The notes under the pieces: generated by a model
The model's input: the letters and a program-made list of their open reading frames with translations, nothing else
What the model was told of the DNA's origin: nothing
The model's database searches: none
Made by a program: the position numbers and the translations under genes
Assembly: GCF_947258575.1 (NCBI RefSeq)
Contig: NZ_CAMYIV010000010.1
Coordinates: 186,001 to 250,000 of the forward strand
Source of the DNA: an uncultured Alcanivorax sp.
Lineage (GTDB): Bacteria > Pseudomonadota > Gammaproteobacteria > Pseudomonadales > Alcanivoracaceae
Length of the DNA stretch: 64,000 nucleotides
Reading direction: 5' to 3'
Part shown: piece by piece, positions 1 to 64,000 of the stretch
How positions within the stretch are numbered: position 1 is the stretch's first letter
How the letters are laid out: each line of letters opens with the position of its first letter

Positions 1-1645
1 GGGCGATCTCCGCCAGCTGCTCGGCGTCCGGGTCCGGGTTGACCGCACAGTCCCCGTAGACCAGCACCTGCTCGGGCAGCAGCATGAAGAAGATCGACGA
101 CACCAGGTTGTATTCCGGGGCGGTCTTGATCAGCTGCAGGGCTGGGCGGATGGTGTTGGCGGTGGTGTTGATGGCGCCGGATACCAGGCCATCCACTTCG
201 TCCAGCGCCAGCATCATGGTGCCCAGCACCACGGTATCTTCCAGCTGGGCGCGGGCCATGGGGGCGTTCAGGCCCTTGTTGCGGCGCAGCTCTACCATGG
301 GTTCCACGTACTGTTCGCGAATGCTGTCCGGGTCGAGAATTTCCAGGCCTTCCGGCAGGGTGATGCCCTGGGTGCGGGCCACGGATTCCACCGCGTCCCG
401 TTTGGCCAGCAGCACGCAGCGGGCAATGCCGCGCTCCTGGCAGATGGCCGCCGCCTGTACGGTGCGCGGTTCGCTGCCTTCCGGCAAGACAATGCGTTTG
501 TTGGCTTCGCGGGCACGCTGCACCATGCGGTAGCGAAATGCCGGCGGTGATAGGGTCAGCTCGCGGGGGCTGCCGCAGCGTTCGCGCAGCCATTCATGGT
601 CCAGATGGCGGGCCACAAAGTTGGTCACTTTCTCCACCCGCTCGCTGTCGTCCACCGGGATTTCCCGGTTCATGCGATTCAGGTTGGTGGCGGTTTCGTA
701 GGAGCCGGTGTCCACCGTCATCACCGGCAAGCCCGCATCCAGGGCGCTCTGGCACAGGCGCATTACCCGTGGGTCCGGCTGGAAGCCGGTGCACAGCAGC
801 AGCCCGGCCAGGGGCACGCCGTTGCTGGCGGCCAGGCTGGCGGCAACGATGATGTCGTCCCGGTCGCCGGGGGTCACCACCAGCACCCGTGGCTGGAACA
901 GCTCCACGGTATTGGGCAGGGCGCGGGCGCAAAGCACGATCTTTTCCATGCGCCGGTGCTCGTCATCGCCGGCATGCAGCACGGTGGCGCCGAGCAGCTT
1001 GGCCACGTCGCGGGTGCGCGGAGCGTTCAGTTCCTCCTGCCAGGGCACGCAGCCGAGCAGGCGCAGGTCGCCTTTTTCCAGGGCGGGAAATTGCTGCTTG
1101 AGTTGCTCCGGCAGGTTGTCGTCATGGACCTTGTTGAGCACCACCCCCAGCACCTTGTCATTACGGCTGCCGCCAAACTGGCGGCAGTGGATTTCCAGGC
1201 TGTCGGCCAGGGTGGACACGTTACCGTCTTCCGGTGCCGCCACCAGAATCACGTCCGCCCCCAGGCTGCTGGCCAGTGCCGCGTTAAGACGAGCGGCATA
1301 GCTCACCGTGCGCGTGGGCACCATGCCTTCCACCACCATCACGTCCTTGCCTTCGGCGGCCTGATGAAAGCGCTGCACGATCTGCTCCAGCAGGTCGTCG
1401 AGCTGCCCGTCACCAAGGTACTTTTCCGTCTGCTCCAGGGGCATGGGCGCGGGCGGTTCGATGGAGAAGGTGCGGGTGATCAGTTCACTGGATTGTTCCG
1501 GGCCGGTGTCGCCGGGGTGGTGCTGGGCGATGGGCTTGCAGAAGCCGATCTTCAGGCCGCCCTGTTCCAGGGCGCGCAGTAGCCCCAGGCTGGTGGAGGT
1601 GAGGCCCACGCCGAAGCCGGTGGGGGCAATAAAGTAGATCTGCAT
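1..1645 (-). CDS. pta: Phosphate acetyltransferase (partial, C-terminus outside window)
   Basis: Interconverts acetyl-CoA and acetyl phosphate in the cytoplasm, working with acetate kinase in acetate overflow and uptake. The ORF starts with ATG at 1645 ([12 protein letters not shown], the N-terminal dethiobiotin-synthase-like P-loop region of long Pta). It runs off the window start after about 548 codons, so most of the catalytic PTA_PTB domain is present. The last visible residues (VYGDCAVNPDPDAEQLAEIA) are a typical Pta active-domain motif. The start ATG overlaps the ackA stop codon by one base (TAATG), so translation is probably coupled to ackA. Long Pta proteins are about 700 residues, so roughly 150 residues are missing beyond the edge. 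Confidence 0.95.
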   Translation of the reverse strand, partial: MQIYFIAPTGFGVGLTSTSLGLLRALEQGGLKIGFCKPIAQHHPGDTGPEQSSELITRTFSIEPPAPMPLEQTEKYLGDGQLDDLLEQIVQRFHQAAEGKDVMVVEGMVPTRTVSYAARLNAALASSLGADVILVAAPEDGNVSTLADSLEIHCRQFGGSRNDKVLGVVLNKVHDDNLPEQLKQQFPALEKGDLRLLGCVPWQEELNAPRTRDVAKLLGATVLHAGDDEHRRMEKIVLCARALPNTVELFQPRVLVVTPGDRDDIIVAASLAASNGVPLAGLLLCTGFQPDPRVMRLCQSALDAGLPVMTVDTGSYETATNLNRMNREIPVDDSERVEKVTNFVARHLDHEWLRERCGSPRELTLSPPAFRYRMVQRAREANKRIVLPEGSEPRTVQAAAICQERGIARCVLLAKRDAVESVARTQGITLPEGLEILDPDSIREQYVEPMVELRRNKGLNAPMARAQLEDTVVLGTMMLALDEVDGLVSGAINTTANTIRPALQLIKTAPEYNLVSSIFFMLLPEQVLVYGDCAVNPDPDAEQLAEIA

Positions 1646-2844
1646 TATGTCTCCTTATTGGCGCCGATGGCGGCCAGGGTTTCCTGGGCGATCTGGCGTT
1701 CCTCGTTGGTGGGCACCACCAGAATGCGGGGGCTGTTGTCGGCCTGGATTTCGCCGCTGGTGCCGCCCACGCAGCGACGGTTGGCATCGTCGTTGATGGC
1801 AAGCCCCATGAGCCCCAGATGGGCCACGGTCTTGGCCCGTACCAGCGGCGAGTTCTCGCCAATGCCGCCGGTGAAGATCAGGCCGTCCAGCCGGGTCAGG
1901 GCGCAGGCCTGACCGGCCAGGGATTTGGCCAGCCGATAGCAGAACACCTCGATGGCCAGGGTGGCGCCCTCGTGGCCTTCGTTGCTGGCCTGTTCCAGGG
2001 TGCGCATGTCGTTGGATAGCCCGGACAGGCCCAGCAGGCCGCTTTCCCGGCTCAATACCTGGTCGGTGTGTTGGGCCGACCAGCCCCGTTCCCGTTCCAG
2101 AAAAGCGTGCAGGCTGGGGTCCACATCGCCGCTGCGGGTGCCCATCACCAGCCCTTCCAGGGGCGTGAAGCCCATGCTGGTGTCGCGGCTGTGGCCATCC
2201 TGCACGGCGCAACTGGAGCAGCCGTTGCCCAGGTGGGCAGACAGCCAGCCACTGGTGTCCACCGGTAACCCGGTGAGGCTCGCAGCCCGACGGGTGACAT
2301 AGCAATGGCTGGTGCCATGGAAGCCATAACGGCGAATGCGCTGTTGCTGATACAGCTCGATGGGTAGCGCGTAGCGGTAGGCGTGTTCGGGCAAGCTCTG
2401 GTGAAAGGCGGTATCGAACACCGCCACCTGGGGCAGGTCGGCAAACAAGGCCCGGGCGGCGTCGATGCCCAGCAGGTTGGCAGGGTTATGCAGGGGCGCC
2501 AGCGGGCTGGCGGCGCGGATCGCCGCCAGGGCGTCGTCATTCAGTAGGCCGGCGGCGGTGAACTGTTCGCCGCCGTGGACCACCCGGTGGCCGATGGCGG
2601 CCAGCCGATCCCCGGCGTAGGCCTGCACCCGGGGCAACAGGGCCTCCAGTGCCTGGCGGTGATCCGCGTCGGCCAGGGGCTCTTCCTGTTGCTCGCCATC
2701 CTGCTCCCAGCGCAGTACTGCCTCTGGGCTGTTCAGTCTTTCTGCCAGCCCTTCCAGGGGAAACTCGCTGCTGTCTTCGTCCACCAGGGCGAACTTGATG
2801 GACGAGCTGCCACAGTTGATTACCAGTACCAGCGGTGTGCTCAT
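1645..2844 (-). CDS. ackA: Acetate kinase
   Basis: Phosphorylates acetate with ATP to acetyl phosphate (reversible); first gene of an ackA-pta unit. The 399-residue product has the family length. It begins with the acetokinase phosphate-binding signature [13 protein letters not shown] and carries [26 protein letters not shown] and [10 protein letters not shown] in the expected order. The start ATG at 2844 is preceded by a GGAGG Shine-Dalgarno 6-7 bases upstream. A longer open frame reaches 3018 but its N-terminus is not family-like. Pta follows with a one-base overlap. Confidence 0.96.
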
Positions 2845-2956
2845 TCCTGCCTCCTTGCCATAGCGAGCTTCCACTATATACAAGGTAAGGCGGAGCTGTA
2901 TCACCGGGTTGGTGGCGTTAGTGTATGCAGGGTGAAGCTGAGGGGCGAGAGCGGGG

Positions 2957-3090
2957 AATAATCGATGCTTGTATCGCGAATGAAGGCTGTGTTGCCAACA
3001 TCTTCGCGATGCAAGCATCGATTATTCGCTACGCTCACCCTTCGGGCCGCCCTCCGGGCGTTACTCCGCTTCGCTCCGTTCCCACAGGGT
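2957..3090. repeat. Intergenic palindromic repeat, family E
   Basis: Between the ackA start and the quinone oxidoreductase stop. An inverted repeat (AATCGATGCTTG ... CAAGCATCGATT) is followed by a module reading TATTCGCTACGCTCACCCTT. The same module order recurs near 60507-60640, after the alkB terminator, and a shorter version lies at 33236-33285. No coding potential is supported. Confidence 0.7.
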
Positions 3091-4070
3091 CAGGTGCCGG
3101 CAATATCCAGTACCACTTTGCCTTTGGCGGTGCGTGAGGTGAGCGCGGCCAGGGCCTGCTCGTATTCCTCGAACGGGAACACCTGGCTGATGCGCGGGTT
3201 GATCTTGCCCTGATTGAACAGCTGCATCAGTTCCATGATGTTCTGGATGTTGGTCTGTGGTTCCTTCTGGGTGAAGGCGCCCCAGAACACGCCGATGATG
3301 GAGCAGCCTTTCAGCAGCGCCAGGTTGGCGGGGATCTTGGGGATATCGCCAGCGGCGAAGCCGACGATCAGCAGGCGGCCGTTCCAGGCCATGTTGCGGA
3401 TGGCCGCTTCGGTGAACTTGTCGCCCACCGGGTCGTAGATCACATCCACGCCTTTCGGGTAGCGCTGCTTGAGCGCCTCTTTCAGGTCTTCTTCGGCGTA
3501 GTTGATCAGGTCATCGGCGCCGGCCTCTTTGGCCACTGCCAGTTTCTCGGCGCTGCTGGCGGCGGCGATCACGGTGGCGCCCATGGCCTTGCCCAGCTCC
3601 ACGGCCGCCAGGCCCACGCCGCCGCTGGCACCCAGCACCAGCAGGGTTTCCCCGGGCTGGATGTTGGCGCGCTGTTTGAGGGCGTGGTAGCTGGTGCCGT
3701 AGACCATGGAGAAGGCGGCGGCGGTGTGGTCATTCATGCCGTCCGGCACCGGGATCAGCTGATTTTCCGGCACCAGGATTTCCTCCGCGAAGGCGCCGTA
3801 GCCGGTCAGGCCCATGACCCGCTGGCCGGCTTTGAAACGCTGAACGCCTTCGCCAACAGCCAGCACTTCACCGGCCATTTCGCCGCCTGGTGAAAACGGC
3901 AGCTCCGGCTTGATCTGGTACTTGCCTTCAATGATCAGGGTGTCGGGGAAATTCAGCCCGGCGGCCTTTACCCGTACCTTTACCTGGCCTTTGCCCGGCT
4001 CGGGGGAAGGGATGTCGTCGATGACCAGCGTATTCGCCGGCCCCAGTTCCTTGCACAAAATCGCGCGCAT
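3090..4070 (-). CDS. Zinc-independent NADPH:quinone oxidoreductase (MDR family)
   Basis: A medium-chain dehydrogenase/reductase of the quinone oxidoreductase branch, 326 residues, reducing quinones or alpha,beta-unsaturated carbonyls with NADPH in the cytoplasm. It has an N-terminal GroES-like fold (AAGLNFPDTLIIEGKY, residues 36-51) and the Rossmann nucleotide motif LGASGGVGLAAVE (146-158). The structural-zinc cysteines of alcohol dehydrogenases are not evident. Start ATG at 4070 has GGAGAG about 6 bases upstream. It stands alone between two palindromic repeats, which suggests a single-gene transcript. The substrate is not deducible. Confidence 0.88.
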   Translation of the reverse strand: MRAILCKELGPANTLVIDDIPSPEPGKGQVKVRVKAAGLNFPDTLIIEGKYQIKPELPFSPGGEMAGEVLAVGEGVQRFKAGQRVMGLTGYGAFAEEILVPENQLIPVPDGMNDHTAAAFSMVYGTSYHALKQRANIQPGETLLVLGASGGVGLAAVELGKAMGATVIAAASSAEKLAVAKEAGADDLINYAEEDLKEALKQRYPKGVDVIYDPVGDKFTEAAIRNMAWNGRLLIVGFAAGDIPKIPANLALLKGCSIIGVFWGAFTQKEPQTNIQNIMELMQLFNQGKINPRISQVFPFEEYEQALAALTSRTAKGKVVLDIAGT

Positions 4071-4183
4071 GTGGTGCTCTCCCGGAAATCAGTTTTTTAT
4101 GTGTAGGAGACGCTAACGTCGTTGGGGGGATTAGACAAATGCATGGGGTGGATGGGGGGAAATAAAGGCGGCTTATAAAGAAT

Positions 4184-4265
4184 TGTAGGAGCCATGCTCG
4201 CATGGCGAATAGCCCTGGGGATGGGCTATCGCGAGCAGGTTCGCCATGCAAGCATGGCTCCTACA
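4184..4265. repeat. Palindromic repeat, family B (TGTAGGAGC arms)
   Basis: An 82-bp inverted repeat with arms TGTAGGAGCCATGCT / AGCATGGCTCCTACA and inner arms AATAGCCC / GGGCTAT. A close relative is at 39348-39429. Both lie between genes, so this may be a bidirectional transcript end or a REP-like element. Confidence 0.75.
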
Positions 4266-4273
4266 GAGGGGGC

Positions 4274-7200
4274 TTACCGATGCCCGGTGAACTCCACCAC
4301 CTGCTGGAAGGTGGGGCGGTTTTGCCAGTGGATGGCGGGGACCGTGGCCAGGCCGATGGCGCGGTGCTGGATCTGGTCCTGGCTTTCGTCCACGTTCCAG
4401 CTGTCCATGCTGGCGATGCCGCCCAGTTGCTCGATGGCCTGGTTGAGGCTGTCGGCCAGCGCGCTGCGGCAGGTGGCCAGGGCATCGCTGTCGGCGCAGC
4501 GCAGGGCCCGGTAGGGGCTGGCGCTGTTGCCCGCAGCCTGTTCCAGCACCCGTTCCAGATAGCCGTAGTAGCCATTGTTGTAGGCGGAGCCGCCGGCACC
4601 GGGTTTGTTGTCCCGGCCCATCAGGGACAGGTTGCGGCCATCCACGTCTTCCACCGCGGTGATCTGTGGCAGCAGGGTGTCGATCATCAGCGGGTACCAG
4701 GCATCCATCAGGGCCACGGCGGCTTCCTCGTCGTAGTTGCCGTCACCGTCCCGGTCCCGGCGCAGGGCACCATTGGTTACCCAGTCCTGCATCAGGCGGA
4801 TGGCGCTGTCCTGATCGCCGGTGACCGGTGCGCTTGCCAGCAACGCCAGGGCGGCGGGGACGATTTCCTGGCCGCGCAGGTCCACGGTGGCGGCATCGCC
4901 CATGGCTTCCACCATGCGCGCGCGGGTCACGCTGCCTTCCTGCACCAGTTGCTGCAGGCGCACGTCGAGGATGTCGTTGCGGTGGGCGGAGCCATAGGGG
5001 GCATGGGCGTCGGCGGCCCACCAGTCCCGCGCCGGACGGTTATTCCAGCTGGCCAGGTAGCCACGCGGCGGGTTGCTCTCCTGGGGGTGGGCCTGTTGCG
5101 GAATAAAGCCGTTCCAGTCGTACTGGCCGTTACCCCAGCTGGGCAGTTCCGGGTGGATACCGTTGGCCCGTTGCGGGTAATCACCGGAGTGGAAAAAGGC
5201 GATGTCCCGGTCATCGATATAGAACCAGTTGAAGCTGCCGGTGGTGTTGTGGAACACATCGTAGAAGCTGTCTACGTCGTGCACGTCATTGCGGCTGGCC
5301 TGCAGGAACGGCAGGGCGGTATCCAGCTCGGCAAAGTAGGTGCTGCGCTGGCGGGTCACCGCCACGGGCAGGCCGGACACGGTGGCAAAGCCGATCACCG
5401 GGCCGTATTCCTCGGTGCGGATTACCCGGCGGGTGACCGCTTCGTTCTGACCCACCGCTTGCGGGTCGGTGGAAGAGGCCAGGTTCCAGCGGGCCACCCA
5501 TTGCTCGTCGATCACATCGAAGGGCTGACACTGGCCGTTGACCTGGTAGCCGCCTTCACCGTGGGCCGGGGGCTCGGCCGGTTCACAGCGCTGCACTACC
5601 CGTACGTCGGTGAGGTCGGAGCTGCCGGAGGTGGCGCTCCAGGCGAAGTCCGGGCCGCGCCCGATGACCACATAGGGCAGGCCGGTGAAGGTCATGCCGC
5701 GGGTGTTGATATCGCCACCATGGACGGCCATTTCCAGCAGCAGCTGGGGTACAAAGTAGCTGGTCTGCGGGCCGAACACGGCCAGTGGTTGGCCGCTGGC
5801 GGAATGCTCCGCATTCAGCAGCAGGGCATTGGACATGACGCTGGGGAAGCCGTCGCGCAGCCCCTGGATACCGGTTTCGATGGCGGCGATGCGCTGCATG
5901 GCCTGTTGTTGCTGTTGCTCGGAGAGCGTCTCGTGACGAGTCCAGAGTGCGGGCAGCTGGCGGGTCAGGTTGGCCCACTGCTGTGACAGGGCCTGGCCGC
6001 CATCGTCCAGGAAGGACAGGGACAGGATGCCGCCGAGCAGATCGCCCACGGTATCCACCAGGCCGCCGACCACACCGGTGCCGGGCAGGGCCGGTACATT
6101 GCCCAGCGCTTCGGGACACTCGGGCTGGCCGGGGCGGCCGCAGGGTTCATGGCTGAGCGGGTCAAAGGTCTGGAAGGAGCCGGCATCGAACAACACCGCG
6201 CCGGGGAACTGGCCGGCCAGCTCGCCGCTGAGCGGGCAGATCTCCGGCAGGGTGGGGGGTGACTGGGTGGCGAAGGATGTGGTGGTGGTCACGGAGGATT
6301 CCGGATCGGTGCCGTGGCGCAGGTCCTTCCACAGGTCGCAGGCGATCTCCTTGCTGCCGGTCTGGGCTTCCAGGGCCTGCAACAGCAACACATTGTTGTG
6401 CTCGTTGCCGCCGCCGCCGGCGAAGATACCCTGGATCAGGGTGGCGATGGCGACCACGTCTTCAATCACGAAAGGTTCCAGTTGTACCCCCAGGGCCACA
6501 TATTCCACCGGCACTTGCAGCAGCCCGCTGCGGGCGTCGGCCACGTACTGGTTGAGGCCGGCCACATAGTTGGTGGCGTCGTCGAAGACCTGGGCGCCGT
6601 CATCACCGAAACGGGCGATGGTGTTGGCGATCATGGTGGTGCGGTCCTCTTCCCGGTAGGGCGCATTGACGGCGATATCCTCATCGAAGGAGAAGTCCGC
6701 CGGTCCCAGAAAACGGGACAGCTCGCCACGCCCGGCGCGACGCAACACATCCAGCAGGAACAGGCGGTCGGCGGCGGTCACATAACCGACACCGAACAGG
6801 GCATCGCGGCGGGACTCACCGAAAATGTGCGGCACCCCGAAGTTGTCGCGTTTGATATCCACCTGATAGCCGGCGGCATCCAGTGTCTGTTCGCTTTCCC
6901 AGTTGCCCGCTTGCGGAGCCAGTAGTGGGGCCGCTTTGAAATAGTCGCCGAGCTGGTCATCGGTCAGCCCGGGTTCGCTGCGCACCAGGGCATCGTAGAG
7001 ACCCAGCTGATCGTCGAAGTGAGGCTCCTTGCTGAGGGCCGGCACCAGCCCGGTTTCCGCCACCAGGTCGTCGAACAGGGTGCTGAGCAGATCCCCGAGA
7101 CCGGGAATGTCTGCGCTCAGATTGGCAACGCCGCCGATGTCATCCTGACCCGGGGGCAGGATGTTGAGTACCGTGCCGTAATCCGCAAAGGGAGCGGTGA

Positions 7201-7363
7201 CATTGGAGGGGCGCGGTTCCGGGCCTGTCGGCACTTCCGGTGTTGGCGGATTGCTGGGTGTGGGGGTGTTGCTGACAGGTGCCGGGTTGCTGGAGCCTCC
7301 GCCGCCGCAGGCGGCAAGCAGGCTGGTGCTCAGCAAGGCACTGAGTAACAGGCCGGGTTTCAT
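4274..7363 (-). CDS. Penicillin acylase family lipoprotein (Ntn hydrolase, S45), possible acyl-homoserine lactone acylase
   Basis: Large N-terminal-nucleophile amidohydrolase of peptidase family S45, 1029 residues, which normally self-cleaves into alpha and beta chains and hydrolyses amide-linked acyl groups. The N-terminus is a lipoprotein signal (lipobox LLAAC, Cys19) followed by a low-complexity Gly/Ser/Pro/Thr linker to about residue 50, so it is probably membrane-anchored. The alpha chain shows the family motif VDIKRDNFGVPHIFG (168-182). The candidate nucleophile is Ser511 in PSVMSNALLLN, the expected start of the beta chain. Substrate (beta-lactam, N-acyl-homoserine lactone or other N-acyl compound) cannot be told from sequence. 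Monocistronic, bounded by repeats. Confidence 0.88.
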   Translation of the reverse strand: MKPGLLLSALLSTSLLAACGGGGSSNPAPVSNTPTPSNPPTPEVPTGPEPRPSNVTAPFADYGTVLNILPPGQDDIGGVANLSADIPGLGDLLSTLFDDLVAETGLVPALSKEPHFDDQLGLYDALVRSEPGLTDDQLGDYFKAAPLLAPQAGNWESEQTLDAAGYQVDIKRDNFGVPHIFGESRRDALFGVGYVTAADRLFLLDVLRRAGRGELSRFLGPADFSFDEDIAVNAPYREEDRTTMIANTIARFGDDGAQVFDDATNYVAGLNQYVADARSGLLQVPVEYVALGVQLEPFVIEDVVAIATLIQGIFAGGGGNEHNNVLLLQALEAQTGSKEIACDLWKDLRHGTDPESSVTTTTSFATQSPPTLPEICPLSGELAGQFPGAVLFDAGSFQTFDPLSHEPCGRPGQPECPEALGNVPALPGTGVVGGLVDTVGDLLGGILSLSFLDDGGQALSQQWANLTRQLPALWTRHETLSEQQQQQAMQRIAAIETGIQGLRDGFPSVMSNALLLNAEHSASGQPLAVFGPQTSYFVPQLLLEMAVHGGDINTRGMTFTGLPYVVIGRGPDFAWSATSGSSDLTDVRVVQRCEPAEPPAHGEGGYQVNGQCQPFDVIDEQWVARWNLASSTDPQAVGQNEAVTRRVIRTEEYGPVIGFATVSGLPVAVTRQRSTYFAELDTALPFLQASRNDVHDVDSFYDVFHNTTGSFNWFYIDDRDIAFFHSGDYPQRANGIHPELPSWGNGQYDWNGFIPQQAHPQESNPPRGYLASWNNRPARDWWAADAHAPYGSAHRNDILDVRLQQLVQEGSVTRARMVEAMGDAATVDLRGQEIVPAALALLASAPVTGDQDSAIRLMQDWVTNGALRRDRDGDGNYDEEAAVALMDAWYPLMIDTLLPQITAVEDVDGRNLSLMGRDNKPGAGGSAYNNGYYGYLERVLEQAAGNSASPYRALRCADSDALATCRSALADSLNQAIEQLGGIASMDSWNVDESQDQIQHRAIGLATVPAIHWQNRPTFQQVVEFTGHR

Positions 7364-7530
7364 GATGCTCTCCTCGGGACATTATTGTTTTGGTCGGCGA
7401 ACACTGTTCGCACTAACGTCCCAAGATTGGCATTCCCGCGAGTATGAAAGGAGCCCCGGCAACAAAACAGCAAGAAAAGCCTACCGGCGACTAATCATGT
7501 ATCGGTGTGTAAAGGAGGGAGGGGCATTGC

Positions 7531-7724
7531 TGTAGGAGTGTCGCTGGCGGCGCGAACCGGAACGCAGTGCATAAACCCAAAACCTGAAGATCTGTATTTA
7601 CCACAGAGGGCACAGAGATCACTGAGGAAAAACAGGGTTTTCTCTGTGTGCTCTGTGCCCTCTGTGGTGAAAAGGCTTTTGATCTTGGGTTCGGCTATCG
7701 CGCCGCGAGCGACGCTCCTACGGA
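7531..7724. repeat. Nested palindromic repeat, families B and A
   Basis: Fills most of the 370-bp gap upstream of the acylase. The outer arms are TGTAGGAGTGTCGCTGGCGG (about 7531) and a GCGAGCGACGCTCCTAC copy ending near 7722. Enclosed are perfect 18-bp arms ACCACAGAGGGCACAGAG (7600-7617) and its reverse complement (7651-7668). The same B-A-A'-B' nesting is found at 22582-22757. Bases 7364-7530 hold the acylase promoter region with nothing else recognised. Confidence 0.8.
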
Positions 7725-7732
7725 GAGGGGGG

Positions 7733-8578
7733 TCAGATATTCTTTTCGATGTGCGCCAGCACGTTGGCCAGGCGGTCGACCAGAATCTTGTTGATGCTCT
7801 TTTCCAGTACCCGGCCCAGCTCGTCGCTGACTACTGCGTCGGCCAGTGGACGGATGCGGGTGATGAAGTCGGCCAACTTGGGCACGTCTTCGCCTTCCGG
7901 CAGGGCTTCGTCACCGTACTTCTCGTCCACCAGGTGGTGGATGATCATGCCGATGAAACGCTCGGCCAGCTTGTCCACTTCCTCGCGGACCAGGGTCACG
8001 TGGGTGAGCACCGCGTCCAGGGGCACGCCCGCTTCGCTGAGTTCCTTGCCGGCGTTGTAGATGCGCGGGTAGGGAATGCGCAGGCGCATGCCCTCGGGAA
8101 TGATGTAGCCCAGCTTCACGGCCTTGGTCATCACTTCCGGTGTGATGTCTTCGCCGAAGTCATCCAGCAGTTCCTGATAGTCCAGGTAGGACGGTACGCT
8201 GGGGGTCTGCCAGGAGGTGACCGCCACTTCCAGGCCGAGAATATCGTTGAGCTCGCGGCCCTGTTCCCAGGCGCTGAGCAGGTCGCGGATATTATTCAGG
8301 GTGTAGCCGCGCTCCAGCAGAGCGCCGATGATTTTCAGGCGCGCCAGATGCACATCGGTATAGATACCGGTGCGGCCGCGTTTTTCCGGTGGCGGCAGAA
8401 TGCCGCGGTCCTGGTAGGCACGCACATTACGCACCGTGGAGTCGGCCTCGCGGGCCAGTTCGTCGATGGTAAATTCCTTGTGGTTGCCGGCTTCGGCCTG
8501 AAGCGCGCCTGTCACAGGCTGGGTGTATTTCTTCAGGCTGCGAAGGATTGCGGCGGGATTGCGGTCACTGGTTTTCAT
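7733..8578 (-). CDS. MerR family transcriptional regulator
   Basis: A DNA-binding activator/repressor of 281 residues. The winged helix (36-105: FTIDELAREADSTVRNVRAY, then IYTDVHLARLKIIGALLERG) is typical of MerR. An extra N-terminal tail of about 35 residues precedes it. The C-terminal 170 residues look like an alpha-helical sensor domain without the metal-binding cysteines of MerR, CueR or ZntR, so a metal ligand is unlikely. No divergent target gene is adjacent; the acylase downstream is transcribed in the same direction but separated by a large palindrome. Ligand unknown. Confidence 0.88.
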   Translation of the reverse strand: MKTSDRNPAAILRSLKKYTQPVTGALQAEAGNHKEFTIDELAREADSTVRNVRAYQDRGILPPPEKRGRTGIYTDVHLARLKIIGALLERGYTLNNIRDLLSAWEQGRELNDILGLEVAVTSWQTPSVPSYLDYQELLDDFGEDITPEVMTKAVKLGYIIPEGMRLRIPYPRIYNAGKELSEAGVPLDAVLTHVTLVREEVDKLAERFIGMIIHHLVDEKYGDEALPEGEDVPKLADFITRIRPLADAVVSDELGRVLEKSINKILVDRLANVLAHIEKNI

Positions 8579-8704
8579 GCCCGCGATGATAGCCCGCTTT
8601 TTGCACAGGCGCCACAGCCCACAGTCGTTGCAGGTTGGTGATTTAAGACATAAACGTGACGGTGGTCACTTGCGCAGAGGCTGCAATGCAAGAGCAGGGG
8701 CAAG

Positions 8705-8731
8705 GGAAGCGATGTCTGGCATCGCTTCCCA
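8705..8731. repeat. Hairpin GGGAAGCGATG...CATCGCTTCCC (family E core)
   Basis: Perfect 11-bp arms GGGAAGCGATG / CATCGCTTCCC with a 5-base loop, just past the end of the hydrolase-SDR gene. It shares its core with the family E repeats at 33236 and 60507. There is no T-tract on the minus strand, so intrinsic termination is unproven. Confidence 0.6.
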
Positions 8732-8746
8732 TAAAAACAATCGGGC

Positions 8747-10492
8747 TCAGGGGGTAATGTCCACCAGAGCCAGATTGCGGGCCAGGGACGGGGTGAAGCG
8801 TCCCAGCCATTGCATGCCCCGCGCCTCCGGGCTTACCGGCACCACCGCGCGGTTTTTCTCCACCGCCTCGACGATGGCCTGGGCCACCCGGTCCGGAGTA
8901 AAGGCGCGGCGTTGATAGAAGGTGTGCGCGTGCTGGCGGCGCCGTTCCTGTTCCTCGTTGTCCACGCCCACAAAACGGGTATTGCGGGTGATGGGGGTAT
9001 CGATGATGCCCGGGCAGATGGCGCTGACGCCGATGCCGTGGTCGCCCAGTTCGGCGCGCAGGCATTCGCTGAACATCAGCACCGCACTCTTGCTGGTGGC
9101 ATAGGCAGGCAACATGCGCGAGGGCATAAAGGCGGCGGCGGAGGCCACGTTGACGATATGCCCGGCACGGCCCTGGTCGATCATCTGGCGGGCGAACAGG
9201 CGGCAGCCATGAATGACGCCCCACAGGTTCACGCCCAGCACCTGCTGCCAATCCTTCACGCTGGTATCCAGCAGCGAGCCGGACAGGCCGATGCCGGCGT
9301 TGTTGACGACGATATCCGGTGCGCCCAGTTCCTTTTCCACCCAGGTCGCCAGGGCTTCCATGGAGCGGGTGCTGCTCACGTCGCACTTGCGGCTGAGCGC
9401 ATCACCGCCTTCGGCGGTGATGGTGCGGGCGGTGGCAGCAGCGGCCTCGGTGTTGATATCGGTGCATACCACCAGGGCGCCGCGACGGGCGAAGGCCAGG
9501 GCGGTTTCCCGGCCAATGCCGGAGCCGGCGCCGGTAATCACCACCCGCTTGCCGCTGTCCGGGCCTTTTATCTGGTTGGCGCTGACTTCACTGCGTTGCA
9601 GCGGGCCGGAGGCGGGGGTGCCGTCGATGTGCTGAATAAATTCACGAATCCAGTCGGCGGTTACGTCCGGGTGTTGCAGCAGGGGGCCCCAATGGCCGCA
9701 ATCCAGCTCCCGACGCCACAACCGGTCGGTCCACTGCGCCAGGTCTTCCAGCATGGCCGGGCGCACATAGTTGTCCTGGCGGGCGACAATCAGTTGTACC
9801 GGCACTTTGGTGTGTCGCTCGCGGGGCTTGAGCAGGCAGGGCAGCATGTTGGCCCGGTACAATTCGATGCCGTGGGTGCCGTCCTGGAGCTGGGTGGCAC
9901 TGGGTTCACTGTCCAGGTTTTCGGTGCGGCGCAGCACTTTCGGCCAGGCCTTGGCCAGGCCGGCTTTCCACAGGGCCGGGGCCAGTACCGGTAATTGAAA
10001 CGCGCCGATGTACCAGGAGTGGGACAGCTGGTTCAGCACAACGCCGATTTTCTGTTCACGTAGCCGGGCCTTCATCCACTGGCCCACGTGGTCCAGGCAG
10101 GGGCCGGACAGGGTGGTGTAGGAGGCGATACGGTTTTCGGCATCCGGGTCGGTCACCGATTCCCAGGTCTGGATGGAGCCCCAGTCGTGGCCCACCAGGT
10201 GTACCTTGTCGTTCGGGCTGACGGCGTCCATGACGGCATGCAGATCGTCGCGCAGTTCACGCAACTTGTAGGCGGCACGACCTTGCGGCACGGAAGAATT
10301 ACCGGCGCCGCGTACGTCATAGGCGACCACTTTGAAATCCCGGCTCAGTCTCTCGGCCACCTTTTCCCAGACGTGATTGGCGTCCGGGTAGCCGTGCACC
10401 AGGATCACCGTGGGGCTCTTGTCCGCACTCCAGGTGCGTACGGCCAGATCCACGCCATCACGGCTTACCGTTGTATCGCGCCACTGCACCAT
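8747..10492 (-). CDS. Fused alpha/beta hydrolase (epoxide-hydrolase type) - short-chain dehydrogenase, EphD-like
   Basis: A two-domain enzyme of 581 residues. Residues 1-290 are an alpha/beta hydrolase with oxyanion motif HGYPDANH and nucleophile elbow GHDWGS. The Asp nucleophile is that of epoxide hydrolases and haloalkane dehalogenases rather than esterases. Residues 312-570 are a short-chain dehydrogenase with cofactor motif TGAGSGIG and catalytic YATSK. The same order is known in mycobacterial EphD-type proteins. A plausible role is oxidation or reduction coupled to ring or ester opening of lipid-like substrates; the reaction is inference. Its ATG overlaps the upstream gene stop (TGATG), indicating translational coupling. 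Confidence 0.88.
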   Translation of the reverse strand: MVQWRDTTVSRDGVDLAVRTWSADKSPTVILVHGYPDANHVWEKVAERLSRDFKVVAYDVRGAGNSSVPQGRAAYKLRELRDDLHAVMDAVSPNDKVHLVGHDWGSIQTWESVTDPDAENRIASYTTLSGPCLDHVGQWMKARLREQKIGVVLNQLSHSWYIGAFQLPVLAPALWKAGLAKAWPKVLRRTENLDSEPSATQLQDGTHGIELYRANMLPCLLKPRERHTKVPVQLIVARQDNYVRPAMLEDLAQWTDRLWRRELDCGHWGPLLQHPDVTADWIREFIQHIDGTPASGPLQRSEVSANQIKGPDSGKRVVITGAGSGIGRETALAFARRGALVVCTDINTEAAAATARTITAEGGDALSRKCDVSSTRSMEALATWVEKELGAPDIVVNNAGIGLSGSLLDTSVKDWQQVLGVNLWGVIHGCRLFARQMIDQGRAGHIVNVASAAAFMPSRMLPAYATSKSAVLMFSECLRAELGDHGIGVSAICPGIIDTPITRNTRFVGVDNEEQERRRQHAHTFYQRRAFTPDRVAQAIVEAVEKNRAVVPVSPEARGMQWLGRFTPSLARNLALVDITP

Positions 10493-11175
10493 CAGGCTGC
10501 TTCCTCTTGTTTGTCGTTATTGCTGTTGTCGAGCAGGTGGGCCGGGGTGGCGGTCAGCCAGCGCGGGCCCTGGTCGTCCATGAGCAGAAATTCACTGCTG
10601 GCGACACTGTGTTGGCCATCGCTCAGGGTCAGTTGCCACTGCCATAGACCCGCTATCAGCGGGGCTTCGTCGATGCGGTTGCCCTCTGGCAGGGTGCCGG
10701 TAAGTGGCACCAGCCGGTAATGCTGGCGCAGGCCGGGGAACTGGCTGGCCAACTGCTGCGGGGTTTCACCCTGATGGAGAGTGCGCGGCAGTTGCTCGCG
10801 GATGTCACGCAGCCGCGCGTGCAACGGTGCCAGCACGGAGGCCGGGCCGCTGAGGCTGGCTTTGGCGACATAGCCGTTCTGCACCGCATCGCAACGCAGT
10901 ATATAGCTCATACCGATCCGGTAGCGGCGCTTTCCCGGTCTGTTCAGGCCAAAGCGACGGCGTGTTGGCTGGCCGGCAAAACGCACCCTGGGCGGGCGGG
11001 CCGGATCAAACAGTTGATGGGCGCGCAGCCAGTCGCGGATAAGCAGCTCACAATCCTGTTCGCTCATGCCCGGTTGCAGGGATGCGGCGATAATCTGCAG
11101 GCATTTGTCGGCCTGCTCCCGGTTGTGGAGATAAGGGGCCAGAGCCTGGGAAGCCGGGGTCCAGAATGCGCTCAT
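10492..11175 (-). CDS. Conserved hypothetical protein, possible M24 (aminopeptidase P-like) relative
   Basis: A soluble 227-residue protein with no signal peptide. Segments such as LQPGMSEQDCELLIRDWL and IREQLPRTLHQGETPQQL faintly resemble the pita-bread fold of M24 peptidases and ectoine hydrolase-type proteins. I cannot see a full set of metal ligands, so activity is doubtful. The start was set at ATG 11175, which has GGAGG six bases upstream; a longer frame to 11256 lacks such a site. It is the promoter-proximal gene of a two-gene unit with the hydrolase-SDR fusion (TGATG overlap). Confidence 0.6.
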   Translation of the reverse strand: MSAFWTPASQALAPYLHNREQADKCLQIIAASLQPGMSEQDCELLIRDWLRAHQLFDPARPPRVRFAGQPTRRRFGLNRPGKRRYRIGMSYILRCDAVQNGYVAKASLSGPASVLAPLHARLRDIREQLPRTLHQGETPQQLASQFPGLRQHYRLVPLTGTLPEGNRIDEAPLIAGLWQWQLTLSDGQHSVASSEFLLMDDQGPRWLTATPAHLLDNSNNDKQEEAA

Positions 11176-11423
11176 TAACGCCTCCGCCATGTTGTTATGG
11201 AATGGAGTCCGATAATTACAGTGGACAATGTCACGGTCAACCGGTGCGATTGGCATTCCCTTGCCGGTAATACCTCCCCAGGGTCAATGCGGCGTGACAA
11301 TTGCGGTACAGAGCGTTCGCGTGATCTTCACAATTTCCCGGGCCTCCCTTGTTAAGGTGTGCGTCTGAATATGCTTCACACATAGCGGTTGACCCGGCAA
11401 AGGCCGGCACTAAGGAGATGAGT

Positions 11424-13715
11424 GTGCGCCATCAAGCCCAGTCGTTGCGGGGCCTGACAGCCCTGCTTTCCCTGTTGTTAGTGATGCTGACGACAGCATT
11501 GCCCGCCCAGGAGGCGCCTTCTTCGGGCCAGGATTATGCAGAGCTGGCGACGCTGCTGGAGAATGATGCCACTCGCCAGCAGCTGATCGATCAGCTGCGC
11601 GGTCTGCAGGCTGCAGCCAACCCTGCCCCACTGGGGCTGGAGAGTGAGGTTCCGGTCAGCGACATTGCTGCCCAGTCTCCCAGCGGGCAAACCGCCGAAC
11701 AGGTATCCCTGGCCCGCCGCATGGCGGCGGCCACCGGCAATCTGGCCGGTGACATGGGGCGCCAGTTCACGGCATTGAGTGGTCTGGTTGGCGGCTGGTT
11801 CGTCAGTGATGACAGTGCCGTAGAAGCGGCTGCCACCACTTCGGTGGACATGAAAGCGGTCACCGCTGCGTTGTTGAATCTGGCCATTCTGGTGGTGATC
11901 ACCTTTGCCGTGTTCTGGGTGCTACGAATGCTGGCGGGTTCCGCCTCTGGCCGGCTCAGCAACTGGGCCCGGGGCGGTTCGGAAAAGCTGGCCATTCTGC
12001 GCACCACGGTGGCCGTGGCGGTCGCCGCGCTGCTGGATATCATCGTGGTGGCGCTGGCCTACCTGGGCGGTACCTTCGTGGCGCCGGTGCTGACCGAGCA
12101 GCTGGGGGCGGATGCCACCCGGCTGGCCCTGTTCCTGAATGCCTTCCTGATCGTGGAGCTGGCCAAGGCCGGTCTGCGCATGTTCTTTTCCTCCCAGTAC
12201 GAGGGTCTGCGGATGCTGCCGGTGGCGGCGGAGCAGGCGCGCTACTGCAACCGGTTTCTGGCCCGGGAAGCGGGATTGATCGGCTACGGCATGCTGGTGT
12301 TGGTACCGGTGCTCAACTTCAACCTGTCTCCGGCCGTTGGCAGTGGGGCTGGTACCCTGATCATGCTGGTGGCGCTGGCCTATGCCGCCATCGTGATTGT
12401 CCGCAAGCGGCAGGTGCTGCGTGAGGCTCTGACTGAGCGTGCCAATGCCAGTTACGGCCCCCTGCGTCTGTCGCTGCTGTTGCTGGCGCGCATCTGGCAC
12501 TGGTTGGCTCTGGCCTATGCGCTGCTGGTGTTTGCGGTCACCGTGCTGCACCCGGAAACGGCGTTGCCCTATGTGGCACTGGCGACACTGGAGACCCTGA
12601 TTTATGTGGGTGTCGGGCTGCTGGTGTCGGTGGCGCTGGGACAGCTGATCGGCAAGGAAATCCAGCTATCCGACCGTCTCAATGCCAGCATGCCGCGGCT
12701 GCAGGCCCGGGTGAACACCTATGTGCCCACCGGCTTGAAAGTGATCCGCGCACTGATCCTGATCCTGGTGGTGGTACTGTCGCTGGATGCCTGGGAGTTC
12801 TATGACCTGGCCGCCTGGTATGCCACTACGGCGGGTGCGCAGACGGTTTCCGCACTGATCGATATCCTGATTATCCTGGCGCTGGCGGCCCTGGTGTGGG
12901 TGCTGCTGGCGAGCCTGGTGGAGCACAAGTTCAGCCCACGCGAGGACAGCACTCCTGCCGAGGCAGCCCGCGGCGAGACACTGCTGGGGCTGTTCCATAC
13001 CACCATGGCCATTACCATCATCATCATGACGACGATGATCGTGCTGTCCGAGATCGGTATCGAGATCGGTCCGTTGATTGCCGGCGCCGGTGTGCTGGGT
13101 CTGGCCATTGGTTTTGGTGCCCAGAAGCTGGTTCAGGACGTGATCACCGGGATCTTCATTCAACTGGAGAATGCCATGAACACCGGCGATTTCGTCAGCG
13201 TGGGTGGCAATTCCGGTACCGTGGACCGGGTGGGGATCCGCTCGGTGGCCCTGCGGGATCTGTACGGCACCTACCACATCGTGCCGTTCTCCTCGGTGGA
13301 TGCGGTGTCCAACTTCACCCGTGAATTTGGTAACCATGTGGGCGAATACGGCATCGCCTACAGAGAGAGCATCGATGATGCCATCGTTCAGTTGGAAGCC
13401 GCATTCGAAGAACTCAAGGAAGGGGCCCACAAGGACAATATCCTGGCGCCGATGACGGTTGCCGGGGTTACTGCCCTGGCAGACAGCTCGGTGAATATCC
13501 GTGTGGTGATCAAGACCACGCCGGGGAACCAGTGGGCCGTGGGTCGTGCCTTCAATCGTCTGGTGAAGATGTACTTCGACAAGGCCGGCATCGAGATCCC
13601 GTTCCCCCATACCACCCTGTACTTCGGCGAAGACCGGGACGGCAAGGCACCGGCGGGCAACATCCGCCTGGCCGACGAGCGGGTGGTGTCTACTCAGGAT
13701 GGCAACGAGGGGTAA
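11424..13715 (+). CDS. MscS-family mechanosensitive ion channel
   Basis: Inner-membrane channel that opens under membrane tension and releases solutes on osmotic downshock. The product is about 763 residues: a signal peptide ending at LPAQ, a periplasmic domain to about residue 130, several membrane helices, then the conserved MscS pore helix and beta domain (GAGVLGLAIGFGAQKLVQDV and LENAMNTGDFVSVGG). Size and topology match the larger MscM-type channels (YbiO/YnaI/MscK-like) rather than small MscS. The start is uncertain. AAGGAG abuts ATG 11418, too close for that codon, but lies six bases before GTG 11424, which I prefer. Confidence 0.92.
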   Translation: MRHQAQSLRGLTALLSLLLVMLTTALPAQEAPSSGQDYAELATLLENDATRQQLIDQLRGLQAAANPAPLGLESEVPVSDIAAQSPSGQTAEQVSLARRMAAATGNLAGDMGRQFTALSGLVGGWFVSDDSAVEAAATTSVDMKAVTAALLNLAILVVITFAVFWVLRMLAGSASGRLSNWARGGSEKLAILRTTVAVAVAALLDIIVVALAYLGGTFVAPVLTEQLGADATRLALFLNAFLIVELAKAGLRMFFSSQYEGLRMLPVAAEQARYCNRFLAREAGLIGYGMLVLVPVLNFNLSPAVGSGAGTLIMLVALAYAAIVIVRKRQVLREALTERANASYGPLRLSLLLLARIWHWLALAYALLVFAVTVLHPETALPYVALATLETLIYVGVGLLVSVALGQLIGKEIQLSDRLNASMPRLQARVNTYVPTGLKVIRALILILVVVLSLDAWEFYDLAAWYATTAGAQTVSALIDILIILALAALVWVLLASLVEHKFSPREDSTPAEAARGETLLGLFHTTMAITIIIMTTMIVLSEIGIEIGPLIAGAGVLGLAIGFGAQKLVQDVITGIFIQLENAMNTGDFVSVGGNSGTVDRVGIRSVALRDLYGTYHIVPFSSVDAVSNFTREFGNHVGEYGIAYRESIDDAIVQLEAAFEELKEGAHKDNILAPMTVAGVTALADSSVNIRVVIKTTPGNQWAVGRAFNRLVKMYFDKAGIEIPFPHTTLYFGEDRDGKAPAGNIRLADERVVSTQDGNEG

Positions 13716-13765
13716 GACAGGCGCCTGCCACGGCAGGCGTTGTTGAACATCATTTTTTCACCACA

Positions 13766-13818
13766 GAGGGCGCAGAGCACGGAGGAAAACCTTTCCTCTG
13801 TGCTCTGCGCCCTTTTTG
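13766..13818 (+). terminator. Hairpin terminator built from a family A repeat
   Basis: Arms AGGGCGCAGAGCAC... and ...GTGCTCTGCGCCCT (22 bp, one mismatch) followed directly by TTTTT. Compared with the other family A copies the 3' arm is shortened, so the run of T follows the stem. That is suitable for intrinsic termination of the MscS gene. A short GCCTGCC/GGCAGGC hairpin (13720-13740) precedes it. Confidence 0.65.
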
Positions 13819-13929
13819 ATGATGCTGCCTTTGAATCCCGGAACGTTGCCATTGATTGCGTAGGGTGCACTGAGCTTAAGGCGAACTGCACCAATCCGGC
13901 GTTTGCAATGTTGCGGGGCGTTTGCGGCC

Positions 13930-13960
13930 AAAAAAAAGGGCCGGCATAAATGCCGACCCT
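13930..13960 (-). terminator. Rho-independent terminator of the metal-dependent hydrolase gene
   Basis: On the minus strand, GGGTCGGCA-TTTA-TGCCGGCCC (one G-T pair) is followed by eight T. This is a canonical intrinsic terminator about 40 bases past the stop codon at 14000. Confidence 0.85.
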
Positions 13961-13999
13961 GGAGTCACCGGAAAAGGGAGAGCTCGGTGATGGAAAGCG

Positions 14000-14845
14000 T
14001 CAGGCGGCCTCCTCCTTGAGGAGGTCGCCCAGCAAGGCGTCAAAGTTCTTCAATTGTTCGCTGTTGTCGTGATCCCAGGGGTGGAAACCGGGCTTAAACC
14101 AGTCGAACCAGGGTTTGGTGATATTGCGGAAAATACCCTTCTTGCCCCAGGTATGCTTCGCCACTGCGCGCCAGCCTTTCAGGTCGGTCAGGCCACCCTT
14201 GATACGCACGTTGTGCACGTAGAAGGGAATCATCAGGGCAAAGAAGATGCCGGTGGCGGCCACCAGGGTGCCGCTGCGCAGGGCATAGGCGCCCAGGTTG
14301 CTGTCGTCGCCGATGGCTACCTGGTACACGTCGAAGGCCACTGCCTTATGTTCCGTTTCTTCCAGGGCATGCCAGTTCCAGATGGCCTTGTAGCCGTCGT
14401 CGGCCCCTTCCAGGATTTCCGGCAGATCGAGCAGGCCGCCACCGAGGATGGCGGTCAGGTGTTCCAGCGCCACCGTGGCGGCCAACTGGAAGGATTGCGG
14501 GGAATAGTCCTGCACGGCTTTCAGCAGGCGGGCCACGAAGGCTTCCTGGGCGTACAGGGGAATACCTGCCTGGGCCACGAAATCGTTGTACTCTTCGTGC
14601 TCACGACCGTGCATGGCTTCCTGGCCGATAAAGGCAGTAACGGCCTTTTTCAGCTCGGGATCCGTGATCTGGTCACGGTAATTGCGTACGCTGTCGATGA
14701 AAAAGCGTTCCCCCACCGGGAAAAACAGGCTCATGGTGTTCATGAACTGGCTGACATTCAGACCGTCCCGGTGCCAGGTCAGGGCCTTGGCCGGGTTCAG
14801 GTTGAATTTCAGATTGCGGCGGATGGGAAGAATCGAGATCGCCAT
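14000..14845 (-). CDS. Predicted metal-dependent hydrolase (PF10118-type, ferritin-like)
   Basis: A cytoplasmic protein of 281 residues from a family of uncharacterised metal-dependent hydrolases common in marine gammaproteobacteria. It shows a ferritin-like ligand pattern: FIGQEAMHGREHEEYN, ALEHLTAILGG and HALEETEHKAVAFDVY. These Glu/His clusters suggest a di-metal centre. A hydrophobic stretch near LVAATGIFFALMIPFYV may be membrane-associated. Start ATG 14845 has GGAGG eight bases upstream; the frame extends to 15001 without support. Divergent from an unknown protein across a short palindrome-rich region. Function unknown. Confidence 0.78.
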   Translation of the reverse strand: MAISILPIRRNLKFNLNPAKALTWHRDGLNVSQFMNTMSLFFPVGERFFIDSVRNYRDQITDPELKKAVTAFIGQEAMHGREHEEYNDFVAQAGIPLYAQEAFVARLLKAVQDYSPQSFQLAATVALEHLTAILGGGLLDLPEILEGADDGYKAIWNWHALEETEHKAVAFDVYQVAIGDDSNLGAYALRSGTLVAATGIFFALMIPFYVHNVRIKGGLTDLKGWRAVAKHTWGKKGIFRNITKPWFDWFKPGFHPWDHDNSEQLKNFDALLGDLLKEEAA

Positions 14846-14863
14846 GGTGCGTACCTCCGTAAC

Positions 14864-14899
14864 TGTTACATCATTCGATGATACAATTGCTGTGTAACA
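14864..14899. promoter_or_regulatory. Divergent promoter region with two palindromes
   Basis: In the 77-bp space between divergent genes: perfect arms TGTTACA (14864-14870) and TGTAACA (14893-14899), and inside them ATCAT-TCG-ATGAT (14870-14882). TACAAT at 14882-14887 could be a -10 for the plus-strand gene. The symmetry suggests binding of a dimeric regulator controlling both genes; no regulator is adjacent. Confidence 0.45.
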
Positions 14900-14922
14900 C
14901 AGCAAGTTTTTTCCACCGGGAA

Positions 14923-15912
14923 ATGAAAAAAATGGCTCATGATAAACAGGAAGTTGCCAATCGTTTACTGGATGGCCTGATTGACCACCTGCTGGCCACA
15001 CTGTCGCCGGGGCAGCTGGACGGGCTGATCGAGCAGGAGCTGGATTACGCGTTGGATGTGGCCACCCGCTACACCCTGAACGACTGGGTCAGCGCCGAGC
15101 AGATCCGCATTACCGCCCAGAAATATGCGGCGGAAATGGACATCAGTGGGGCCATCCCCGAGCTGGTCGGTGACATGGTGGAGCAGTTCTACGACCACGG
15201 TATACAGAGTGACCGCCTCATCGGTGATGTGGTGGACGAGGATGTGGTCATGGCCCTGCTCGACAAGGTGCTGGAGATTCCCCTGTCCCGTCAGAGCATG
15301 GCCTGGTTGGGTCGTAACCCGGTGCTGCTGGCGTTGCTGGCCGGTGGCGCCCAGCTGGGGCTGAAAACCCTGCTGCACCAGGGTTTGCCGCCAGCGCTGC
15401 ACGAGCAGCTGCGCAAGCGCCTGCCGGCCCGCTGGCTGGGCAGCCTGGAAGTGCGTTTGCAGGAGTGGTTGATCAAGCGCACTGAACAACTGCTCAGTGA
15501 CCCCTGGCTGTACCGGGATGAAAACCTGGACGAGTTGCGTGAGCTGGTGCTGGTGGCCTGGCAGGAATTCTCACTGCGCCCGGTTGCCGAGCTGCGCGAA
15601 CTGATCAGCAGCGAGGATATCCAGGAATTGTTCGTGATCGGTTTCGAGTACTGGCGCGATCTGCGTCATACCGACTACTTCATCGCCATGCTGGAGTCCG
15701 GGGTCAACGCCTTCTTCGACAAGTACGGCGACACCACCCTGATGGACCTGCTGGACGAATTGGGCGTCACCCGCGAACTGATGCTCGACGACGCCCGCCG
15801 CTTCCTGCCCCCGGTCATGGAAAAACTGCGCGCCGAAGGTCTGCTTGAGGCGTGGCTGCGCAGACATCTGGAGGGGTATTTTCAGCGGCCGGAGACGCTC
15901 GAACTTCTTTAG
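14923..15912 (+). CDS. Conserved hypothetical protein
   Basis: A protein of about 329 residues, predicted soluble and mostly alpha-helical, acidic, with one hydrophobic segment (NPVLLALLAGGAQLGLKTLL, around residues 140-160). I recognise no catalytic motif. It is divergent from the PF10118-type hydrolase and shares a palindromic upstream region with it, so the two may be co-regulated. Starts at ATG 14923 or ATG 14932 are both possible; GGGA precedes them. It ends against a repeat/terminator block. Confidence 0.7.
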   Translation: MKKMAHDKQEVANRLLDGLIDHLLATLSPGQLDGLIEQELDYALDVATRYTLNDWVSAEQIRITAQKYAAEMDISGAIPELVGDMVEQFYDHGIQSDRLIGDVVDEDVVMALLDKVLEIPLSRQSMAWLGRNPVLLALLAGGAQLGLKTLLHQGLPPALHEQLRKRLPARWLGSLEVRLQEWLIKRTEQLLSDPWLYRDENLDELRELVLVAWQEFSLRPVAELRELISSEDIQELFVIGFEYWRDLRHTDYFIAMLESGVNAFFDKYGDTTLMDLLDELGVTRELMLDDARRFLPPVMEKLRAEGLLEAWLRRHLEGYFQRPETLELL

Positions 15913-16075
15913 TGAACAGTTAACAGTGAATAGTTAACAGCCACGCGATCAGCGTTGGGCTGTATCTGAAACGCAAGAGGCCGCGCCCAGAATATGGGCG
16001 CGGCCTCTTGTGTTTCAGACCCCACGGCGAGATCGCCGCGCGCTGTTAACTGTTCACTATTAACTGTTAACTATC
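15911..16075. terminator. Bidirectional terminator flanked by family C repeats
   Basis: Between two converging genes. The central stem CAAGAGGCCGCGCCC / GGGCGCGGCCTCTTG (15974-16010) extends to GAAAC/GTTTC outside. It is flanked on the left by GTGAACAGTTAACAGTGAAT-type sequence and on the right by its inverted counterpart (16042-16074). The same repeat-terminator-repeat layout recurs at 58278-58440 and 60418-60740. Confidence 0.7.
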
Positions 16076-18946
16076 CAACGCCTTCCTATACGCCTGCGTA
16101 TGCAGCAACTCCACCAGCTCTTTCTCCGGCACCGGGCGGCTGATCAAAAAGCCCTGGATGCTGTCGCAGTGCATGTCGCGCAGGATGCTCAGGTGGGCTT
16201 CGGTTTCCACCCCTTCGGCGACTACGTTCATCTGCAGGCTGTGGGCCATGTCGATGATGGCGCGGGTGATGGCAGCGTCGTCCGGGCTCTTGTCCAGATC
16301 CATGATGAAGGAACGGTCGATCTTCAGGGTATCCACCGGGAAACGCTTCAGGTAACTCAGTGAGGAATAGCCGGTGCCGAAGTCGTCCAGGGCCAGCTCG
16401 ATGCCACGGGTACGCAGCTGCTGAAGCAGTTCGATGTTCTGCTCCATGTCTTCCATGATCAGGCTTTCGGTGAGCTCCAGTTCCAGCAGGTGGGCGGGCA
16501 ACTCGGTGCTTTCCAGTACCCGGTCGACGATCTCGGCCACATTGCCCTTGCGGAACTGGTGCGCCGACAGGTTCACCGATACACAGATATTGCCCAGCCC
16601 CTGTTTGTACCACTGGTGGGCCTGGCGGCATGAACGTTCCAGCACCAGCTCGCCAATGGCGGAGATCAGCCCGGTTTCCTCGGCCAGGGGAATGAAATCC
16701 GCCGGCGGCAGCAGGCCCATGGTCGGGTGTTGCCAGCGCACCAGCGCTTCTACTGAGGTAATGCGGTTGCTGGCCAGGTCCATCTTCGGCTGGTAATAGA
16801 CCACGAATTCGTTCTTGAAGATGGCCTTGCGCAGGCTGGTTTCCAGGGCCAGCTGTTCCACCGAGGCCACGCGCATGTTGCTGCGGTAGAATTGGAAGTT
16901 GTTACCGCCGCTGCGCTTGGCCTGGTACACCGCCATGTCTGCCTGATTGATCATGCTCTGGGCTTCCTTGGCGGTGTCCGGGAACACACTGATGCCAACG
17001 CTGGCGCCTAGCAGCAGTTCGTGGCCATCAATCATGAAGGGCTTCTTCATGGCATTGATCAGCTTCTGGCAATGCTGGCTGATGGCCCCTTCGCCGCCGT
17101 GGTTTTCCAGCAGCAAGGTGAATTCGTCACCGCCCACCCGGGCGAGATTTTCTTCGCCACCGGCGTGCTGGCCCATGCGCTCGGCGGCGGCCTTGAGCAG
17201 ACGGTCACCGATTTCATGGCCCAGGGATTCGTTGATCGGTTTGAAGCGGTCCAGGTCGATCATCAGCAGCGCCACCTTTTCCCGGTTCAGTCGTGCCAGG
17301 GTCAGGGACTTGTGCAGGTGTTCGCGGAACTGGGTGCGGTTGGCCAGGCCGGTGAGGCGATCGTAATTGGAAAGGAACTGTAGCTGCTGTTCCGTTTCCT
17401 TGCGGGTTGTCAGGTCGGACATCATGCCGACAAAGCGGATCACCTTTTTGTGTTCGTCGCGAACCGCACTGACCTGAAGCCATTCCGGGAAGGGCTCGCC
17501 ATTCCGGCGGGTTTCGTTGATTTCCCCTTCCCAAAAACCGTTCTCTTTCAGGGCGGCGGTAATCATCTTGTAGGTGTCGCGGTTGGCGGCGGTTTCCTGA
17601 TGATCCAGCACCTGCTTGCCCAGCACCATGGATTCGCTGTAACCGGTAATCTGTTCGAAGCGCGCATTCACCGCCAGGAAACGGAACTTGTGGTCGAGGA
17701 TGAAGATGCCTTCTGGGGCGTTGTCGAACACGGTGGCGGCCAGCCTGAGCTGCTCCTGGCTCTGGCGGTCTTCAGTGATATCCCGGCGGGTGCCGATCAT
17801 GCGCAGGGCGCGGCCCTGATCAGACCATGTCACCACCCGGCCCTCGTCCTCGATCCAGCGCCAGCTGCCATCCGCATGGCGCAGCCGATACACCGCATGG
17901 TAACGGTCATCCTGGCCTTTGAAGTGGGACACCATGGCGCGGCGGATGCGGGTCAGGTCTTCCGGGTGAACCAGGGTTTCCAGATCGCCAAAGAAGTTCT
18001 TGAAGTAGGCGCCGTCGTAGCCCAGCAGGCGGTCGAAGTTGGTGTGGTAGTTGCGACCGGTATCCAGCATCCAGTCCCACAGGCCGATATTGCTGGCTTC
18101 CAGCGCCAGTTCCAGCCGTTCACCGGTGGCCGCCAGGGCCTGGTTGGTTTCGCCCAGGGCCCGGGTGCGCTCCTGCACCATGGATTCCAGTCGCTCGTTG
18201 GTTTCCTGCAGGCGCTGGCGGGCTTCCTTGCGTTCGTAGATTTCCTGGGCCAGCTTCTCGTTGAGTGCTTCCGCGTCGCTGCGAGCCCGGTTCAGATAGT
18301 CGATCAGCGAGCGGTTGCTGGCCTGCAGCATCATGGCCTGGTGGCCGGTCTGATTGATGCGTCGGGCGGCGAACAGGAAGAACAGCGCCAACAGGAACAT
18401 CAGCAGCATCAGCGACAGCTGGCCATGGGCCTGGGTTTCCGAGAGCCGCAGCATGCCGGGACCGAGCAGCATCAGCAGATATAGAAAAACGGTGGGGAAG
18501 TGACTGCTATAGGCGGCCAGGGCCATGGTGCTCAGGCCCAGTCCCAGGCAGGCAATGGTTAGCTGGGCGGCCAGCATGTCGCTGGCAAACAGGGTATCCA
18601 GTGGATTGAACAGGTAACCGGCCGCGCCCAGGATTAGCGGGGTGCTCAGGGCGATGGCAGAAAGAATGCGACGGCAATGGGGGGTGGCCAGGTCGTCGCG
18701 CAGACGCCGATGGCAGAGGGGCAGGGCGATCATCTTGCCGACCTGAACGGCAGCCACCAGGCCCAGCCAGATCAGCAGGTGCTGGCGGGGAATGGGTGTG
18801 CTCCAGTAGGCCCATACCAGTGTGACGGCACTGGCGATTTCCAGCAGCATCAGTACCGCAATGCCACTGAGTAACAGTTGGCACTGTTCAGTGACCACGC
18901 CATTGAACGGCGGAGCGGTTCGGGTTTGCGGAGACTGCGAAGACAC
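16067..18946 (-). CDS. Membrane-bound PAS-PAS-GGDEF-EAL cyclic-di-GMP signalling protein
   Basis: Makes and/or degrades cyclic di-GMP in response to a signal; 959 residues. Order: about six membrane helices (25-195), coiled coil (215-275), PAS domains around 280-395 and 400-515, GGDEF 525-690 and EAL 695-950. The GGDEF site is intact (RVGGDEF, 603-609) and DIDRFKPIN-like metal residues appear as MIDLDRFKPINE. The EAL motif is EALVRW (733-738), with DDFGTGYSS and later conserved acidic residues present. Both activities are therefore possible. The start is GTG at 18946 with GAGGA upstream. It is transcribed away from uvrD. Confidence 0.92.
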   Translation of the reverse strand: MSSQSPQTRTAPPFNGVVTEQCQLLLSGIAVLMLLEIASAVTLVWAYWSTPIPRQHLLIWLGLVAAVQVGKMIALPLCHRRLRDDLATPHCRRILSAIALSTPLILGAAGYLFNPLDTLFASDMLAAQLTIACLGLGLSTMALAAYSSHFPTVFLYLLMLLGPGMLRLSETQAHGQLSLMLLMFLLALFFLFAARRINQTGHQAMMLQASNRSLIDYLNRARSDAEALNEKLAQEIYERKEARQRLQETNERLESMVQERTRALGETNQALAATGERLELALEASNIGLWDWMLDTGRNYHTNFDRLLGYDGAYFKNFFGDLETLVHPEDLTRIRRAMVSHFKGQDDRYHAVYRLRHADGSWRWIEDEGRVVTWSDQGRALRMIGTRRDITEDRQSQEQLRLAATVFDNAPEGIFILDHKFRFLAVNARFEQITGYSESMVLGKQVLDHQETAANRDTYKMITAALKENGFWEGEINETRRNGEPFPEWLQVSAVRDEHKKVIRFVGMMSDLTTRKETEQQLQFLSNYDRLTGLANRTQFREHLHKSLTLARLNREKVALLMIDLDRFKPINESLGHEIGDRLLKAAAERMGQHAGGEENLARVGGDEFTLLLENHGGEGAISQHCQKLINAMKKPFMIDGHELLLGASVGISVFPDTAKEAQSMINQADMAVYQAKRSGGNNFQFYRSNMRVASVEQLALETSLRKAIFKNEFVVYYQPKMDLASNRITSVEALVRWQHPTMGLLPPADFIPLAEETGLISAIGELVLERSCRQAHQWYKQGLGNICVSVNLSAHQFRKGNVAEIVDRVLESTELPAHLLELELTESLIMEDMEQNIELLQQLRTRGIELALDDFGTGYSSLSYLKRFPVDTLKIDRSFIMDLDKSPDDAAITRAIIDMAHSLQMNVVAEGVETEAHLSILRDMHCDSIQGFLISRPVPEKELVELLHTQAYRKALDS

Positions 18947-19129
18947 CTTGATTATTATCCTCTGGCTTTTAGCCGAGTGTTTTTCTTTGTCAGTTTACCT
19001 ATCGGCGATGCCAAGGGAAACCGCCATCTCACTATCGATAGTGGCGTATTGCCATGTCACAGGGATTCCTCTGGCCGGGTTCAGTATGCAGGCATCGCGC
19101 CAGCGGACATTCTGCTAAACTCCCGCGCC

Positions 19130-21292
19130 ATGGATGACGTAACTTCCCTTATTGATGGCCTGAACCCGGCCCAGCGCGATGCGGTGGCTGCCGATGACCG
19201 ACATTTATTGGTGCTGGCCGGTGCCGGCTCGGGCAAGACCCGGGTGCTGGTGCACCGCATCGCCTGGCAGATCGCCACCGAGCAGGCCTCGCCGTTCGGT
19301 ATTCTGGCGGTGACCTTTACCAACAAGGCCGCTGCCGAAATGCGCGGGCGTATCGAGCAGCTGCTGGACATGTCCGCCGACGGCATGTGGGTGGGCACCT
19401 TCCACGGCATTGCCCATCGCCTGCTGCGCGCCCACTGGCAGGAAGCGGGCCTGCCCCAGGGGTTCCAGATCATCGATGCGGATGACCAGATTCGTCTGAT
19501 CAAGCGGGTGATCAAGGAACTGGGGCTGGACGAGCAGCGCTGGCCGGCCCGTCAGGCCACCTGGTTTATCAACGGTCAGAAGGATGAAGGCCTGCGTGCC
19601 AAGCACATGGACGCCAATGGCGACCTGTTCGTGCAGACCATGCAGAAGATCTACTCCGGCTACGAAGAAGCCTGCGAGCGCAGTGGCCTGGTGGATTTCA
19701 ACGAAATGCTGCTGCGGGTGCTGGAGCTGTTCCGCGATAACGATGGCCTGCGTGGCCATTATCAGCGCCGCTTCCGGCACATTCTGGTGGACGAGTTCCA
19801 GGATACCAACAGCATCCAGTACGCCTGGCTGCGGTTGCTGGCCAACGACGATAACGCCGTGACCATCGTCGGTGATGATGATCAGTCCATCTACGGCTGG
19901 CGCGGTGCCAAGATCGAGAACATCCACAAGTTCAGCCGCGATTTCCCGGATACCCGCACCATTCGCCTGGAGCAGAACTACCGCTCCACCGGCACCATCC
20001 TGAAAGCCGCCAACGCCGTGATCGGTAACAATGCCGACCGGCTCGGCAAGGAACTGTGGACCGAGGGCAGCGACGGCGACCCGATTCGCCTCTATGCCGG
20101 TTTCAATGAAGTGGACGAAGCCCGCTTTATTGCCGGGCGGGTGGAGAAGCTGTTTCAGGAAGGCACCGCACGGCGGGAAATGGCGGTGCTGTACCGCTCC
20201 AACGCCCAGTCCCGGGTACTGGAAGAAGCCTTTTTGCAGGCCGGCATTCCCTACCGCATTTACGGTGGTCAGCGCTTCTTCGAGCGTGCCGAGATCAAGA
20301 ATGCCCTGGCCTACCTGCGTCTGCTCAGCCATCGCGATGCGGACGCGGCCTTCGAACGGGTGGTGAATACGCCCACCCGGGGCATCGGCAACAAGACCCT
20401 GGAAAGCCTGCGCGAGCTGGCGCGTCAGCGTGGCGTGTCCCTGTGGGCGGCGGCCCAGGCGCTGATCAGTGAGCAGTTACTTACCGCTCGTGCCACCAAT
20501 GCCCTGGCGGTGTTCCTGAACCTGGTGGTGCAGCTGGAGCAGCAGTGCGACGGCCTGTCGCTGGCGGAAACCACCGAACACGTGATCGAAGCCAGCGGCC
20601 TGGTGGATTTCCATGGCAAGGAAAAAGGCGAAAAGGGCCAGCAGCGTCTGGAAAACCTGCGCGAACTGGTCTCTGCCACCCGGGAATTCGGTGACGAGGA
20701 TGAAGACTCCGAACTGGACAGCCTCACCGCCTTTCTGGACCACGCCGCTCTGGAATCCGGCGAGGGCCAGGCCGACGCCCACGAGGACGCGGTGCAGATG
20801 ATGACCCTGCACTCCGCCAAGGGCCTGGAGTTCCCGGCGGTGTTCATCTGTGGCATGGAGGAAGGTCTGTTCCCCCACCAGATGTCCAGCCAGGAGCCGG
20901 GCCGCATGGCCGAAGAGCGGCGTCTTTGCTACGTGGGCCTGACCCGCGCCATGCGCGAGTTGTACCTGACCCATGCGGAAAGCCGTCGTCTGTACGGCAA
21001 TGAAAACCACAATCCGCCCAGTCGCTTCCTGCGCGAGATCCCCGCCGAGTTTCTGGAAGAAATCCGCGCCCGGGCCGGCTTCAGCCGGCCGGTGGGCGGC
21101 GCGTCGCGGCCGATTCGGGAAACCGAGTCCAATGGCATCAACCTGGGCGCGCGGGTATTGCACCCGAAATTCGGCGAAGGCACCGTATTGCACTTCGAAG
21201 GCCAGGGCCCCAACGCCCGGCTGCAGATCAATTTTGACGGCGCCGGCACCAAGTGGCTGGTCAGCCAGTACGCCCGGCTGGAAGTGATATAA
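19130..21292 (+). CDS. uvrD: DNA helicase II (UvrD)
   Basis: A 3'-5' superfamily 1 helicase acting in nucleotide excision and mismatch repair. The product is 720 residues, the same length as E. coli UvrD. Motif I is LAGAGSGKTRVLVHRI (about 30-45), motif II DEFQDTN, then GDDDQSIYGWRGA, EQNYRST, TLHSAKGLEFPAVF and VGLTRAM in order. The C-terminus (GARVLHPKFGEGTVLHFEG) is the UvrD Tudor-like domain. The start at ATG 19130 gives the usual MDDVTSLIDGLNPAQ; an upstream extension of the frame is not homologous. Shine-Dalgarno is weak. A strong hairpin immediately follows the stop. Confidence 0.95.
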   Translation: MDDVTSLIDGLNPAQRDAVAADDRHLLVLAGAGSGKTRVLVHRIAWQIATEQASPFGILAVTFTNKAAAEMRGRIEQLLDMSADGMWVGTFHGIAHRLLRAHWQEAGLPQGFQIIDADDQIRLIKRVIKELGLDEQRWPARQATWFINGQKDEGLRAKHMDANGDLFVQTMQKIYSGYEEACERSGLVDFNEMLLRVLELFRDNDGLRGHYQRRFRHILVDEFQDTNSIQYAWLRLLANDDNAVTIVGDDDQSIYGWRGAKIENIHKFSRDFPDTRTIRLEQNYRSTGTILKAANAVIGNNADRLGKELWTEGSDGDPIRLYAGFNEVDEARFIAGRVEKLFQEGTARREMAVLYRSNAQSRVLEEAFLQAGIPYRIYGGQRFFERAEIKNALAYLRLLSHRDADAAFERVVNTPTRGIGNKTLESLRELARQRGVSLWAAAQALISEQLLTARATNALAVFLNLVVQLEQQCDGLSLAETTEHVIEASGLVDFHGKEKGEKGQQRLENLRELVSATREFGDEDEDSELDSLTAFLDHAALESGEGQADAHEDAVQMMTLHSAKGLEFPAVFICGMEEGLFPHQMSSQEPGRMAEERRLCYVGLTRAMRELYLTHAESRRLYGNENHNPPSRFLREIPAEFLEEIRARAGFSRPVGGASRPIRETESNGINLGARVLHPKFGEGTVLHFEGQGPNARLQINFDGAGTKWLVSQYARLEVI

Positions 21293-21347
21293 CGCCGAAT
21301 GCCTGAGGCAGGACGCTACACCAGCGTCCTGCCTCAGGCATCCGGCG
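21293..21347. terminator. Very stable hairpin directly after the uvrD stop codon
   Basis: Perfect 19-bp arms (ATGCCTGAGGCAGGACGCT, 21299-21317, and its complement 21323-21341) around a 5-base loop. After one mismatch the stem extends by CGCCG/CGGCG. It begins one base after the uvrD TAA. No T-tract follows, so it may protect mRNA 3' ends or act as a roadblock rather than a classic terminator. Confidence 0.6.
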
Positions 21348-21402
21348 AGAAAAATAACCCGAAAGCGGCAGTGTGCTGCCGCCCTTTATCGGAGGAACTA
21401 CC

Positions 21403-22548
21403 TTGGATCGTCGTAAATTTGTTTCCGCCCTGGGTCTGGGGTTGGGTGGCCTGGCGCTGGCCGGCTGCGAACAGAAAGATTGCCCGCCCGTGGACGGTCA
21501 GGCTGCCGCCGGCACGCAGCCGGAAAAGAAAAAGCCCGAACAGCAGACCTACGAATGGAAAATGGTCACCACTTGGCCGAAGAACTATCCCGGCCTGGGG
21601 GCTGGCGCCAACCGCTTTGCCAAGCGGGTGGAAGAGATGTCTGCCGGGCGTATCAAGATCAAGGTCTATGGCGCCAAGGAACTGGTGCCGGCCTTTGAAG
21701 TGTTCGATGCGGTGCGCCAGGGCAGCGCCGAGATGGGTCATGGGGCCGCCTACTACTGGAAAGGCAAGCACCCGGCCACGCCGTTCTTTACCGCCGTCCC
21801 CTTCGGGCTTACGGCCCAGGAAATGAATGGCTGGTTGCACCATGGTGGCGGTCAGAAACTGTGGGACGATCTCTACGCTCAGTTCAATCTCAAGCCGTTT
21901 GCCTGTGGCAACACCGGCACCCAGATGGCGGGTTGGTTCAACAAGGAAATCAACAGCGTGGAGGACCTGAAGGGTCTGAAGATGCGTATGCCGGGCCTCG
22001 CCGGAGAGGTGCTGGGCAAGGTGGGTGCCACGCCAGTGCAGTTGCCGGGTGCCGAGGTGTTCACCTCCATGCAGACCGGTGCCATTGATGCGGCGGACTG
22101 GGTCGGCCCCTACAACGATCTGACCTTTGGCCTGCACCGGGTCGCCGAGTACTACTATTACCCGGGTTGGCAGGAGCCGGGCCCGACTCTGGAACTGACC
22201 ATCAACAAGACGGTATGGGACAGCTTGCCGGCGGACCTGCAGGCGATCATCCGTTACGCCGCCCAGTCGGAAAACCAGGACATGCTCGACGAGTACACCG
22301 CCCAGAACAACGCGGCCCTCCAGGAGCTGGTCAACAAGCACGGGGTGAAACTGCGCCGGTTGCCCGATGATGTCCTCAAGGCACTGAAGGAGGCCAGCGA
22401 CGAGGTGATCGAAGCGCTTGTGGCCGACAACAGCGAAGCGCGCAAGGTGTACGAGTCCTACCGCAGGTTCCGCGACGAATCCGTGGAATACATGGCGGTG
22501 GCCGAGCAGTCGTATATGAACGTGCGGAGTGAGTTAGCCAAGGGTTGA
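21403..22548 (+). CDS. TRAP transporter substrate-binding lipoprotein (DctP family)
   Basis: Periplasmic solute receptor of a tripartite ATP-independent transporter, 381 residues. The start is TTG 21403, five bases after GGAGGAA. This gives MDRRKFVSALGLGLGGLALAGC, a twin-arginine motif (RRKF) combined with a lipobox (LAGC), so export via Tat and lipid anchoring are likely. The body matches the mannitol/chloroaromatic-type DctP branch (VTTWPKNYPGLGAGANRFA, GAAYYWKGKHP, FACGNTGTQMAGWF). Cognate membrane genes probably are dctQM at 23229-25144 on the other strand. Substrate, probably a carboxylate, is unknown. Confidence 0.9.
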   Translation: MDRRKFVSALGLGLGGLALAGCEQKDCPPVDGQAAAGTQPEKKKPEQQTYEWKMVTTWPKNYPGLGAGANRFAKRVEEMSAGRIKIKVYGAKELVPAFEVFDAVRQGSAEMGHGAAYYWKGKHPATPFFTAVPFGLTAQEMNGWLHHGGGQKLWDDLYAQFNLKPFACGNTGTQMAGWFNKEINSVEDLKGLKMRMPGLAGEVLGKVGATPVQLPGAEVFTSMQTGAIDAADWVGPYNDLTFGLHRVAEYYYYPGWQEPGPTLELTINKTVWDSLPADLQAIIRYAAQSENQDMLDEYTAQNNAALQELVNKHGVKLRRLPDDVLKALKEASDEVIEALVADNSEARKVYESYRRFRDESVEYMAVAEQSYMNVRSELAKG

Positions 22549-22581
22549 GCGGAGACTGCTCTAGAGAAAACCGAACCCCAG

Positions 22582-22757
22582 CCGTAGGAGCGTCGCTGGC
22601 GGCGCGATAAAAGACCAGGATCAAAAGCCATTTCACCACAGAGGGCACAGAGCACACAGAGAAAAACCTTTCTTTTCCTCAGTGATCTCTGTGCCCTCTG
22701 TGGTAAATACCGCTTTTCAGGTTTTGGGCTATCGCGCCGCCAGCGACGCTCCTACGG
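22582..22757. repeat. Nested palindromic repeat, families B and A
   Basis: Between converging genes. Perfect 27-bp outer arms begin CCGTAGGAGCGTCGCTGG (22582-22608) and are mirrored at 22731-22757. Inside are perfect 18-bp arms ACCACAGAGGGCACAGAG (22635-22652) and the complement (22687-22704). Same architecture as 7531-7724. It may serve as a bidirectional terminator. Confidence 0.85.
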
Positions 22758-22770
22758 CGGCAGGCCTTGG

Positions 22771-23166
22771 TCAATCCCTTGGCACCGCCCGGGTCCGCCC
22801 GGTGTCATCAATCGCGACAAAGGTGAAATGCCCTTCGGTCACTTTCGACAGGGTGCCGGTGTCTTCGCGGATCCACACTTCCACCAGAATCTGCATGGAG
22901 CTGCGGCCCACATCCTGCAACTGGGTGTAGCAGCTGACTACAGCGCCCACCGGCACCGGGCGCAGGAAGGCCATGGAATCAATCGCCACGGTGGCCACCC
23001 GGCCACGGGCTTTCTTGCGGGCGGTGACAGCACCGGCCAGGTCCATCTGCGATACCAGCCAGCCACCAAAGATATCGCCATTCCAGTTGGCGCTCTGCGG
23101 CATGGCGATGGTCTGAATGGCCAGGGTGCCGATGGGCTGGGGCATGTCGTCGGTGTTATCGGTCAT
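22771..23166 (-). CDS. Acyl-CoA thioesterase, YciA-like hotdog fold
   Basis: Hydrolyses acyl-CoA thioesters in the cytoplasm; 131 residues, the usual YciA/BFIT-type size. The N-terminal motif SANWNGDIFGGWLVSQMDLAG contains the conserved Asn/Asp-Gly-GG helix start of this family (normally N-x-x-G-x-x-F-GG). VATVAIDSMAFLRPVPVGAVV is the following strand pair. It lies between the TRAP receptor and TRAP permease genes, but the intervening repeat and the separate strand argue against a single operon with the receptor. Chain-length preference is unknown. Confidence 0.9.
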   Translation of the reverse strand: MTDNTDDMPQPIGTLAIQTIAMPQSANWNGDIFGGWLVSQMDLAGAVTARKKARGRVATVAIDSMAFLRPVPVGAVVSCYTQLQDVGRSSMQILVEVWIREDTGTLSKVTEGHFTFVAIDDTGRTRAVPRD

Positions 23167-23228
23167 GTTTGTTATCCGTAATATTTTGAGCCGGTTTGGA
23201 GTCTATACACAGCCGCGCCGAAATTCAT

Positions 23229-24599
23229 TTACCCGTACAGTTGATCAGGAAGCCAGGTGGCCAGTTCCGGGAACAGCGCCAGTATACCCAGCATCAGCAG
23301 CTGGATAATGATAAAAGGTATCACGCCCTGGTAAATCTGCGCGGTTTTTACCTCTGGCGGCGCTACGCCGCGCAGGTAAAACAGGGCAAACCCGAAGGGT
23401 GGGGTCAGAAAACTGGTTTGCAAGTTCAGGGCGATCATTACCCCCAGCCAGATCGGGTCCAGACCCATGGCCAGCAGTACCGGGCCGACAATGGGCACCA
23501 CCACAAAGGTAATCTCGATAAAGTCGAGGATAAAGCCGAGCAGAAAGATCAGCAGCATCACCAGCAGGGTGGCGCCGATCACCCCACCGGGCAGGCTCTC
23601 GAACAGGGCATGGACCGCTTCCTCGCCACCGAAACCGCGAAACACCAGGGAAAACAGGCTGGCGCCGATCAGGATCATGAACACCATGGCGGTGACCCGG
23701 CTGGTGGCGCGCACCACCTGGCCGAGAATCTGTCCGTTCAGGTGCCGGTTGCCGGCCGCCAGCAACAGCGAACCAAACGCGCCCACGCCGGCGGCTTCGG
23801 TGGGGGTGGCCTTGCCGGTGAGAATGGAGCCCAGCACCGCCGCAATCAGCAGCAGCGGCGGAATCAGGCCGCCCAGCAGGGGGCGCCAGCCGCGCGGCTC
23901 GCCATCATTGGTCTGAAACGCGGGTGCCCACTGCGGTTTCAGCAGGCTGATGGCTACCACATACAAGAGATACAGGCCCACCAGAATCAGGCCGGGAATC
24001 AGCGCCCCGACAAACAGATCGCCCACGGACACCGTGTCCAGGGACCACAGCCCCTGCTTGAGCTGGGCTTCCTGATAGGCGTTGGCCAACACATCGCCAA
24101 GCAGCACCAGCGCAATGGAAGGGGGGATGATCTGCCCCAGGGTGCCGGTGGCACAGATCAGCCCGGTGGACAGCTGCGGCTGGTAGCCCTGACGCAGCAT
24201 GGTGGGCAGCGACAGTAGCCCCATGGTCACCACGGTGGCGCCGACGATGCCGGTGCTGGCGGCCAGTAGCGCCCCTACCAGAATGATGGCCACGCCCATG
24301 CCGCCGGGCAGGCCGCCGAACAGCTGGCCCATGCTGGCCAGCAGCTTTTCCGCCACCCGGGATTTCTCCAGCATCACCCCCATGAACACGAACAGTGGCA
24401 CCGCCATCAGGGTGGTGTTGTCGATGATGCCGAACAGCCGGTTGGGCACAAAGGTCAGGTCCGCCGGGCTGAACGTGCCGGTCACCATGCCGGCGGCGGC
24501 GAACAACAGGGCGGTGCCGCCCAGTACAAAGGCCACCGGGTAGCCGCTGAGCAGCACCAGGCAGACCACCACAAACATGAGCAGGGGAACCCATTCCAT
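23229..24599 (-). CDS. dctM: TRAP transporter large permease, DctM
   Basis: Inner-membrane subunit that forms the ion-driven translocation path of a TRAP transporter. It is 456 residues with about 12 hydrophobic helices and typical motifs (GVMLEKSRVAEKLL, GATVVTMGLLSLPTMLRQGY, IIPPSIALVLLGD). The start is ATG 24599, seven bases after GGGAGGG; GTG 24602 is an in-frame alternative. It overlaps the dctQ stop (TGATG), so the two subunits are translationally coupled. The solute receptor is probably the Tat lipoprotein encoded at 21403. Confidence 0.92.
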   Translation of the reverse strand: MEWVPLLMFVVVCLVLLSGYPVAFVLGGTALLFAAAGMVTGTFSPADLTFVPNRLFGIIDNTTLMAVPLFVFMGVMLEKSRVAEKLLASMGQLFGGLPGGMGVAIILVGALLAASTGIVGATVVTMGLLSLPTMLRQGYQPQLSTGLICATGTLGQIIPPSIALVLLGDVLANAYQEAQLKQGLWSLDTVSVGDLFVGALIPGLILVGLYLLYVVAISLLKPQWAPAFQTNDGEPRGWRPLLGGLIPPLLLIAAVLGSILTGKATPTEAAGVGAFGSLLLAAGNRHLNGQILGQVVRATSRVTAMVFMILIGASLFSLVFRGFGGEEAVHALFESLPGGVIGATLLVMLLIFLLGFILDFIEITFVVVPIVGPVLLAMGLDPIWLGVMIALNLQTSFLTPPFGFALFYLRGVAPPEVKTAQIYQGVIPFIIIQLLMLGILALFPELATWLPDQLYG

Positions 24600-25144
24600 C
24601 ACAGGCCCTCCCCGGGATGGTCCTGGGGCGCTGGCGGTACTGCCCCCAGCAGAGTCAGGCTGTGGCGCAACAGCTCCGCCAGAGCCTGCACGGTGAGCAG
24701 GGCGGGCAGGATCAGCAGCAGGGTTTTCAGCAAATAGACAAAAGGCAGGCCGCCATTGGCGGAGGTTTCCTGCTCACGCCAGCTACTGATCACATAGTCC
24801 AGCGACAGCCAGAAAATGGCCGCACACACCGGCAACAGCAGGAACAGGGTGCCCAGCAGATTGACCCAGGCCCGGCCCCGGGGGCTGAAGCGCTGGTAGA
24901 GCACATCCACGCGCACATGCTCGTCCTCGGCCAGGGTATAGGCAATTGCCAGCATAAAGAGGCTGCCGTGCAGATAGGTGAGCGATTCCTGAAGGGCGAT
25001 ATTGCCGATGCCGAAGCCATAACGCAGCACCACCACCAGCACCGTGCCCAGTACCAGCAGCAGGGCCAGCCAGGCGCTGCTGCGGCCCACCAGGGTGGTA
25101 AAACCGGCCAGACGTTGCTGCCAGCGTAATAGTTGTTGTGTCAT
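24599..25144 (-). CDS. dctQ: TRAP transporter small permease, DctQ
   Basis: Four-helix inner-membrane partner of DctM, 181 residues. The DctQ signature is visible in the segment YGFGIGNIALQESLTYLHGS and in AYTLAEDEHVRVDVLYQRFSPRG. The start is ATG 25144 with AGG upstream; the longer frame to 25198 has no family similarity. First gene of dctQM, divergent from pstS across about 290 bp. Confidence 0.9.
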   Translation of the reverse strand: MTQQLLRWQQRLAGFTTLVGRSSAWLALLLVLGTVLVVVLRYGFGIGNIALQESLTYLHGSLFMLAIAYTLAEDEHVRVDVLYQRFSPRGRAWVNLLGTLFLLLPVCAAIFWLSLDYVISSWREQETSANGGLPFVYLLKTLLLILPALLTVQALAELLRHSLTLLGAVPPAPQDHPGEGL

Positions 25145-25295
25145 AAAAACCTGTGCCCCGGGAGACTGGCTCCGGTGCCATCTGTGATACGGATGCATCC
25201 CGCGAAAACCCGCATTATACGGGGGCTGCCGGCTAGAACCAGAGTATCGGGCGGGATTGCCGGTAAAACTGACAGATCACAGGGGCGCAATGATC

Positions 25296-25313
25296 CTGTA
25301 ATGTTGCTGTCAT
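25296..25313 (+). promoter_or_regulatory. Pho box upstream of pstS
   Basis: CTGTAAT-GTTG-CTGTCAT: two 7-bp direct repeats separated by four bases, one identical to the PhoB consensus half-site CTGTCAT and the other with one change. TAGCAT ten bases downstream (25324-25329) is a suitable -10. PhoB activation under phosphate starvation is inferred from this match. Confidence 0.75.
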
Positions 25314-25433
25314 AAACCCTCTCTAGCATGCGCTGTGCTGAAACATGAACTGGTTTGCAAAGATTGCAAGAACAAAACCGGGGTGGGGTCAAACCTGACA
25401 AGCGCCGGTGCCATGTAACTAGGAGGCTTAACC

Positions 25434-26492
25434 GTGAACTTCAAGATGAAAGCAACTCTGGCAGGTGCCGCCGCTGCACTGGCCATGGCCAGCGTACCGG
25501 GTACTGCCATGGCGCGTGACACTATCTCCATCGTGGGTTCCTCCACGGTATATCCGTTCGCCACCGTGGTGGCCGAGCGTTTCGGTCGTACCGGCAACGC
25601 CACCCCGAAAATCGAATCCACCGGTTCCGGCGGCGGCATGAAGCTGTTCTGCCAGGGCGTTGGTACCCAGCACCCGGACATCACCAATGCGTCACGTCGC
25701 ATGAAGAAGTCCGAGTTCGAGCTGTGCCAGAGCAATGGCGTGAAAGACATCACCGAAGTGAAGGTCGGCTACGATGGCATCGTTATCGCCAACTCCGTGA
25801 AGGGCGAGCACATCGATCTGTCCCTGCGTGACATCTTCCTGGCCCTGGCCAAGGATGTACCGAACCCGGATGGCAGCGAAGAGCTGGTTGCCAACCCTTA
25901 CAAGACCTGGAAAGACGTGAACCCGGCGCTGCCCAACACCGAAATCGAAGTACTCGGTCCGCCGCCGACTTCCGGTACCCGTGATGCCTTCAACGAGCTG
26001 GCCATCGAGGGTGGTTGCAAGACCTTCCCCTGGCTGAAGGCCATCAAGAGCGAAGACAAGTCCAAGTACAAGGCCATCTGCCGCAGCGTTCGTGAAGACG
26101 GTGTTTATGTGGAAGCCGGTGAAAACGACAACCTGATCGTGCAGAAACTGGAAAAGAACCCGGCCGCCTACGGTGTGTTCGGTTACTCCTTCCTGGATCA
26201 GAACCGCGGTGTGGTACAGGCTGCCAACGTGGATGGTGTTGAGCCGACCTTCGAAGCCATCGGCTCCGGCGACTACCCGGTATCCCGCTCCCTGTTCTTC
26301 TACGTGAAGAAAGCCCACGTGGGTGTGGTACCCGGTATCGAAGGCTACGTGAAAGAGTTCACCAGCGAGAAAGCCTGGGGCGACCAGGGTTACCTGGGCG
26401 AGAAAGGCCTGATCCCGCTGGGTGATGACCTGCGCAAGAGCATGGCCAAGCAGGCCCGCAGCCTGAAGTCCATGACTGGCGAAGAGTTGTAA
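25434..26492 (+). CDS. pstS: Phosphate ABC transporter substrate-binding protein PstS
   Basis: Periplasmic high-affinity phosphate receptor, 352 residues. The start is GTG 25434, seven bases after AGGAGG. The signal peptide ends about AMARD (residue 27). The phosphate loop SIVGSSTVYPFATVVAE and ESTGSGGGMKLFCQG, and later PPTSGTRDAFNEL, are typical of the PstS branch found in marine gammaproteobacteria. First gene of the pst cluster, with a Pho box upstream and a terminator between it and pstC. That would give more receptor than permease. Confidence 0.96.
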   Translation: MNFKMKATLAGAAAALAMASVPGTAMARDTISIVGSSTVYPFATVVAERFGRTGNATPKIESTGSGGGMKLFCQGVGTQHPDITNASRRMKKSEFELCQSNGVKDITEVKVGYDGIVIANSVKGEHIDLSLRDIFLALAKDVPNPDGSEELVANPYKTWKDVNPALPNTEIEVLGPPPTSGTRDAFNELAIEGGCKTFPWLKAIKSEDKSKYKAICRSVREDGVYVEAGENDNLIVQKLEKNPAAYGVFGYSFLDQNRGVVQAANVDGVEPTFEAIGSGDYPVSRSLFFYVKKAHVGVVPGIEGYVKEFTSEKAWGDQGYLGEKGLIPLGDDLRKSMAKQARSLKSMTGEEL

Positions 26493-26521
26493 GGGAATAA
26501 CAAAAAGCATGGATGCTTTCG

Positions 26522-26551
26522 GCCCGGTGGTGTTTGCCACCGGGCTTTTTC
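26522..26551 (+). terminator. Intrinsic terminator after pstS
   Basis: GCCCGGTGG-TGTTTG-CCACCGGGC followed by TTTTT, about 30 bases past the pstS stop. Probably partial read-through supplies pstCAB-phoU transcription. Confidence 0.85.
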
Positions 26552-26628
26552 GCCCCTGAAAAACCTGTATTTGTTCCACCAAGATCATTGCGGTGATTTT
26601 GTTTGAGCAAATCCGATCGGAGTACTAC

Positions 26629-28017
26629 ATGCAAACCGGAAACCTGCTGTTACTGCTGGTGGTGATGGTGGCTGGCGCCTACTTTGTGGGGCTTCGCCGC
26701 TCCTACGCGCTGGCCCGTCCCCTGGGGGGGATTCGCCACCTGCACTCGCTGCCGTTTTACTTTGCCATGCGTTCGGCCATGTGGTGTGCCATTCCTGCTC
26801 TGGTGGTGCTGGGCCTGTGGCTGGCGTTTGATGACAGCATTATCCGCCAGCAGGTGCTTGCCGGCTTGCCGGCGGAGCTGCAGCCGACGGATGCGTCCAG
26901 CTATAACCTGACGCTCAGCAAGATCCAGAACGTGGCCAGCGGTGCGCTGCCTGCTAATTTCGTCGAAGCGCCCATTGCTGCCGCGGCAGAGAACCTGCAG
27001 GCCCTGCGCCAGACCAGCGCCATGGCCCTGACCGTGGTGATTATCGTGCTGTGCATGTTCGGCGGCGCCTGGGCCTGGCTGAAAGTGTCACCGCAGTTGC
27101 GCGCTCGCCAGCAGGTGGAGCGGGTACTGCAGACCCTCTTCATGCTGTGTGCCACGGTGGCGATCCTGACCACCGTGGGCATTGTGCTGTCGGTCCTGTT
27201 CGAATCCATCCGCTTCTTCGGCAAGGTGCCGGTCACCGATTTCCTGTTCGGGTTGCAGTGGAGCCCACAGACTGCCCTGCGCGCCGATCAGGTAGCGTCC
27301 GGCGGTGCCTTCGGTGCCGTGCCATTGTTCATGGGCACCATGCTGATTTCCGCCATTGCATTGCTGGTGGCGGTGCCGGTGGGACTGATGTCCGCCATCT
27401 ACCTGGCGGAATACGCCAGCAACCGGGTTCGTACCGTGGCCAAGCCGGCACTGGAAGTACTGGCCGGGGTGCCCACTGTGGTGTACGGCTTCTTTGCCGC
27501 CCTGACGGTGGCGCCTTTCATTCGTGGCATGGGCGAATCCATCGGCCTGGATGTGGCGTCGGAATCCGCTCTGGCTGCCGGCCTGGTGATGGGCATCATG
27601 ATTATCCCCTTCGTGTCTTCCCTGGCGGACGATGTGATTACTGCCGTGCCCCAGGCCATGCGTGATGGCTCCCTCGGGCTGGGCGCCACCAAGAGCGAAA
27701 CCATCAAGAAGGTGATTTTCCCGGCGGCCCTGCCGGGCATCATGGGCGGCATCCTGCTGGCCGCCTCCCGGGCCATTGGCGAAACCATGATCGTGGTGAT
27801 GGCCGCTGGCCTGGCGGCCAATCTGACCGCCAATCCGCTGGAAGCGGTGACCACCATCACCGTACAGATTGTGACTTTGCTGACCGGCGACCAGGAATTC
27901 GACAGCGCCAAGACCCTGGCGGCCTTCGCCCTGGGCCTGATGTTGTTCATCACCACCCTGGTCATGAATATCTTCGCGCTGCATATCGTGAAGAAATACC
28001 GCGAGCAGTACGACTAG
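26629..28017 (+). CDS. pstC: Phosphate ABC transporter permease PstC
   Basis: Inner-membrane permease subunit of the Pst system, 462 residues. E. coli PstC is about 319, so the N-terminal half is enlarged, with two extra hydrophobic segments and a helical periplasmic-type insert (around residues 60-130). The C-terminal permease domain has the ABC coupling loop DGSLGLGATKSETIKKVIFP. Start ATG 26629 follows CGGAG by six bases. Adjacent to pstA with a 16-base gap. Confidence 0.94.
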   Translation: MQTGNLLLLLVVMVAGAYFVGLRRSYALARPLGGIRHLHSLPFYFAMRSAMWCAIPALVVLGLWLAFDDSIIRQQVLAGLPAELQPTDASSYNLTLSKIQNVASGALPANFVEAPIAAAAENLQALRQTSAMALTVVIIVLCMFGGAWAWLKVSPQLRARQQVERVLQTLFMLCATVAILTTVGIVLSVLFESIRFFGKVPVTDFLFGLQWSPQTALRADQVASGGAFGAVPLFMGTMLISAIALLVAVPVGLMSAIYLAEYASNRVRTVAKPALEVLAGVPTVVYGFFAALTVAPFIRGMGESIGLDVASESALAAGLVMGIMIIPFVSSLADDVITAVPQAMRDGSLGLGATKSETIKKVIFPAALPGIMGGILLAASRAIGETMIVVMAAGLAANLTANPLEAVTTITVQIVTLLTGDQEFDSAKTLAAFALGLMLFITTLVMNIFALHIVKKYREQYD

Positions 28018-28033
28018 GAGCCGGAGAGAGACC

Positions 28034-29302
28034 ATGAGCGAAACCACGGAAAAAGTTCGCAAGACGCTGGCCCGGCGCTACCGGGCCGAGAAGCGCTTCA
28101 AGGCATTTGGCATCGGCTCCATCGGCATTGGCTTGATGGCCCTGGTGCTGCTGTTCACCGACATTATTGGCAAGGGTCACAGCGCGTTCTTCGAGTATGA
28201 AGTCCAGCTGCCGATCACCTTTGACGCCGAGGTGCTGGATGTCAGCGACCCCCGCGACGAGGATGAACTGAACTACGGTAATTATCAGGGGGTGATCCGC
28301 GACGCCCTGGCAGAGCGCTTCCCCACCGTGGAAGGACGCCAGGATACCCGGGCGTTGAACCAGCTGGTGAGCACCGGCGCCGGTTATGCCCTGCGCGATA
28401 TGTTGCGCGAAGATCCTTCCCTGCTGGGCGAGACCCGCACCCTGTGGTTGCTGGCCGATGACGACGTGGACCTGTTCCTCAAGGCCAGTGAAAAGCAACG
28501 CGAAGACAGCCGCCTGAATACCAAGCAGCAGCAGTGGGTCGCCGAGCTGGAAGCCTCCGGGGAAACCCGGATGGTATTCAACCAGTCCCTGTTCAGCTAC
28601 GGCGATTCCCGTGAGCCGGAACAGGCCGGTATTCTCGGCGCCATTCTCGGGTCGCTGTTCACCATGATTGTGACCCTGGTGTTGAGTTTTCCGGTGGGTG
28701 TGGCCGCGGCGATCTACCTGGAAGAATTTGCCCCGAAGAACAAGTTCACCGATTTCATTGAAGTGAACATCAACAACCTGGCGGCGGTACCGTCGATCAT
28801 CTTCGGCCTGCTGGGTCTGGCGGTGATCATCGGCCTGTTCGGCCTGCCCCGCTCGGTGCCACTGGTGGGCGGTATCGTACTGACGTTGATGACGCTGCCG
28901 ACCATCATCATTTCCAGCCGCGCCGCCATCAAGGCGGTACCGCCCAGCATTCGCCAGGCGGCCATGGGGCTGGGGGCGTCGAAGATGCAGGTGGTATTGC
29001 ACCATGTGCTGCCGCTGGCGCTGCCGGGCATGCTCACCGGTGCCATCATCGGTATGGCCCAGGCCCTGGGTGAAACCGCACCGCTGCTGATGATCGGCAT
29101 GGTGGCCTTTATCGTCGATCTGCCCGCCGGCCCGCTGGATGCTGCCACGGTACTGCCGGTACAGATCTACCTGTGGGCAGACAGCCCGGAGCAATCTTTC
29201 GAAGCGTTGGCGTCCGCCGCGATCATGGTGCTGCTGGCCTTCCTGATCACCATGAACACCCTGGCGGTGGTACTGCGCAAGCGTCTTGAGCGGCGCTGGT
29301 AA
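28034..29302 (+). CDS. pstA: Phosphate ABC transporter permease PstA
   Basis: Second permease subunit, 422 residues. It is longer than the roughly 300 of E. coli because of an insert of about 150 residues between the first helix (IGIGLMALVLLFTDIIG) and the permease core. The coupling loop is RQAAMGLGASKMQVVLHHVL. GGAGAGAGACC precedes the ATG. Part of the pstCAB-phoU unit. Confidence 0.94.
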   Translation: MSETTEKVRKTLARRYRAEKRFKAFGIGSIGIGLMALVLLFTDIIGKGHSAFFEYEVQLPITFDAEVLDVSDPRDEDELNYGNYQGVIRDALAERFPTVEGRQDTRALNQLVSTGAGYALRDMLREDPSLLGETRTLWLLADDDVDLFLKASEKQREDSRLNTKQQQWVAELEASGETRMVFNQSLFSYGDSREPEQAGILGAILGSLFTMIVTLVLSFPVGVAAAIYLEEFAPKNKFTDFIEVNINNLAAVPSIIFGLLGLAVIIGLFGLPRSVPLVGGIVLTLMTLPTIIISSRAAIKAVPPSIRQAAMGLGASKMQVVLHHVLPLALPGMLTGAIIGMAQALGETAPLLMIGMVAFIVDLPAGPLDAATVLPVQIYLWADSPEQSFEALASAAIMVLLAFLITMNTLAVVLRKRLERRW

Positions 29303-29327
29303 CGGACCGGTAACGAGGATTTGAGTG

Positions 29328-30221
29328 ATGGAAACCGCACAGCAACTGGACAAACCGTCTCTGGGCAACAATGATGCGGCCAAAGACAAGGCCATAAACG
29401 AGCGTGACGCAATGACACAAGACACTCCCTATCCCGATCAGACCGTGGGTCAGCCCTTTGTGGACAACCCGAAAATGCGCCTGCGTGATGTGGAGGTGTT
29501 CTACGCCGATAATCAGGCTATCCATGGCGTCAGCCTGGATATCGGCAAGAACGAAGTGGTCTCGCTGATTGGTCCGTCCGGTTGCGGCAAGTCCACCTTC
29601 CTGCGCTGCCTGAACCGCATGAACGACACCATTGATATCTGTCGGGTGAAGGGCGATCTGCATCTGGAAGGGCAGGATCTTTACGACCCGAAACTGGATG
29701 TGGTGGAGCTGCGTGCCCGGGTGGGCATGGTGTTCCAGAAACCCAACCCGTTCCCCAAATCCATCTACGATAACGTGGCCTATGGGCCGCGCATCCATGG
29801 CCTGGCCAACAAGAAATACGACCTGGATGAGATCGTGGAAAACAGCCTGCGCAAAGCCGGCCTGTGGGATGAGGTGAAAGACCGCCTGCATGCGTCCGGC
29901 ACCGGCCTGTCCGGTGGCCAGCAGCAGCGTCTGTGTATTGCCCGCACCATCGCGGTGAGCCCGGAAGTGGTGCTGATGGATGAGCCCTGCTCCGCGCTGG
30001 ACCCCATCGCCACTGCCAAGATCGAAGAGCTGATCAGCGAACTGAGCGAGTCCTACACCATCGCCATCGTTACCCACTCCATGCAGCAGGCCGCGCGGGT
30101 GTCACACCGCACCGCCTACTTCCACCTGGGTCGTCTGGTGGAAATGAATGACACCGAGACCGTGTTCACCAAACCGGAACACGATCTGACGGAAGCCTAT
30201 ATCACCGGGCGCTTCGGCTAA
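29328..30221 (+). CDS. pstB: Phosphate ABC transporter ATP-binding protein PstB
   Basis: Cytoplasmic ATPase of the phosphate importer, about 297 residues. Walker A is GPSGCGKST (about residue 83), the signature [14 protein letters not shown] and Walker [14 protein letters not shown]. An N-terminal tail of roughly 45 residues exceeds the E. coli protein (257 residues); a start at a later Met ([11 protein letters not shown]) is possible. GAGG lies nine bases before ATG 29328; GTG 29325 is in frame. Confidence 0.96.
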
Positions 30222-30245
30222 GCGCCGCTCGGAGGAAAACAGATC

Positions 30246-30959
30246 ATGGATCGCATGCATTTTGGTGAGCACAGCTCAACCCAGTTCAATGAGGCGCTGG
30301 AATCCATCCGCAACAATCTGATGGAGATGGGTGGCCTGGTGGAAAAGCAGGTAGTGGATGCCTTGCAGGCGTTGCTGCATGCGGATTCCGACCTGGCCCA
30401 GAAGGTGCTGGAGACGGAAGACAAGGTCGACAAGCTGGAAATGCTGATCGACGAGGAATGCACCCGGGTACTGGCTCTGCGCCAGCCTGCGGCCTCCGAC
30501 CTGCGTCTGATCATTGCCGTCACCAAGGCCGTCTCCGACCTGGAACGGATCGGCGACGAATCGGCCAAGATTGCCCGCATGGGCCAGCAGCTTGCGGAAG
30601 AGGGCGAGTCCCCCCGTGGCTACGTGGAAGTGCGGCACATTGGCAACCACGTGCGCAACATGCTGCGCGATACCCTGGACGCGTTCGCCCGTTTCGATGC
30701 CAAGAAAGCCCTGGCCGTCGCCGCTGAAGACAACGAAGTGGACATGGAATACCGCAGCGCCATGCGTTCGCTGGTGACCTTCATGATGGAAGATCCGCGC
30801 TCTATTACCCGGATCCTCAACATCATCTGGTCCCTGCGTGCTTTGGAGCGTATCGGTGACCACGCCCGCAACATCGGCGAGCAGGTCATCTACCTGGTGG
30901 AAGGCAAGGACGTACGCCACATCACCGTGGACGAGATCGAAGCCAAGCTGAAGAAGTAA
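30246..30959 (+). CDS. phoU: Phosphate transport system regulator PhoU
   Basis: Links the Pst transporter to the PhoR sensor kinase and represses Pho signalling when phosphate is abundant. 237 residues in two three-helix repeats, each with the metal-binding E-R-I-G-D motif (LERIGDESAKI and LERIGDHARNIGE). GGAGG precedes the ATG. Last gene of the pst unit; a terminator lies at 31192. Confidence 0.96.
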   Translation: MDRMHFGEHSSTQFNEALESIRNNLMEMGGLVEKQVVDALQALLHADSDLAQKVLETEDKVDKLEMLIDEECTRVLALRQPAASDLRLIIAVTKAVSDLERIGDESAKIARMGQQLAEEGESPRGYVEVRHIGNHVRNMLRDTLDAFARFDAKKALAVAAEDNEVDMEYRSAMRSLVTFMMEDPRSITRILNIIWSLRALERIGDHARNIGEQVIYLVEGKDVRHITVDEIEAKLKK

Positions 30960-30961
30960 AA

Positions 30962-31182
30962 GACAGCTGCGAGCTACGAGCTTCTAGCCACGAGCAAAAC
31001 CCTGCTACGTTGCCGCTGTAGGAGGGTCGCTTGAGACGCGAACCGAGCGCAGCGAGGAAATCGCCCGCAGAAGCGAGTGACGAGTTTCGAGTAACGAAAA
31101 GCAAAACCGGTTTTGATCTTCGAAACTCGCTTCTCGCAACTCGGAACTTTGCATCATCGCGCCGACAGCGACGCTCCTACAG
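30962..31182. repeat. Composite repeat block: families D and B
   Basis: Downstream of phoU. A family D array (AGCTGCGAGCTACGAGC) at 30963-30995 comes first. A second D palindrome at 31071-31150 (GAGTTTCGAG ... CTTCGAAACTCG) surrounds AAAACCGGTTTTGATC. The block is bracketed by family B arms TGTAGGAGGGTCGC (31017) and GCGACGCTCCTACAG (31168-31182). No gene is supported in 30960-31326. Confidence 0.65.
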
Positions 31183-31191
31183 GACCCTTAT

Positions 31192-31226
31192 AAAGGCTGT
31201 GCCCGTTTCGGGCGCGGCCTTTTTCG
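31192..31226 (+). terminator. Intrinsic terminator downstream of phoU
   Basis: AAAGGC-TGT-GCCCG-TTT-CGGGC-GC-GGCCTTTTT forms a stem ending in a T run; it separates the pst unit from the ars operon. Confidence 0.75.
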
Positions 31227-31290
31227 TTTCGGGCATCGTCACAAAACCTTCCCGCATTGAGCCTTGTATCTTGCAACGTGCGTCTTTAAT

Positions 31291-31317
31291 ATCCGTATTT
31301 CCGAATATACGAATACA
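31291..31317 (+). promoter_or_regulatory. Probable ArsR operator / arsR promoter
   Basis: Just upstream of arsR, CGTAT-TTCCGA-ATACG-like dyad within TATCCGTATTTCCGAATATA. It is AT-rich, sits 10-35 bases before the ATG, and resembles operators of small ArsR repressors. Autoregulation by arsenite is inferred. Confidence 0.5.
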
Positions 31318-31326
31318 GGGCGGCCC

Positions 31327-31647
31327 ATGCTCACTCCCACCCAGCTCTGCAAATGCCTCGGCGATGATCTTCGCTTGAGTCTGGTCTGTCTGTTGCACGG
31401 TCAGGGCGAGGTTTGTGTGTGTGATTTGGTGGATGCGGTCAGTGCGCCGCAGTCCACCGTGTCCCGGCATCTGGCCCAGTTGCGCCAGTGTCAGCTGGTG
31501 GTGGCGCGGCGCCAGGGCACCTGGATGCATTACCGCATCAACCCGGAGCTGCCCGCCTGGGCCCAACAGACGTTGGCGAATCTGGTATCACCGGCCTGCG
31601 AGGCCCTGTCTTTGACCCTTCCTGTCCCTGCCTGCTGCGAGAACTGA
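31327..31647 (+). CDS. arsR: Arsenical-resistance transcriptional repressor ArsR
   Basis: Winged-helix repressor of 106 residues that releases DNA on binding As(III). The arsenite-binding motif VCVCDL is present at the start of the DNA-binding region, followed by the recognition helix PQSTVSRHLAQLRQCQLV. The C-terminal CCEN adds further thiols. The start was chosen at ATG 31327 (MLTPTQLCKCLGDDLR). First gene of arsR-arsC-acr3, with arsC two bases downstream. Confidence 0.94.
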   Translation: MLTPTQLCKCLGDDLRLSLVCLLHGQGEVCVCDLVDAVSAPQSTVSRHLAQLRQCQLVVARRQGTWMHYRINPELPAWAQQTLANLVSPACEALSLTLPVPACCEN

Positions 31648-31648
31648 C

Positions 31649-32146
31649 ATGCAACTGCAACCCGTGACGATTCTGGTGCTGTGCACCGGTAATTCCTGCC
31701 GTTCCATTATCGGCGAAGCGTTGATCAATGCCCTGGGCGAAGATCGTTTTCGGGGGCTCAGTGCCGGCAGCCATCCCACCGGTCAGGTGAATCCCGGGGC
31801 GCTGGCGGTGCTGGCCCGCCATGGCATTACCCCGGCTAACCCGGCCTCCAAGTCCATGGACGACCTGGCCGATGAAGATATTGATCTGATCATCACCGTC
31901 TGCGACAGCGCTGCCGGAGAAGCCTGCCCGGTGTGGCTGGGGGATGTGCCCAAACTGCATTGGGGTCTGCCGGACCCGGCCCATGTGCAAGGCACGGACG
32001 AGGACATTGCCGCCGCCTTTGAGGCTACCTACCAGCAACTGGAAAAACGTCTTCAGGCACTGTTCGCGGTGTCGCTGGATGACCTCAATGAGAAAGGCCT
32101 GGTGGCCAGCGGTGAGCAAATCCACCGGGACCTGGAGGACCACTGA
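31649..32146 (+). CDS. arsC: Arsenate reductase, LMW-phosphatase (thioredoxin-coupled) type
   Basis: Reduces arsenate to arsenite for efflux. 165 residues with the phosphatase P-loop [14 protein letters not shown] (catalytic Cys12) and the two redox cysteines in [14 protein letters not shown]. These are the hallmark of thioredoxin-dependent ArsC related to low-molecular-weight tyrosine phosphatases. Adjacent to arsR; its stop overlaps the acr3 start. Confidence 0.94.
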
Positions 32147-33174
32147 TGCCGTTTTTTGAACGTTACCTCAGCGTCTGGGTGGGCCTGGCGATTATTGCCG
32201 GGGTCGGCCTGGGGTTGGCAGTGCCGCCCCTGTTTCAGGCGGTGGCCGCGTTTGAGTACGCCCACGTGAATCTGGCGGTGGCGGTGTTCATCTGGGTGAT
32301 GGTCTACCCGATGATGATCCAGATTGATTTCACCGCGATCAAGAAAGTGGGACAGAACCCACGGGGGTTGCTGCTCACTCTGGTGATCAACTGGTTGATC
32401 AAGCCGTTCACCATGGCGGCGCTGGGCTGGCTGTTCTTCAAGGTATTGTTCGCCGGCTGGGTGGACCCGCAGACTGCCACCGAGTACATCGCCGGCATGA
32501 TCCTGCTGGGCGTGGCGCCCTGTACAGCCATGGTGTTCGTGTGGAGCCACCTGACCAAGGGCGACGCTAACTACACCCTGGTGCAGGTGTCGGTGAACGA
32601 CATCATCATGGTGTTTGCCTTTGCCCCTATCGCCGCCCTGCTGCTGGGTGTCAGTGATATCACCGTTCCCTGGGATACGCTGTTGTTGTCCGTGGTGCTG
32701 TATGTGGTGCTGCCGCTGATCGCCGGTTTCCTCACACGCCAGATGCTGGTGGCTAAAGGTGGCGAGGCGAAAGTGGAAAGCTTCGTTGGGGCGCTCAAGC
32801 CGATCAGCGTCATGGGTTTGCTGGCCACGGTGGTGCTGCTGTTCGGCTTCCAGGCGGAAACCATCCTCGCCAAACCCATGGCCATCGTGCTGATCGCTAT
32901 CCCGCTGCTGATCCAGACCTACGGCATCTTCGTGATTGCTTACTGGGCGGCTCGTCGCCTGCGGCTGAAACACAACGTGGCCGGCCCTGCCTGCCTGATC
33001 GGCACCAGCAATTTCTTCGAACTGGCGGTGGCCGTGGCCATCAGCCTGTTCGGTCTGCACTCCGGCGCGGCGCTGGCCACGGTGGTGGGGGTGCTGGTGG
33101 AAGTACCGGTGATGCTGACCCTGGTGGCGATCGTGAATCGCACTCCCCACTGGTTCGAAGAGAGCAATGAATAG
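32146..33174 (+). CDS. acr3: Arsenite efflux transporter Acr3
   Basis: Inner-membrane arsenite exporter of the BART superfamily, 342 residues and ten predicted helices. The conserved catalytic cysteine is Cys126 in [16 protein letters not shown], and NDIIMVF and [18 protein letters not shown] are also diagnostic. One-base overlap with arsC. Confidence 0.95.
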
Positions 33175-33285
33175 TTAATAGTGAATAGTTAATAGCGAAA
33201 TCAAAACCGTTTGTGATCAAGGGTTCGTCATTCCCACAGAGGCCCTTCGGCCACTTGTGGGAAGCGATGCCTGCATCGCGAAGAC
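33170..33285. repeat. Family C and family E repeats between acr3 and arsH
   Basis: GAATAGTTAATAGTGAATAG begins at the acr3 stop codon itself (33170-33196). A CCCACAGAGGC / GTGGGAAGCGATGCCTGCAT hairpin region (33232-33275) follows. It separates arsH from the rest of the ars operon. Confidence 0.65.
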
Positions 33286-33318
33286 GGCCTCCATTATTGC
33301 GAAAGAAGTCACCGTGCC

Positions 33319-34029
33319 ATGAAAGATATGCCTAACCTCGATAACGATTGTTTCCAGGTCCCGACTACCGACAGCGTATTCCGGGATCAATCGTCCACCC
33401 ACAAGCCGCGCATCCTGTTGTTGTACGGGTCCCTGCGCCAGCGTTCCTTCAGCCGATTGGTGGTGGCCGAGGCGGCGCGTCTGCTGGAGGCCATGGGGGC
33501 GGAGCCGCGGATTTTTCATGCCGATGGCCTGCCGCTGCCGGACAGTGAAGATGCCAGCCACCCAAAGGTGCAGGAACTGCGCGATCTGGTGACCTGGAGT
33601 GAGGGGATGGTGTGGTGCTCGCCGGAGCGCCATGGCGCCATGACCGGCATCATGAAAGCGCAGATCGACTGGATTCCCTTGTCCCTGGGCGCAGTGCGTC
33701 CTACCCAGGGAAAAACCCTGGCGGTGATGCAGGTATGTGGCGGCTCGCAATCGTTCAATGCGGTCAACCAGCTGCGCGTGCTGGGCCGCTGGATGCGCAT
33801 GCTCACCATCCCCAATCAGTCGTCGGTGCCCAAAGCGTTTCTGGAATTCGATGAAAACGATCGCATGAAAGCCTCAGGCTTCTATGACCGTATTGTTGAT
33901 GTGATGGAAGAGCTGGTGAAGTTCACGCTGCTTACCCGCGACCGCAGCGACTACCTCACCGACCGCTATTCCGAGCGCAAGGAAAGTGCTGAAGAACTGA
34001 TGAAGCGAGTGAATCAGCGCAGCCTGTAG
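33319..34029 (+). CDS. arsH: ArsH NADPH-dependent FMN reductase (organoarsenical oxidase)
   Basis: Flavoprotein that oxidises trivalent organoarsenicals to less toxic pentavalent forms. 236 residues with the flavodoxin-like phosphate loop [35 protein letters not shown] and [15 protein letters not shown], all characteristic of ArsH. It follows acr3 by 144 bp filled with repeats, so it may need its own promoter. Confidence 0.95.
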
Positions 34030-34042
34030 GTCGTAAAGATTT

Positions 34043-34115
34043 TTTTACCACAGAGGGCACAGAGGACACGGAGATAAACATTTTCTCGGTGGGTTTGGAG
34101 TCCTCTGTGGTAAAA
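34043..34115. repeat. Family A palindrome downstream of arsH
   Basis: Arms TTTTACCACAGAGG (34043-34056) and CCTCTGTGGTAAAA (34102-34115), perfect over 14 bp, with divergent inner sequence. Situated between converging genes and ending in T/A runs on both strands, so it could terminate in both directions. Confidence 0.75.
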
Positions 34116-34152
34116 CCGCTTTTCCGCCTTTTATCTTTTCGACAACCGCGCA

Positions 34153-35241
34153 CTACTTCCGGTGCTGGGTGACCGGCTTGCCGCGGATCATTTTCTTTTC
34201 CACGAACGGTGAGGTCATGGCGCGCACCAGGGCGCTGTAGTTGACGCCGAAACGCACTTCGTCCCCCACCCGCAGGCGCAGTTTGCCGCAGTCCAGCAGC
34301 AGGTGATCGCCGCTGGCGCCGAGAATGGTCAGACCCTCGGGTGCAAGCAGTCCGTTCGGGTCCAGATCCTGTTCCCCCACCGCCAGAATCGCCCGTGTCA
34401 TGTCGCCGCTATCGGTGGAAACCACGTCGCCGCCGAAGGCGGTTTCGGCCAGCGTGCCCCAGGGCAGGGACGGTTTGGTTTTCGACTCGATTACTTCCGC
34501 CACCAGGGTGATGGCGTCGGTGTGCAGGCCGTCAACGGGCTGACGATGCAGGGGCTCGCAACCGAGCAGGATGGCTTCGCCGAGGCGCAGATGGTTGATG
34601 CGGCCGGTGGCGCTGTTGCCCAGTGCCCAGTCCAGGTTGGCGGAATTGCCGCCGGAAACCAGTCGCAGCTGGATACCCAGCGCGGTTTCCACCTCGCCGG
34701 CCAGGGTCGACAGGGCGCCCATGTTGTCCGCATCCGGGGCCATGCCGCTGTGGCAGGCCAGGTTGGTGCCGATGCCGGTGAGCTCCAGGTTGGGCAGCCG
34801 CACCACTTCGCGGGCGGCGCTGATCAGATCTTCAGGGAGAATGCCCTCACGCAGATCTCCCAGTTCCACCATCAGCACGATACCGTGGCTGCGTTCGGCT
34901 TCCTCGGCGGCGGCGGACAGTCGGCGTACCACCGACAGTTCGGTGTTGAAACTGATATCCGCGTTGCGTACCACCCGCTCCACCTGGCTGAGCATGGGCG
35001 AGCGGATCAGCATGATGGGGGCAGAAATGCGCTGCTGGCGCATGGCCTCGATATTCTCGATGCGCGAATCCCCCAGCCCGCTCATGCCGGCGCGCAACAT
35101 GGCCTTGGCAATGTCCAGGGAGCCCAGTGCCGCCTTGGTGACGCCGGTGACGGCGATGCCCCGGTCGCCCAGGTCTTCCACCAGCATGCGGGCATTGTGG
35201 CTGATCTTGTCCAGATTGATGTCCAGTCGCGGCGCGCTCAT
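34153..35241 (-). CDS. Alanine/ornithine racemase family PLP enzyme
   Basis: Fold-type III PLP racemase of 362 residues. The PLP lysine is Lys36 in GVTKAALGS. The barrel segments (LTGIGTNLACHSG, LVSGGNSANLDW, LRLGEAILLG) match the Orr-type amino-acid racemases rather than Alr or YggS. It is coupled by a 4-base ATGA overlap to the DUF1611 gene upstream. The pairing suggests metabolism of a D-amino acid, perhaps D-glutamate or D-ornithine. Substrate not proven. Confidence 0.85.
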   Translation of the reverse strand: MSAPRLDINLDKISHNARMLVEDLGDRGIAVTGVTKAALGSLDIAKAMLRAGMSGLGDSRIENIEAMRQQRISAPIMLIRSPMLSQVERVVRNADISFNTELSVVRRLSAAAEEAERSHGIVLMVELGDLREGILPEDLISAAREVVRLPNLELTGIGTNLACHSGMAPDADNMGALSTLAGEVETALGIQLRLVSGGNSANLDWALGNSATGRINHLRLGEAILLGCEPLHRQPVDGLHTDAITLVAEVIESKTKPSLPWGTLAETAFGGDVVSTDSGDMTRAILAVGEQDLDPNGLLAPEGLTILGASGDHLLLDCGKLRLRVGDEVRFGVNYSALVRAMTSPFVEKKMIRGKPVTQHRK

Positions 35242-36452
35242 TGCGGCGCGCCTGTCAGTTCTTGGCGCAGGGCAGGAAAGGCGGCAAACACCATCTCCAG
35301 CAGGTGCCGGGCCGGCCGGTTCAGGGCGTCGGTGACCGGGATGCCCAGTTCCTGGCCGAAGCGGACCATGGCCAGGCTGACCTGGTCGTCATCCATGTGC
35401 TCGTGGTTGAGGGTCATGCCGATCACGCGGGTGTCGGCAAAGGTCTCGATCAGGGTGATTTCGTCCGCCGGGTTCGGCATGGCCATGTTGTCGAAGTCGC
35501 AGCGGGACGTTCGCCCGGGCGCATGCTGCAGCACCACCGCCTGCGGGCAGGCGCCGCGCAGAATAAAGGAGGTGGTAGAGAAGGCCGGGTGACTCAGGGC
35601 GCCCTGGCCTTCAATGATGATCACGTCCGGCTGCTCGTTGTTAAATGCCTCGACGATGGTGGCTTCCAGTTCGCCGGCACAAAATTGCGAGGGTACTGAG
35701 TCCAGCGCGACACCGTAACGGGCGCCCTGGATCAGCCCGGTCTGGCCGGTGCCTACCATTACTGCCTTGAGGCCGATGGCATTGAGGGCGGCGGTGAGCA
35801 CGGTGGCGGTGGTGCGTTTGCCGATGGCGCAGTCGGTGCCCAGTACGGCAATGCGTGGGCAGGTGACCTGATGGATGCTGCCGCTGAACATGCGCAGAAA
35901 TTTCTTTGGCCGGGGTCGGCGCACATCGACGATATCCACCTTGTGGGCAATGCGGGCGGCGGCGAATTCCGGGTCGTCGTTGAGAAATTCATGCAGGCCG
36001 TTAACGATGCTCATGCCCTTGCCCATGGCGGCCAGCACCACCTCGCGCTGGGCGTCGGAGAGCAGGCCGCTGGCCGGCGCCATGCCGAAAATCAAAAAAT
36101 CCGGGAGCGTCGTTGTTTGACTGAGGGCGTCGTCCATGTCGCGGCATACCGGAATACCGTTGGCGGTGCCGTCCAGAATCATGCCGCTGTCGAGCCCGGC
36201 CTGGGTACTGTCGATCACTGACAGCACGGTATATTTTTCCGAGTGACGAATCAGGCCGTTGGCGGTTTTGCCGTCGATGTCACCGAACTGGCCTTCGCAA
36301 TAGATGATCGCGGTGGCGGTGCGGTTGCTGGTGGGGTGGGGCAGGGTGTGGGCGTTATGCAGGGCGGGGTCGGGCAAGGAGGAAGCGCTGGTGGGTGGTG
36401 CCTGGGCGGAATAGGGGCGTGGACGCAACGAAATCGGGGAAACGGTACTCAT
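35238..36452 (-). CDS. DUF1611 family protein (DgcN-like, P-loop)
   Basis: A 404-residue member of the DUF1611 family. It has an N-terminal Rossmann-like domain (ATAIIYCEGQFGDIDGKTANGL) and a C-terminal P-loop domain with GTDCAIGKRTTATVL. One characterised relative, DgcN, N-acetylates D-glutamate with acetyl-CoA in D-glutamate catabolism; whether this protein does so is inference. The start at ATG 36452 has GAGGAG five bases upstream. About 50 residues at the N-terminus are Pro/Ser/Thr-rich and unlike the family. First gene of a two-gene unit with the racemase. Confidence 0.8.
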   Translation of the reverse strand: MSTVSPISLRPRPYSAQAPPTSASSLPDPALHNAHTLPHPTSNRTATAIIYCEGQFGDIDGKTANGLIRHSEKYTVLSVIDSTQAGLDSGMILDGTANGIPVCRDMDDALSQTTTLPDFLIFGMAPASGLLSDAQREVVLAAMGKGMSIVNGLHEFLNDDPEFAAARIAHKVDIVDVRRPRPKKFLRMFSGSIHQVTCPRIAVLGTDCAIGKRTTATVLTAALNAIGLKAVMVGTGQTGLIQGARYGVALDSVPSQFCAGELEATIVEAFNNEQPDVIIIEGQGALSHPAFSTTSFILRGACPQAVVLQHAPGRTSRCDFDNMAMPNPADEITLIETFADTRVIGMTLNHEHMDDDQVSLAMVRFGQELGIPVTDALNRPARHLLEMVFAAFPALRQELTGAPQ

Positions 36453-36630
36453 GGTGGCTCCTCTGGCGGCACTAAGCTTAGAGGGGCAATGGCGATGAGG
36501 TCGGCCTGAGGCACCGTAAAACAGCGAGAGGACCCCACTAAGCGGTGGGGTGAAACGGCGCACACAGTAGCACGGATGCGGCCCGGGCGTGGGAATTATA
36601 CCGGTGGCATCCGCACTGCTGGATGAAAAG

Positions 36631-37551
36631 TCAGACCGCGCGGATCAAAAACCCCTGACGCGGCAGGTGCACATGTACCCGGCCCACGGCATCCTCGTCC
36701 CGCGCCACGATCCAGCGCTCATTGGTGCTGGCCACCAGGGTGCCTTCTACCGGAATGCGCCCGTAGTCGTTCGGGACCACGCTCACGGTCTTGCCGATCA
36801 GCGCCTGGTCCTGGGTGGAATCGGGCAGTGGACGGGGGGTGGCAGCACGGGCCTGCTCCAGGGCCTGGTCGGCACTGATCTCGGTGCTGTTGCCCTGGCC
36901 ATAGGCCTGCAGGCGATCCATCCAGGCATTGACCTTGGGAAACCGTTTGAAGCGAGGCTGTTCGGCCAGGTCACGCTGGAACCACAGGCTGTGGTAGGCG
37001 GAGAAATCACCGGCGTTTGGGGTGTCGCCAAACAGGAAGGGGTGTGATTCCAGCTTCCCTTCCAGATCGGTAAGATGCGCTTCCACCATGCGCTTCATCT
37101 GTTTCGGGCTGTTGGTTTTCACCTTGGCCTTGCTGCCCATGGCGATGCGGTCCCACAACAGGCGGCCGAGATCCAGCAGCGAGGATTCCTTGAGCACCTT
37201 GCGCAGCAGGGTCAGGTTGCCGGCGGAAATAATGCAGGCGAGAAAGATATCCAGGTCCACCCGGGCGACAAAATCCTGCACGTTGACACCGGCGTTGCTG
37301 GCGATCAACTCCGGCTTGCCGGCCAGCGCGGCGATCTCCGCGCCGATAATGCGCGTGTCACAGAATACATCGGCGCCGTTTTGTGCCACCGGAATTTTCC
37401 GGTAGCCACCGGCCAGGGGAGCCAGCATCGGGCGCGGCGGCATTTCCCGCACGGTGACCGATTGCCAGTCCAGACCGGCATAGCCGAGCATGGCCCGTAC
37501 CTTTTCGGAAAAGGGGGACAGGGCGTAGTGGTGCAGAATCAGGTCTGACAT
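36631..37551 (-). CDS. Glutathione S-transferase family protein with C-terminal extension
   Basis: 306 residues. Residues 1-80 form a thioredoxin-like GST N-domain (HHYALSPFSEKVRAMLGYAG; YRKIPVAQNGADVFCDTRII) and 90-225 the helical C-domain. A further stretch of about 75 residues (ending GRVHVHLPRQGFLIRAV) looks like a small beta domain not found in standard GSTs. Start ATG 37551 follows GGAG by five bases. Substrate unknown; probably detoxification or stress related. Confidence 0.85.
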   Translation of the reverse strand: MSDLILHHYALSPFSEKVRAMLGYAGLDWQSVTVREMPPRPMLAPLAGGYRKIPVAQNGADVFCDTRIIGAEIAALAGKPELIASNAGVNVQDFVARVDLDIFLACIISAGNLTLLRKVLKESSLLDLGRLLWDRIAMGSKAKVKTNSPKQMKRMVEAHLTDLEGKLESHPFLFGDTPNAGDFSAYHSLWFQRDLAEQPRFKRFPKVNAWMDRLQAYGQGNSTEISADQALEQARAATPRPLPDSTQDQALIGKTVSVVPNDYGRIPVEGTLVASTNERWIVARDEDAVGRVHVHLPRQGFLIRAV

Positions 37552-37620
37552 GGGGGCTCCGTGGTCAAAGAAATCGCGGCGACATTACTAACATGGGGCG
37601 CTTGTGCACCGCGTGAAGAT

Positions 37621-38175
37621 TTAGTGATGGGGGCTGGCACCGAACCAGGTTGTCAGGCCCATCTCCATGGATTGCTCGGTGCTGCCGAACCAGATTTGGC
37701 CATCCTGAATCATGCATTGCAGTTGCATGGTGCGCTGCATCAGTGGCGCCAGGGTTGCTTCGCTGTCCGGGTCCACATGCACGATGTGCAGGTTGCTGAA
37801 GCGGGTCACCTTGTTCTTCATGCTCTCCCACCATACCTGTGGTGCCCGGGCGCCATAGGTGTAAAGCGTCACCTGTCGCGCCAGGCCGCACGCCTTGCGC
37901 AGGCGCTTTTCGTCTGGCATGCCCAGCTCGATCCAGTGTGCCAGGGTATCGTCCGGGTTGCGCTGCCACAGGTCCGGCTCGTCGGTGCTGGACAGGCCAC
38001 GGGTAAAGGTCAGGTCTTCGTGGGCATTGAGGGCAAAGGCCAGCAGCCGCAACATCATCCGCGATTCGGTTTCCGACGGGTGCAGCGCCACGGTCAGATT
38101 ATGGGTGGCGTAGTAGTCCCGGTCCATGTCAGACACGGTCAATTCGGCTTTGTAGATAGTGGCGGTGAGGGCCAT
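37621..38175 (-). CDS. yaeQ: YaeQ family protein
   Basis: 184 residues matching YaeQ, a PD-(D/E)XK nuclease-fold family of unknown cellular role (ATIYKAELTVSDMDRDYYATHNLTVALHPSETESRM at the N-terminus in pieces; WIELGMPDEKRLRKACGLA; VTLYTYG). The conserved Glu of PSETE is present. The start ATG 38175 gives the family N-terminus MALTATIYK; the longer frame to 38217 is unsupported. Confidence 0.9.
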   Translation of the reverse strand: MALTATIYKAELTVSDMDRDYYATHNLTVALHPSETESRMMLRLLAFALNAHEDLTFTRGLSSTDEPDLWQRNPDDTLAHWIELGMPDEKRLRKACGLARQVTLYTYGARAPQVWWESMKNKVTRFSNLHIVHVDPDSEATLAPLMQRTMQLQCMIQDGQIWFGSTEQSMEMGLTTWFGASPHH

Positions 38176-38275
38176 GGGGTGGGACTCGCAAACAGGCAGC
38201 ACGCAACACGCGTGCACGCAAAAAACGGATTGTATCAGGCTTTATGCGTGTCGCGTGGCGCCTGTTCAATCAGGC

Positions 38276-38827
38276 TTACAGCAACGCCCACATCCCGAAG
38301 CCGACAAACAGCACGGCACTGATTCGGTGGGCCCAGGTTTCCAGTTTGTCGCCGCCGAACTGATGCGCCAGCCAGATCACCGGCAGATTGGCGGCGATCA
38401 TGCCCAGGGTGGAGCCGCCCAGCACCGGCCAGAACTGATCCTTGAACTGTACCGCCAGGGCAATGGTGGCGAACTGGGTCTTGTCACCGATCTCGGCAAT
38501 GAAGAACAGCACCAGAGCAGTCAGGAAGGGGCCGAAGCGGGGGTTCTCATCCACTTTCTCATCGCCGTCCGGGATCAGCATCCACAGGCCCAGGGCGATA
38601 AAGCTGATGCCGAGAATCCAGCGCAGCCAGTCGCCGGGAATGGCGCCGGCCAACCAGTCACCAAACCATACCGAGGCGCCATGGTTAAGCAGGGTGGCCA
38701 CCACCACGCCAGCCAGAATCGGCCAGGGCTTGCGGAATTTGAGGATCAGGGCCAGGGACAGTAGTTGGGTCTTGTCGCCAATCTCGCCGAGGGCAACCAG
38801 CAGGAAAGAGCTGAACAGGGCTTCCAT
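38276..38827 (-). CDS. TMEM165/GDT1 (UPF0016) family probable manganese exporter
   Basis: Inner-membrane protein of 183 residues and six helices. The family signature E-x-G-D-K-T/S occurs twice (VALGEIGDKTQLLSLAL and FIAEIGDKTQFATIAL), forming the cation site. Bacterial members such as MneA export Mn(II). Start ATG 38827. The long upstream leader holds yybP-ykoY riboswitch elements, which supports regulation by manganese. The leader also contains the 266-bp palindromic element at 38926. Confidence 0.92.
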   Translation of the reverse strand: MEALFSSFLLVALGEIGDKTQLLSLALILKFRKPWPILAGVVVATLLNHGASVWFGDWLAGAIPGDWLRWILGISFIALGLWMLIPDGDEKVDENPRFGPFLTALVLFFIAEIGDKTQFATIALAVQFKDQFWPVLGGSTLGMIAANLPVIWLAHQFGGDKLETWAHRISAVLFVGFGMWALL

Positions 38828-38901
38828 GAACGTTTCCAGAGGGGCGGGATTGCGACACAGAGACACCACCGGTCAATCCCGCCCCAGCGGAATACCAGTG
38901 A

Positions 38902-39279
38902 TGTCTCAGGTCTCGTCAATCCTGGGGGAGCCTCTGACTACTTCCTTGCGTACTCAGCGTGTCCTGAAGCGTGCAGCTGTTGTGTCTTGTCTCGACGGCA
39001 AGGGTGGTTCCCTTTCCTAGAGGCAAGGCGCAGCAGATGTGCGCTTCAGGGCACGCCCTTCGGGGCTTTCATGCTGGCCCGCACTCGTCGTTGCGCTTTC
39101 TCTACAGGCAACCAGCCTGCCTTCAAAAGCGCGTCTAGATTGCGAACCAGCATGAAAGCCTGAGCATGCAAGGAAGTAGTCAGAGGCTCCCTAGACGCGG
39201 ACGCGGCCACCATGCGCATGCGGCGCAACTATGTTGATGACCGCCAAGGGGTGAAAACCGAGCGACTACTCCCCCAAGA
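38902..39279 (-). promoter_or_regulatory. Probable yybP-ykoY manganese riboswitch, interrupted by a structured element
   Basis: On the minus strand, upstream of the GDT1 gene. The 5' part (39279 to 39233) reads TCTTGGGGGAGTAGTCGC, a P2-like stem (CGCT...GGCG), then GGTCATCAACA. The 3' part (38922 to 38902) reads GGATTGACGAGACCTGAGA. These match the yybP-ykoY conserved pieces: GGGGAGUAG loop, GUCAUCAAC and ACGAGACC loop. TCTTGGG can pair with CCTGAGA to close P1, and TCAA with TTGA. Between the halves lie about 40 bases and then the 266-bp repeat at 38926-39191, where native aptamers have a variable loop. Assignment is by motif recognition only. Confidence 0.65.
38926..39191. mobile_element. 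266-bp MITE-like element with 24-bp perfect terminal inverted repeats
   Basis: Outer arms 38926-38949 (GGGAGCCTCTGACTACTTCC...) and 39168-39191 are perfectly complementary. Inside are two long arms. Arm one pairs 38957-38993 with 39020-39056, 37 positions with a single mismatch. Arm two pairs 39063-39077 with 39147-39161, then 39093-39099 with 39126-39132, then 39105-39109 with 39115-39119. All non-Watson-Crick pairs but one are G-U on the plus strand. No ORF over 60 codons has family features and no transposase is present. No target duplication is obvious. Confidence 0.7.
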
Positions 39280-39347
39280 CGGGGCAAACCTTAGCGGCAA
39301 TATTGTTTTCGGGCAAGTACAATGGGGCCAATGTTAATGACGCGGAT

Positions 39348-39429
39348 TGTAGGAGCTATGCTTGCATGGCGAACCGTCGAAGGCGATCACCGCAAGCAGG
39401 TTCGCCATGCAAGCAGCATAGCTCCTACA
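39348..39429. repeat. Palindromic repeat, family B
   Basis: 82 bp with arms TGTAGGAGCTATGCTTGCAT and AGCATAGCTCCTACA plus inner AGGTTCGCCATGC / GCATGGCGAACC. Same size and layout as 4184-4265. It lies between the riboswitch leader and slyX. Confidence 0.75.
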
Positions 39430-39444
39430 GAAAGAGGGTATTTC

Positions 39445-39654
39445 ATGAGCGACGCAGAACGGCTGGTCGATATCGAAACCAAACTGGCCTACCAGGAAGA
39501 CCTGGTCCAGCACCTGAACAAGGTGGTCAGTGATCAGCAGGGAAAAATCGACGAGCTGGAAAAGGTGTGCCGCAAACTGGTGGACCGGGTGCTGGATCTG
39601 TCCGAGGAAATGGCGGCGTCACGTATCGAGGATGCACCGCCGCCGCATTACTGA
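39445..39654 (+). CDS. slyX: SlyX family protein
   Basis: A small coiled-coil protein of 69 residues (DIETKLAYQEDLVQHLNKVV, then heptad-like helix ending EDAPPPHY). The pattern and length fit SlyX, whose role is unknown. ATG 39445 follows AGAGGG by about six bases. Its last seven bases overlap the converging gene at 39648. Confidence 0.85.
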   Translation: MSDAERLVDIETKLAYQEDLVQHLNKVVSDQQGKIDELEKVCRKLVDRVLDLSEEMAASRIEDAPPPHY

Positions 39655-40043
39655 GGGTTGTCCCACAGGGCCTTGGCCTGCGTCGCGGAAAGCGGCTCCT
39701 TTTCCCAGATGATGGCATCATGAGCGCCTGCCCCGAAAGCAAGATCCTGCAGCACCCGTGTTTCTACCTCACAAAGACCGCCTTCTGCCTTGTCCCGCGG
39801 GTGCATGATAAGGCGATAGCTTTTCAATCTGGATCCGCCGTTCATTTGCCCGAGCGTGGCTCGCAACAGTGTTTCGGCAACAAGGAAATGGCCGACCAAC
39901 AGTCGTGACGTACTAAAGGCATCTGTGGCAGGAAAACGTCGCGACTCCCCCGGGTTGTCCAGGGAGGTGATGACGTAGCGATTTTCGTGGATCTGGACGT
40001 AGAAGTCTTCAGAGAACCATCGGCGAATGGCGGCCAGCAGCAT
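39648..40043 (-). CDS. Conserved hypothetical protein
   Basis: 131 residues, soluble, one frame with codon bias similar to neighbours. The N-terminus (IRRWFSEDFYVQIHENRYVI) looks like two beta strands; no motif recognised. Tail-to-tail with slyX and overlapping it by seven bases. It may be co-transcribed with the TM2 gene upstream (gap 77 bp with a GAGCAGGCC/GGCCTGCTC hairpin). Confidence 0.6.
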   Translation of the reverse strand: MLLAAIRRWFSEDFYVQIHENRYVITSLDNPGESRRFPATDAFSTSRLLVGHFLVAETLLRATLGQMNGGSRLKSYRLIMHPRDKAEGGLCEVETRVLQDLAFGAGAHDAIIWEKEPLSATQAKALWDNPQ

Positions 40044-40120
40044 AGGGTGGCTCTATTACAGTTGCGGGATAGCTGGTGGGGTAGAAAGCGGAGCAGGCCG
40101 GCGGCCTGCTCCAGGTGTGA

Positions 40121-40546
40121 TCAGGCAGGAACCGGCTCGCCCTGAGCGGTTTCGCCGTTGCGCTCGGAGACCTGGCCGTTGAGGGTGAACAGGTCATAGA
40201 GCACCCCGAAACCGAGCAGGCCCAAGGTCAGAAGGTAGAGCACCCCGGTGCCGATCTTGCCCATGTAGAAGCGGTGGGCGCCGAAGATACCCAGAAACAG
40301 CATCAGTACCCAGGCCACGCTGTAATCGGTCTCGCCGGTCTTGAACTGGTTATTGGCATCCCGATTCATGCCCGGAATCAGGAAGGCATCCACGATCCAG
40401 CCGATAAAGAAGACCCCGGCGGTCAACATCCACAGCAGGCCGGTGAGCTGACGACCATAGTAGAAACGGTGGTAACCGAAGATACCGCCGAAAAACCACA
40501 GCAGATAGCCGATGGGTGTCAGGTGCGTTTCTTTTTGTTGTTGCAT
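40121..40546 (-). CDS. TM2 domain protein (duplicated)
   Basis: Small inner-membrane protein of 141 residues carrying two TM2 repeats. Each has a G-x-H-R-F-Y-x-G motif between helices (FGYHRFYYGRQLTGLL and FGAHRFYMGKIGTGVLYLLT). The short loop between repeats is polar (MNRDANNQFKTGETDY). Function unknown. Start ATG 40546 has GGAGGGG upstream. Likely single gene. Confidence 0.85.
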   Translation of the reverse strand: MQQQKETHLTPIGYLLWFFGGIFGYHRFYYGRQLTGLLWMLTAGVFFIGWIVDAFLIPGMNRDANNQFKTGETDYSVAWVLMLFLGIFGAHRFYMGKIGTGVLYLLTLGLLGFGVLYDLFTLNGQVSERNGETAQGEPVPA

Positions 40547-40650
40547 GGGTTTTCCCCTCCATTGGTAAAGTAAAAAAGCGTCCCTGCTATCGCGGGGTTG
40601 GGCGCGGGCGGGCAGGGCCCATCAGTCCGTAATGAGCTCCCCCGCGCAAC

Positions 40651-40680
40651 TATTAACTATTCATTGTTAATTATTAACTG
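40651..40680. repeat. Family C repeat downstream of pilU
   Basis: AACTATTAACTATTCATTGT array just past the pilU stop codon; related copies at 15911, 33170, 58278, 58411, 60418 and 60709. Confidence 0.7.
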
Positions 40681-40683
40681 TCG

Positions 40684-41805
40684 TTACTCGGTGTCCTCGA
40701 TGCTCAACCCTCGCGTGGCGATATCCAGGCTGGAGGCATCGGTTTCGTTGCCGAGCTTGATCATCAGGCGCAGATCATTGGGGGAATCCGCGTGCAGCAT
40801 GGCGTCTTCGTAGGTGATCTCGCCCACGGAGTAGAGGTCGTAAAGGGCCTGGTCGAAGGTCTGCATGCCCTGTTCCCGGGACTTGCTCATCAGCTGCTTG
40901 AGCATGTGCACTTCGCCCTTGCGGATATGGTCCTGCACCAGTGGTGTGCCCAGCAGTACCTCGATGGCAGCGCGGCGACCCTTGCCGTCCGGGGTGGGAA
41001 TCAGTTGCTGGGCGACGATGCCTTTCAGGTTCAGGGACAGATCCATCCACAGCTGGCCGTGACGATCTGCCGGGAAGAAGTGGATGATCCGGTCCAGCGC
41101 CTGGTTGGCGTTGTTGGCGTGCAGGGTGGCCAGACACAGGTGGCCGGTTTCCGCGAAGGCGATGGCCTTGTCCATGGTGTCCGGGGTACGGATCTCACCG
41201 ATCAGGATCACATCCGGCGCCTGACGCAGGGTGTTCTTCAGGGCGACATCAAAGGACTCGGTATCGATACCCACCTCACGCTGGGTGACGATGCAGCCCT
41301 GGTGCTGGTGGATGAATTCGATGGGGTCCTCAATGGTGATGATATGGCCCTTCGAGTTTTTGTTGCGGTGGCCGATCATGGAAGCCAGCGAGGTGGACTT
41401 ACCGGTACCGGTGGCCCCCACGAAGATCACCAGGCCCCGCTTGGTCATGGCCAGTTCCTTGATCACCGGCGGTAGACGCAGGTCGTCCACGTTGGGAATC
41501 TTGGTTTCGATGCGGCGCAGCACCATGGCCACCAGGTTGCGCTGGTAGAAGGCGGACACCCGGAACCGGCCGATGCCCCGGGCGGAGATGGCGAAGTTGC
41601 ACTCGTGGTGGGCGACGAATTCCTTGCGTTGCTGTTCGGTCATGACGCCAAACACGATGTCCCGGGTCATGTCCGGGGTCAGCGCGCTCTTGGTCACCGG
41701 CAGGATCTTGCCGTTCACCTTCATGCTGGGTGGGACCCCGGCGGTGATGAACAGGTCGGAGCCGCCTTTCTGTACCATCAGTTTGAGGAGCTCTTCGAAT
41801 TCCAT
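40684..41805 (-). CDS. pilU: Type IV pilus retraction ATPase PilU
   Basis: Hexameric ATPase accessory to PilT for pilus retraction and twitching, 373 residues. Walker A GATGTGKST, Walker B/Asp box ILIGEIRTPDTMDKA, and His box ETGHLCLATLHANNA are present. PilU-type C-terminus is longer than PilT. GAGGAG precedes ATG 41805, and it lies 14 bases after pilT. Confidence 0.95.
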   Translation of the reverse strand: MEFEELLKLMVQKGGSDLFITAGVPPSMKVNGKILPVTKSALTPDMTRDIVFGVMTEQQRKEFVAHHECNFAISARGIGRFRVSAFYQRNLVAMVLRRIETKIPNVDDLRLPPVIKELAMTKRGLVIFVGATGTGKSTSLASMIGHRNKNSKGHIITIEDPIEFIHQHQGCIVTQREVGIDTESFDVALKNTLRQAPDVILIGEIRTPDTMDKAIAFAETGHLCLATLHANNANQALDRIIHFFPADRHGQLWMDLSLNLKGIVAQQLIPTPDGKGRRAAIEVLLGTPLVQDHIRKGEVHMLKQLMSKSREQGMQTFDQALYDLYSVGEITYEDAMLHADSPNDLRLMIKLGNETDASSLDIATRGLSIEDTE

Positions 41806-41819
41806 CTGTGTTCTCCTCG

Positions 41820-42854
41820 TTAGATTGAGTCCGGGCTCTTGGCTTTTTCCCGGGCTATGTCGCGGGCCACGAGGCCTTTATTGACCAGCCCCTGCAGGCA
41901 CTGATCCAGTGTCTGCATGCCCAGCGCGCCGCCGGTCTGGATGGCCGAGTACATCTGCGCCACCTTGTCTTCGCGGATCAGGTTACGGATCGCCGGAGTG
42001 CCCATCATGATTTCGTGGGCGGCCACCCGGCCGCCGCCGTTTTTCTTCATCAGGGTCTGGGATACCACCGCCTGCAGGGATTCCGACAGCATGGAACGGA
42101 TCATGGATTTTTCTTCGGCGGGGAATACATCCACCACCCGGTCAATGGTCTTGGCAGCGGAGGTGGTGTGCAGGGTGCCGAATACCAGGTGACCGGTTTC
42201 CGCGGCGGTCAGCGCCAGGCGGATGGTTTCCAGATCCCGCAGCTCGCCCACCAGAATAATATCCGGATCCTCCCGCAGGGCCGAGCGCAGGGCTTCGGAG
42301 AAGCCCAGGGTATCGCGGTGGACTTCCCGCTGGTTGACCAGGCATTTTTTCGATTCGTGCACGAATTCGATGGGATCCTCAATGGTGAGGATGTGCTCGT
42401 AGCGCGAATCGTTGATGTAGTCGACCATGGCCGCCAGGGTGGTGGACTTACCGGAACCGGTGGGGCCGGTAACCAGCACAATGCCCCGGGGCATGTCGGA
42501 GATTTTCTGGAACACCTTGCCCATGCCCAGGTCTTCCATGGTCAGTACTTTCGAGGGAATGGTCCGGAATACCGCACCGGCACCGCGGTTGTGGTTGAAG
42601 GCATTCACCCGGAAACGGGCCACGCCGGGCACCTCGAAGGAAAAATCCGTTTCGAAGAATTCTTCGAAATCCTTGCGCTGCTTGTCGTTCATGATGTCGT
42701 AGATCAGCGCGTGGACTTCCTTGTGTTCCATGGCCGGCAGATTGATGCGGCGCACGTCGCCGTCCACGCGGATCATCGGAGGCAGACCGGCGGACAGATG
42801 AAGATCGGACGCGCCGTTTTTGGCGCTAAAAGCGAGCAGCTCGGTAATATCCAT
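41820..42854 (-). CDS. pilT: Type IV pilus retraction ATPase PilT
   Basis: Main retraction motor, 344 residues, the canonical length. N-terminal PAS-like region (SDLHLSAGLPPMIRVDGDVR), Walker A GPTGSGKSTT, ILVGELRDLETIRLALTAAE, and the C-terminal AIRNLIREDK retraction motif are all intact. Divergent from yggS and upstream of pilU. Confidence 0.96.
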   Translation of the reverse strand: MDITELLAFSAKNGASDLHLSAGLPPMIRVDGDVRRINLPAMEHKEVHALIYDIMNDKQRKDFEEFFETDFSFEVPGVARFRVNAFNHNRGAGAVFRTIPSKVLTMEDLGMGKVFQKISDMPRGIVLVTGPTGSGKSTTLAAMVDYINDSRYEHILTIEDPIEFVHESKKCLVNQREVHRDTLGFSEALRSALREDPDIILVGELRDLETIRLALTAAETGHLVFGTLHTTSAAKTIDRVVDVFPAEEKSMIRSMLSESLQAVVSQTLMKKNGGGRVAAHEIMMGTPAIRNLIREDKVAQMYSAIQTGGALGMQTLDQCLQGLVNKGLVARDIAREKAKSPDSI

Positions 42855-42990
42855 GGGTTTCTACTTGCGTTGTCTGGTATTGAAAGGGAGCCCGAAGCCC
42901 CCTTTTGTTATTATGGCGAGCGCCGGAAATTGGCTTCCTCAGAAATTCGTCGCATGCCTAAAGTAACCCGACCTCTTGAGCCGTTCAATA

Positions 42991-43674
42991 ATGACAGACT
43001 CCAAAAGCCCACTGATAGAGATCAATGCGCAAATTAGTGCATTTTGTGAGCAATCCGGCCGTAATTCCGACAGTGTGCAGCTTTTGGCGGTCAGTAAGAC
43101 CCGCACACCGGACGAGTTGGCCCGCCTGGCTGACCAGGGGCAGCGGCATTTCGGCGAAAACTATCTGCAGGAAGCCCTGGACAAGATAGCGGCACTGCAG
43201 GGCCGCGGCCTGGTGTGGCACTTCATCGGGCCGATTCAGTCCAACAAGACCCGCGATATCGCCGCTCACTTTGACTGGGTGCACTCGGTGGACCGGCTAA
43301 AAGTGGCTCGCCGCCTCAGTGAGCAGCGCCCGGCGGATCTGCCCCCGCTGAATGTCTGTATTCAGGTGAACGTGGACGACGAAGACAACAAGAGCGGTAT
43401 TGCGCTGGAGGCGGTGCCCGCCCTGGCCGCCGAGATCGTCACTCTGCCCAACCTTCGTCTGCGTGGCCTGATGGCCATTCCCCGGGCGGGCAGTGAGGAC
43501 AGCAGCCGGGGGGCTTTCCGACAGCTCGCCATGACACTGTCACAATTGCGCAATACAATGCCGTCCCTCGATACGCTCTCCATGGGCATGAGCGCGGATT
43601 ATGGCGTGGCCATCGAAGAAGGCGCCACCATCGTTCGGGTGGGCACCGCCCTGTTTGGTCCGCGCACCGCCTGA
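42991..43674 (+). CDS. YggS family PLP homeostasis protein
   Basis: Fold-type III PLP-binding protein (PLPBP/YggS) of 227 residues. It lacks racemase activity in characterised members and balances PLP and amino-acid pools. PLP lysine Lys36 in LLAVSKTRTPDE; HFGENYLQEAL, WHFIGPIQSNK and GMSADYGVAIEEGATIVRVG are diagnostic. ATG 42991 is chosen; an in-frame TTG at 42976 is possible. Neighbour order pilT-yggS-proC-yggT is common in gammaproteobacteria. Confidence 0.95.
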   Translation: MTDSKSPLIEINAQISAFCEQSGRNSDSVQLLAVSKTRTPDELARLADQGQRHFGENYLQEALDKIAALQGRGLVWHFIGPIQSNKTRDIAAHFDWVHSVDRLKVARRLSEQRPADLPPLNVCIQVNVDDEDNKSGIALEAVPALAAEIVTLPNLRLRGLMAIPRAGSEDSSRGAFRQLAMTLSQLRNTMPSLDTLSMGMSADYGVAIEEGATIVRVGTALFGPRTA

Positions 43675-43746
43675 CGACACCTGCAAGTATCGTCAGCGCA
43701 TCGAGACACCGTACGCGTTACAACACAAGACAAGGATTGCGCAGTT

Positions 43747-44556
43747 ATGGCACAGCAAAGCATCGGATTTATCGGCGCCGGTAACATGGCCACCAGCCTG
43801 GCCGGCGGCATGGTGGCGAAAGGAATTCGCCCCGCCCGCATCTGGATGAGTGACCCCTCCCGGGATCGCCTGGAAGAAGTCTCCCAGCTGCACCGTGTGC
43901 ACGTGAGCACCGAGAACCGTGATGTGGCCGGCCGGGTGGATGTGCTGGTGCTGGCGGTGAAACCGCAAATGATGCAGGCCGTGTGTGAAGATCTGCGTGA
44001 CCTGATTGCCGATCGCCAGCCGCTGGTGATCTCCATCGCTGCCGGTGTCACCGTGGCCAACCTGCGCAGCTGGCTGGGGGAGACGCCGATTGTGCGTTGC
44101 ATGCCCAACACGCCGTCGCTGGTCCAGGCCGGTGCCACTGGCCTGTATGCTGCCGAGGGCGTGAGCGATGAGCAGAAAGCCATGGCCAAGGACATCCTCG
44201 GCTCCGTGGGGCTGACCTTCTGGTTTGCCGAGGAAAAGGAACTGGATGCGGTCACCGCCGTCTCCGGCTCCGGCCCGGCCTACTTCTTCCTGTTGATGGA
44301 ATCGTTGATCGAAGCCGCCAAGGCGCAAGGGCTGGACCCGGCCACGGCCCGCCAGATGGTGCTGCAGACCGCCTGGGGTGCGGCGCAACTGGCTATCGCC
44401 AGCGAAGCGGGCCCGGATGTGCTGCGCCAGCAGGTCACCAGCCCCGGCGGCACCACCGCTGCGGCGCTGAATGTCTTCGAGGAAGCGGGCTTCCGCGAAC
44501 AGGTCCAGGCCGCCGTCGCCGCGGCGCGGGAGCGGTCGGAAGAGCTGGCGGGGTAA
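43747..44556 (+). CDS. proC: Pyrroline-5-carboxylate reductase
   Basis: Last step of proline synthesis: reduction of 1-pyrroline-5-carboxylate with NAD(P)H. 269 residues, with the Rossmann motif IGFIGAGNMATSLAGG at the N-terminus, VRCMPNTPSLVQAGATGLY, and the P5CR signature around VTSPGGTTAAALNVFEEAG. 72 bases after yggS and in the same direction. Confidence 0.96.
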   Translation: MAQQSIGFIGAGNMATSLAGGMVAKGIRPARIWMSDPSRDRLEEVSQLHRVHVSTENRDVAGRVDVLVLAVKPQMMQAVCEDLRDLIADRQPLVISIAAGVTVANLRSWLGETPIVRCMPNTPSLVQAGATGLYAAEGVSDEQKAMAKDILGSVGLTFWFAEEKELDAVTAVSGSGPAYFFLLMESLIEAAKAQGLDPATARQMVLQTAWGAAQLAIASEAGPDVLRQQVTSPGGTTAAALNVFEEAGFREQVQAAVAAARERSEELAG

Positions 44557-44714
44557 GAGCAGCTACAAGCTTCAAGCTACAAGGCGCGTGAAAGGTAGTC
44601 AGGTCTTGGCATGCTGTGCCCGCGTAGGTCGTTTGAGCGCGGGCACGGCCTTGTTGAAAAGAGGGGATATGACGTGTTGCAGCTTGCAGCTTGTAGCTTG
44701 CCCCTCGCAGCTTG
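44557..44714. repeat. Family D palindromic array between proC and yggT
   Basis: AGCTACAAGCTTCAAGCTAC (44561 on) is mirrored by GTTGCAGCTTGCAGCTTGTA (44677-44700). The 90-base centre reads like a transcription-stop region (GGCACGGCC). Period of about seven bases. It interrupts an otherwise conserved proC-yggT operon. Confidence 0.65.
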
Positions 44715-44769
44715 ATTTTCCTGTCCCAAGCCCCAAACTCTTCCCCTGTTGCGAACCACGGAGTAATCC

Positions 44770-45318
44770 ATGAACCCCCAGGGCGCCCTGTTTTTCCTGC
44801 TGGACTTTGTTTTCAGCGCCTACATCTTCATCGTACTGACCCGCTTTGTGCTGCAGCTGGCCCGGGCGGATTTCTATAATCCCATCTCCCAGTTCGTGCT
44901 CAAGGCCACCAACCCGCTGCTCAAACCCCTGCGTCGGGTGATTCCCGGTTACGGTGGGCTGGATATTGCCGCGCTGGTACTGGTGGTGGTGCTGATCATC
45001 CTCAAGACGGTGATCCTGTTGAGCATCCAGGTGGGAGGCTTCCCCAGCGGTATCGGTGCCGCCCTGGTGCTGCATGCCTTGCGGGAACTGGCCAGCCTGA
45101 TTCTCAATTATGTGTTCTGGACGGTGCTAATCCGCGTGCTGCTCAGCTGGGTGGCCCCGGACCCCTATAGTCCGGTGGTGCGGGTGATCGTGCAGATCAC
45201 CGAGCCGATCATGGCGCCGGTACGCAAATTGCTGCCGCCCATGGGAGGCTTCGATTTGAGTCCGCTGTTTGTGTTGCTGGGCATCCAGCTGTTACAGATC
45301 CTGTTCCAACTGCACTAA
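44770..45318 (+). CDS. YggT family membrane protein
   Basis: 182 residues made of two YGGT repeats of two helices each (FSAYIFIVLTRFVLQLARAD and FWTVLIRVLLSWVAPDPYSP). Role uncertain; proposed links to osmotic shock and cell-envelope processes in other bacteria. Same neighbourhood as in other gammaproteobacteria. GGAG lies seven to eight bases before the ATG. Confidence 0.9.
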   Translation: MNPQGALFFLLDFVFSAYIFIVLTRFVLQLARADFYNPISQFVLKATNPLLKPLRRVIPGYGGLDIAALVLVVVLIILKTVILLSIQVGGFPSGIGAALVLHALRELASLILNYVFWTVLIRVLLSWVAPDPYSPVVRVIVQITEPIMAPVRKLLPPMGGFDLSPLFVLLGIQLLQILFQLH

Positions 45319-45332
45319 GCATAGGGATCCAA

Positions 45333-45356
45333 GAAGGCGCCTCATGGCGCCTTTTT
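45333..45356 (+). terminator. Intrinsic terminator after yggT
   Basis: AAGGCGCC-TCAT-GGCGCCTTTTT, a perfect 8-bp stem and T run 15 bases past the stop codon. Confidence 0.9.
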
Positions 45357-45449
45357 CATGTCTGCATAAGAAATATTGTGCAAGGTTTTTACTTGCACCT
45401 GACAAGCGTATAAATAACGTCTGCGAAAATGTTGCCTGGAAAAGGAACG

Positions 45450-46922
45450 ATGATCATGGAAGAGGGGGTGGACCTGCGTCTGGTGGGCCTGAAGGAACTG
45501 CATCGGTTGTCATTGCTGGATGGTGCGGATAGCCGCGAGTTGTATCGACAGTATCTGGAAGTGGGTTGCCGCCTGCTGGGGTTGTCTGTCGGCATCATCA
45601 GTCGCGTGCAGGGCCAGGACTATCAGGTGCTGGCGGTGCAGTCTGGCAACGACGCCATCCGCACCGGTGACCATTTCGCCCTGGGCGATACCTATTGTGC
45701 TGAAGTGCTGGAAAAGCAGGGCTCAGTGGCGCTTTTCGATGTGGGCGCTCTGGAATCCATGCGCTCTCACCCCAGCTATACCGGCTTGAACCTGCAGGCT
45801 TATATCGCCACACCCATTCGGGTACAGGGTGACGTTGTCGGCACCCTGAACTTCAGTGACACCCGGCCCCGTCCGGAGCCCTTCAGCATGGAGGAAATGG
45901 AATTCCTGGAACTGATGGCCCTGTCTCTGGGCCATGGCCTGGAACGTTCCTGGCTGGAAACCCAGCGGGTGCGGGCGGTGGAAGACATGGAAACCAATGT
46001 GGCGCTGTTCGAGGGGGCATTCCGCCACGCCGCCATTGGCATGGCCATCGTCGCTCCCAATGGCCGCTGGTTGCGAGTCAACGAGGCGGTGAGTCAGATT
46101 GTCGGCTACAGCGATAGCGAGCTGCGCGAGATTGATTTCCAGGCCATCACCCATCCGGATGACCTGGAAAAGGATCTGGAGTATGTGGACAGCCTGCTGC
46201 GTGGCGAAGCCACCACCTACCGGATGAAAAAACGTTATACCCACAAGGATGGCCGCGAAGTGTGGGTATTGTTGGCGGTCTCGCTGGTGCGCAACAGTGA
46301 TGGCACTCCGCGCTATTTCCTCTCCCAGCTCGAAGACATCACCGCCCAGGTGAACGGCGAAATTGCCCTGCGCGAGCAGCGCGACGAATTGGAACAGCTC
46401 AACCGCGAACTGGCCGGCCTGGCCCGCCAGGATTCACTCACCGGCCTGAGTAACCGCCCGGTGATTCTGGAGCAGCTGCGCCAGCATCTGAAGCTGGGCC
46501 TGCGAACCCGCGAGCCCCTCTCGCTGGTCCTGGTGGAAGTGGGCAACCTGGACCAGCTGAACCAGCAGCATGGCCATGCTGCCGGCGATGATGCCCTGGT
46601 GGCAGTATCCGAGGCGTTGGACACGCTGGGTGGAAATCATGCCTGCCTGGGGCGCTTCACGGGTAAACAATTTCTGATGCTGCTGCCGGAGGCCGGTCTC
46701 AATCAGGCGGAGAGTGTGGCAGAGGATTGTCGCCAGACGGTGTTGTCTTTGCCCGAGGTGCCGGTACCCCTGACGGTGAGTCTTGGTGTGGCTACCCTGA
46801 TGCCGTGTGACGCGGATCAGGAAGACTACGGCTCTACGGACACTGCCCTGCAGGCGGTGGAGACCGCCCTTGCCGCCGCCCGTGAGGCGGGCAGGAACTG
46901 TTTCCGGACGGTGACGTTGTAG
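45450..46922 (+). CDS. GAF-PAS-degenerate GGDEF sensory protein
   Basis: About 490 soluble residues. A GAF domain (to about 165) is followed by PAS/PAC (about 185-310), a short coiled coil and a GGDEF-fold domain (from ARQDSLTGLSNRP). The catalytic motif is lost: the expected R-x-GGDEF reads RFTGKQF, and the metal-binding DxDxFK reads VEVGNLDQL. It therefore should not make cyclic di-GMP and may instead bind nucleotide or act by protein contacts. Starts at 45450 or 45456 are both preceded by AAGGA. Monocistronic. Confidence 0.85.
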   Translation: MIMEEGVDLRLVGLKELHRLSLLDGADSRELYRQYLEVGCRLLGLSVGIISRVQGQDYQVLAVQSGNDAIRTGDHFALGDTYCAEVLEKQGSVALFDVGALESMRSHPSYTGLNLQAYIATPIRVQGDVVGTLNFSDTRPRPEPFSMEEMEFLELMALSLGHGLERSWLETQRVRAVEDMETNVALFEGAFRHAAIGMAIVAPNGRWLRVNEAVSQIVGYSDSELREIDFQAITHPDDLEKDLEYVDSLLRGEATTYRMKKRYTHKDGREVWVLLAVSLVRNSDGTPRYFLSQLEDITAQVNGEIALREQRDELEQLNRELAGLARQDSLTGLSNRPVILEQLRQHLKLGLRTREPLSLVLVEVGNLDQLNQQHGHAAGDDALVAVSEALDTLGGNHACLGRFTGKQFLMLLPEAGLNQAESVAEDCRQTVLSLPEVPVPLTVSLGVATLMPCDADQEDYGSTDTALQAVETALAAAREAGRNCFRTVTL

Positions 46923-46926
46923 GGCG

Positions 46927-46998
46927 AAGATCAGCTACTAGCTGCGAGTTGCGAAGAGCAAACCGGTTTTGCCTTTCGCTTCTCGTAACTCGCGAAAC
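46927..46998. repeat. Family D palindrome
   Basis: AGCTACTAGCTGCGAGTTGC and its mirrored arm CTTCTCGTAACTCGCG around GCAAACCGGTTTTGCC. The centre is nearly identical to the one at about 31100. Confidence 0.65.
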
Positions 46999-47110
46999 CA
47001 CCTGCGTGAAGTCTCAGCCCTTGATGGCGGGGCCATCCCTTTCCGATCCCCCTTTCTGTTTTTTTGCCTGATCTGTTCCTGCCGTTCGCCGGGATACGCC
47101 CTGTATCATA

Positions 47111-47137
47111 TTGTAAGTTCCAAAAAGGAACCTACAA
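47111..47137. promoter_or_regulatory. 27-bp dyad, probable operator
   Basis: TTGTAAGTTCC-AAAAA-GGAACCTACAA: 11-bp arms with one mismatch, 40 bases before the thioesterase ATG. The size and spacing suit a dimeric winged-helix regulator such as HxlR or MarR. An ATG directly follows the dyad but opens no supported gene. Confidence 0.55.
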
Positions 47138-47176
47138 TGACTGGCATTCCCTACCTAAGGCAAACAGGACATTCCC

Positions 47177-47614
47177 ATGAACATTGCGACTCTGACCGGC
47201 CTGGAAATCATGCAGGCCTTCGCCGCCGGCAAACTGCCGCGCCCACCCATCTCCGAGACCATGCCCATGGAACCGGATCGGGTGGAAGAGGGCCGGGTGG
47301 TTTTCCTCGCTACCGCGGATGAACGCCACACCAATCCCCTGGGGGGCGTGCACGGCGGCTTTGCTGCCACGGTGCTGGACTCGGTCACTGGCTGTGCCAC
47401 CCACACCGTGCTGGCCGCTGGCGAGAGTTACGGCACCACCGATCTGAACATCAAGATGTGTCGGCCGCTGCCGTTCAACAAGACCCTGCGCGCGGAAGGC
47501 CGGGTGATCAATGTGGGCCGCAGCCTGGTGATCAGCGAAGGGCGCATCGAAGACGAAGACGGCAGACTCTATGCCCACGCCACCGCCACCTGCATGGTGA
47601 TCCGCCAGCGCTGA
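47177..47614 (+). CDS. PaaI-like hotdog thioesterase
   Basis: 145 residues of the PaaI/hydroxybenzoyl-CoA thioesterase group. The core motif NPLGGVHGGFAATVLDSVTGCA contains the conserved HGG and catalytic Asp region; LNIKMCRPLP follows. It probably cleaves aryl- or acyl-CoA in the cytoplasm. AGGA precedes the ATG. The dyad at 47111 may control it. Confidence 0.88.
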   Translation: MNIATLTGLEIMQAFAAGKLPRPPISETMPMEPDRVEEGRVVFLATADERHTNPLGGVHGGFAATVLDSVTGCATHTVLAAGESYGTTDLNIKMCRPLPFNKTLRAEGRVINVGRSLVISEGRIEDEDGRLYAHATATCMVIRQR

Positions 47615-47706
47615 GTGCCCGCCCCCGGGTTGTCTCTGCGCCTCGGCGGTGTAGCCTGAAGGCAGGGTCCGGCGACCCTGCCGGGCTTGTACCGGAAGGA
47701 GGTGCT

Positions 47707-48033
47707 ATGGAGACACAGTGGTTTGATCAGGGCTGGGGCCGTCTGGAGGACGATGGTCGGCTGGCCCGGGAAATGGAGCTGCGCAGCCGTCTGCTGATGA
47801 ACCTGCAACAGGGCATCACCGACAAGGGCTGGAATCGGGATCATGCCTGCCGCTGGCTGGATCTGCCCGGCACCCGGGTGGACGCGCTGCTGGCCGGCAA
47901 GATCGGGGCCTTCAGTCTGCACGAGCTGGCGACACTGATGGAGCAGGCCGATATCCACTGGCGGGTGTCAACGCGGGATCGCGCCCTGCTGGATCACCTG
48001 ATCCGCGAGCAACAGGCCGGTGTCGGCGCCTGA
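47707..48033 (+). CDS. Small XRE/HTH domain protein
   Basis: 108 residues with a Cro/C1-like helix-turn-helix (LMNLQQGITDKGWNRDHACRWLDLP and TRVDALLAGKIGAFSLHELATL in pieces) resembling the HTH_37/HigA-like fold of antitoxins and small regulators. No toxin gene is adjacent. GGAGG lies five bases before ATG 47707. Target unknown. Confidence 0.7.
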   Translation: METQWFDQGWGRLEDDGRLAREMELRSRLLMNLQQGITDKGWNRDHACRWLDLPGTRVDALLAGKIGAFSLHELATLMEQADIHWRVSTRDRALLDHLIREQQAGVGA

Positions 48034-48106
48034 TCCGAGCCTGCCTGCAGGCTCCTGTGGGGCTGAATAATAAGGTCGCTAGTCGGCTGGTGCGGGTCTG
48101 CCACTG

Positions 48107-49030
48107 TCACCACAGGCAGGGCGTCTTGCCCTGTTTCTCCTGGGAGGCCATCCAGTCGAGGATGCGCCCGCCCAACGGGCGTTGGGTGGCGTCGGCGGCC
48201 AGTGCCACGGCCTCGCGCAGGCCTTCAATATCGATGCCGGTGTTCAGGCCACAGCTTTCCAGCAGGTAGACCAGGTCTTCCGTGGCCATATTGCCGGTGG
48301 CACCTGGCGCGAAGGGGCAACCGCCCAGGCCGCCCACCGAGGCATCGAATTTTCTTACCCCCAGATCCGCGGCTTCCCAGGCCATGGCGGCGGCCAGCCC
48401 GCGGGTGTCGTGCAGGTGCACATAGAACCGTTCGGCCCCGAAGTCGCGAATCAATGGCGTCATGATGGCCTTCATCTGCTGCGGGTTGCCGGCGCCGATG
48501 GTGTCGGCAATGGCCACCTCGTCACTGCCGGCGGCGAACATGCGCTCGGCCAGCTGCCGGGGCAGGCTCTCGGGCACCGGGCCGTCGTAGGGGCAGGCGA
48601 AGGCGCCGGAGATATAGGTGCGCGTGGCAATGCCGTCTTTCCTGGCCGCCGCAATGATGGCCTCGCAGCTCTGCGCCGCCTGTTCCAGGCTCATGCGCAG
48701 GTTGCGTTCGTTGAAGGAATCCGTGGTGGACAGCACCAGCGCCACCGTGGGGTAGCCTGCTTCTTTGGCAAGCTGGTAGCCCTTCAGGTTGGGGACCAGG
48801 GCGGTGTAGTGCAGGTGGTCGCCCTGCGGCAGCAAGGGGGTGAGCGCGGCGGCGTCGGCCATCTGCGGAATGGCCTTGGGGCTGACAAAGCTCACCGGTT
48901 CCAGATAGCGCATACCGGCATCCACCAACAACCGGGCCAGCCGGGCCTTGGTGTCCGTGTCCACGGTCACCGGTTGGTTTTGCAGGCCGTCGCGGAGCCC
49001 TACTTCGTTGATGATTGCCTGGTCTGCCAT
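48107..49030 (-). CDS. Hydroxymethylglutaryl-CoA lyase
   Basis: Cleaves HMG-CoA to acetoacetate and acetyl-CoA, the last step of leucine and isoprenoid breakdown. 307 residues, TIM barrel with INEVGLRDGLQNQ, VSFVSPKAIPQMADA, HLHDTRGLA and the catalytic-loop cysteine in GLGGCPFAPGATGN. No other leucine pathway genes are adjacent, but acyl-CoA enzymes surround it. Related aldolase/lyases could share these motifs. Confidence 0.93.
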   Translation of the reverse strand: MADQAIINEVGLRDGLQNQPVTVDTDTKARLARLLVDAGMRYLEPVSFVSPKAIPQMADAAALTPLLPQGDHLHYTALVPNLKGYQLAKEAGYPTVALVLSTTDSFNERNLRMSLEQAAQSCEAIIAAARKDGIATRTYISGAFACPYDGPVPESLPRQLAERMFAAGSDEVAIADTIGAGNPQQMKAIMTPLIRDFGAERFYVHLHDTRGLAAAMAWEAADLGVRKFDASVGGLGGCPFAPGATGNMATEDLVYLLESCGLNTGIDIEGLREAVALAADATQRPLGGRILDWMASQEKQGKTPCLW

Positions 49031-49193
49031 TTGCGTTGCCGTGCTGCCAATTAAGGGGCGGACAGTTTGCCATCGTCGCCGGTCTGGCGCGAGTGGCCAG
49101 AACTGACAGGTTCTTGGTGGTTTCGGTTTTCAGTTCCCGGCCAGCCTGTGACAACAATAGCCCCCGAATACAAACAACAATCGGGAGCCAACC

Positions 49194-49820
49194 ATGAGCA
49201 GCCTGCCGGATTGCGCCATGCTCAAGCATGTGCACCACAGCGCCTACCGCTGCCGCGATGCGGAGCAGACCCGCTGGTTTTACGAGGATGTACTTGGCCT
49301 GCCGCTGACCCTGGCCATGGTCTTCGATGAAGAGCCGGGCACCGGGCGCAAGATCGACTACCTGCACCTGTTCTTCAAAATGGGTGACGACAACTTCATC
49401 GCCTTCTTCGATGCCCCGGAAGGCGCCGACGAAAAACTGTTCCGCCCGCGCAGCGCCTTCGACCTGCACCTGGCCTTTGAAGTGGACACCCGGGAAGAGC
49501 TGAAAGCCTGGCGTCGCCGCATCAACCAGGCCGGCCGCCCCTGCTTTGGGCCCATCGACCACGAGTTCATCCATTCCATCTATTTCTTCGACCCCAACGG
49601 CATCCCGCTGGAAATCACCATCAAGGACGCCAGCTATGAGGAAGTGGTGGCGGAAGACGCGGCCAACGCCCACAGCGTTCTCAAGGCATGGACCGAAAAG
49701 ACCCGTGCCCTGAAAGAGCAGACCTTCGGTGCCGACGCCCTGGATCTGCGCGGTATCGACATGAGCAAGACGGACTTTTCAAAACTGAAGGGCTCCAGCA
49801 ACAAGGACGCGCCGCAATGA
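49194..49820 (+). CDS. VOC (glyoxalase/bleomycin resistance/dioxygenase) superfamily protein
   Basis: 208 residues with a single VOC module to about residue 150. Metal-ligand type residues are in MLKHVHHSAYRCRDAEQ, AFDLHLAFEVDT and IPLEITIK. A charged C-terminal tail (ALDLRGIDMSKTDFSKLKG) is extra. Overlaps the following hydrolase by ATGA, so both probably act on one substrate. Reaction unknown. Confidence 0.85.
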   Translation: MSSLPDCAMLKHVHHSAYRCRDAEQTRWFYEDVLGLPLTLAMVFDEEPGTGRKIDYLHLFFKMGDDNFIAFFDAPEGADEKLFRPRSAFDLHLAFEVDTREELKAWRRRINQAGRPCFGPIDHEFIHSIYFFDPNGIPLEITIKDASYEEVVAEDAANAHSVLKAWTEKTRALKEQTFGADALDLRGIDMSKTDFSKLKGSSNKDAPQ

Positions 49821-50980
49821 GCAAGCATTATGACCGCACCCCCTATCTGGTGACCTTCACCGAACCATCCCGTTTCAAGGATACCTACGCCGGCCCCATG
49901 GATATGGTGGCGCTGGAGTCCCACCTGCTTACCCCGAAAAGCGGCCCGGGTAACACCGTGGTGATCTTCATGCACCCGGTGGGCGGCGGCGCCTACCTGC
50001 CCATGGTTTCGGCGCTGGCGAAAGCGGGGTTGTCGGTGATCTATTGCAACAGCCGCTACCGGGGCGCCGACAGCGCCCTGTTGATGGAAAAGGTAGTGGC
50101 GGACCTGGGCGCCTGCGTGCGAAATGCCAAAGAGCGACTGGGCTTTGAAAAGGTGGTGCTGGCGGGCTGGTCCGGCGGTGGCTCCCTGAGCCTGCTCTAT
50201 CAGGCGGAAGCGGAAGACCCGCAGATCACCGAGACCCCGGCCGGTGACCCCTATGACCTGACCGCCCGGAAACTGATTCCCGCCGACGGCATCATGCTGC
50301 TGGCCGCCCATGTGTCCCGGGCCATCACCATGACCGAATGGCTGGATCCGTCCGTGCTGGATGAGAACAACCCGGAGCAGCGGGACCGGGACCTGGATAT
50401 CTACCATCCGGACTGCCCCAACCAGCCGCCCTACAGCGAAGATTTTGTGGCCCGCTTCCGCCAGGCGCAGATCGACCGCAACCGGCGCATCACCGACTGG
50501 GTGAAAAGCAAGCTGGCGGACTTTCGTGCCCGGGGCCTGGCCAACGAGGAGTACGGCTTTATCGTCCACCGCACCATGTGCGACGTGCGCTGGCTGGACC
50601 CGCAGCAGGACCCTAACGAGCGTACCCCCGGCACCTGTTATCTGGGCGACCCGCAGACCGTCAACAACGGCCCGGTGGCCCTGGCCCGCTTCAACACCCT
50701 GCGCGGCTGGCTGAGCCAGTGGAGCTATGACGATTCCCGCGCCAACGGCCCGGCCTGCGCCGGGCGCATCCGCGTGCCCGCCCTGGTGATTGGTAATACC
50801 GCAGACAATGCCTGCACCCCCAGCCATACCCGTCGGCTCTTCGACGGGTTCCAATCAGGTCAAGCCACCCTGCGCGAGGTGGCCGGGGCTAACCACTACT
50901 ACTTCGGGCAGAACGACAAACTGGTTGAAGCGGTGGAGCACTGTACGACCTGGCTGCAAGAGCAGGGGCTGCTTTCCTAG
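49817..50980 (+). CDS. Alpha/beta hydrolase
   Basis: 387 residues. The nucleophile elbow is GWSGGG (Ser), preceded by the oxyanion loop FMHPVGGGAYLPMV. The final conserved His is in AGANHYYFG, and the acid in GNTADNACTP. Similar to uncharacterised peptidase/esterase-like hydrolases that pair with VOC proteins. The start ATG 49817 overlaps the VOC stop. No signal peptide, so cytoplasmic. Confidence 0.85.
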   Translation: MSKHYDRTPYLVTFTEPSRFKDTYAGPMDMVALESHLLTPKSGPGNTVVIFMHPVGGGAYLPMVSALAKAGLSVIYCNSRYRGADSALLMEKVVADLGACVRNAKERLGFEKVVLAGWSGGGSLSLLYQAEAEDPQITETPAGDPYDLTARKLIPADGIMLLAAHVSRAITMTEWLDPSVLDENNPEQRDRDLDIYHPDCPNQPPYSEDFVARFRQAQIDRNRRITDWVKSKLADFRARGLANEEYGFIVHRTMCDVRWLDPQQDPNERTPGTCYLGDPQTVNNGPVALARFNTLRGWLSQWSYDDSRANGPACAGRIRVPALVIGNTADNACTPSHTRRLFDGFQSGQATLREVAGANHYYFGQNDKLVEAVEHCTTWLQEQGLLS

Positions 50981-51119
50981 CCAGACAAAGCTCCAACAGG
51001 TAAGGGCGCGGCCAATTGTGAATTCTCTTCACACCTTGTCTGACAGTCATACCAGCGCCGCTTCATCCGCCCCGGCACTGGCCTAGCGTCGGTAAAAACA
51101 ACAACGGAGTAATTACGGG

Positions 51120-51974
51120 ATGGGTCTGATCATTTTTCTTCTGGCACTGGCGGTGCTCACCACGGTGTCCATCACCCTGCTGTTCTATATGTGCTGGTTC
51201 TACGACCGTCGCAGCTTTCCCGAGCAGGCACAGCTTCCCGATGAGCAGCCGCTGCGGCTGTTGCCGACAGTGGTGGGCATCATCAAGGAAGCCGCCAGCC
51301 TTACCGTGCTGGTGTTCAGCTACCCGCTGCGGCTGATTCACGATGCCTCGCCGGTGCGCAGCCGCCACCACGGGGAAACCCCGCTGATTCTGGTGCACGG
51401 CTACGGCGGCAACAGCGCCAACTTCCTGTTCATGCAGTGGCGGCTGAAATGGCGCGGCTGGGGCAATGTGTACTCAGTGAGCTACACCCCCCCGCACATC
51501 AACGCCCGCAAACTGGCCCAGCAGGTCAACGATCATGTGGAGCGTATCCTCGCTTCCACCGGCGCGAAAAAAGCCCATATCGTCTGCCATTCCATGGGTG
51601 GCCCGCTGACACGCTACGCCCTGAAAAACCTGGGCCTGGCCGGCAAGATCGACCGGGTGATCACCCTGGGCAGCCCTCACTACGGCTCGCGCATCGCCGG
51701 CCTGTTCCCGGCCCAGGGTTCTGCCGCGCAGATGCGCTACCAGAGCCCCTTTGTGCAGGAGCTGGCGGAAGGTGGCGGTTGCCCCGGCGGCGCCCGTTTC
51801 TTCTCCATCTACTCCAACCTGGACAACTTTGTATTGCCAGTGTCCACCGCTGTTCTGGAGGGGGCGGAAGCCAATATTAACGTGCCGTATCTGGGTCACT
51901 GCGCCCTGTTGTACAGCAATCGCGTGCTGGATCAGGTGGAGCGTTGCCTGTTATCGCCGAAGCCGGAGATTTGA
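51120..51974 (+). CDS. Membrane-anchored triacylglycerol lipase-like hydrolase
   Basis: 284 residues. An N-terminal membrane helix (IIFLLALAVLTTVSITLLFY, 4-23) is followed by an alpha/beta hydrolase domain with LVHGYGGNSANFLF and nucleophile CHSMGG. The signature is close to the LipA/EstA-type lipases active at membranes. A second hydrophobic stretch (about 55-70) may also insert. Role in lipid turnover or hydrocarbon-derived esters is inference. Confidence 0.85.
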   Translation: MGLIIFLLALAVLTTVSITLLFYMCWFYDRRSFPEQAQLPDEQPLRLLPTVVGIIKEAASLTVLVFSYPLRLIHDASPVRSRHHGETPLILVHGYGGNSANFLFMQWRLKWRGWGNVYSVSYTPPHINARKLAQQVNDHVERILASTGAKKAHIVCHSMGGPLTRYALKNLGLAGKIDRVITLGSPHYGSRIAGLFPAQGSAAQMRYQSPFVQELAEGGGCPGGARFFSIYSNLDNFVLPVSTAVLEGAEANINVPYLGHCALLYSNRVLDQVERCLLSPKPEI

Positions 51975-52061
51975 TCCGTGACAATGTTGCATTAGCGATT
52001 GGCTGGGATCATGGTTAAAGCAGGAGAACAGAAAACCGTGATGCAACAGAGGGAGCGAATC

Positions 52062-52514
52062 ATGAGTGAATACGGTGCAACGGTTGCCTGGCATCTCAAG
52101 CCGGGCGCGTCGTTCGATTACGAACACTTCAACCGGGAACACGAGTGGACCTTCGCCGGTGGCGAAGTGGTGCAGGCCTCGGCCTCACCGGAATACTTCG
52201 GCTGCGGAAACCGGGTGAACCCGGACGAGGCGGTCATTGCCGCCACCTCCAGCTGTCACATGCTCACCTTCCTGTCGATTGCGGCCAAGCAGGGCCTCAA
52301 GGTGCTCAGTTACATCGACCAGCCTGTCGGCACTGTGGAAAAGGCCGGCGATGGACACCTGGCCATCACCCGCATCGTGCTGCGCCCGCGGGTGGTGTTC
52401 GATGATGGCCAGGAACCGGATGCCGCTGCGATGGACAAGCTTCACGCCAGTGCCCACCGCAACTGTTTTGTGGCCAATTCCCTCAAGGCCGATATCCGCA
52501 TCGAGCCGATCTGA
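52062..52514 (+). CDS. OsmC family peroxiredoxin
   Basis: 150 residues of the OsmC/Ohr fold, probably reducing organic or fatty-acid hydroperoxides. Both redox cysteines are present: AATSSCHMLTFL and HRNCFVANSL. ATG 52062 has GGGAG six bases upstream; a longer frame starting at 51999 includes a second Met but no better site. Follows the lipase in the same direction. Confidence 0.9.
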   Translation: MSEYGATVAWHLKPGASFDYEHFNREHEWTFAGGEVVQASASPEYFGCGNRVNPDEAVIAATSSCHMLTFLSIAAKQGLKVLSYIDQPVGTVEKAGDGHLAITRIVLRPRVVFDDGQEPDAAAMDKLHASAHRNCFVANSLKADIRIEPI

Positions 52515-52727
52515 CCTAACCCATCGCTCCTGCAGCGGGAAAGTCCGTTGCAGGAGTGTCTTTAGAAAGGCGCGACGCGACGTTAGCGCCCGGGAAAACG
52601 GTATACAGCGGACCGGACAGTCACTCGCGGATGATGTTGCCTTCACACCGTGCCGCTAGAATGTTGGCCATAGTTTCGCTGGCCCCCTGCCCGGGGGCGG
52701 CGCCGTTGACCAACAGGACTGTCTGAA

Positions 52728-53867
52728 ATGCTTGATCAAAACGAAATCGAACTGTTCCGCGACAACGTCAAAAAATTCCTCGAAAACGAAGTGGCTCCGC
52801 ACTACGACCAGTGGGAAAAAGCCGAGATGTTCCCCCGTGAGCTGTGGAACAAGCTGGGCGAGAATGGCCTGCTGTGCGTGGACGTGCCGGAAGAGTACGG
52901 CGGCTTCGGCGCCAACTTCCGCTTGTCTGCGGTGATCGTGGAAGAAGCCTCCCGCGCCGGTTACGGTGCCCTGGCCTCCAACATCTCCGTGCACTCCGAT
53001 ATCGTTGCCCCCTACATCCTGCACCTGGGCACGGAAGAGCAGAAACAGACCTGGCTGCCGAAAATGGTCAGCGGTGAAGCCGTGGGCGCCATCGGCATGA
53101 CCGAGCCAGGTGCCGGTTCCGACCTGCAGGGCATGAAAACCCGTGCCGACAAGGACGGCGATGGCTACAAGATCAGCGGCCAGAAAACCTTTATCACCAA
53201 TGGCCAGCACTGCGACGTTATCGTGCTCGCCACCAAGACCGACCCCAACGCCGGCTCCAAGGGCATGACCCTGTTTACCGTGGATTGCTCCCTGCCGGGC
53301 TTCGCCCGTGGTCGTAACCTGGAAAAAATGGGCCATCACGCCGCTGACACCTCCGAGCTTTTCTTCGAAGACGTGAAAGTGGGCGCCGACCAGATTCTCG
53401 GCGGTGAAGGCAAAGGCTTCGCCAACCTGATGAACGAACTGCCCCGCGAACGCCTGATCCTGGCCCTGGGCGCCATCGCTGCCTGCGAAGGCATGATCGA
53501 GCGCACCATCGAATACACCAAAGAGCGCCAGGCTTTCGGCAAGCCGATCTCCAGCCTGCAGAACACCCGCTTCGTGCTGGCAGACCTGCACGCCCAGGTG
53601 GTGGTTAACCGCGCCTACGGCGAGCAGTGCATCGACCAGTATGACCGTGGTGAACTCACCGCCACCAACGCCTCCATTGCCAAGCTCACCACCACCGAGC
53701 TGCAAGGCGTGGTCGCTGACAAGTGTCTGCAGCTGTTCGGTGGTTACGGCTACATGCAGGAATACCCCATCTCCCGCGATTACGTGGATGCCCGCATCCA
53801 GCGTATCTATGGCGGCACCAGCGAAATCATGAAAGAAATCATCTCCCGGGAAATTATCGGGCGATAA
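52728..53867 (+). CDS. Acyl-CoA dehydrogenase
   Basis: FAD enzyme introducing the alpha,beta double bond in acyl-CoA during beta-oxidation. 379 residues with the family motifs IGMTEPGAGSDLQGMKT and YMQEYPISRDYVDARIQRIYGG. The catalytic base is likely the Glu in IYGGTSEIMKEII (glutamate-type as in medium/short-chain enzymes). AGGA lies nine bases before the ATG. Ends with a strong terminator. Confidence 0.94.
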   Translation: MLDQNEIELFRDNVKKFLENEVAPHYDQWEKAEMFPRELWNKLGENGLLCVDVPEEYGGFGANFRLSAVIVEEASRAGYGALASNISVHSDIVAPYILHLGTEEQKQTWLPKMVSGEAVGAIGMTEPGAGSDLQGMKTRADKDGDGYKISGQKTFITNGQHCDVIVLATKTDPNAGSKGMTLFTVDCSLPGFARGRNLEKMGHHAADTSELFFEDVKVGADQILGGEGKGFANLMNELPRERLILALGAIAACEGMIERTIEYTKERQAFGKPISSLQNTRFVLADLHAQVVVNRAYGEQCIDQYDRGELTATNASIAKLTTTELQGVVADKCLQLFGGYGYMQEYPISRDYVDARIQRIYGGTSEIMKEIISREIIGR

Positions 53868-53887
53868 ATCCTCAGGATTTCAGCACC

Positions 53888-53917
53888 AAAAAACGCGGCC
53901 CCGGCCGCGTTTTTTTA
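53888..53917 (+). terminator. Intrinsic terminator of the acyl-CoA dehydrogenase gene
   Basis: AAAAAACGCGGCC-CC-GGCCGCGTTTTTTT: the stem is flanked by A and T runs, so it works on both strands. Confidence 0.9.
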
Positions 53918-53930
53918 TGCCTTCTCGTTT

Positions 53931-54272
53931 CTGTAGGAGCACCTCTTGAGGTGCGAACCTAATGTAGCCAAACCCTGACTACCCCTGTGCTCAACAGATG
54001 GCTCTTCCTGGCTTGTAGGATATGTCTTACAGAAAATGCTAACGGGTTGATATAAAGTGGATTTGTAAAGGGGGGGGGGGCTTTGCCAAAAAGCACGCTC
54101 GTACTGGCATTATGTCGAACGTTCGCGATTTGTCAGTTGGGATAAATTCTCAACCTGGTGGTAAGTCACTAACCAATATCAAATTATTCGTGGCCAATGT
54201 GATAAGCCCAAAATAATTATGTCGAATTGAGTTAAGTCGATTCGTTCGTCCTAATACGCTGTTAATGAGCCT
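53931..54272. other. Gene-free AT-rich stretch with a family B hairpin and a G11 run
   Basis: CTGTAGGAGCACC / GGTGC family B hairpin at 53931-53956, then sequence of clearly lower GC than the rest of the window. It contains a run of eleven G (54070-54080). No ORF with convincing features is seen until 54273. It marks the left edge of the cassette-like island. Confidence 0.6.
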
Positions 54273-54566
54273 ATGAAAAAGTTCAGCTCCAGAAATATGG
54301 TTAGTTTCGTATGCGATCATGTCTTTAAGAATGAGAGACCTATCCTTCTCGTAGCCCATGAGGATGGCGATTGGCAGTTTCTGTGTGGTGTTGGAGATGA
54401 TGATTTCGAGTCACCGGATAGCCTGCATGTAGTCGGTGTGGGGCATTTAATCGACCGAGACCCAAGTATAAATCTGTGTGCTGACTTGCCGAATGGGTAT
54501 GAGGCAGAACGTAGCGAAATCAACGAGCCCTGGGTACGAACCAAGATCGATGGAGAGGCTCATTAA
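54273..54566 (+). CDS. Hypothetical protein, possible DUF2185/Imm33-like
   Basis: 97 residues, AT-rich codons unlike the surrounding genes. The order of motifs (VCDHVFKNERPILLVAHEDG, then WQFLCGVGDDDFESPDSL and ADLPNGYEAER...W) resembles small DUF2185/Imm33-type proteins that often travel in gene cassettes. No signal peptide. Its stop codon lies inside an attC-like site, as in integron cassettes. Function unknown. Confidence 0.6.
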   Translation: MKKFSSRNMVSFVCDHVFKNERPILLVAHEDGDWQFLCGVGDDDFESPDSLHVVGVGHLIDRDPSINLCADLPNGYEAERSEINEPWVRTKIDGEAH

Positions 54567-54632
54567 CAAGCGCATGTTGTCGGACTGGTTTTCCGCTGCG
54601 CTCCAAATCAGCCGCAAATACGGGCGTTATGT
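54561..54632 (+). other. attC-like recombination site
   Basis: 72 bp. Begins CATTAACAAGCGC and ends GGGCGTTATGT, so the outer boxes TAAC and GTTA are complementary (R'' and R' type, cleavage-like G/TTATGT). The interior folds as CGG-A-CTGGTTT against AAATCAG-CCG with a bulged A, the extrahelical-base arrangement of integron attC sites. It joins two small ORFs head-to-tail. No integrase or attI is in the window. Confidence 0.55.
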
Positions 54633-54639
54633 GGTTTAA

Positions 54640-54972
54640 ATGACGATGAATCTACTTTTTGTATGTAGTGAAAACCGCTTGCGAAGCCCTACCGGAGAAG
54701 AGGTTTTTTCTAAGTATGAGGGCGTTAATGCAATTGGTGCTGGCACAAATGCCGATGCCGAGACTACGGTAAGTGGAGACCTCATCGAGTGGGCGGACGT
54801 TGTCTTCGTTATGGAGAAGTCCCATAGAAATAAGGTCTCAAAGAAGTTCAAAGAGCTTCTCAAAGGCAAGAAGCTGGTGTGCCTGGATATACCTGACAAT
54901 TACGACAGGATGGACCCTGTCCTTATCCGGCTACTTAAAAACAAAGTGGCCAAGCATGTTCGCTTTAGGTAG
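54640..54972 (+). CDS. Low-molecular-weight phosphotyrosine phosphatase-like protein
   Basis: 110 residues with the CX5R-S P-loop at the N-terminus (FVCSENRLRSPTGEEVF; Cys and Arg intact) and a C-terminal segment DIPDNYDRMDPVL that includes the family Asp position. Shorter than standard LMW-PTPs (about 150), matching a compact group often carried in mobile cassettes. Starts eight bases after the attC-like site. ATG 54646 is an alternative start. Low GC. Confidence 0.75.
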   Translation: MTMNLLFVCSENRLRSPTGEEVFSKYEGVNAIGAGTNADAETTVSGDLIEWADVVFVMEKSHRNKVSKKFKELLKGKKLVCLDIPDNYDRMDPVLIRLLKNKVAKHVRFR

Positions 54973-55028
54973 GCCACCTGGTATCAATTTTGAACCGTGA
55001 CAGAAAACATCTTAACTAAGGCTACGAC

Positions 55029-55478
55029 GTGAAAAAGAGAGAATTTCCCGAAATGATGAAGCCTGCGTTACTTCCCCTTATTCTGGCTGTGCTCGTCGGC
55101 TGCACAAATGTGACCGGTGATACCCCCAGGACCATTTCCTCACAGGAAGCAGAAAATCTGAGCGCTGTGCGCCTCTTCTCAGTAGCAGATACATTTTTCT
55201 CCGAAGCGGGCTATGCGTGCAGTGCTGATGCGGACGCTGGCCAATTTCGCTGTTCCAGAGCACTTCGGGATCTTTATATTCATCAGACAACCGCCGAGGT
55301 GAACATTTACCCCGGTGATGAGGGTAACAAAGCCCACAGGATCATCGCGACCCGCTGGGATGAGGGGTTGATTCCCAGTGAGCTGATTTCCAATACCTAT
55401 GCCAACGATGACGTTGAGGCGTTCTGCGCTTATCTTGCCAGCGCCAAAGTTGCGTTATGTAGTGAATATAAAGGTTAA
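55029..55478 (+). CDS. Hypothetical lipoprotein
   Basis: 149 residues with a lipoprotein signal: LLPLILAVLVGC. The mature part has three cysteines (YACSADADAGQFRCSR, VEAFCAYLASAKVALCSE in pieces) and no known fold. Start GTG 55029 with AAGG upstream, or ATG 55053. Intermediate GC, within the cassette-like island. No attC-like site follows it. Confidence 0.6.
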   Translation: MKKREFPEMMKPALLPLILAVLVGCTNVTGDTPRTISSQEAENLSAVRLFSVADTFFSEAGYACSADADAGQFRCSRALRDLYIHQTTAEVNIYPGDEGNKAHRIIATRWDEGLIPSELISNTYANDDVEAFCAYLASAKVALCSEYKG

Positions 55479-55642
55479 AGGCTGGTCTCCGATTACTTAA
55501 TTTCCGCATTTTTTCTGATTGCCCGTTGGCACTCTTCAAGCAACGCTCCAACGGGATCCGGTTGAGTCTTCTGAAAGTGCCGCCCAGGCAAAAGGTCTGT
55601 ATGAGACTGGGATCGCGCCGCCATTCACGTTATTTGCTGCCT

Positions 55643-56251
55643 TCACCCTTTGGAGTGACCTTGGTTCGTTGCTCCGTCTCGCTGCGTTTCATCAGGGTAA
55701 GTGTGAGCGGCTACGACGTAGCGTAAGGGTCCGCCGGGGGTGATGGCGTCGAAGGGGTAGCAGGTGATCAACAGTAGCTGTTGGTCGTCCAAGGGGATGT
55801 GCAGGGGCTGCTTTTGGCTGTTGATGACCTGCTGGGCGGCGACCTGAAACTGGTGTCGTGAGCCGTCGGTAAATTGCACGGTGAGGGCTTCGCCGGTGTT
55901 CAGTGTTTCCAGAAAGGCAAAGTGGGTGTCGCGGTGACCGGCCAGGGTGAGGGCCTGGTCGCTGCCGATGCCGCCGGCCAGTCGGCCGGGGCCGAAGGCC
56001 AGGGCTTCGCCGCTGGTGCTTTCCAGTACATAGAGGTTTTTTCCGGCGGGGGTGGTGAGCCGCGCCACCGGCCAGGTGTCCGCCCAGGGCCAGGGGCGCT
56101 GGGGGGCGCCCTGGTCCAGGGTGGTTTGCCAGGCGTGGGCGATCAGGTGCTGGGCCAGCCAGGCCTTGCCGTCCAGCCAGCTGGCCCAGCCTGCCAGCCC
56201 CAACAGGGCGACCAGGCTCAGTACCAGCAGGCCGCGCTCATACCGCGCCAT
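55643..56251 (-). CDS. Class GN (proteobacterial) sortase
   Basis: Membrane-anchored transpeptidase of 202 residues. An N-terminal helix (LLVLSLVALLGLAGWASWL) is followed by the sortase barrel with catalytic His106 (LAGHRDTHF), Cys164 (LLLITCYPFD) and Arg177 (GGPLRYVV). This is the marine proteobacterial sortase type found with a single dedicated VIT/VWA substrate, encoded directly upstream here; the two frames overlap by 14 bases. The acceptor in a Gram-negative envelope is not known. Confidence 0.93.
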   Translation of the reverse strand: MARYERGLLVLSLVALLGLAGWASWLDGKAWLAQHLIAHAWQTTLDQGAPQRPWPWADTWPVARLTTPAGKNLYVLESTSGEALAFGPGRLAGGIGSDQALTLAGHRDTHFAFLETLNTGEALTVQFTDGSRHQFQVAAQQVINSQKQPLHIPLDDQQLLLITCYPFDAITPGGPLRYVVAAHTYPDETQRDGATNQGHSKG

Positions 56252-58202
56252 GGGCCTGTCTCCGCTGGCGCAGCCAGAGCAGCAGGGTGACGATCAGCAG
56301 CACGCCGGCCAGCCGCCATAACAGGGGCGCCGGGGTGGCGGTGCCGGGCCAGGCGGTGCTTTGTTGAGTGCCATGGGGTGCCTGGTTGCGGACGGTGTCG
56401 TGCAGCAGGGGTTCATGGGCCGGGCGGGAGACGGTTTCTTCCACGGCGATAAAGCTGGTGTAGCGGCTGACCAGTTGATGGCGCAGGGCCACCTGGGTGA
56501 CCAGAGGGGCGATATCCGTTTCCGGGGCGCCGAGGGTGATGCGGTCCATCAGGTCGGCGATCTTGCGACGGGCCCACAGGCTGGCGGTGCCCGGATGGTT
56601 GCTGTTGTTCGGCAGGGTGACCGGCTGTTGCCAGTGTTTGTCACTGTAGCCGCTGACGGTGATCTGGTCCGTGGGGCCGGAGAGTTTCATGGCCACCAGC
56701 AAGGGCTCACCGGCGTACAGATCTGGCAGCTTTTGTGGCCAGCGTTCAGCGACGATGCCCTGCGGCAGTTGCACCTGCAGGTTGCGCATCAGCGGAGATT
56801 CCAGGCGGCGGAACAGGGTGTCCATGCCTTGCTGTACCTGGTTCTGGTCGTTGATATAGGTAAAGCTGCCGCGCCCGAATTGGGCGGCGCGGGTCATGAA
56901 GTGGCTGTTGGGGGCGGAGCCGATGCCCACGGTGAACAGGCGCGCTTCGCCGAGCTGTTGATGCAGGGCCCGGAAGATGCCGTTCTCGTTACCCACGGCG
57001 CCGTCGGTGATAAAGATCACCTGGCGCAGGTAACCGTCGCTGGCGGGTTGGCTCAGGGTGGCGCTGAGTGCCGGTAGCATGTGGGTGCCGCCGCTGGCCT
57101 GCAGGCTGTCCACGAAACCCTGGGCCTGTTGGCGACTGCTGTCGTTGACCGTGGCCGGCGCTTCAAACAGCAGGGTGTGCTGGCTGTCGAAGTCGGTGAT
57201 GTTGAAGCGGTCGCCGGGCTTCAGGCGTTGCAGGGCCAGTTGCAGGCTGGCCTTGGCCTGGCGCATGGGGGCGCCGCCCATGGAGCCGGAGCTGTCGATG
57301 ATGAACAGGGTTTCCCGGGGCAGGGCGCTCGCTTGCTCGGTTTCCGGGGGAACCACCATCAGCAGGGCATAGTGCTCGCCGTCGATTTCCTCATAAAAGC
57401 TGGTGGCTAGCGGTTCGCCGGTGTCTTCCAGTTCCCAGTTGAGCAGCAGATCCCGGTCCATGGGCACGGGGCCGGCTTTCGGGGTGATGGTGTAGCGTCG
57501 ACCGTGGCGTTGCGAGTGGATGGCATGGCTGGGGCTGCCCAGGGTTGCCAGGCGGTTGCCGGCGTCCAGATCAATATGGATGGACGCGGTGCCGGCCTCG
57601 GCGGTGCCGCCGGGGTTCGCCACCGTATTGCGCAGCAGGGAATCCAGCGGATGGGGCGTTTCCGTAGCTGGGGTGAAGCGAGGCGTCAGGGTAAGCGGCA
57701 GGCGCAGCTGGAAGCGGCGTCCGTCCACGTCCAGAGTCTGCTGGTAATGCAGCTCCACCTGAATGGTTTCGCCGGGGGCGATATTGGCCACGGCGGTGGT
57801 GAACAGGTTGGGGCGCTGCTGGCTGACCAGGCTGGCTTTCTTGCCGCTGGCGCGGGCCTGCCGATACGCCTGTTCCGCTTCGGCTTTCTTGTCGATGCGG
57901 CCGACAATGCGCCTTTCTCCAATGGTCAGCACCATGCCGTCCACGGCGGCGTTTTCCGGTAGAGGAAACAGGTAGCGACCCTCACGAAACTGCTGGCTGG
58001 CATTGCGAAAGCGTTGCGTCAGAGTGACCCGCGCCAGAGGTCCACTGGCGGTGATGTGAGCGTCAGTGTCGAGCAGGGTGGCGGCGGAAATATTTCCCCG
58101 GTCATCCGCCAGCAGCAAGGCGCCGGTGGCGGCTTCGTCCTGCCAGTCCGCCCGGGCGGTGAATGTCAGTAGCAGTAGCGAGAAGAAAAGCGTCAGTTTC
58201 AT
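56238..58202 (-). CDS. Marine proteobacterial sortase target protein (VIT + VWA)
   Basis: 654 residues: signal peptide (to TARA, residue 18), VIT domain (about 35-165), linker, von Willebrand A domain with MIDAS DSSGSMGG (about 302-309), a beta-rich region and a C-terminal sorting signal. The last 45 residues read WPGTATPAPLLW, a hydrophobic helix and RQRRQ. This is the LPxTAT-like signal of the family with the first Leu replaced by Trp. It is expected to be processed by the adjacent sortase. Confidence 0.93.
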   Translation of the reverse strand: MKLTLFFSLLLLTFTARADWQDEAATGALLLADDRGNISAATLLDTDAHITASGPLARVTLTQRFRNASQQFREGRYLFPLPENAAVDGMVLTIGERRIVGRIDKKAEAEQAYRQARASGKKASLVSQQRPNLFTTAVANIAPGETIQVELHYQQTLDVDGRRFQLRLPLTLTPRFTPATETPHPLDSLLRNTVANPGGTAEAGTASIHIDLDAGNRLATLGSPSHAIHSQRHGRRYTITPKAGPVPMDRDLLLNWELEDTGEPLATSFYEEIDGEHYALLMVVPPETEQASALPRETLFIIDSSGSMGGAPMRQAKASLQLALQRLKPGDRFNITDFDSQHTLLFEAPATVNDSSRQQAQGFVDSLQASGGTHMLPALSATLSQPASDGYLRQVIFITDGAVGNENGIFRALHQQLGEARLFTVGIGSAPNSHFMTRAAQFGRGSFTYINDQNQVQQGMDTLFRRLESPLMRNLQVQLPQGIVAERWPQKLPDLYAGEPLLVAMKLSGPTDQITVSGYSDKHWQQPVTLPNNSNHPGTASLWARRKIADLMDRITLGAPETDIAPLVTQVALRHQLVSRYTSFIAVEETVSRPAHEPLLHDTVRNQAPHGTQQSTAWPGTATPAPLLWRLAGVLLIVTLLLWLRQRRQAHGAV

Positions 58203-58278
58203 GGTGGCCTCCTTGTGATGAGGGCCAGCATGGCAAGGGGAGAAGGGGGCTTTGTGGGGATTGTGTGGGGAGGAACCA

Positions 58279-58440
58279 GTGAACAGTTAATAGTGGACAG
58301 TTAACAGCGCGCGACCGGTGTTGTGTCTGGTTTTAAACGTGGAAAGCCGCGCTCAGGGGCTTGGGCGCGGCTTTCAATGCTGGCAGTTGGCTGAGAAATC
58401 AGTTCGCGAACTATTAACTGTTCACTGTTAACTATTCACT
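58279..58440. terminator. Terminator GAAAGCCGCGC...GCGCGGCTTTC flanked by family C repeats
   Basis: The central perfect 11-bp stem (58342-58352 with 58365-58375) probably ends the GntR transcript on the minus strand. GTGAACAGTTAATAGTGGAC to the left and TATTAACTGTTCACTGTTAA to the right are the inverted family C arms. Confidence 0.65.
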
Positions 58441-58445
58441 GCCTA

Positions 58446-59114
58446 TTAAGCTGCGTTGCGGCGTTTAGCGATGGCGCGCAGGACGATCTGGCACTGGTTT
58501 TCGCCGTATTCGCGAATGTCTGCTTCGGCATCAGCGGTGTTGCGGCCGACCACGTTGATCAGCAGGCGCTTGAACAGCTGCAGGGAAACGTCGAACTCGG
58601 AGGTGTCTTCCTGCAGGGCGATAAACGTATAGCGCTTGAGCAGGGGGATCAGGTCGACAATGTCATCGGCCAGGTAGCGGTTGTTGGCGAATCGTTCGGT
58701 GGCGATTTCCACAAAGCGGAAGGCCAGCTGGTGGGCGGCGGGCAGGTCGTTGCCCTGATAGTGCTGCTCCAGTTGCGGCAGCATTTCCACCATGTCCTCG
58801 ATCTGGCCGGGCATCCAGTTGCTGGCAGCCTGGCCTGCCAGTCGCGACAGCAACATGAACAGGAAGTCGTAAAGGTCGTGAACCTGCTCATCAGTGACGT
58901 CGCACACCCGTGCGCCCTTGCGCGGCTGCAGCTCGATCAGGTGCTGCTTTTCCAGCACGCGAAAGGCCTCCCGAAGTGAGTTAGTGCTCACATCAAGTTG
59001 CTTGGCCAGATCATTTTCCGGCAGGCGGGCCCCGGGTGCCAGGGTGCCAGTGATGATCTGCTCGGCCAGGTGCTGGGCGATTTGTTCGCTCAGGCTGACG
59101 GCTTTCAACGACAT
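58446..59114 (-). CDS. GntR family (FCD) transcriptional regulator
   Basis: 222 residues. N-terminal winged helix (SEQIAQHLAEQIITGTLAPG, ENDLAKQLDVSTNSLREAFR) with an FCD-type all-helical ligand domain from about residue 75. FCD regulators bind organic acids or fatty acyl derivatives. Divergent from alkB with 152 bp between, so it is the prime candidate regulator of the alkane hydroxylase. The same pair is known at the alkB2 locus of Alcanivorax borkumensis. Confidence 0.92.
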   Translation of the reverse strand: MSLKAVSLSEQIAQHLAEQIITGTLAPGARLPENDLAKQLDVSTNSLREAFRVLEKQHLIELQPRKGARVCDVTDEQVHDLYDFLFMLLSRLAGQAASNWMPGQIEDMVEMLPQLEQHYQGNDLPAAHQLAFRFVEIATERFANNRYLADDIVDLIPLLKRYTFIALQEDTSEFDVSLQLFKRLLINVVGRNTADAEADIREYGENQCQIVLRAIAKRRNAA

Positions 59115-59266
59115 GACAACGGTCCTTTTCAGCTTCGGCGGGAATTATCCTCCGAGGTTGTTACTATGTCACTAAATGAGTTGTTTGACAATTCAAGAAA
59201 TCAGGGATAGCCTAACCGTCACATTGAAGACTGTTACTTTTGGCTTGAACTAGCGAGGTATGAGCC
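59115..59266. promoter_or_regulatory. Divergent GntR/alkB control region
   Basis: 152 bp between the two start codons. It holds TTGT-TTG-ACAA (about 59182-59192), a small perfect dyad, and TTGTTACTATGTCACTAA nearby. Either could be the GntR operator. No match to a known consensus can be claimed. Confidence 0.4.
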
Positions 59267-60415
59267 ATGTTCGAGAGCATGAATGCTGACGTAATGCTAA
59301 AAATGAAAAAATACGGTTACCTGACTTTCTGGGCCTTGATGGTGCCGCTGGTGCCGTTTTCTGCCTTTGTGGGTGTAGAGAGCGGCACACAGGACTACTG
59401 GGCGTGGTTCATGTATGTCTTCATCTTCGGGATTATTCCGATCCTGGATTTCCTGGTGGGTAAGGACCCGAGCAACCCGAACGAGGAAGTTCAGGTGCCG
59501 ACCATGAGCGAGGAAATCTTCTATCGGGTGTCCGCCATCGCCATGGGCTTTGTGTGGATCGCGGTGCTGTTCTACGCCGGCCACGTTTTCATGACCAATG
59601 ATTACGGCCTGCTCGGCAAGATCGGCTGGATCGTGTCCATCGGTACCGTGGGTGGCATCATTGCCATCAACCTGGGTCACGAGCTGATCCACAAGGATCC
59701 GAAGGTGGAAAACTGGATGGGTGGGCTGTTGCTGTCCACTGTGACCTACGCCGGCTTCAAGGTGGAGCACGTGCGTGGTCACCATGTCCATGTATCTACG
59801 CCAGACGATGCGTCTTCCAGCCGCTACAATCAGAGCCTGTATGACTTCCTGCCCAAGGCGTTTGTGCGCAATTTCAAGAATGCCTGGAGCCTGGAAAAGA
59901 AATACCTGGAGCGTAAGGGCAAGAAGAACATCAGCGTTCATAACGAACTGATCTGGTGGTACAGCATTTCTGCCTTGTTCGCGGTGACCTTCGGGCTGCT
60001 GTGGGGCTGGCAGGGTGTGGTGTTCTTCCTGGGCCAGAGCTTCTTCGCCGCACTGGCACTGGAGATCATCAACTATATCGAACACTACGGTCTGCACCGT
60101 CGTGTAAACGATAAAGGTCGCTTCGAGCGGGTAACGCCGGCCCACAGCTGGAACTCCAACTACCTGCTGACCAACCTGGCCCTGTTCCAGCTGCAGCGTC
60201 ACAGTGATCACCATGCTTACGCCAAGCGTCGTTATCAGGTGTTGCGTCACTATGACGAAAGCCCGCAGCTGCCGGCCGGTTACGCCACCATGTTTGTGCT
60301 GGCAATGATCCCGCCGCTGTGGAAGAAAGTGATGAACCCGCGGGTGGAAGCCTACTACGAAGGTGAGCTGGACCAGCTGTTCCGCGAATCCAAGCGGGTT
60401 AACAATATCGCGTAA
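59267..60415 (+). CDS. alkB: Alkane 1-monooxygenase
   Basis: Membrane di-iron enzyme that hydroxylates medium-chain n-alkanes to 1-alkanols with rubredoxin-delivered electrons. 382 residues, six predicted helices. All histidine boxes are intact: NLGHELIHK (136-144), EHVRGHHVHVSTPDD (167-181), NYIEHYGL (269-276) and LQRHSDHHAYAKRRYQVLRH (309-328). Somewhat shorter than the about 400-residue AlkB of A. borkumensis. No rubredoxin gene is adjacent. Its position beside GntR and trkHA fits AlkB2. Confidence 0.96.
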   Translation: MFESMNADVMLKMKKYGYLTFWALMVPLVPFSAFVGVESGTQDYWAWFMYVFIFGIIPILDFLVGKDPSNPNEEVQVPTMSEEIFYRVSAIAMGFVWIAVLFYAGHVFMTNDYGLLGKIGWIVSIGTVGGIIAINLGHELIHKDPKVENWMGGLLLSTVTYAGFKVEHVRGHHVHVSTPDDASSSRYNQSLYDFLPKAFVRNFKNAWSLEKKYLERKGKKNISVHNELIWWYSISALFAVTFGLLWGWQGVVFFLGQSFFAALALEIINYIEHYGLHRRVNDKGRFERVTPAHSWNSNYLLTNLALFQLQRHSDHHAYAKRRYQVLRHYDESPQLPAGYATMFVLAMIPPLWKKVMNPRVEAYYEGELDQLFRESKRVNNIA

Positions 60416-60417
60416 GA

Positions 60418-60740
60418 GCAGTTAACAGTTAATAATTAATAGTTAACAGCTAGAACAAGAAAGCCCCGGCATTGCCGGGGCTTTTTCGTTTCTGCGAAGC
60501 TTACTGTGGGAAGCGATGCTTGCATCGCGAATAGCGGCGTTTCTGTGAATCCTTTCGCGTCTCAAGTGGCGTATTCGCCACGCTCACCCTTCGGGCTGCA
60601 CTTCGTGGGTTACTCCGCTACGCCCCGTTCCTACACCGGGGGCCGTGGGTTCGTGCCGTTCTGTTGGCGCGGGCAAGCCCTCTCCGTTGGCAGGGCACAG
60701 CCCCGCGCAACTATTAACTATTCACTGTTAACTATTAACT
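60418..60740. repeat. Repeat block C-terminator-E-C between alkB and trkH
   Basis: Family C arms at 60418-60450 and 60709-60740 surround the alkB terminator and a family E unit. The unit holds TGTGGGAAGCGATGCTTGCA at 60504 and the module ATTCGCCACGCTCACCCTTC at 60570. The block separates converging genes. No coding sequence is supported in it. Confidence 0.7.
60460..60486 (+). terminator. Intrinsic terminator of alkB
   Basis: AAGCCCCGGC-ATT-GCCGGGGCTTTTT, stem of 10 bp and T run. Confidence 0.9.
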
Positions 60741-60744
60741 GCTT

Positions 60745-62196
60745 TCATTGTCGCCAGAACATGGGCGTAAACAGCACGAGCAGGGTGAATACCTCAAGTC
60801 GCCCGGCAACCATCAGTACCGTCATCATCCACTTGGCACTATCGGTAATGTTGGCAAAGCCGCCGCCAACCTGGCCGATACCGACGCCCAGGTTATTGAG
60901 GCTGGCAGCCACGGCGCTGACGGCGGTGGTCAGGTCCATGCCGGTCATGGTGAACAGCAGGGTGAAGATGACCGACAGGGTGATATAAACCCCGACAAAG
61001 CCCCAGACCGCCTGTAAAACCCGATCCGGCACCGAGTGGCGGCCAAAGCGCAGGGCAAACATGCCGTTGGGGTAAATCAGCCGTCGCAGTTCGCGCACGC
61101 TGTGGTGGAACACCAGGGCGGCGCGCACCGCTTTCATGCCGCCACCGGTGGAACCGGCGCAGCCGCCGATGAAGCTGGTGAAGATCAGCAGGTAAGGAAT
61201 AAAGCCCGGCCAGGCGGCGGCGTTGGTGCTGGTGAGCCCGGTGCCCGTGCTGAACGACGCCACCTGGAAAGCGGAGTGGCGCAGCGCATCATCGGCAGTC
61301 ACATCGACTTCGAAAGCCAGCAGGCCCACGGTAATCAGCCCGGTATAAAGCAGGAACAGGGTCATGAAAAAGCGGAATTCCGGGTCTAGTACATAGGCCA
61401 TTAGTGAGCGACCGCGCCAGACAGCAAAGTGCAATGCGAAATTAAGGCCGCCAATAAGAATAAACAGGGTGGCAGTCCAGTCGATCCAGGGGTTGTCCCA
61501 GTAGGCCATGGAGGCGTCGTGGGTGGAGAAGCCGCCGGTGGCCACGGTGCTGAAACTGTGGCAGATGGCATCAAATATGGTCATGCCTGCCGCCCAGTAG
61601 AGCACGGCGCAGGCCATGGTGATAAACAGATAGAGCAGCCACAGAGCCTTCGCGGTTTCGGCAATACGCGGGGTGAGCTTGGCATCCTTCATGGGGCCGG
61701 GAATTTCTGCCTTGTACAGCTGCATGCCGCCAACGCCGAGCATGGGCAGAATCGCTACCGCCAGTACCACTACGCCCATACCGCCCAGCCACTGCAGTTG
61801 CTGGCGATAGAAGAGAATGGATTTGGGCAGGAAATCGATGCCGGAAAGAATGGTGGCGCCGGTGGTGGTCAACCCGGACATGGATTCAAACACTGCATCG
61901 GTAAAGCCCACCGGCACGTCATCGCTGATATACAGCGGCAAGGCCCCGATCAGCCCCAGTACCGACCAGAACAGGGTCACTACCAGAAAGCCGTCGCGGG
62001 TTTGCAGCTCTTCCTTGTGCTTGAAGAAGGGCAGCCACAGGGCCAGCCCCAAAAGCAGGGTGATGACGAATGACACTAGGAAGGGGCCTTCGCTACCTTC
62101 CTGATACCAGTAGGAGACAGCGACGGGCGGCATCATGGTGAAGCTGAACACCACCAGTAGCAGGCCGAGAATTTTCGAGATCAGTGCAAAGTGCAT
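60745..62196 (-). CDS. trkH: Trk potassium uptake membrane protein TrkH
   Basis: Potassium-translocating subunit, 483 residues, with four M1-P-M2 units. Filter glycines occur in SGLTTTGATIL, FSTVATGGFSTHD, FSTGTGLTSTN and ASLNNLGVGIG. Works with the cytoplasmic regulator TrkA encoded just upstream (gap 21 bp). A mobile family C repeat lies at its 3' end. Confidence 0.95.
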   Translation of the reverse strand: MHFALISKILGLLLVVFSFTMMPPVAVSYWYQEGSEGPFLVSFVITLLLGLALWLPFFKHKEELQTRDGFLVVTLFWSVLGLIGALPLYISDDVPVGFTDAVFESMSGLTTTGATILSGIDFLPKSILFYRQQLQWLGGMGVVVLAVAILPMLGVGGMQLYKAEIPGPMKDAKLTPRIAETAKALWLLYLFITMACAVLYWAAGMTIFDAICHSFSTVATGGFSTHDASMAYWDNPWIDWTATLFILIGGLNFALHFAVWRGRSLMAYVLDPEFRFFMTLFLLYTGLITVGLLAFEVDVTADDALRHSAFQVASFSTGTGLTSTNAAAWPGFIPYLLIFTSFIGGCAGSTGGGMKAVRAALVFHHSVRELRRLIYPNGMFALRFGRHSVPDRVLQAVWGFVGVYITLSVIFTLLFTMTGMDLTTAVSAVAASLNNLGVGIGQVGGGFANITDSAKWMMTVLMVAGRLEVFTLLVLFTPMFWRQ

Positions 62197-62217
62197 GCGC
62201 TGGCGTGGCCTCGGCCG

Positions 62218-63594
62218 TCAGAAGAAGGTAAACCCGACCTGGAACAGTTTTTCCACGTCCCGGGTGCGGCGTTTGTCGATCAGGAACAGGATCACATGAT
62301 CATCGGGTTCGATGACCACATCATCGTGGGCAATCAGCACCTTTTCACCGCGCACGATGGCACCGATGGTGGTGCCTTCCGGCAGGTCGATGTCTTCAAC
62401 AGCTCGGCCCACTACTTTGGACGATTTGCTGTCGCCGTGAGCGATCGCCTCGATGGCTTCCGCGGCACCCCGGCGCAGGGAATAGACGTTGACCACATCG
62501 CCCCGCCGCACATGGCTGAGCAGGCTGCCGATGGTGGACTGCTGGGGCGAGATGGCGATATCGATATCGTGGCCCTGGACCAGATCCACATAGGCCGGGT
62601 TGGAGATCAGCGTCATCACCTTGCGCGCGCCCAGTCTTTTGGCCAGTAATGAGGCCATGATGTTGGCCTCGTCATCGTTGGTGAGGGCGCAGAACACGTC
62701 GGTGTTTTCGATGTTGGCCTTGAGCAGTTCGTCCCGGTCCGTGGCGAGCCCTTGCAACACCACGGTCTGGTGCAGTTTTTCGCCGAGCCATTCCGCGCGG
62801 CCGGGGCTGCGCTCAAGAACTTTCACGTTATAGCGGTGCTGGATGCTCTTGGCGAGCCGGTAACCGATGTTGCCGCCGCCGGCGATAAGAATGCGTTTGT
62901 AGTTATGTTCCAGGCGACGCAGTTCGCTCATCACCGCACGGATATCGTTCTTGGCGGCGATGAAGAAGACCTCATCATCTGCTTCGATCACCGTGTTGCC
63001 TTCGGGAATGATGGGGCGGCCGCGGCGGAAAATGGCCGCCACTCGGGTGTCCACATTGGGCATGTGCTTGCGCAGTTCGCGCAGCTCGTTGCCTACCAGT
63101 GGCCCACCGTAATAGGCGCGCACCGCCACCAGCTGTACCCGGCCACCGGCAAAGTTCACCACCTGCAGGGCGCCGGGGTGCTCGATAAGCCGTTTGATAT
63201 AGTCGGTGACCACCTGCTCGGGGCTGATGATCACATCAATGGGCAGGGCGTTTTCGTTGAACAGCTTGTCGGCGCGGCTGGTGTAGTGAGCGGTGCGGAT
63301 GCGGGCGATTTTCGAGGGGGTGCGGAACAGGGAGTAGGCCACCTGACAGGCGATCATGTTGACCTCGTCAGAGTTGGTGACCGCGATCAGCATGTCCGCG
63401 TCTTCGGCGCCGGCATCCTTGAGCACCGCCGGGTAACAGCCCATGCCGCGCACGGTGCCGATATCCAGGCGGTCGCCCAGTTCGCGCAGACGTTCCGCAT
63501 CGGTATCGATGACGGTAATGTCGTTGCGCTCGTTGGCCAGGTTCTCGGCCAGGGTGCCGCCCACCTGGCCGGCACCGAGAATAATGATCTTCAT
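62218..63594 (-). CDS. trkA: Trk system potassium uptake regulator TrkA
   Basis: NAD(H)/ATP-binding gating ring for TrkH, 458 residues in two tandem RCK halves: [16 protein letters not shown] (residues 3-18) and [17 protein letters not shown] (around 235-251), each followed by a TrkA_C domain. First of trkA-trkH here. Start ATG 63594. Confidence 0.96.
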
Positions 63595-63720
63595 GCGCTT
63601 TGCTGTCTCTCCAGTCCCCGAACAGCGCGATTTCCTTCCCTGTACATACCAGGGGAGGGGTAGCGCCTCGAGCGGCGCTCTTACACGACTTTTCTCACAA
63701 GGGAGAAAAACGCTGCCCGC

Positions 63721-64000
63721 TCAAGTGTCCTTTCGCAGGCACGCCAGATAAAAACCGTCTGGCCCATGGTGTTGCGGGAACAGCTGCCACCCCGCGCTGA
63801 CCATTGTGGCCTCTTCCGGCCGTGGCGTCACATCCCGGGCCTGTGGCTGGCGTTGCAGGAAGGCGCTGACCTGATGATCGTTTTCGTCCCGCAGTACCGA
63901 GCAGGTGGCATATACCAGCATGCCGCCGGGTTTGAGCAGCGGCCATAGTGCATCCAGCATGCGCGCTTGTAAATCAACCAGTGCGCGGATGTCGGACGCT
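63721..64000 (-). CDS. rsmB: 16S rRNA m5C967 methyltransferase RsmB (partial)
   Basis: The 3' end of the gene only, about 92 codons, N-terminus outside the window. Residues DIRALVDLQARMLDAL and KPGGMLVYATCSVLRDEN are the conserved RsmB/NOL1-NOP2 methyltransferase motifs, the latter with the family TC dipeptide. C-terminus GFYLACLRKDT. Probably co-transcribed toward trkA (gap 126 bp), as in many gammaproteobacteria. Confidence 0.92.
   Translation of the reverse strand, partial: ASDIRALVDLQARMLDALWPLLKPGGMLVYATCSVLRDENDHQVSAFLQRQPQARDVTPRPEEATMVSAGWQLFPQHHGPDGFYLACLRKDT

Follow-up and report, generated by a model that had tools for sequence, protein, structure and literature searches.

A yybP-ykoY Mn2+ aptamer lies on the minus strand ahead of a GDT1/UPF0016 gene in the genome of an Alcanivorax, a marine, oil-degrading bacterium, and it is cut in two by a 264-bp element (39280-38903 of the window, by which we mean the whole 64-kb stretch of DNA that was analysed). 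We consider it probable, at roughly 0.7, that an IS5-type MITE transposed into the apical loop of the P4 helix of a standard aptamer, where it likely resides as a tolerated passenger. The sequences show the identity of both parts, the site of insertion, the lack of the insert in the relatives compared and the unchanged flanks, and the case constitutes a natural experiment in riboswitch tolerance: a mobile element more than twice the size of the aptamer has come to stand between strands that must meet if the metal is to be sensed.

The interrupted aptamer and its gene

In the order of the transcript the leader consists of P1.1, L1, a variable P2, P3 with L3, the 5' side of P4, the insert, GGATTGACGAGACC and the P1.1 partner CCTGAGAC. 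The helices P2 and P4 bear their customary names. The names P1.1, P1.2, L1, L3 and P3 are used as in PMC6754395, where the description of the aptamer places the Mn2+ site in L1 and L3 and presents P1.1 as the helix stabilised by Mn2+.

All features of the aptamer are on the minus strand. The 5' strand of P1.1, GTCTTGGG (39273-39280), has its partner CCTGAGAC at 38903-38910; the pairing is found in the relatives too, and among 26 of their sequences both partners have changed in two of the eight pairs. The preliminary description of this DNA had already proposed that these strands pair, and they do (39280-39273 with 38910-38903), the interval of 38902-39279 that it gave being one base off. The L1 strand GGGGGAGTAGTC (39264-39275), part of the Mn-binding core according to PMC6754395, holds the segment GGGGAGTAGT, invariant in the 26 aligned relatives, and on the 3' side of L1, GACGAGACC (38909-38917), GAC.AGAC is likewise invariant in the 26; the L1 motif GGGGAGUAG, the 3' GAGACC and the closing helix P1.1 are thereby all present (39264-39280 and 38903-38917). 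L3, TCAACATA (39230-39237), which is the Mn-sensing loop in PMC6754395, contains a CAACA that does not vary among the 26 relatives, and it is borne by the P3 hairpin (39204-39245), for which there is covariation and whose outer stem has a pairing probability of 0.99-1.00 with the insert in place. In the predicted fold the P4 5' strand GTCT (39193-39196), which lies at the left edge of the insert and overlaps a CTAG copy, pairs with the 3' strand GGAT (38919-38922).

Downstream of the aptamer follows the predicted expression platform (38828-38902, minus strand), comprising most of a hairpin A and a hairpin S that adjoins the start codon, and then a metal-homeostasis gene, namely that of a GDT1 (UPF0016) family transporter (38276-38827, minus strand; PF01169, 147.6 bits, E 1.3e-43). 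It had been claimed earlier that both halves of a yybP-ykoY element lie upstream of a GDT1 exporter gene, and the motifs, P1.1 and the matches to our covariance model R1 (see below) agree in this respect. Immediately 5' of the aptamer a promoter might be located (39288-39316, minus strand; by eye TAAGGT and TTGCCC with 17-base spacing), and GCTA[AT]GGTT recurs in most of the Alcanivorax and Alloalcanivorax leaders compared; a sigma-70 promoter scan and a terminator scan of 38830-39450 returned no site.

Covariance models

The search of the split leader with RF00080 that the preliminary description had called for did produce a match (35.3 bits, its 3' end falling inside the insert), which stayed below the gathering score of 45 bits, and in the whole 64-kb window nothing passes Rfam at gathering score. 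This miss weighs little, because the unsplit leaders of A. jadensis T9 (L015, 38.3 bits), DG881 (L017, 37.0 bits) and NORP25 (L018, 41.5 bits) also fall below the cut-off, and only three of 57 related genomes pass it, 34 of the 57 having a match at E <= 0.001. As printed in Rfam 15, RF00080 has P1 unpaired. Of the three unsplit leaders, T9 and NORP25 have a match that extends past GAGACC and hence beyond the aptamer.

Since RF00080 is a poor test in these leaders, a covariance model of our own, R1, was built from 26 of the 33 located aptamers of relatives, with the window left out. The leaders compared (L015-L049) represent 35 of 80 loci; the L1 motif occurs in 33 of them and is lacking in L045 and L047, and the RNAalifold structure of the 26 relatives has 29 pairs, 13 of them with changes on both sides. 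Run on the whole window, R1 detected the 5' piece with 66.6 bits (E 1.2e-13) and the 3' piece with 19.5 bits (E 0.013), the latter reading the second arm of the insert together with GACGAGACC as a pseudo-L1. The five insert-free leaders of the genus reached 109.0 to 124.4 bits; two of these (T9 and L165) are in the model, and the other three scored 112.0 to 124.4. Unsplit sequences that represent another leader or other families (L123, L124, L129, L137) gave 33.9 to 68.9 bits, so the first piece of the window scores like a distant relative. The split leader is recognised as yybP-ykoY far beyond chance, and on the evidence of motifs and covariation we assign it to this class despite the RF00080 miss, with Mn2+ binding as a prediction.

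Insertion site and comparison with relatives

When the orthologous leaders were compared, as had been suggested, the insert was absent from all 15 of the other GDT1 leaders of the genus, drawn from 16 other genomes (14 leaders were located by script and one by eye; in the remaining genome, G001, which has two RF00080 matches, the one examined is another riboswitch leader). Relatives that all carry the insert, an outcome which the preliminary description had named as refuting, were not seen. The distance from TCAACA to GACGAGACC is 44-62 bases in the 14 scripted leaders versus 312 in the window; in T9 it is 46, which makes a net extra length of 266 bases. Where T9 reads GCGTC-CTTCC-GGATTG, the window has GCGTC-[insert + flanking copies]-GGATTG, and the flanks on both sides of the insert are collinear with T9. 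The aptamer side is identical to T9 at 109 of 109 compared bases (87 before the insert and 22 from GGATTG on), while the remaining platform differs at 1 of 74, giving 1 of 183 for aptamer and platform together. The gene differs from that of T9 at 40 of 552 positions (7%; 31 of the 184 third positions), and the aptamers of five other relatives depart from T9 at 10-19 of 113 aligned bases. That the leader is closer to T9 than the gene is fits strong constraint, leader exchange or recent common origin.

The P4 apical loop, which took up the insert, lies apart from L1 and L3. The P4 tip varies in length among the relatives: by eye it measures some 2 bases in L028 but at least 20 in L018 and L048, so the earlier proposal that the insert fell into a tolerant peripheral loop finds support. 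Two leaders (L022 and L152) carry a 7-bp tandem duplication, CGGATTGCGGATTG, on the 3' side of P4, which may be taken as another sign that this arm tolerates changes of length. In NORP25 (L018, 2290-2428) the P4 tip GGGGAGTCTTGACTCCCC is followed by a CCCCCAGGATTG junction as in the window, and both are missing from T9 and DG881; this may be what an earlier insertion, identical or similar to ours, has left behind. As to the age of the event, the imperfect duplication described below and the junction common to NORP25 would point to an old insertion, and the near-identical T9 leader to a recent one.

The insert as a probable IS5-type MITE

The inserted element occupies 38927-39190. The preliminary description had spoken of a 266-bp insert in the form of a near-perfect palindrome: 266 is correct as the net length relative to T9, the element proper being 264 bp long, and the ends do form a perfect terminal stem of 24 bp, but two further hairpins are enclosed and the whole is not one simple palindrome. 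The terminal inverted repeat that comes first in the transcript, GGAGCCTCTGACTACTTCCTTGC (39167-39190, minus strand), agrees with the consensus at all but 3 of 19 positions, and both arms have these three departures in common; the second one, GCAAGGAAGTAGTCAGAGGCTCC (38927-38950, minus strand), resembles L1.

Eight near-full copies, this one included, are present in the own genome, and at E <= 0.001 every one of the 17 genus genomes gave matches (between 3 and 60 rows per genome, in some weak or partial), as did 37 of 46 genomes of the family. The ends GGAGCC...GGCTCC were recognised in 92 of 94 copies, and these 92 were analysed, leaving out L008, with ends too divergent, and L161, with ends outside the search range. 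Their lengths are 262-265 bp in 77 cases and 279-286 bp in 15, full-length relatives being over-represented in this set of best-scoring matches to the present copy. Perfect 4-bp duplications flank 28 of the 92 copies, compared with a mean of 5.5 and a maximum of 12 in 2000 shuffles; they are chiefly CTAG (the commonest, 8 of 28), CTTG, TTAA and TTAG, and the other 64 copies have no perfect one. The target duplication of IS5 is of the YTNR type. The present copy is directly bordered by TGGG and CTAG, which disagree at three of four positions; if one extra base is allowed (a G at 38926), then CTGG (38922-38925) on one side and the abutting CTAG (39191-39194) on the other match at three of four and can be regarded as an imperfect duplication.

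Shorter derivatives with the same ends measure 57 to 178 bp. Four of these (L155, L156, L157 and L164, 57-69 bp) consist of little beyond the two terminal repeats. A 1151-bp element from one genome of the genus encodes an IS5-family transposase (NF033581, 354.3 bits with a cut-off of 140), has perfect 4-bp duplications in both copies examined, and its ends show 2 and 4 mismatches in 19 to the MITE consensus. At E <= 1e-30 this transposase is absent from the own genome and was detected in 2 of 17 genus genomes, one of them with fragments only, so that it is no more than a possible driver of the MITE. On account of the copies, the ends, the duplications and the 1151-bp relative, IS5-type MITE is the most suitable name for the insert, and this probable assignment is a point added to what the first interpretation contained. 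Twenty of the loci with other copies were scanned with Rfam at gathering score and yielded no match, hence no second riboswitch host among these 20.

The consensus fold of the 77 aligned copies has 98.3% of its cells paired, and for 31 of its 94 pairs two or more copies have both partners changed. Altogether 118 departures from the consensus were counted in left ends, of which 101 are matched in the right end, so the arms keep their mutual complementarity; DNA-level correction or RNA-level selection might be responsible.

Predicted folding of the leader

In the predicted fold of aptamer plus insert the helices are those of T9, with P4 extended by the perfect 24-bp stem and the two hairpins. 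For the aptamer alone the probability of P1.1 is 0.89 with the insert versus 0.91 in T9, that of the outer P3 stem is 1.0 in both, and the inner P3 stem is paired in the dot-bracket of the window fold. In the window and in T9 alike, L1 is predicted as a small local hairpin instead of P1.2, and neither P1.2 nor the L1 core appears with or without the insert, in calculations that omit Mn2+ and tertiary contacts. When the whole leader was folded, the P1.1 probability fell to 0.0 in both the window and T9, and the competing hairpin A prevailed over the P1.1 state by 9.0 kcal/mol in the window and 7.0 kcal/mol in T9.

Crossing hairpins A and S (38828-38910 in the window) follow P1.1 in most of the Alcanivoracaceae GDT1 leaders compared (L015-L049). 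A longest-stem search, a simple procedure which in a few leaders picked a stem that is clearly not the intended one, placed the 3' strand of P1.1 in hairpin A as well in 27 of the 34 leaders, and in 33 of the 34 it made A and S cross. Taken literally, this arrangement would mean that binding of Mn2+ hides the ribosome site, i.e. Mn2+ OFF, which is the opposite of the Mn-induced mneA of Vibrio as that gene is presented in PMC13274385. The exposure of the ribosome site hardly separates the two states (0.46 versus 0.20 in the window, 0.22 versus 0.20 in T9), and judged from the platform Mn2+ may turn the gene either on or off.

Minimum-energy folds of the growing transcript were computed at 14 lengths. 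At every tested length between 120 and 330 the first arm of the insert engages L1 in full, over 12 bases; at length 110 it pairs with nine of them and at 345 with four, whereas L1 is free of it at 95 and at lengths of 360 and more. In these folds L1 is released once the second arm has been made. It is the three departures of this copy's ends from the consensus that create the match to L1. Among the 184 ends of the 92 copies, the two arms of this copy rank 1 and 2 in pairing with the L1 segment (-24.5 and -24.4 kcal/mol versus a mean of -16.3 with sd 2.2), its exact end variant was found nowhere else in the 17 genomes, and of the 7722 three-base variants of the consensus only 14 are as good. 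This comparison was, however, picked with the fold already known, and when each copy was judged against its own 100-base flank the window ranked only 3rd of 63; complementarity to L1 as a proof of recruitment was rejected on the basis of this control. A kinetic effect through capture of L1 by the first arm is possible in these models and is regarded by us as a lead.

Discussion

We propose that a 264-bp non-autonomous MITE of IS5 type would have entered the apical loop of P4 in the yybP-ykoY leader of a gene of the GDT1/UPF0016 (MneA-like) kind. Once transcribed into the mRNA, it would fold on itself into a closed, extended P4 arm that points away from the metal site, the helices of the aptamer would form as in the relatives once the 3' strand has been made, and Mn2+ would still be sensed; the GDT1 gene would stay under Mn2+ control, with the insert as a tolerated passenger and not a designed part of the switch. 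We are inclined to believe, with some reserve, that the switch does still work and senses Mn2+. There are points against the proposal as well: the identity with T9 may reflect only a recent insertion or an exchange of leaders, the duplication is imperfect here, and L1 is predicted to be held by the insert until the second arm appears.

The insert might instead have broken the switch, if the halves fail to meet in time or if the arm lowers transcription or translation, and expression would then be fixed at a high or a low level. This is the most credible of the alternatives, unlikely as we hold it to be: 264 strongly structured bases separate the strands of P1.1 and the first terminal repeat engages the whole of L1 over the tested lengths from 120 to 330, but the final predicted fold of aptamer and insert keeps the helices of T9, no compared base has changed relative to T9 (although a recent insertion would look alike), and 38830-39450, with no promoter- or terminator-like site, offers nothing in favour of a promoter brought in by the element. 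We give somewhat less credit to cleavage of the 24-bp stem by RNase III, which might leave a two-piece aptamer joined by P1.1 and the rest of P4, or else destabilise the mRNA; by analogy, and with the same limited credit, the insert would then be comparable to 23S rRNA intervening sequences or to Neisseria Correia elements. The predicted stem does run without a break over 24 bp, the arms of this copy agree even at its departures from the consensus (three of three), and for Correia elements in mRNA the account in PMC2649163 has binding and cleavage depend on symmetrical ends.

That the MITE has become a working part of the switch, either because transcription through the element times the folding of the sensor, the first arm capturing L1 and the second, its mimic, freeing it, or as an aptamer of two pieces cut by RNase III, we hold to be quite improbable; if true, either the L1 timing or the RNase III two-piece sensor would represent a riboswitch remodelled by a transposable element. 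Slightly less probable still is the specific version in which the element was recruited, its repeats acting as the partner and the mimic of L1 in a timed checkpoint where the first arm keeps hold of L1 up to its displacement by the second. The ranks of the two arms, the restriction of their exact variant to this copy, the scarcity of equally good three-base variants and the pseudo-L1 read by R1 in the second arm with GACGAGACC argue for recruitment; the choice of the test after the fold had been seen and the third place in the own-flank control argue against it. Moreover, the regulatory gain is not obvious, because L1 depends on a 3' partner that is in any case transcribed later than the insert. 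Finally, a repeat copy could have been wrongly joined into the leader by the assembly, the genome being a draft of 13 contigs and the family repeated, but we find this hardly believable: the flanks are collinear with T9 on both sides, no other copy in the own genome comes closer than 85% identity and the end variant occurs nowhere else in 17 genomes, so none of the copies examined could have been pasted in.

The preferred reading, a passenger MITE in P4, joins parts of known kinds. With the established yybP-ykoY elements (RF00080; yebN of X. oryzae, mntP and alx of E. coli, mneA of Vibrio) the leader has in common L1, L3, the switch helix P1.1, P3 and P4 as well as a GDT1/UPF0016 gene downstream; it differs from them in that P4 bears a 264-bp mobile element and in its Rfam score below the cut-off, as is also the case in three unsplit Alcanivorax leaders. 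The insert resembles the IS5-family MITEs and MITEs at large surveyed in PMC10969869 by its short size, the lack of a transposase, terminal inverted repeats, 4-bp duplications (imperfect in this copy), many copies and a self-complementary transcript, but in contrast to the MITEs treated in the relevant part of that survey it lies inside a riboswitch aptamer; there, MITEs forming riboswitches are called conceivable only. Correia elements (CREE) of Neisseria are likewise MITE-like repeats within mRNA, with a symmetrical stem as a target for binding or cutting by RNase III, and the part of PMC2649163 that deals with them does not place them in a riboswitch, where the Alcanivorax insert is found; cleavage in our case would be an analogy. 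The intervening sequence of 23S rRNA, as described in PMC4990558, is also a selfish sequence lodged in one helix of a functional, structured RNA, whereas the host here is a regulatory RNA in an mRNA. A Bordetella report (PMC8546581) was considered as a case of insertion in a yybP-ykoY riboswitch and was set aside, since the event concerned, where that report deals with it, is a duplication in the downstream gene. In the open-access full-text literature searched, no paper was found on a transposable element inside a riboswitch aptamer nor on this Alcanivorax element, and the combination did not appear there. The effect of the insert is directly testable, because the leader of T9, a close relative, is free of it and identical at the 109 compared bases. 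A working switch would mean that sensors can gain arms from transposable elements and survive; a broken one would show a way for a transporter gene to get out of metal control.

Additional observations

Between the aptamer and slyX, at 39346-39432 of the window, there is a REP-like palindrome, TGTAGGAGCTATGC...GCATAGCTCCTACA, which has 89 match rows in the own genome with both strands counted. Matches to microRNA families over this segment and over the insert were discarded as palindrome artefacts, far below the gathering scores. In genome G001 a yybP-ykoY match above the cut-off (L123, 52.7 bits) stands ahead of a different gene, perhaps an MntP-like one.
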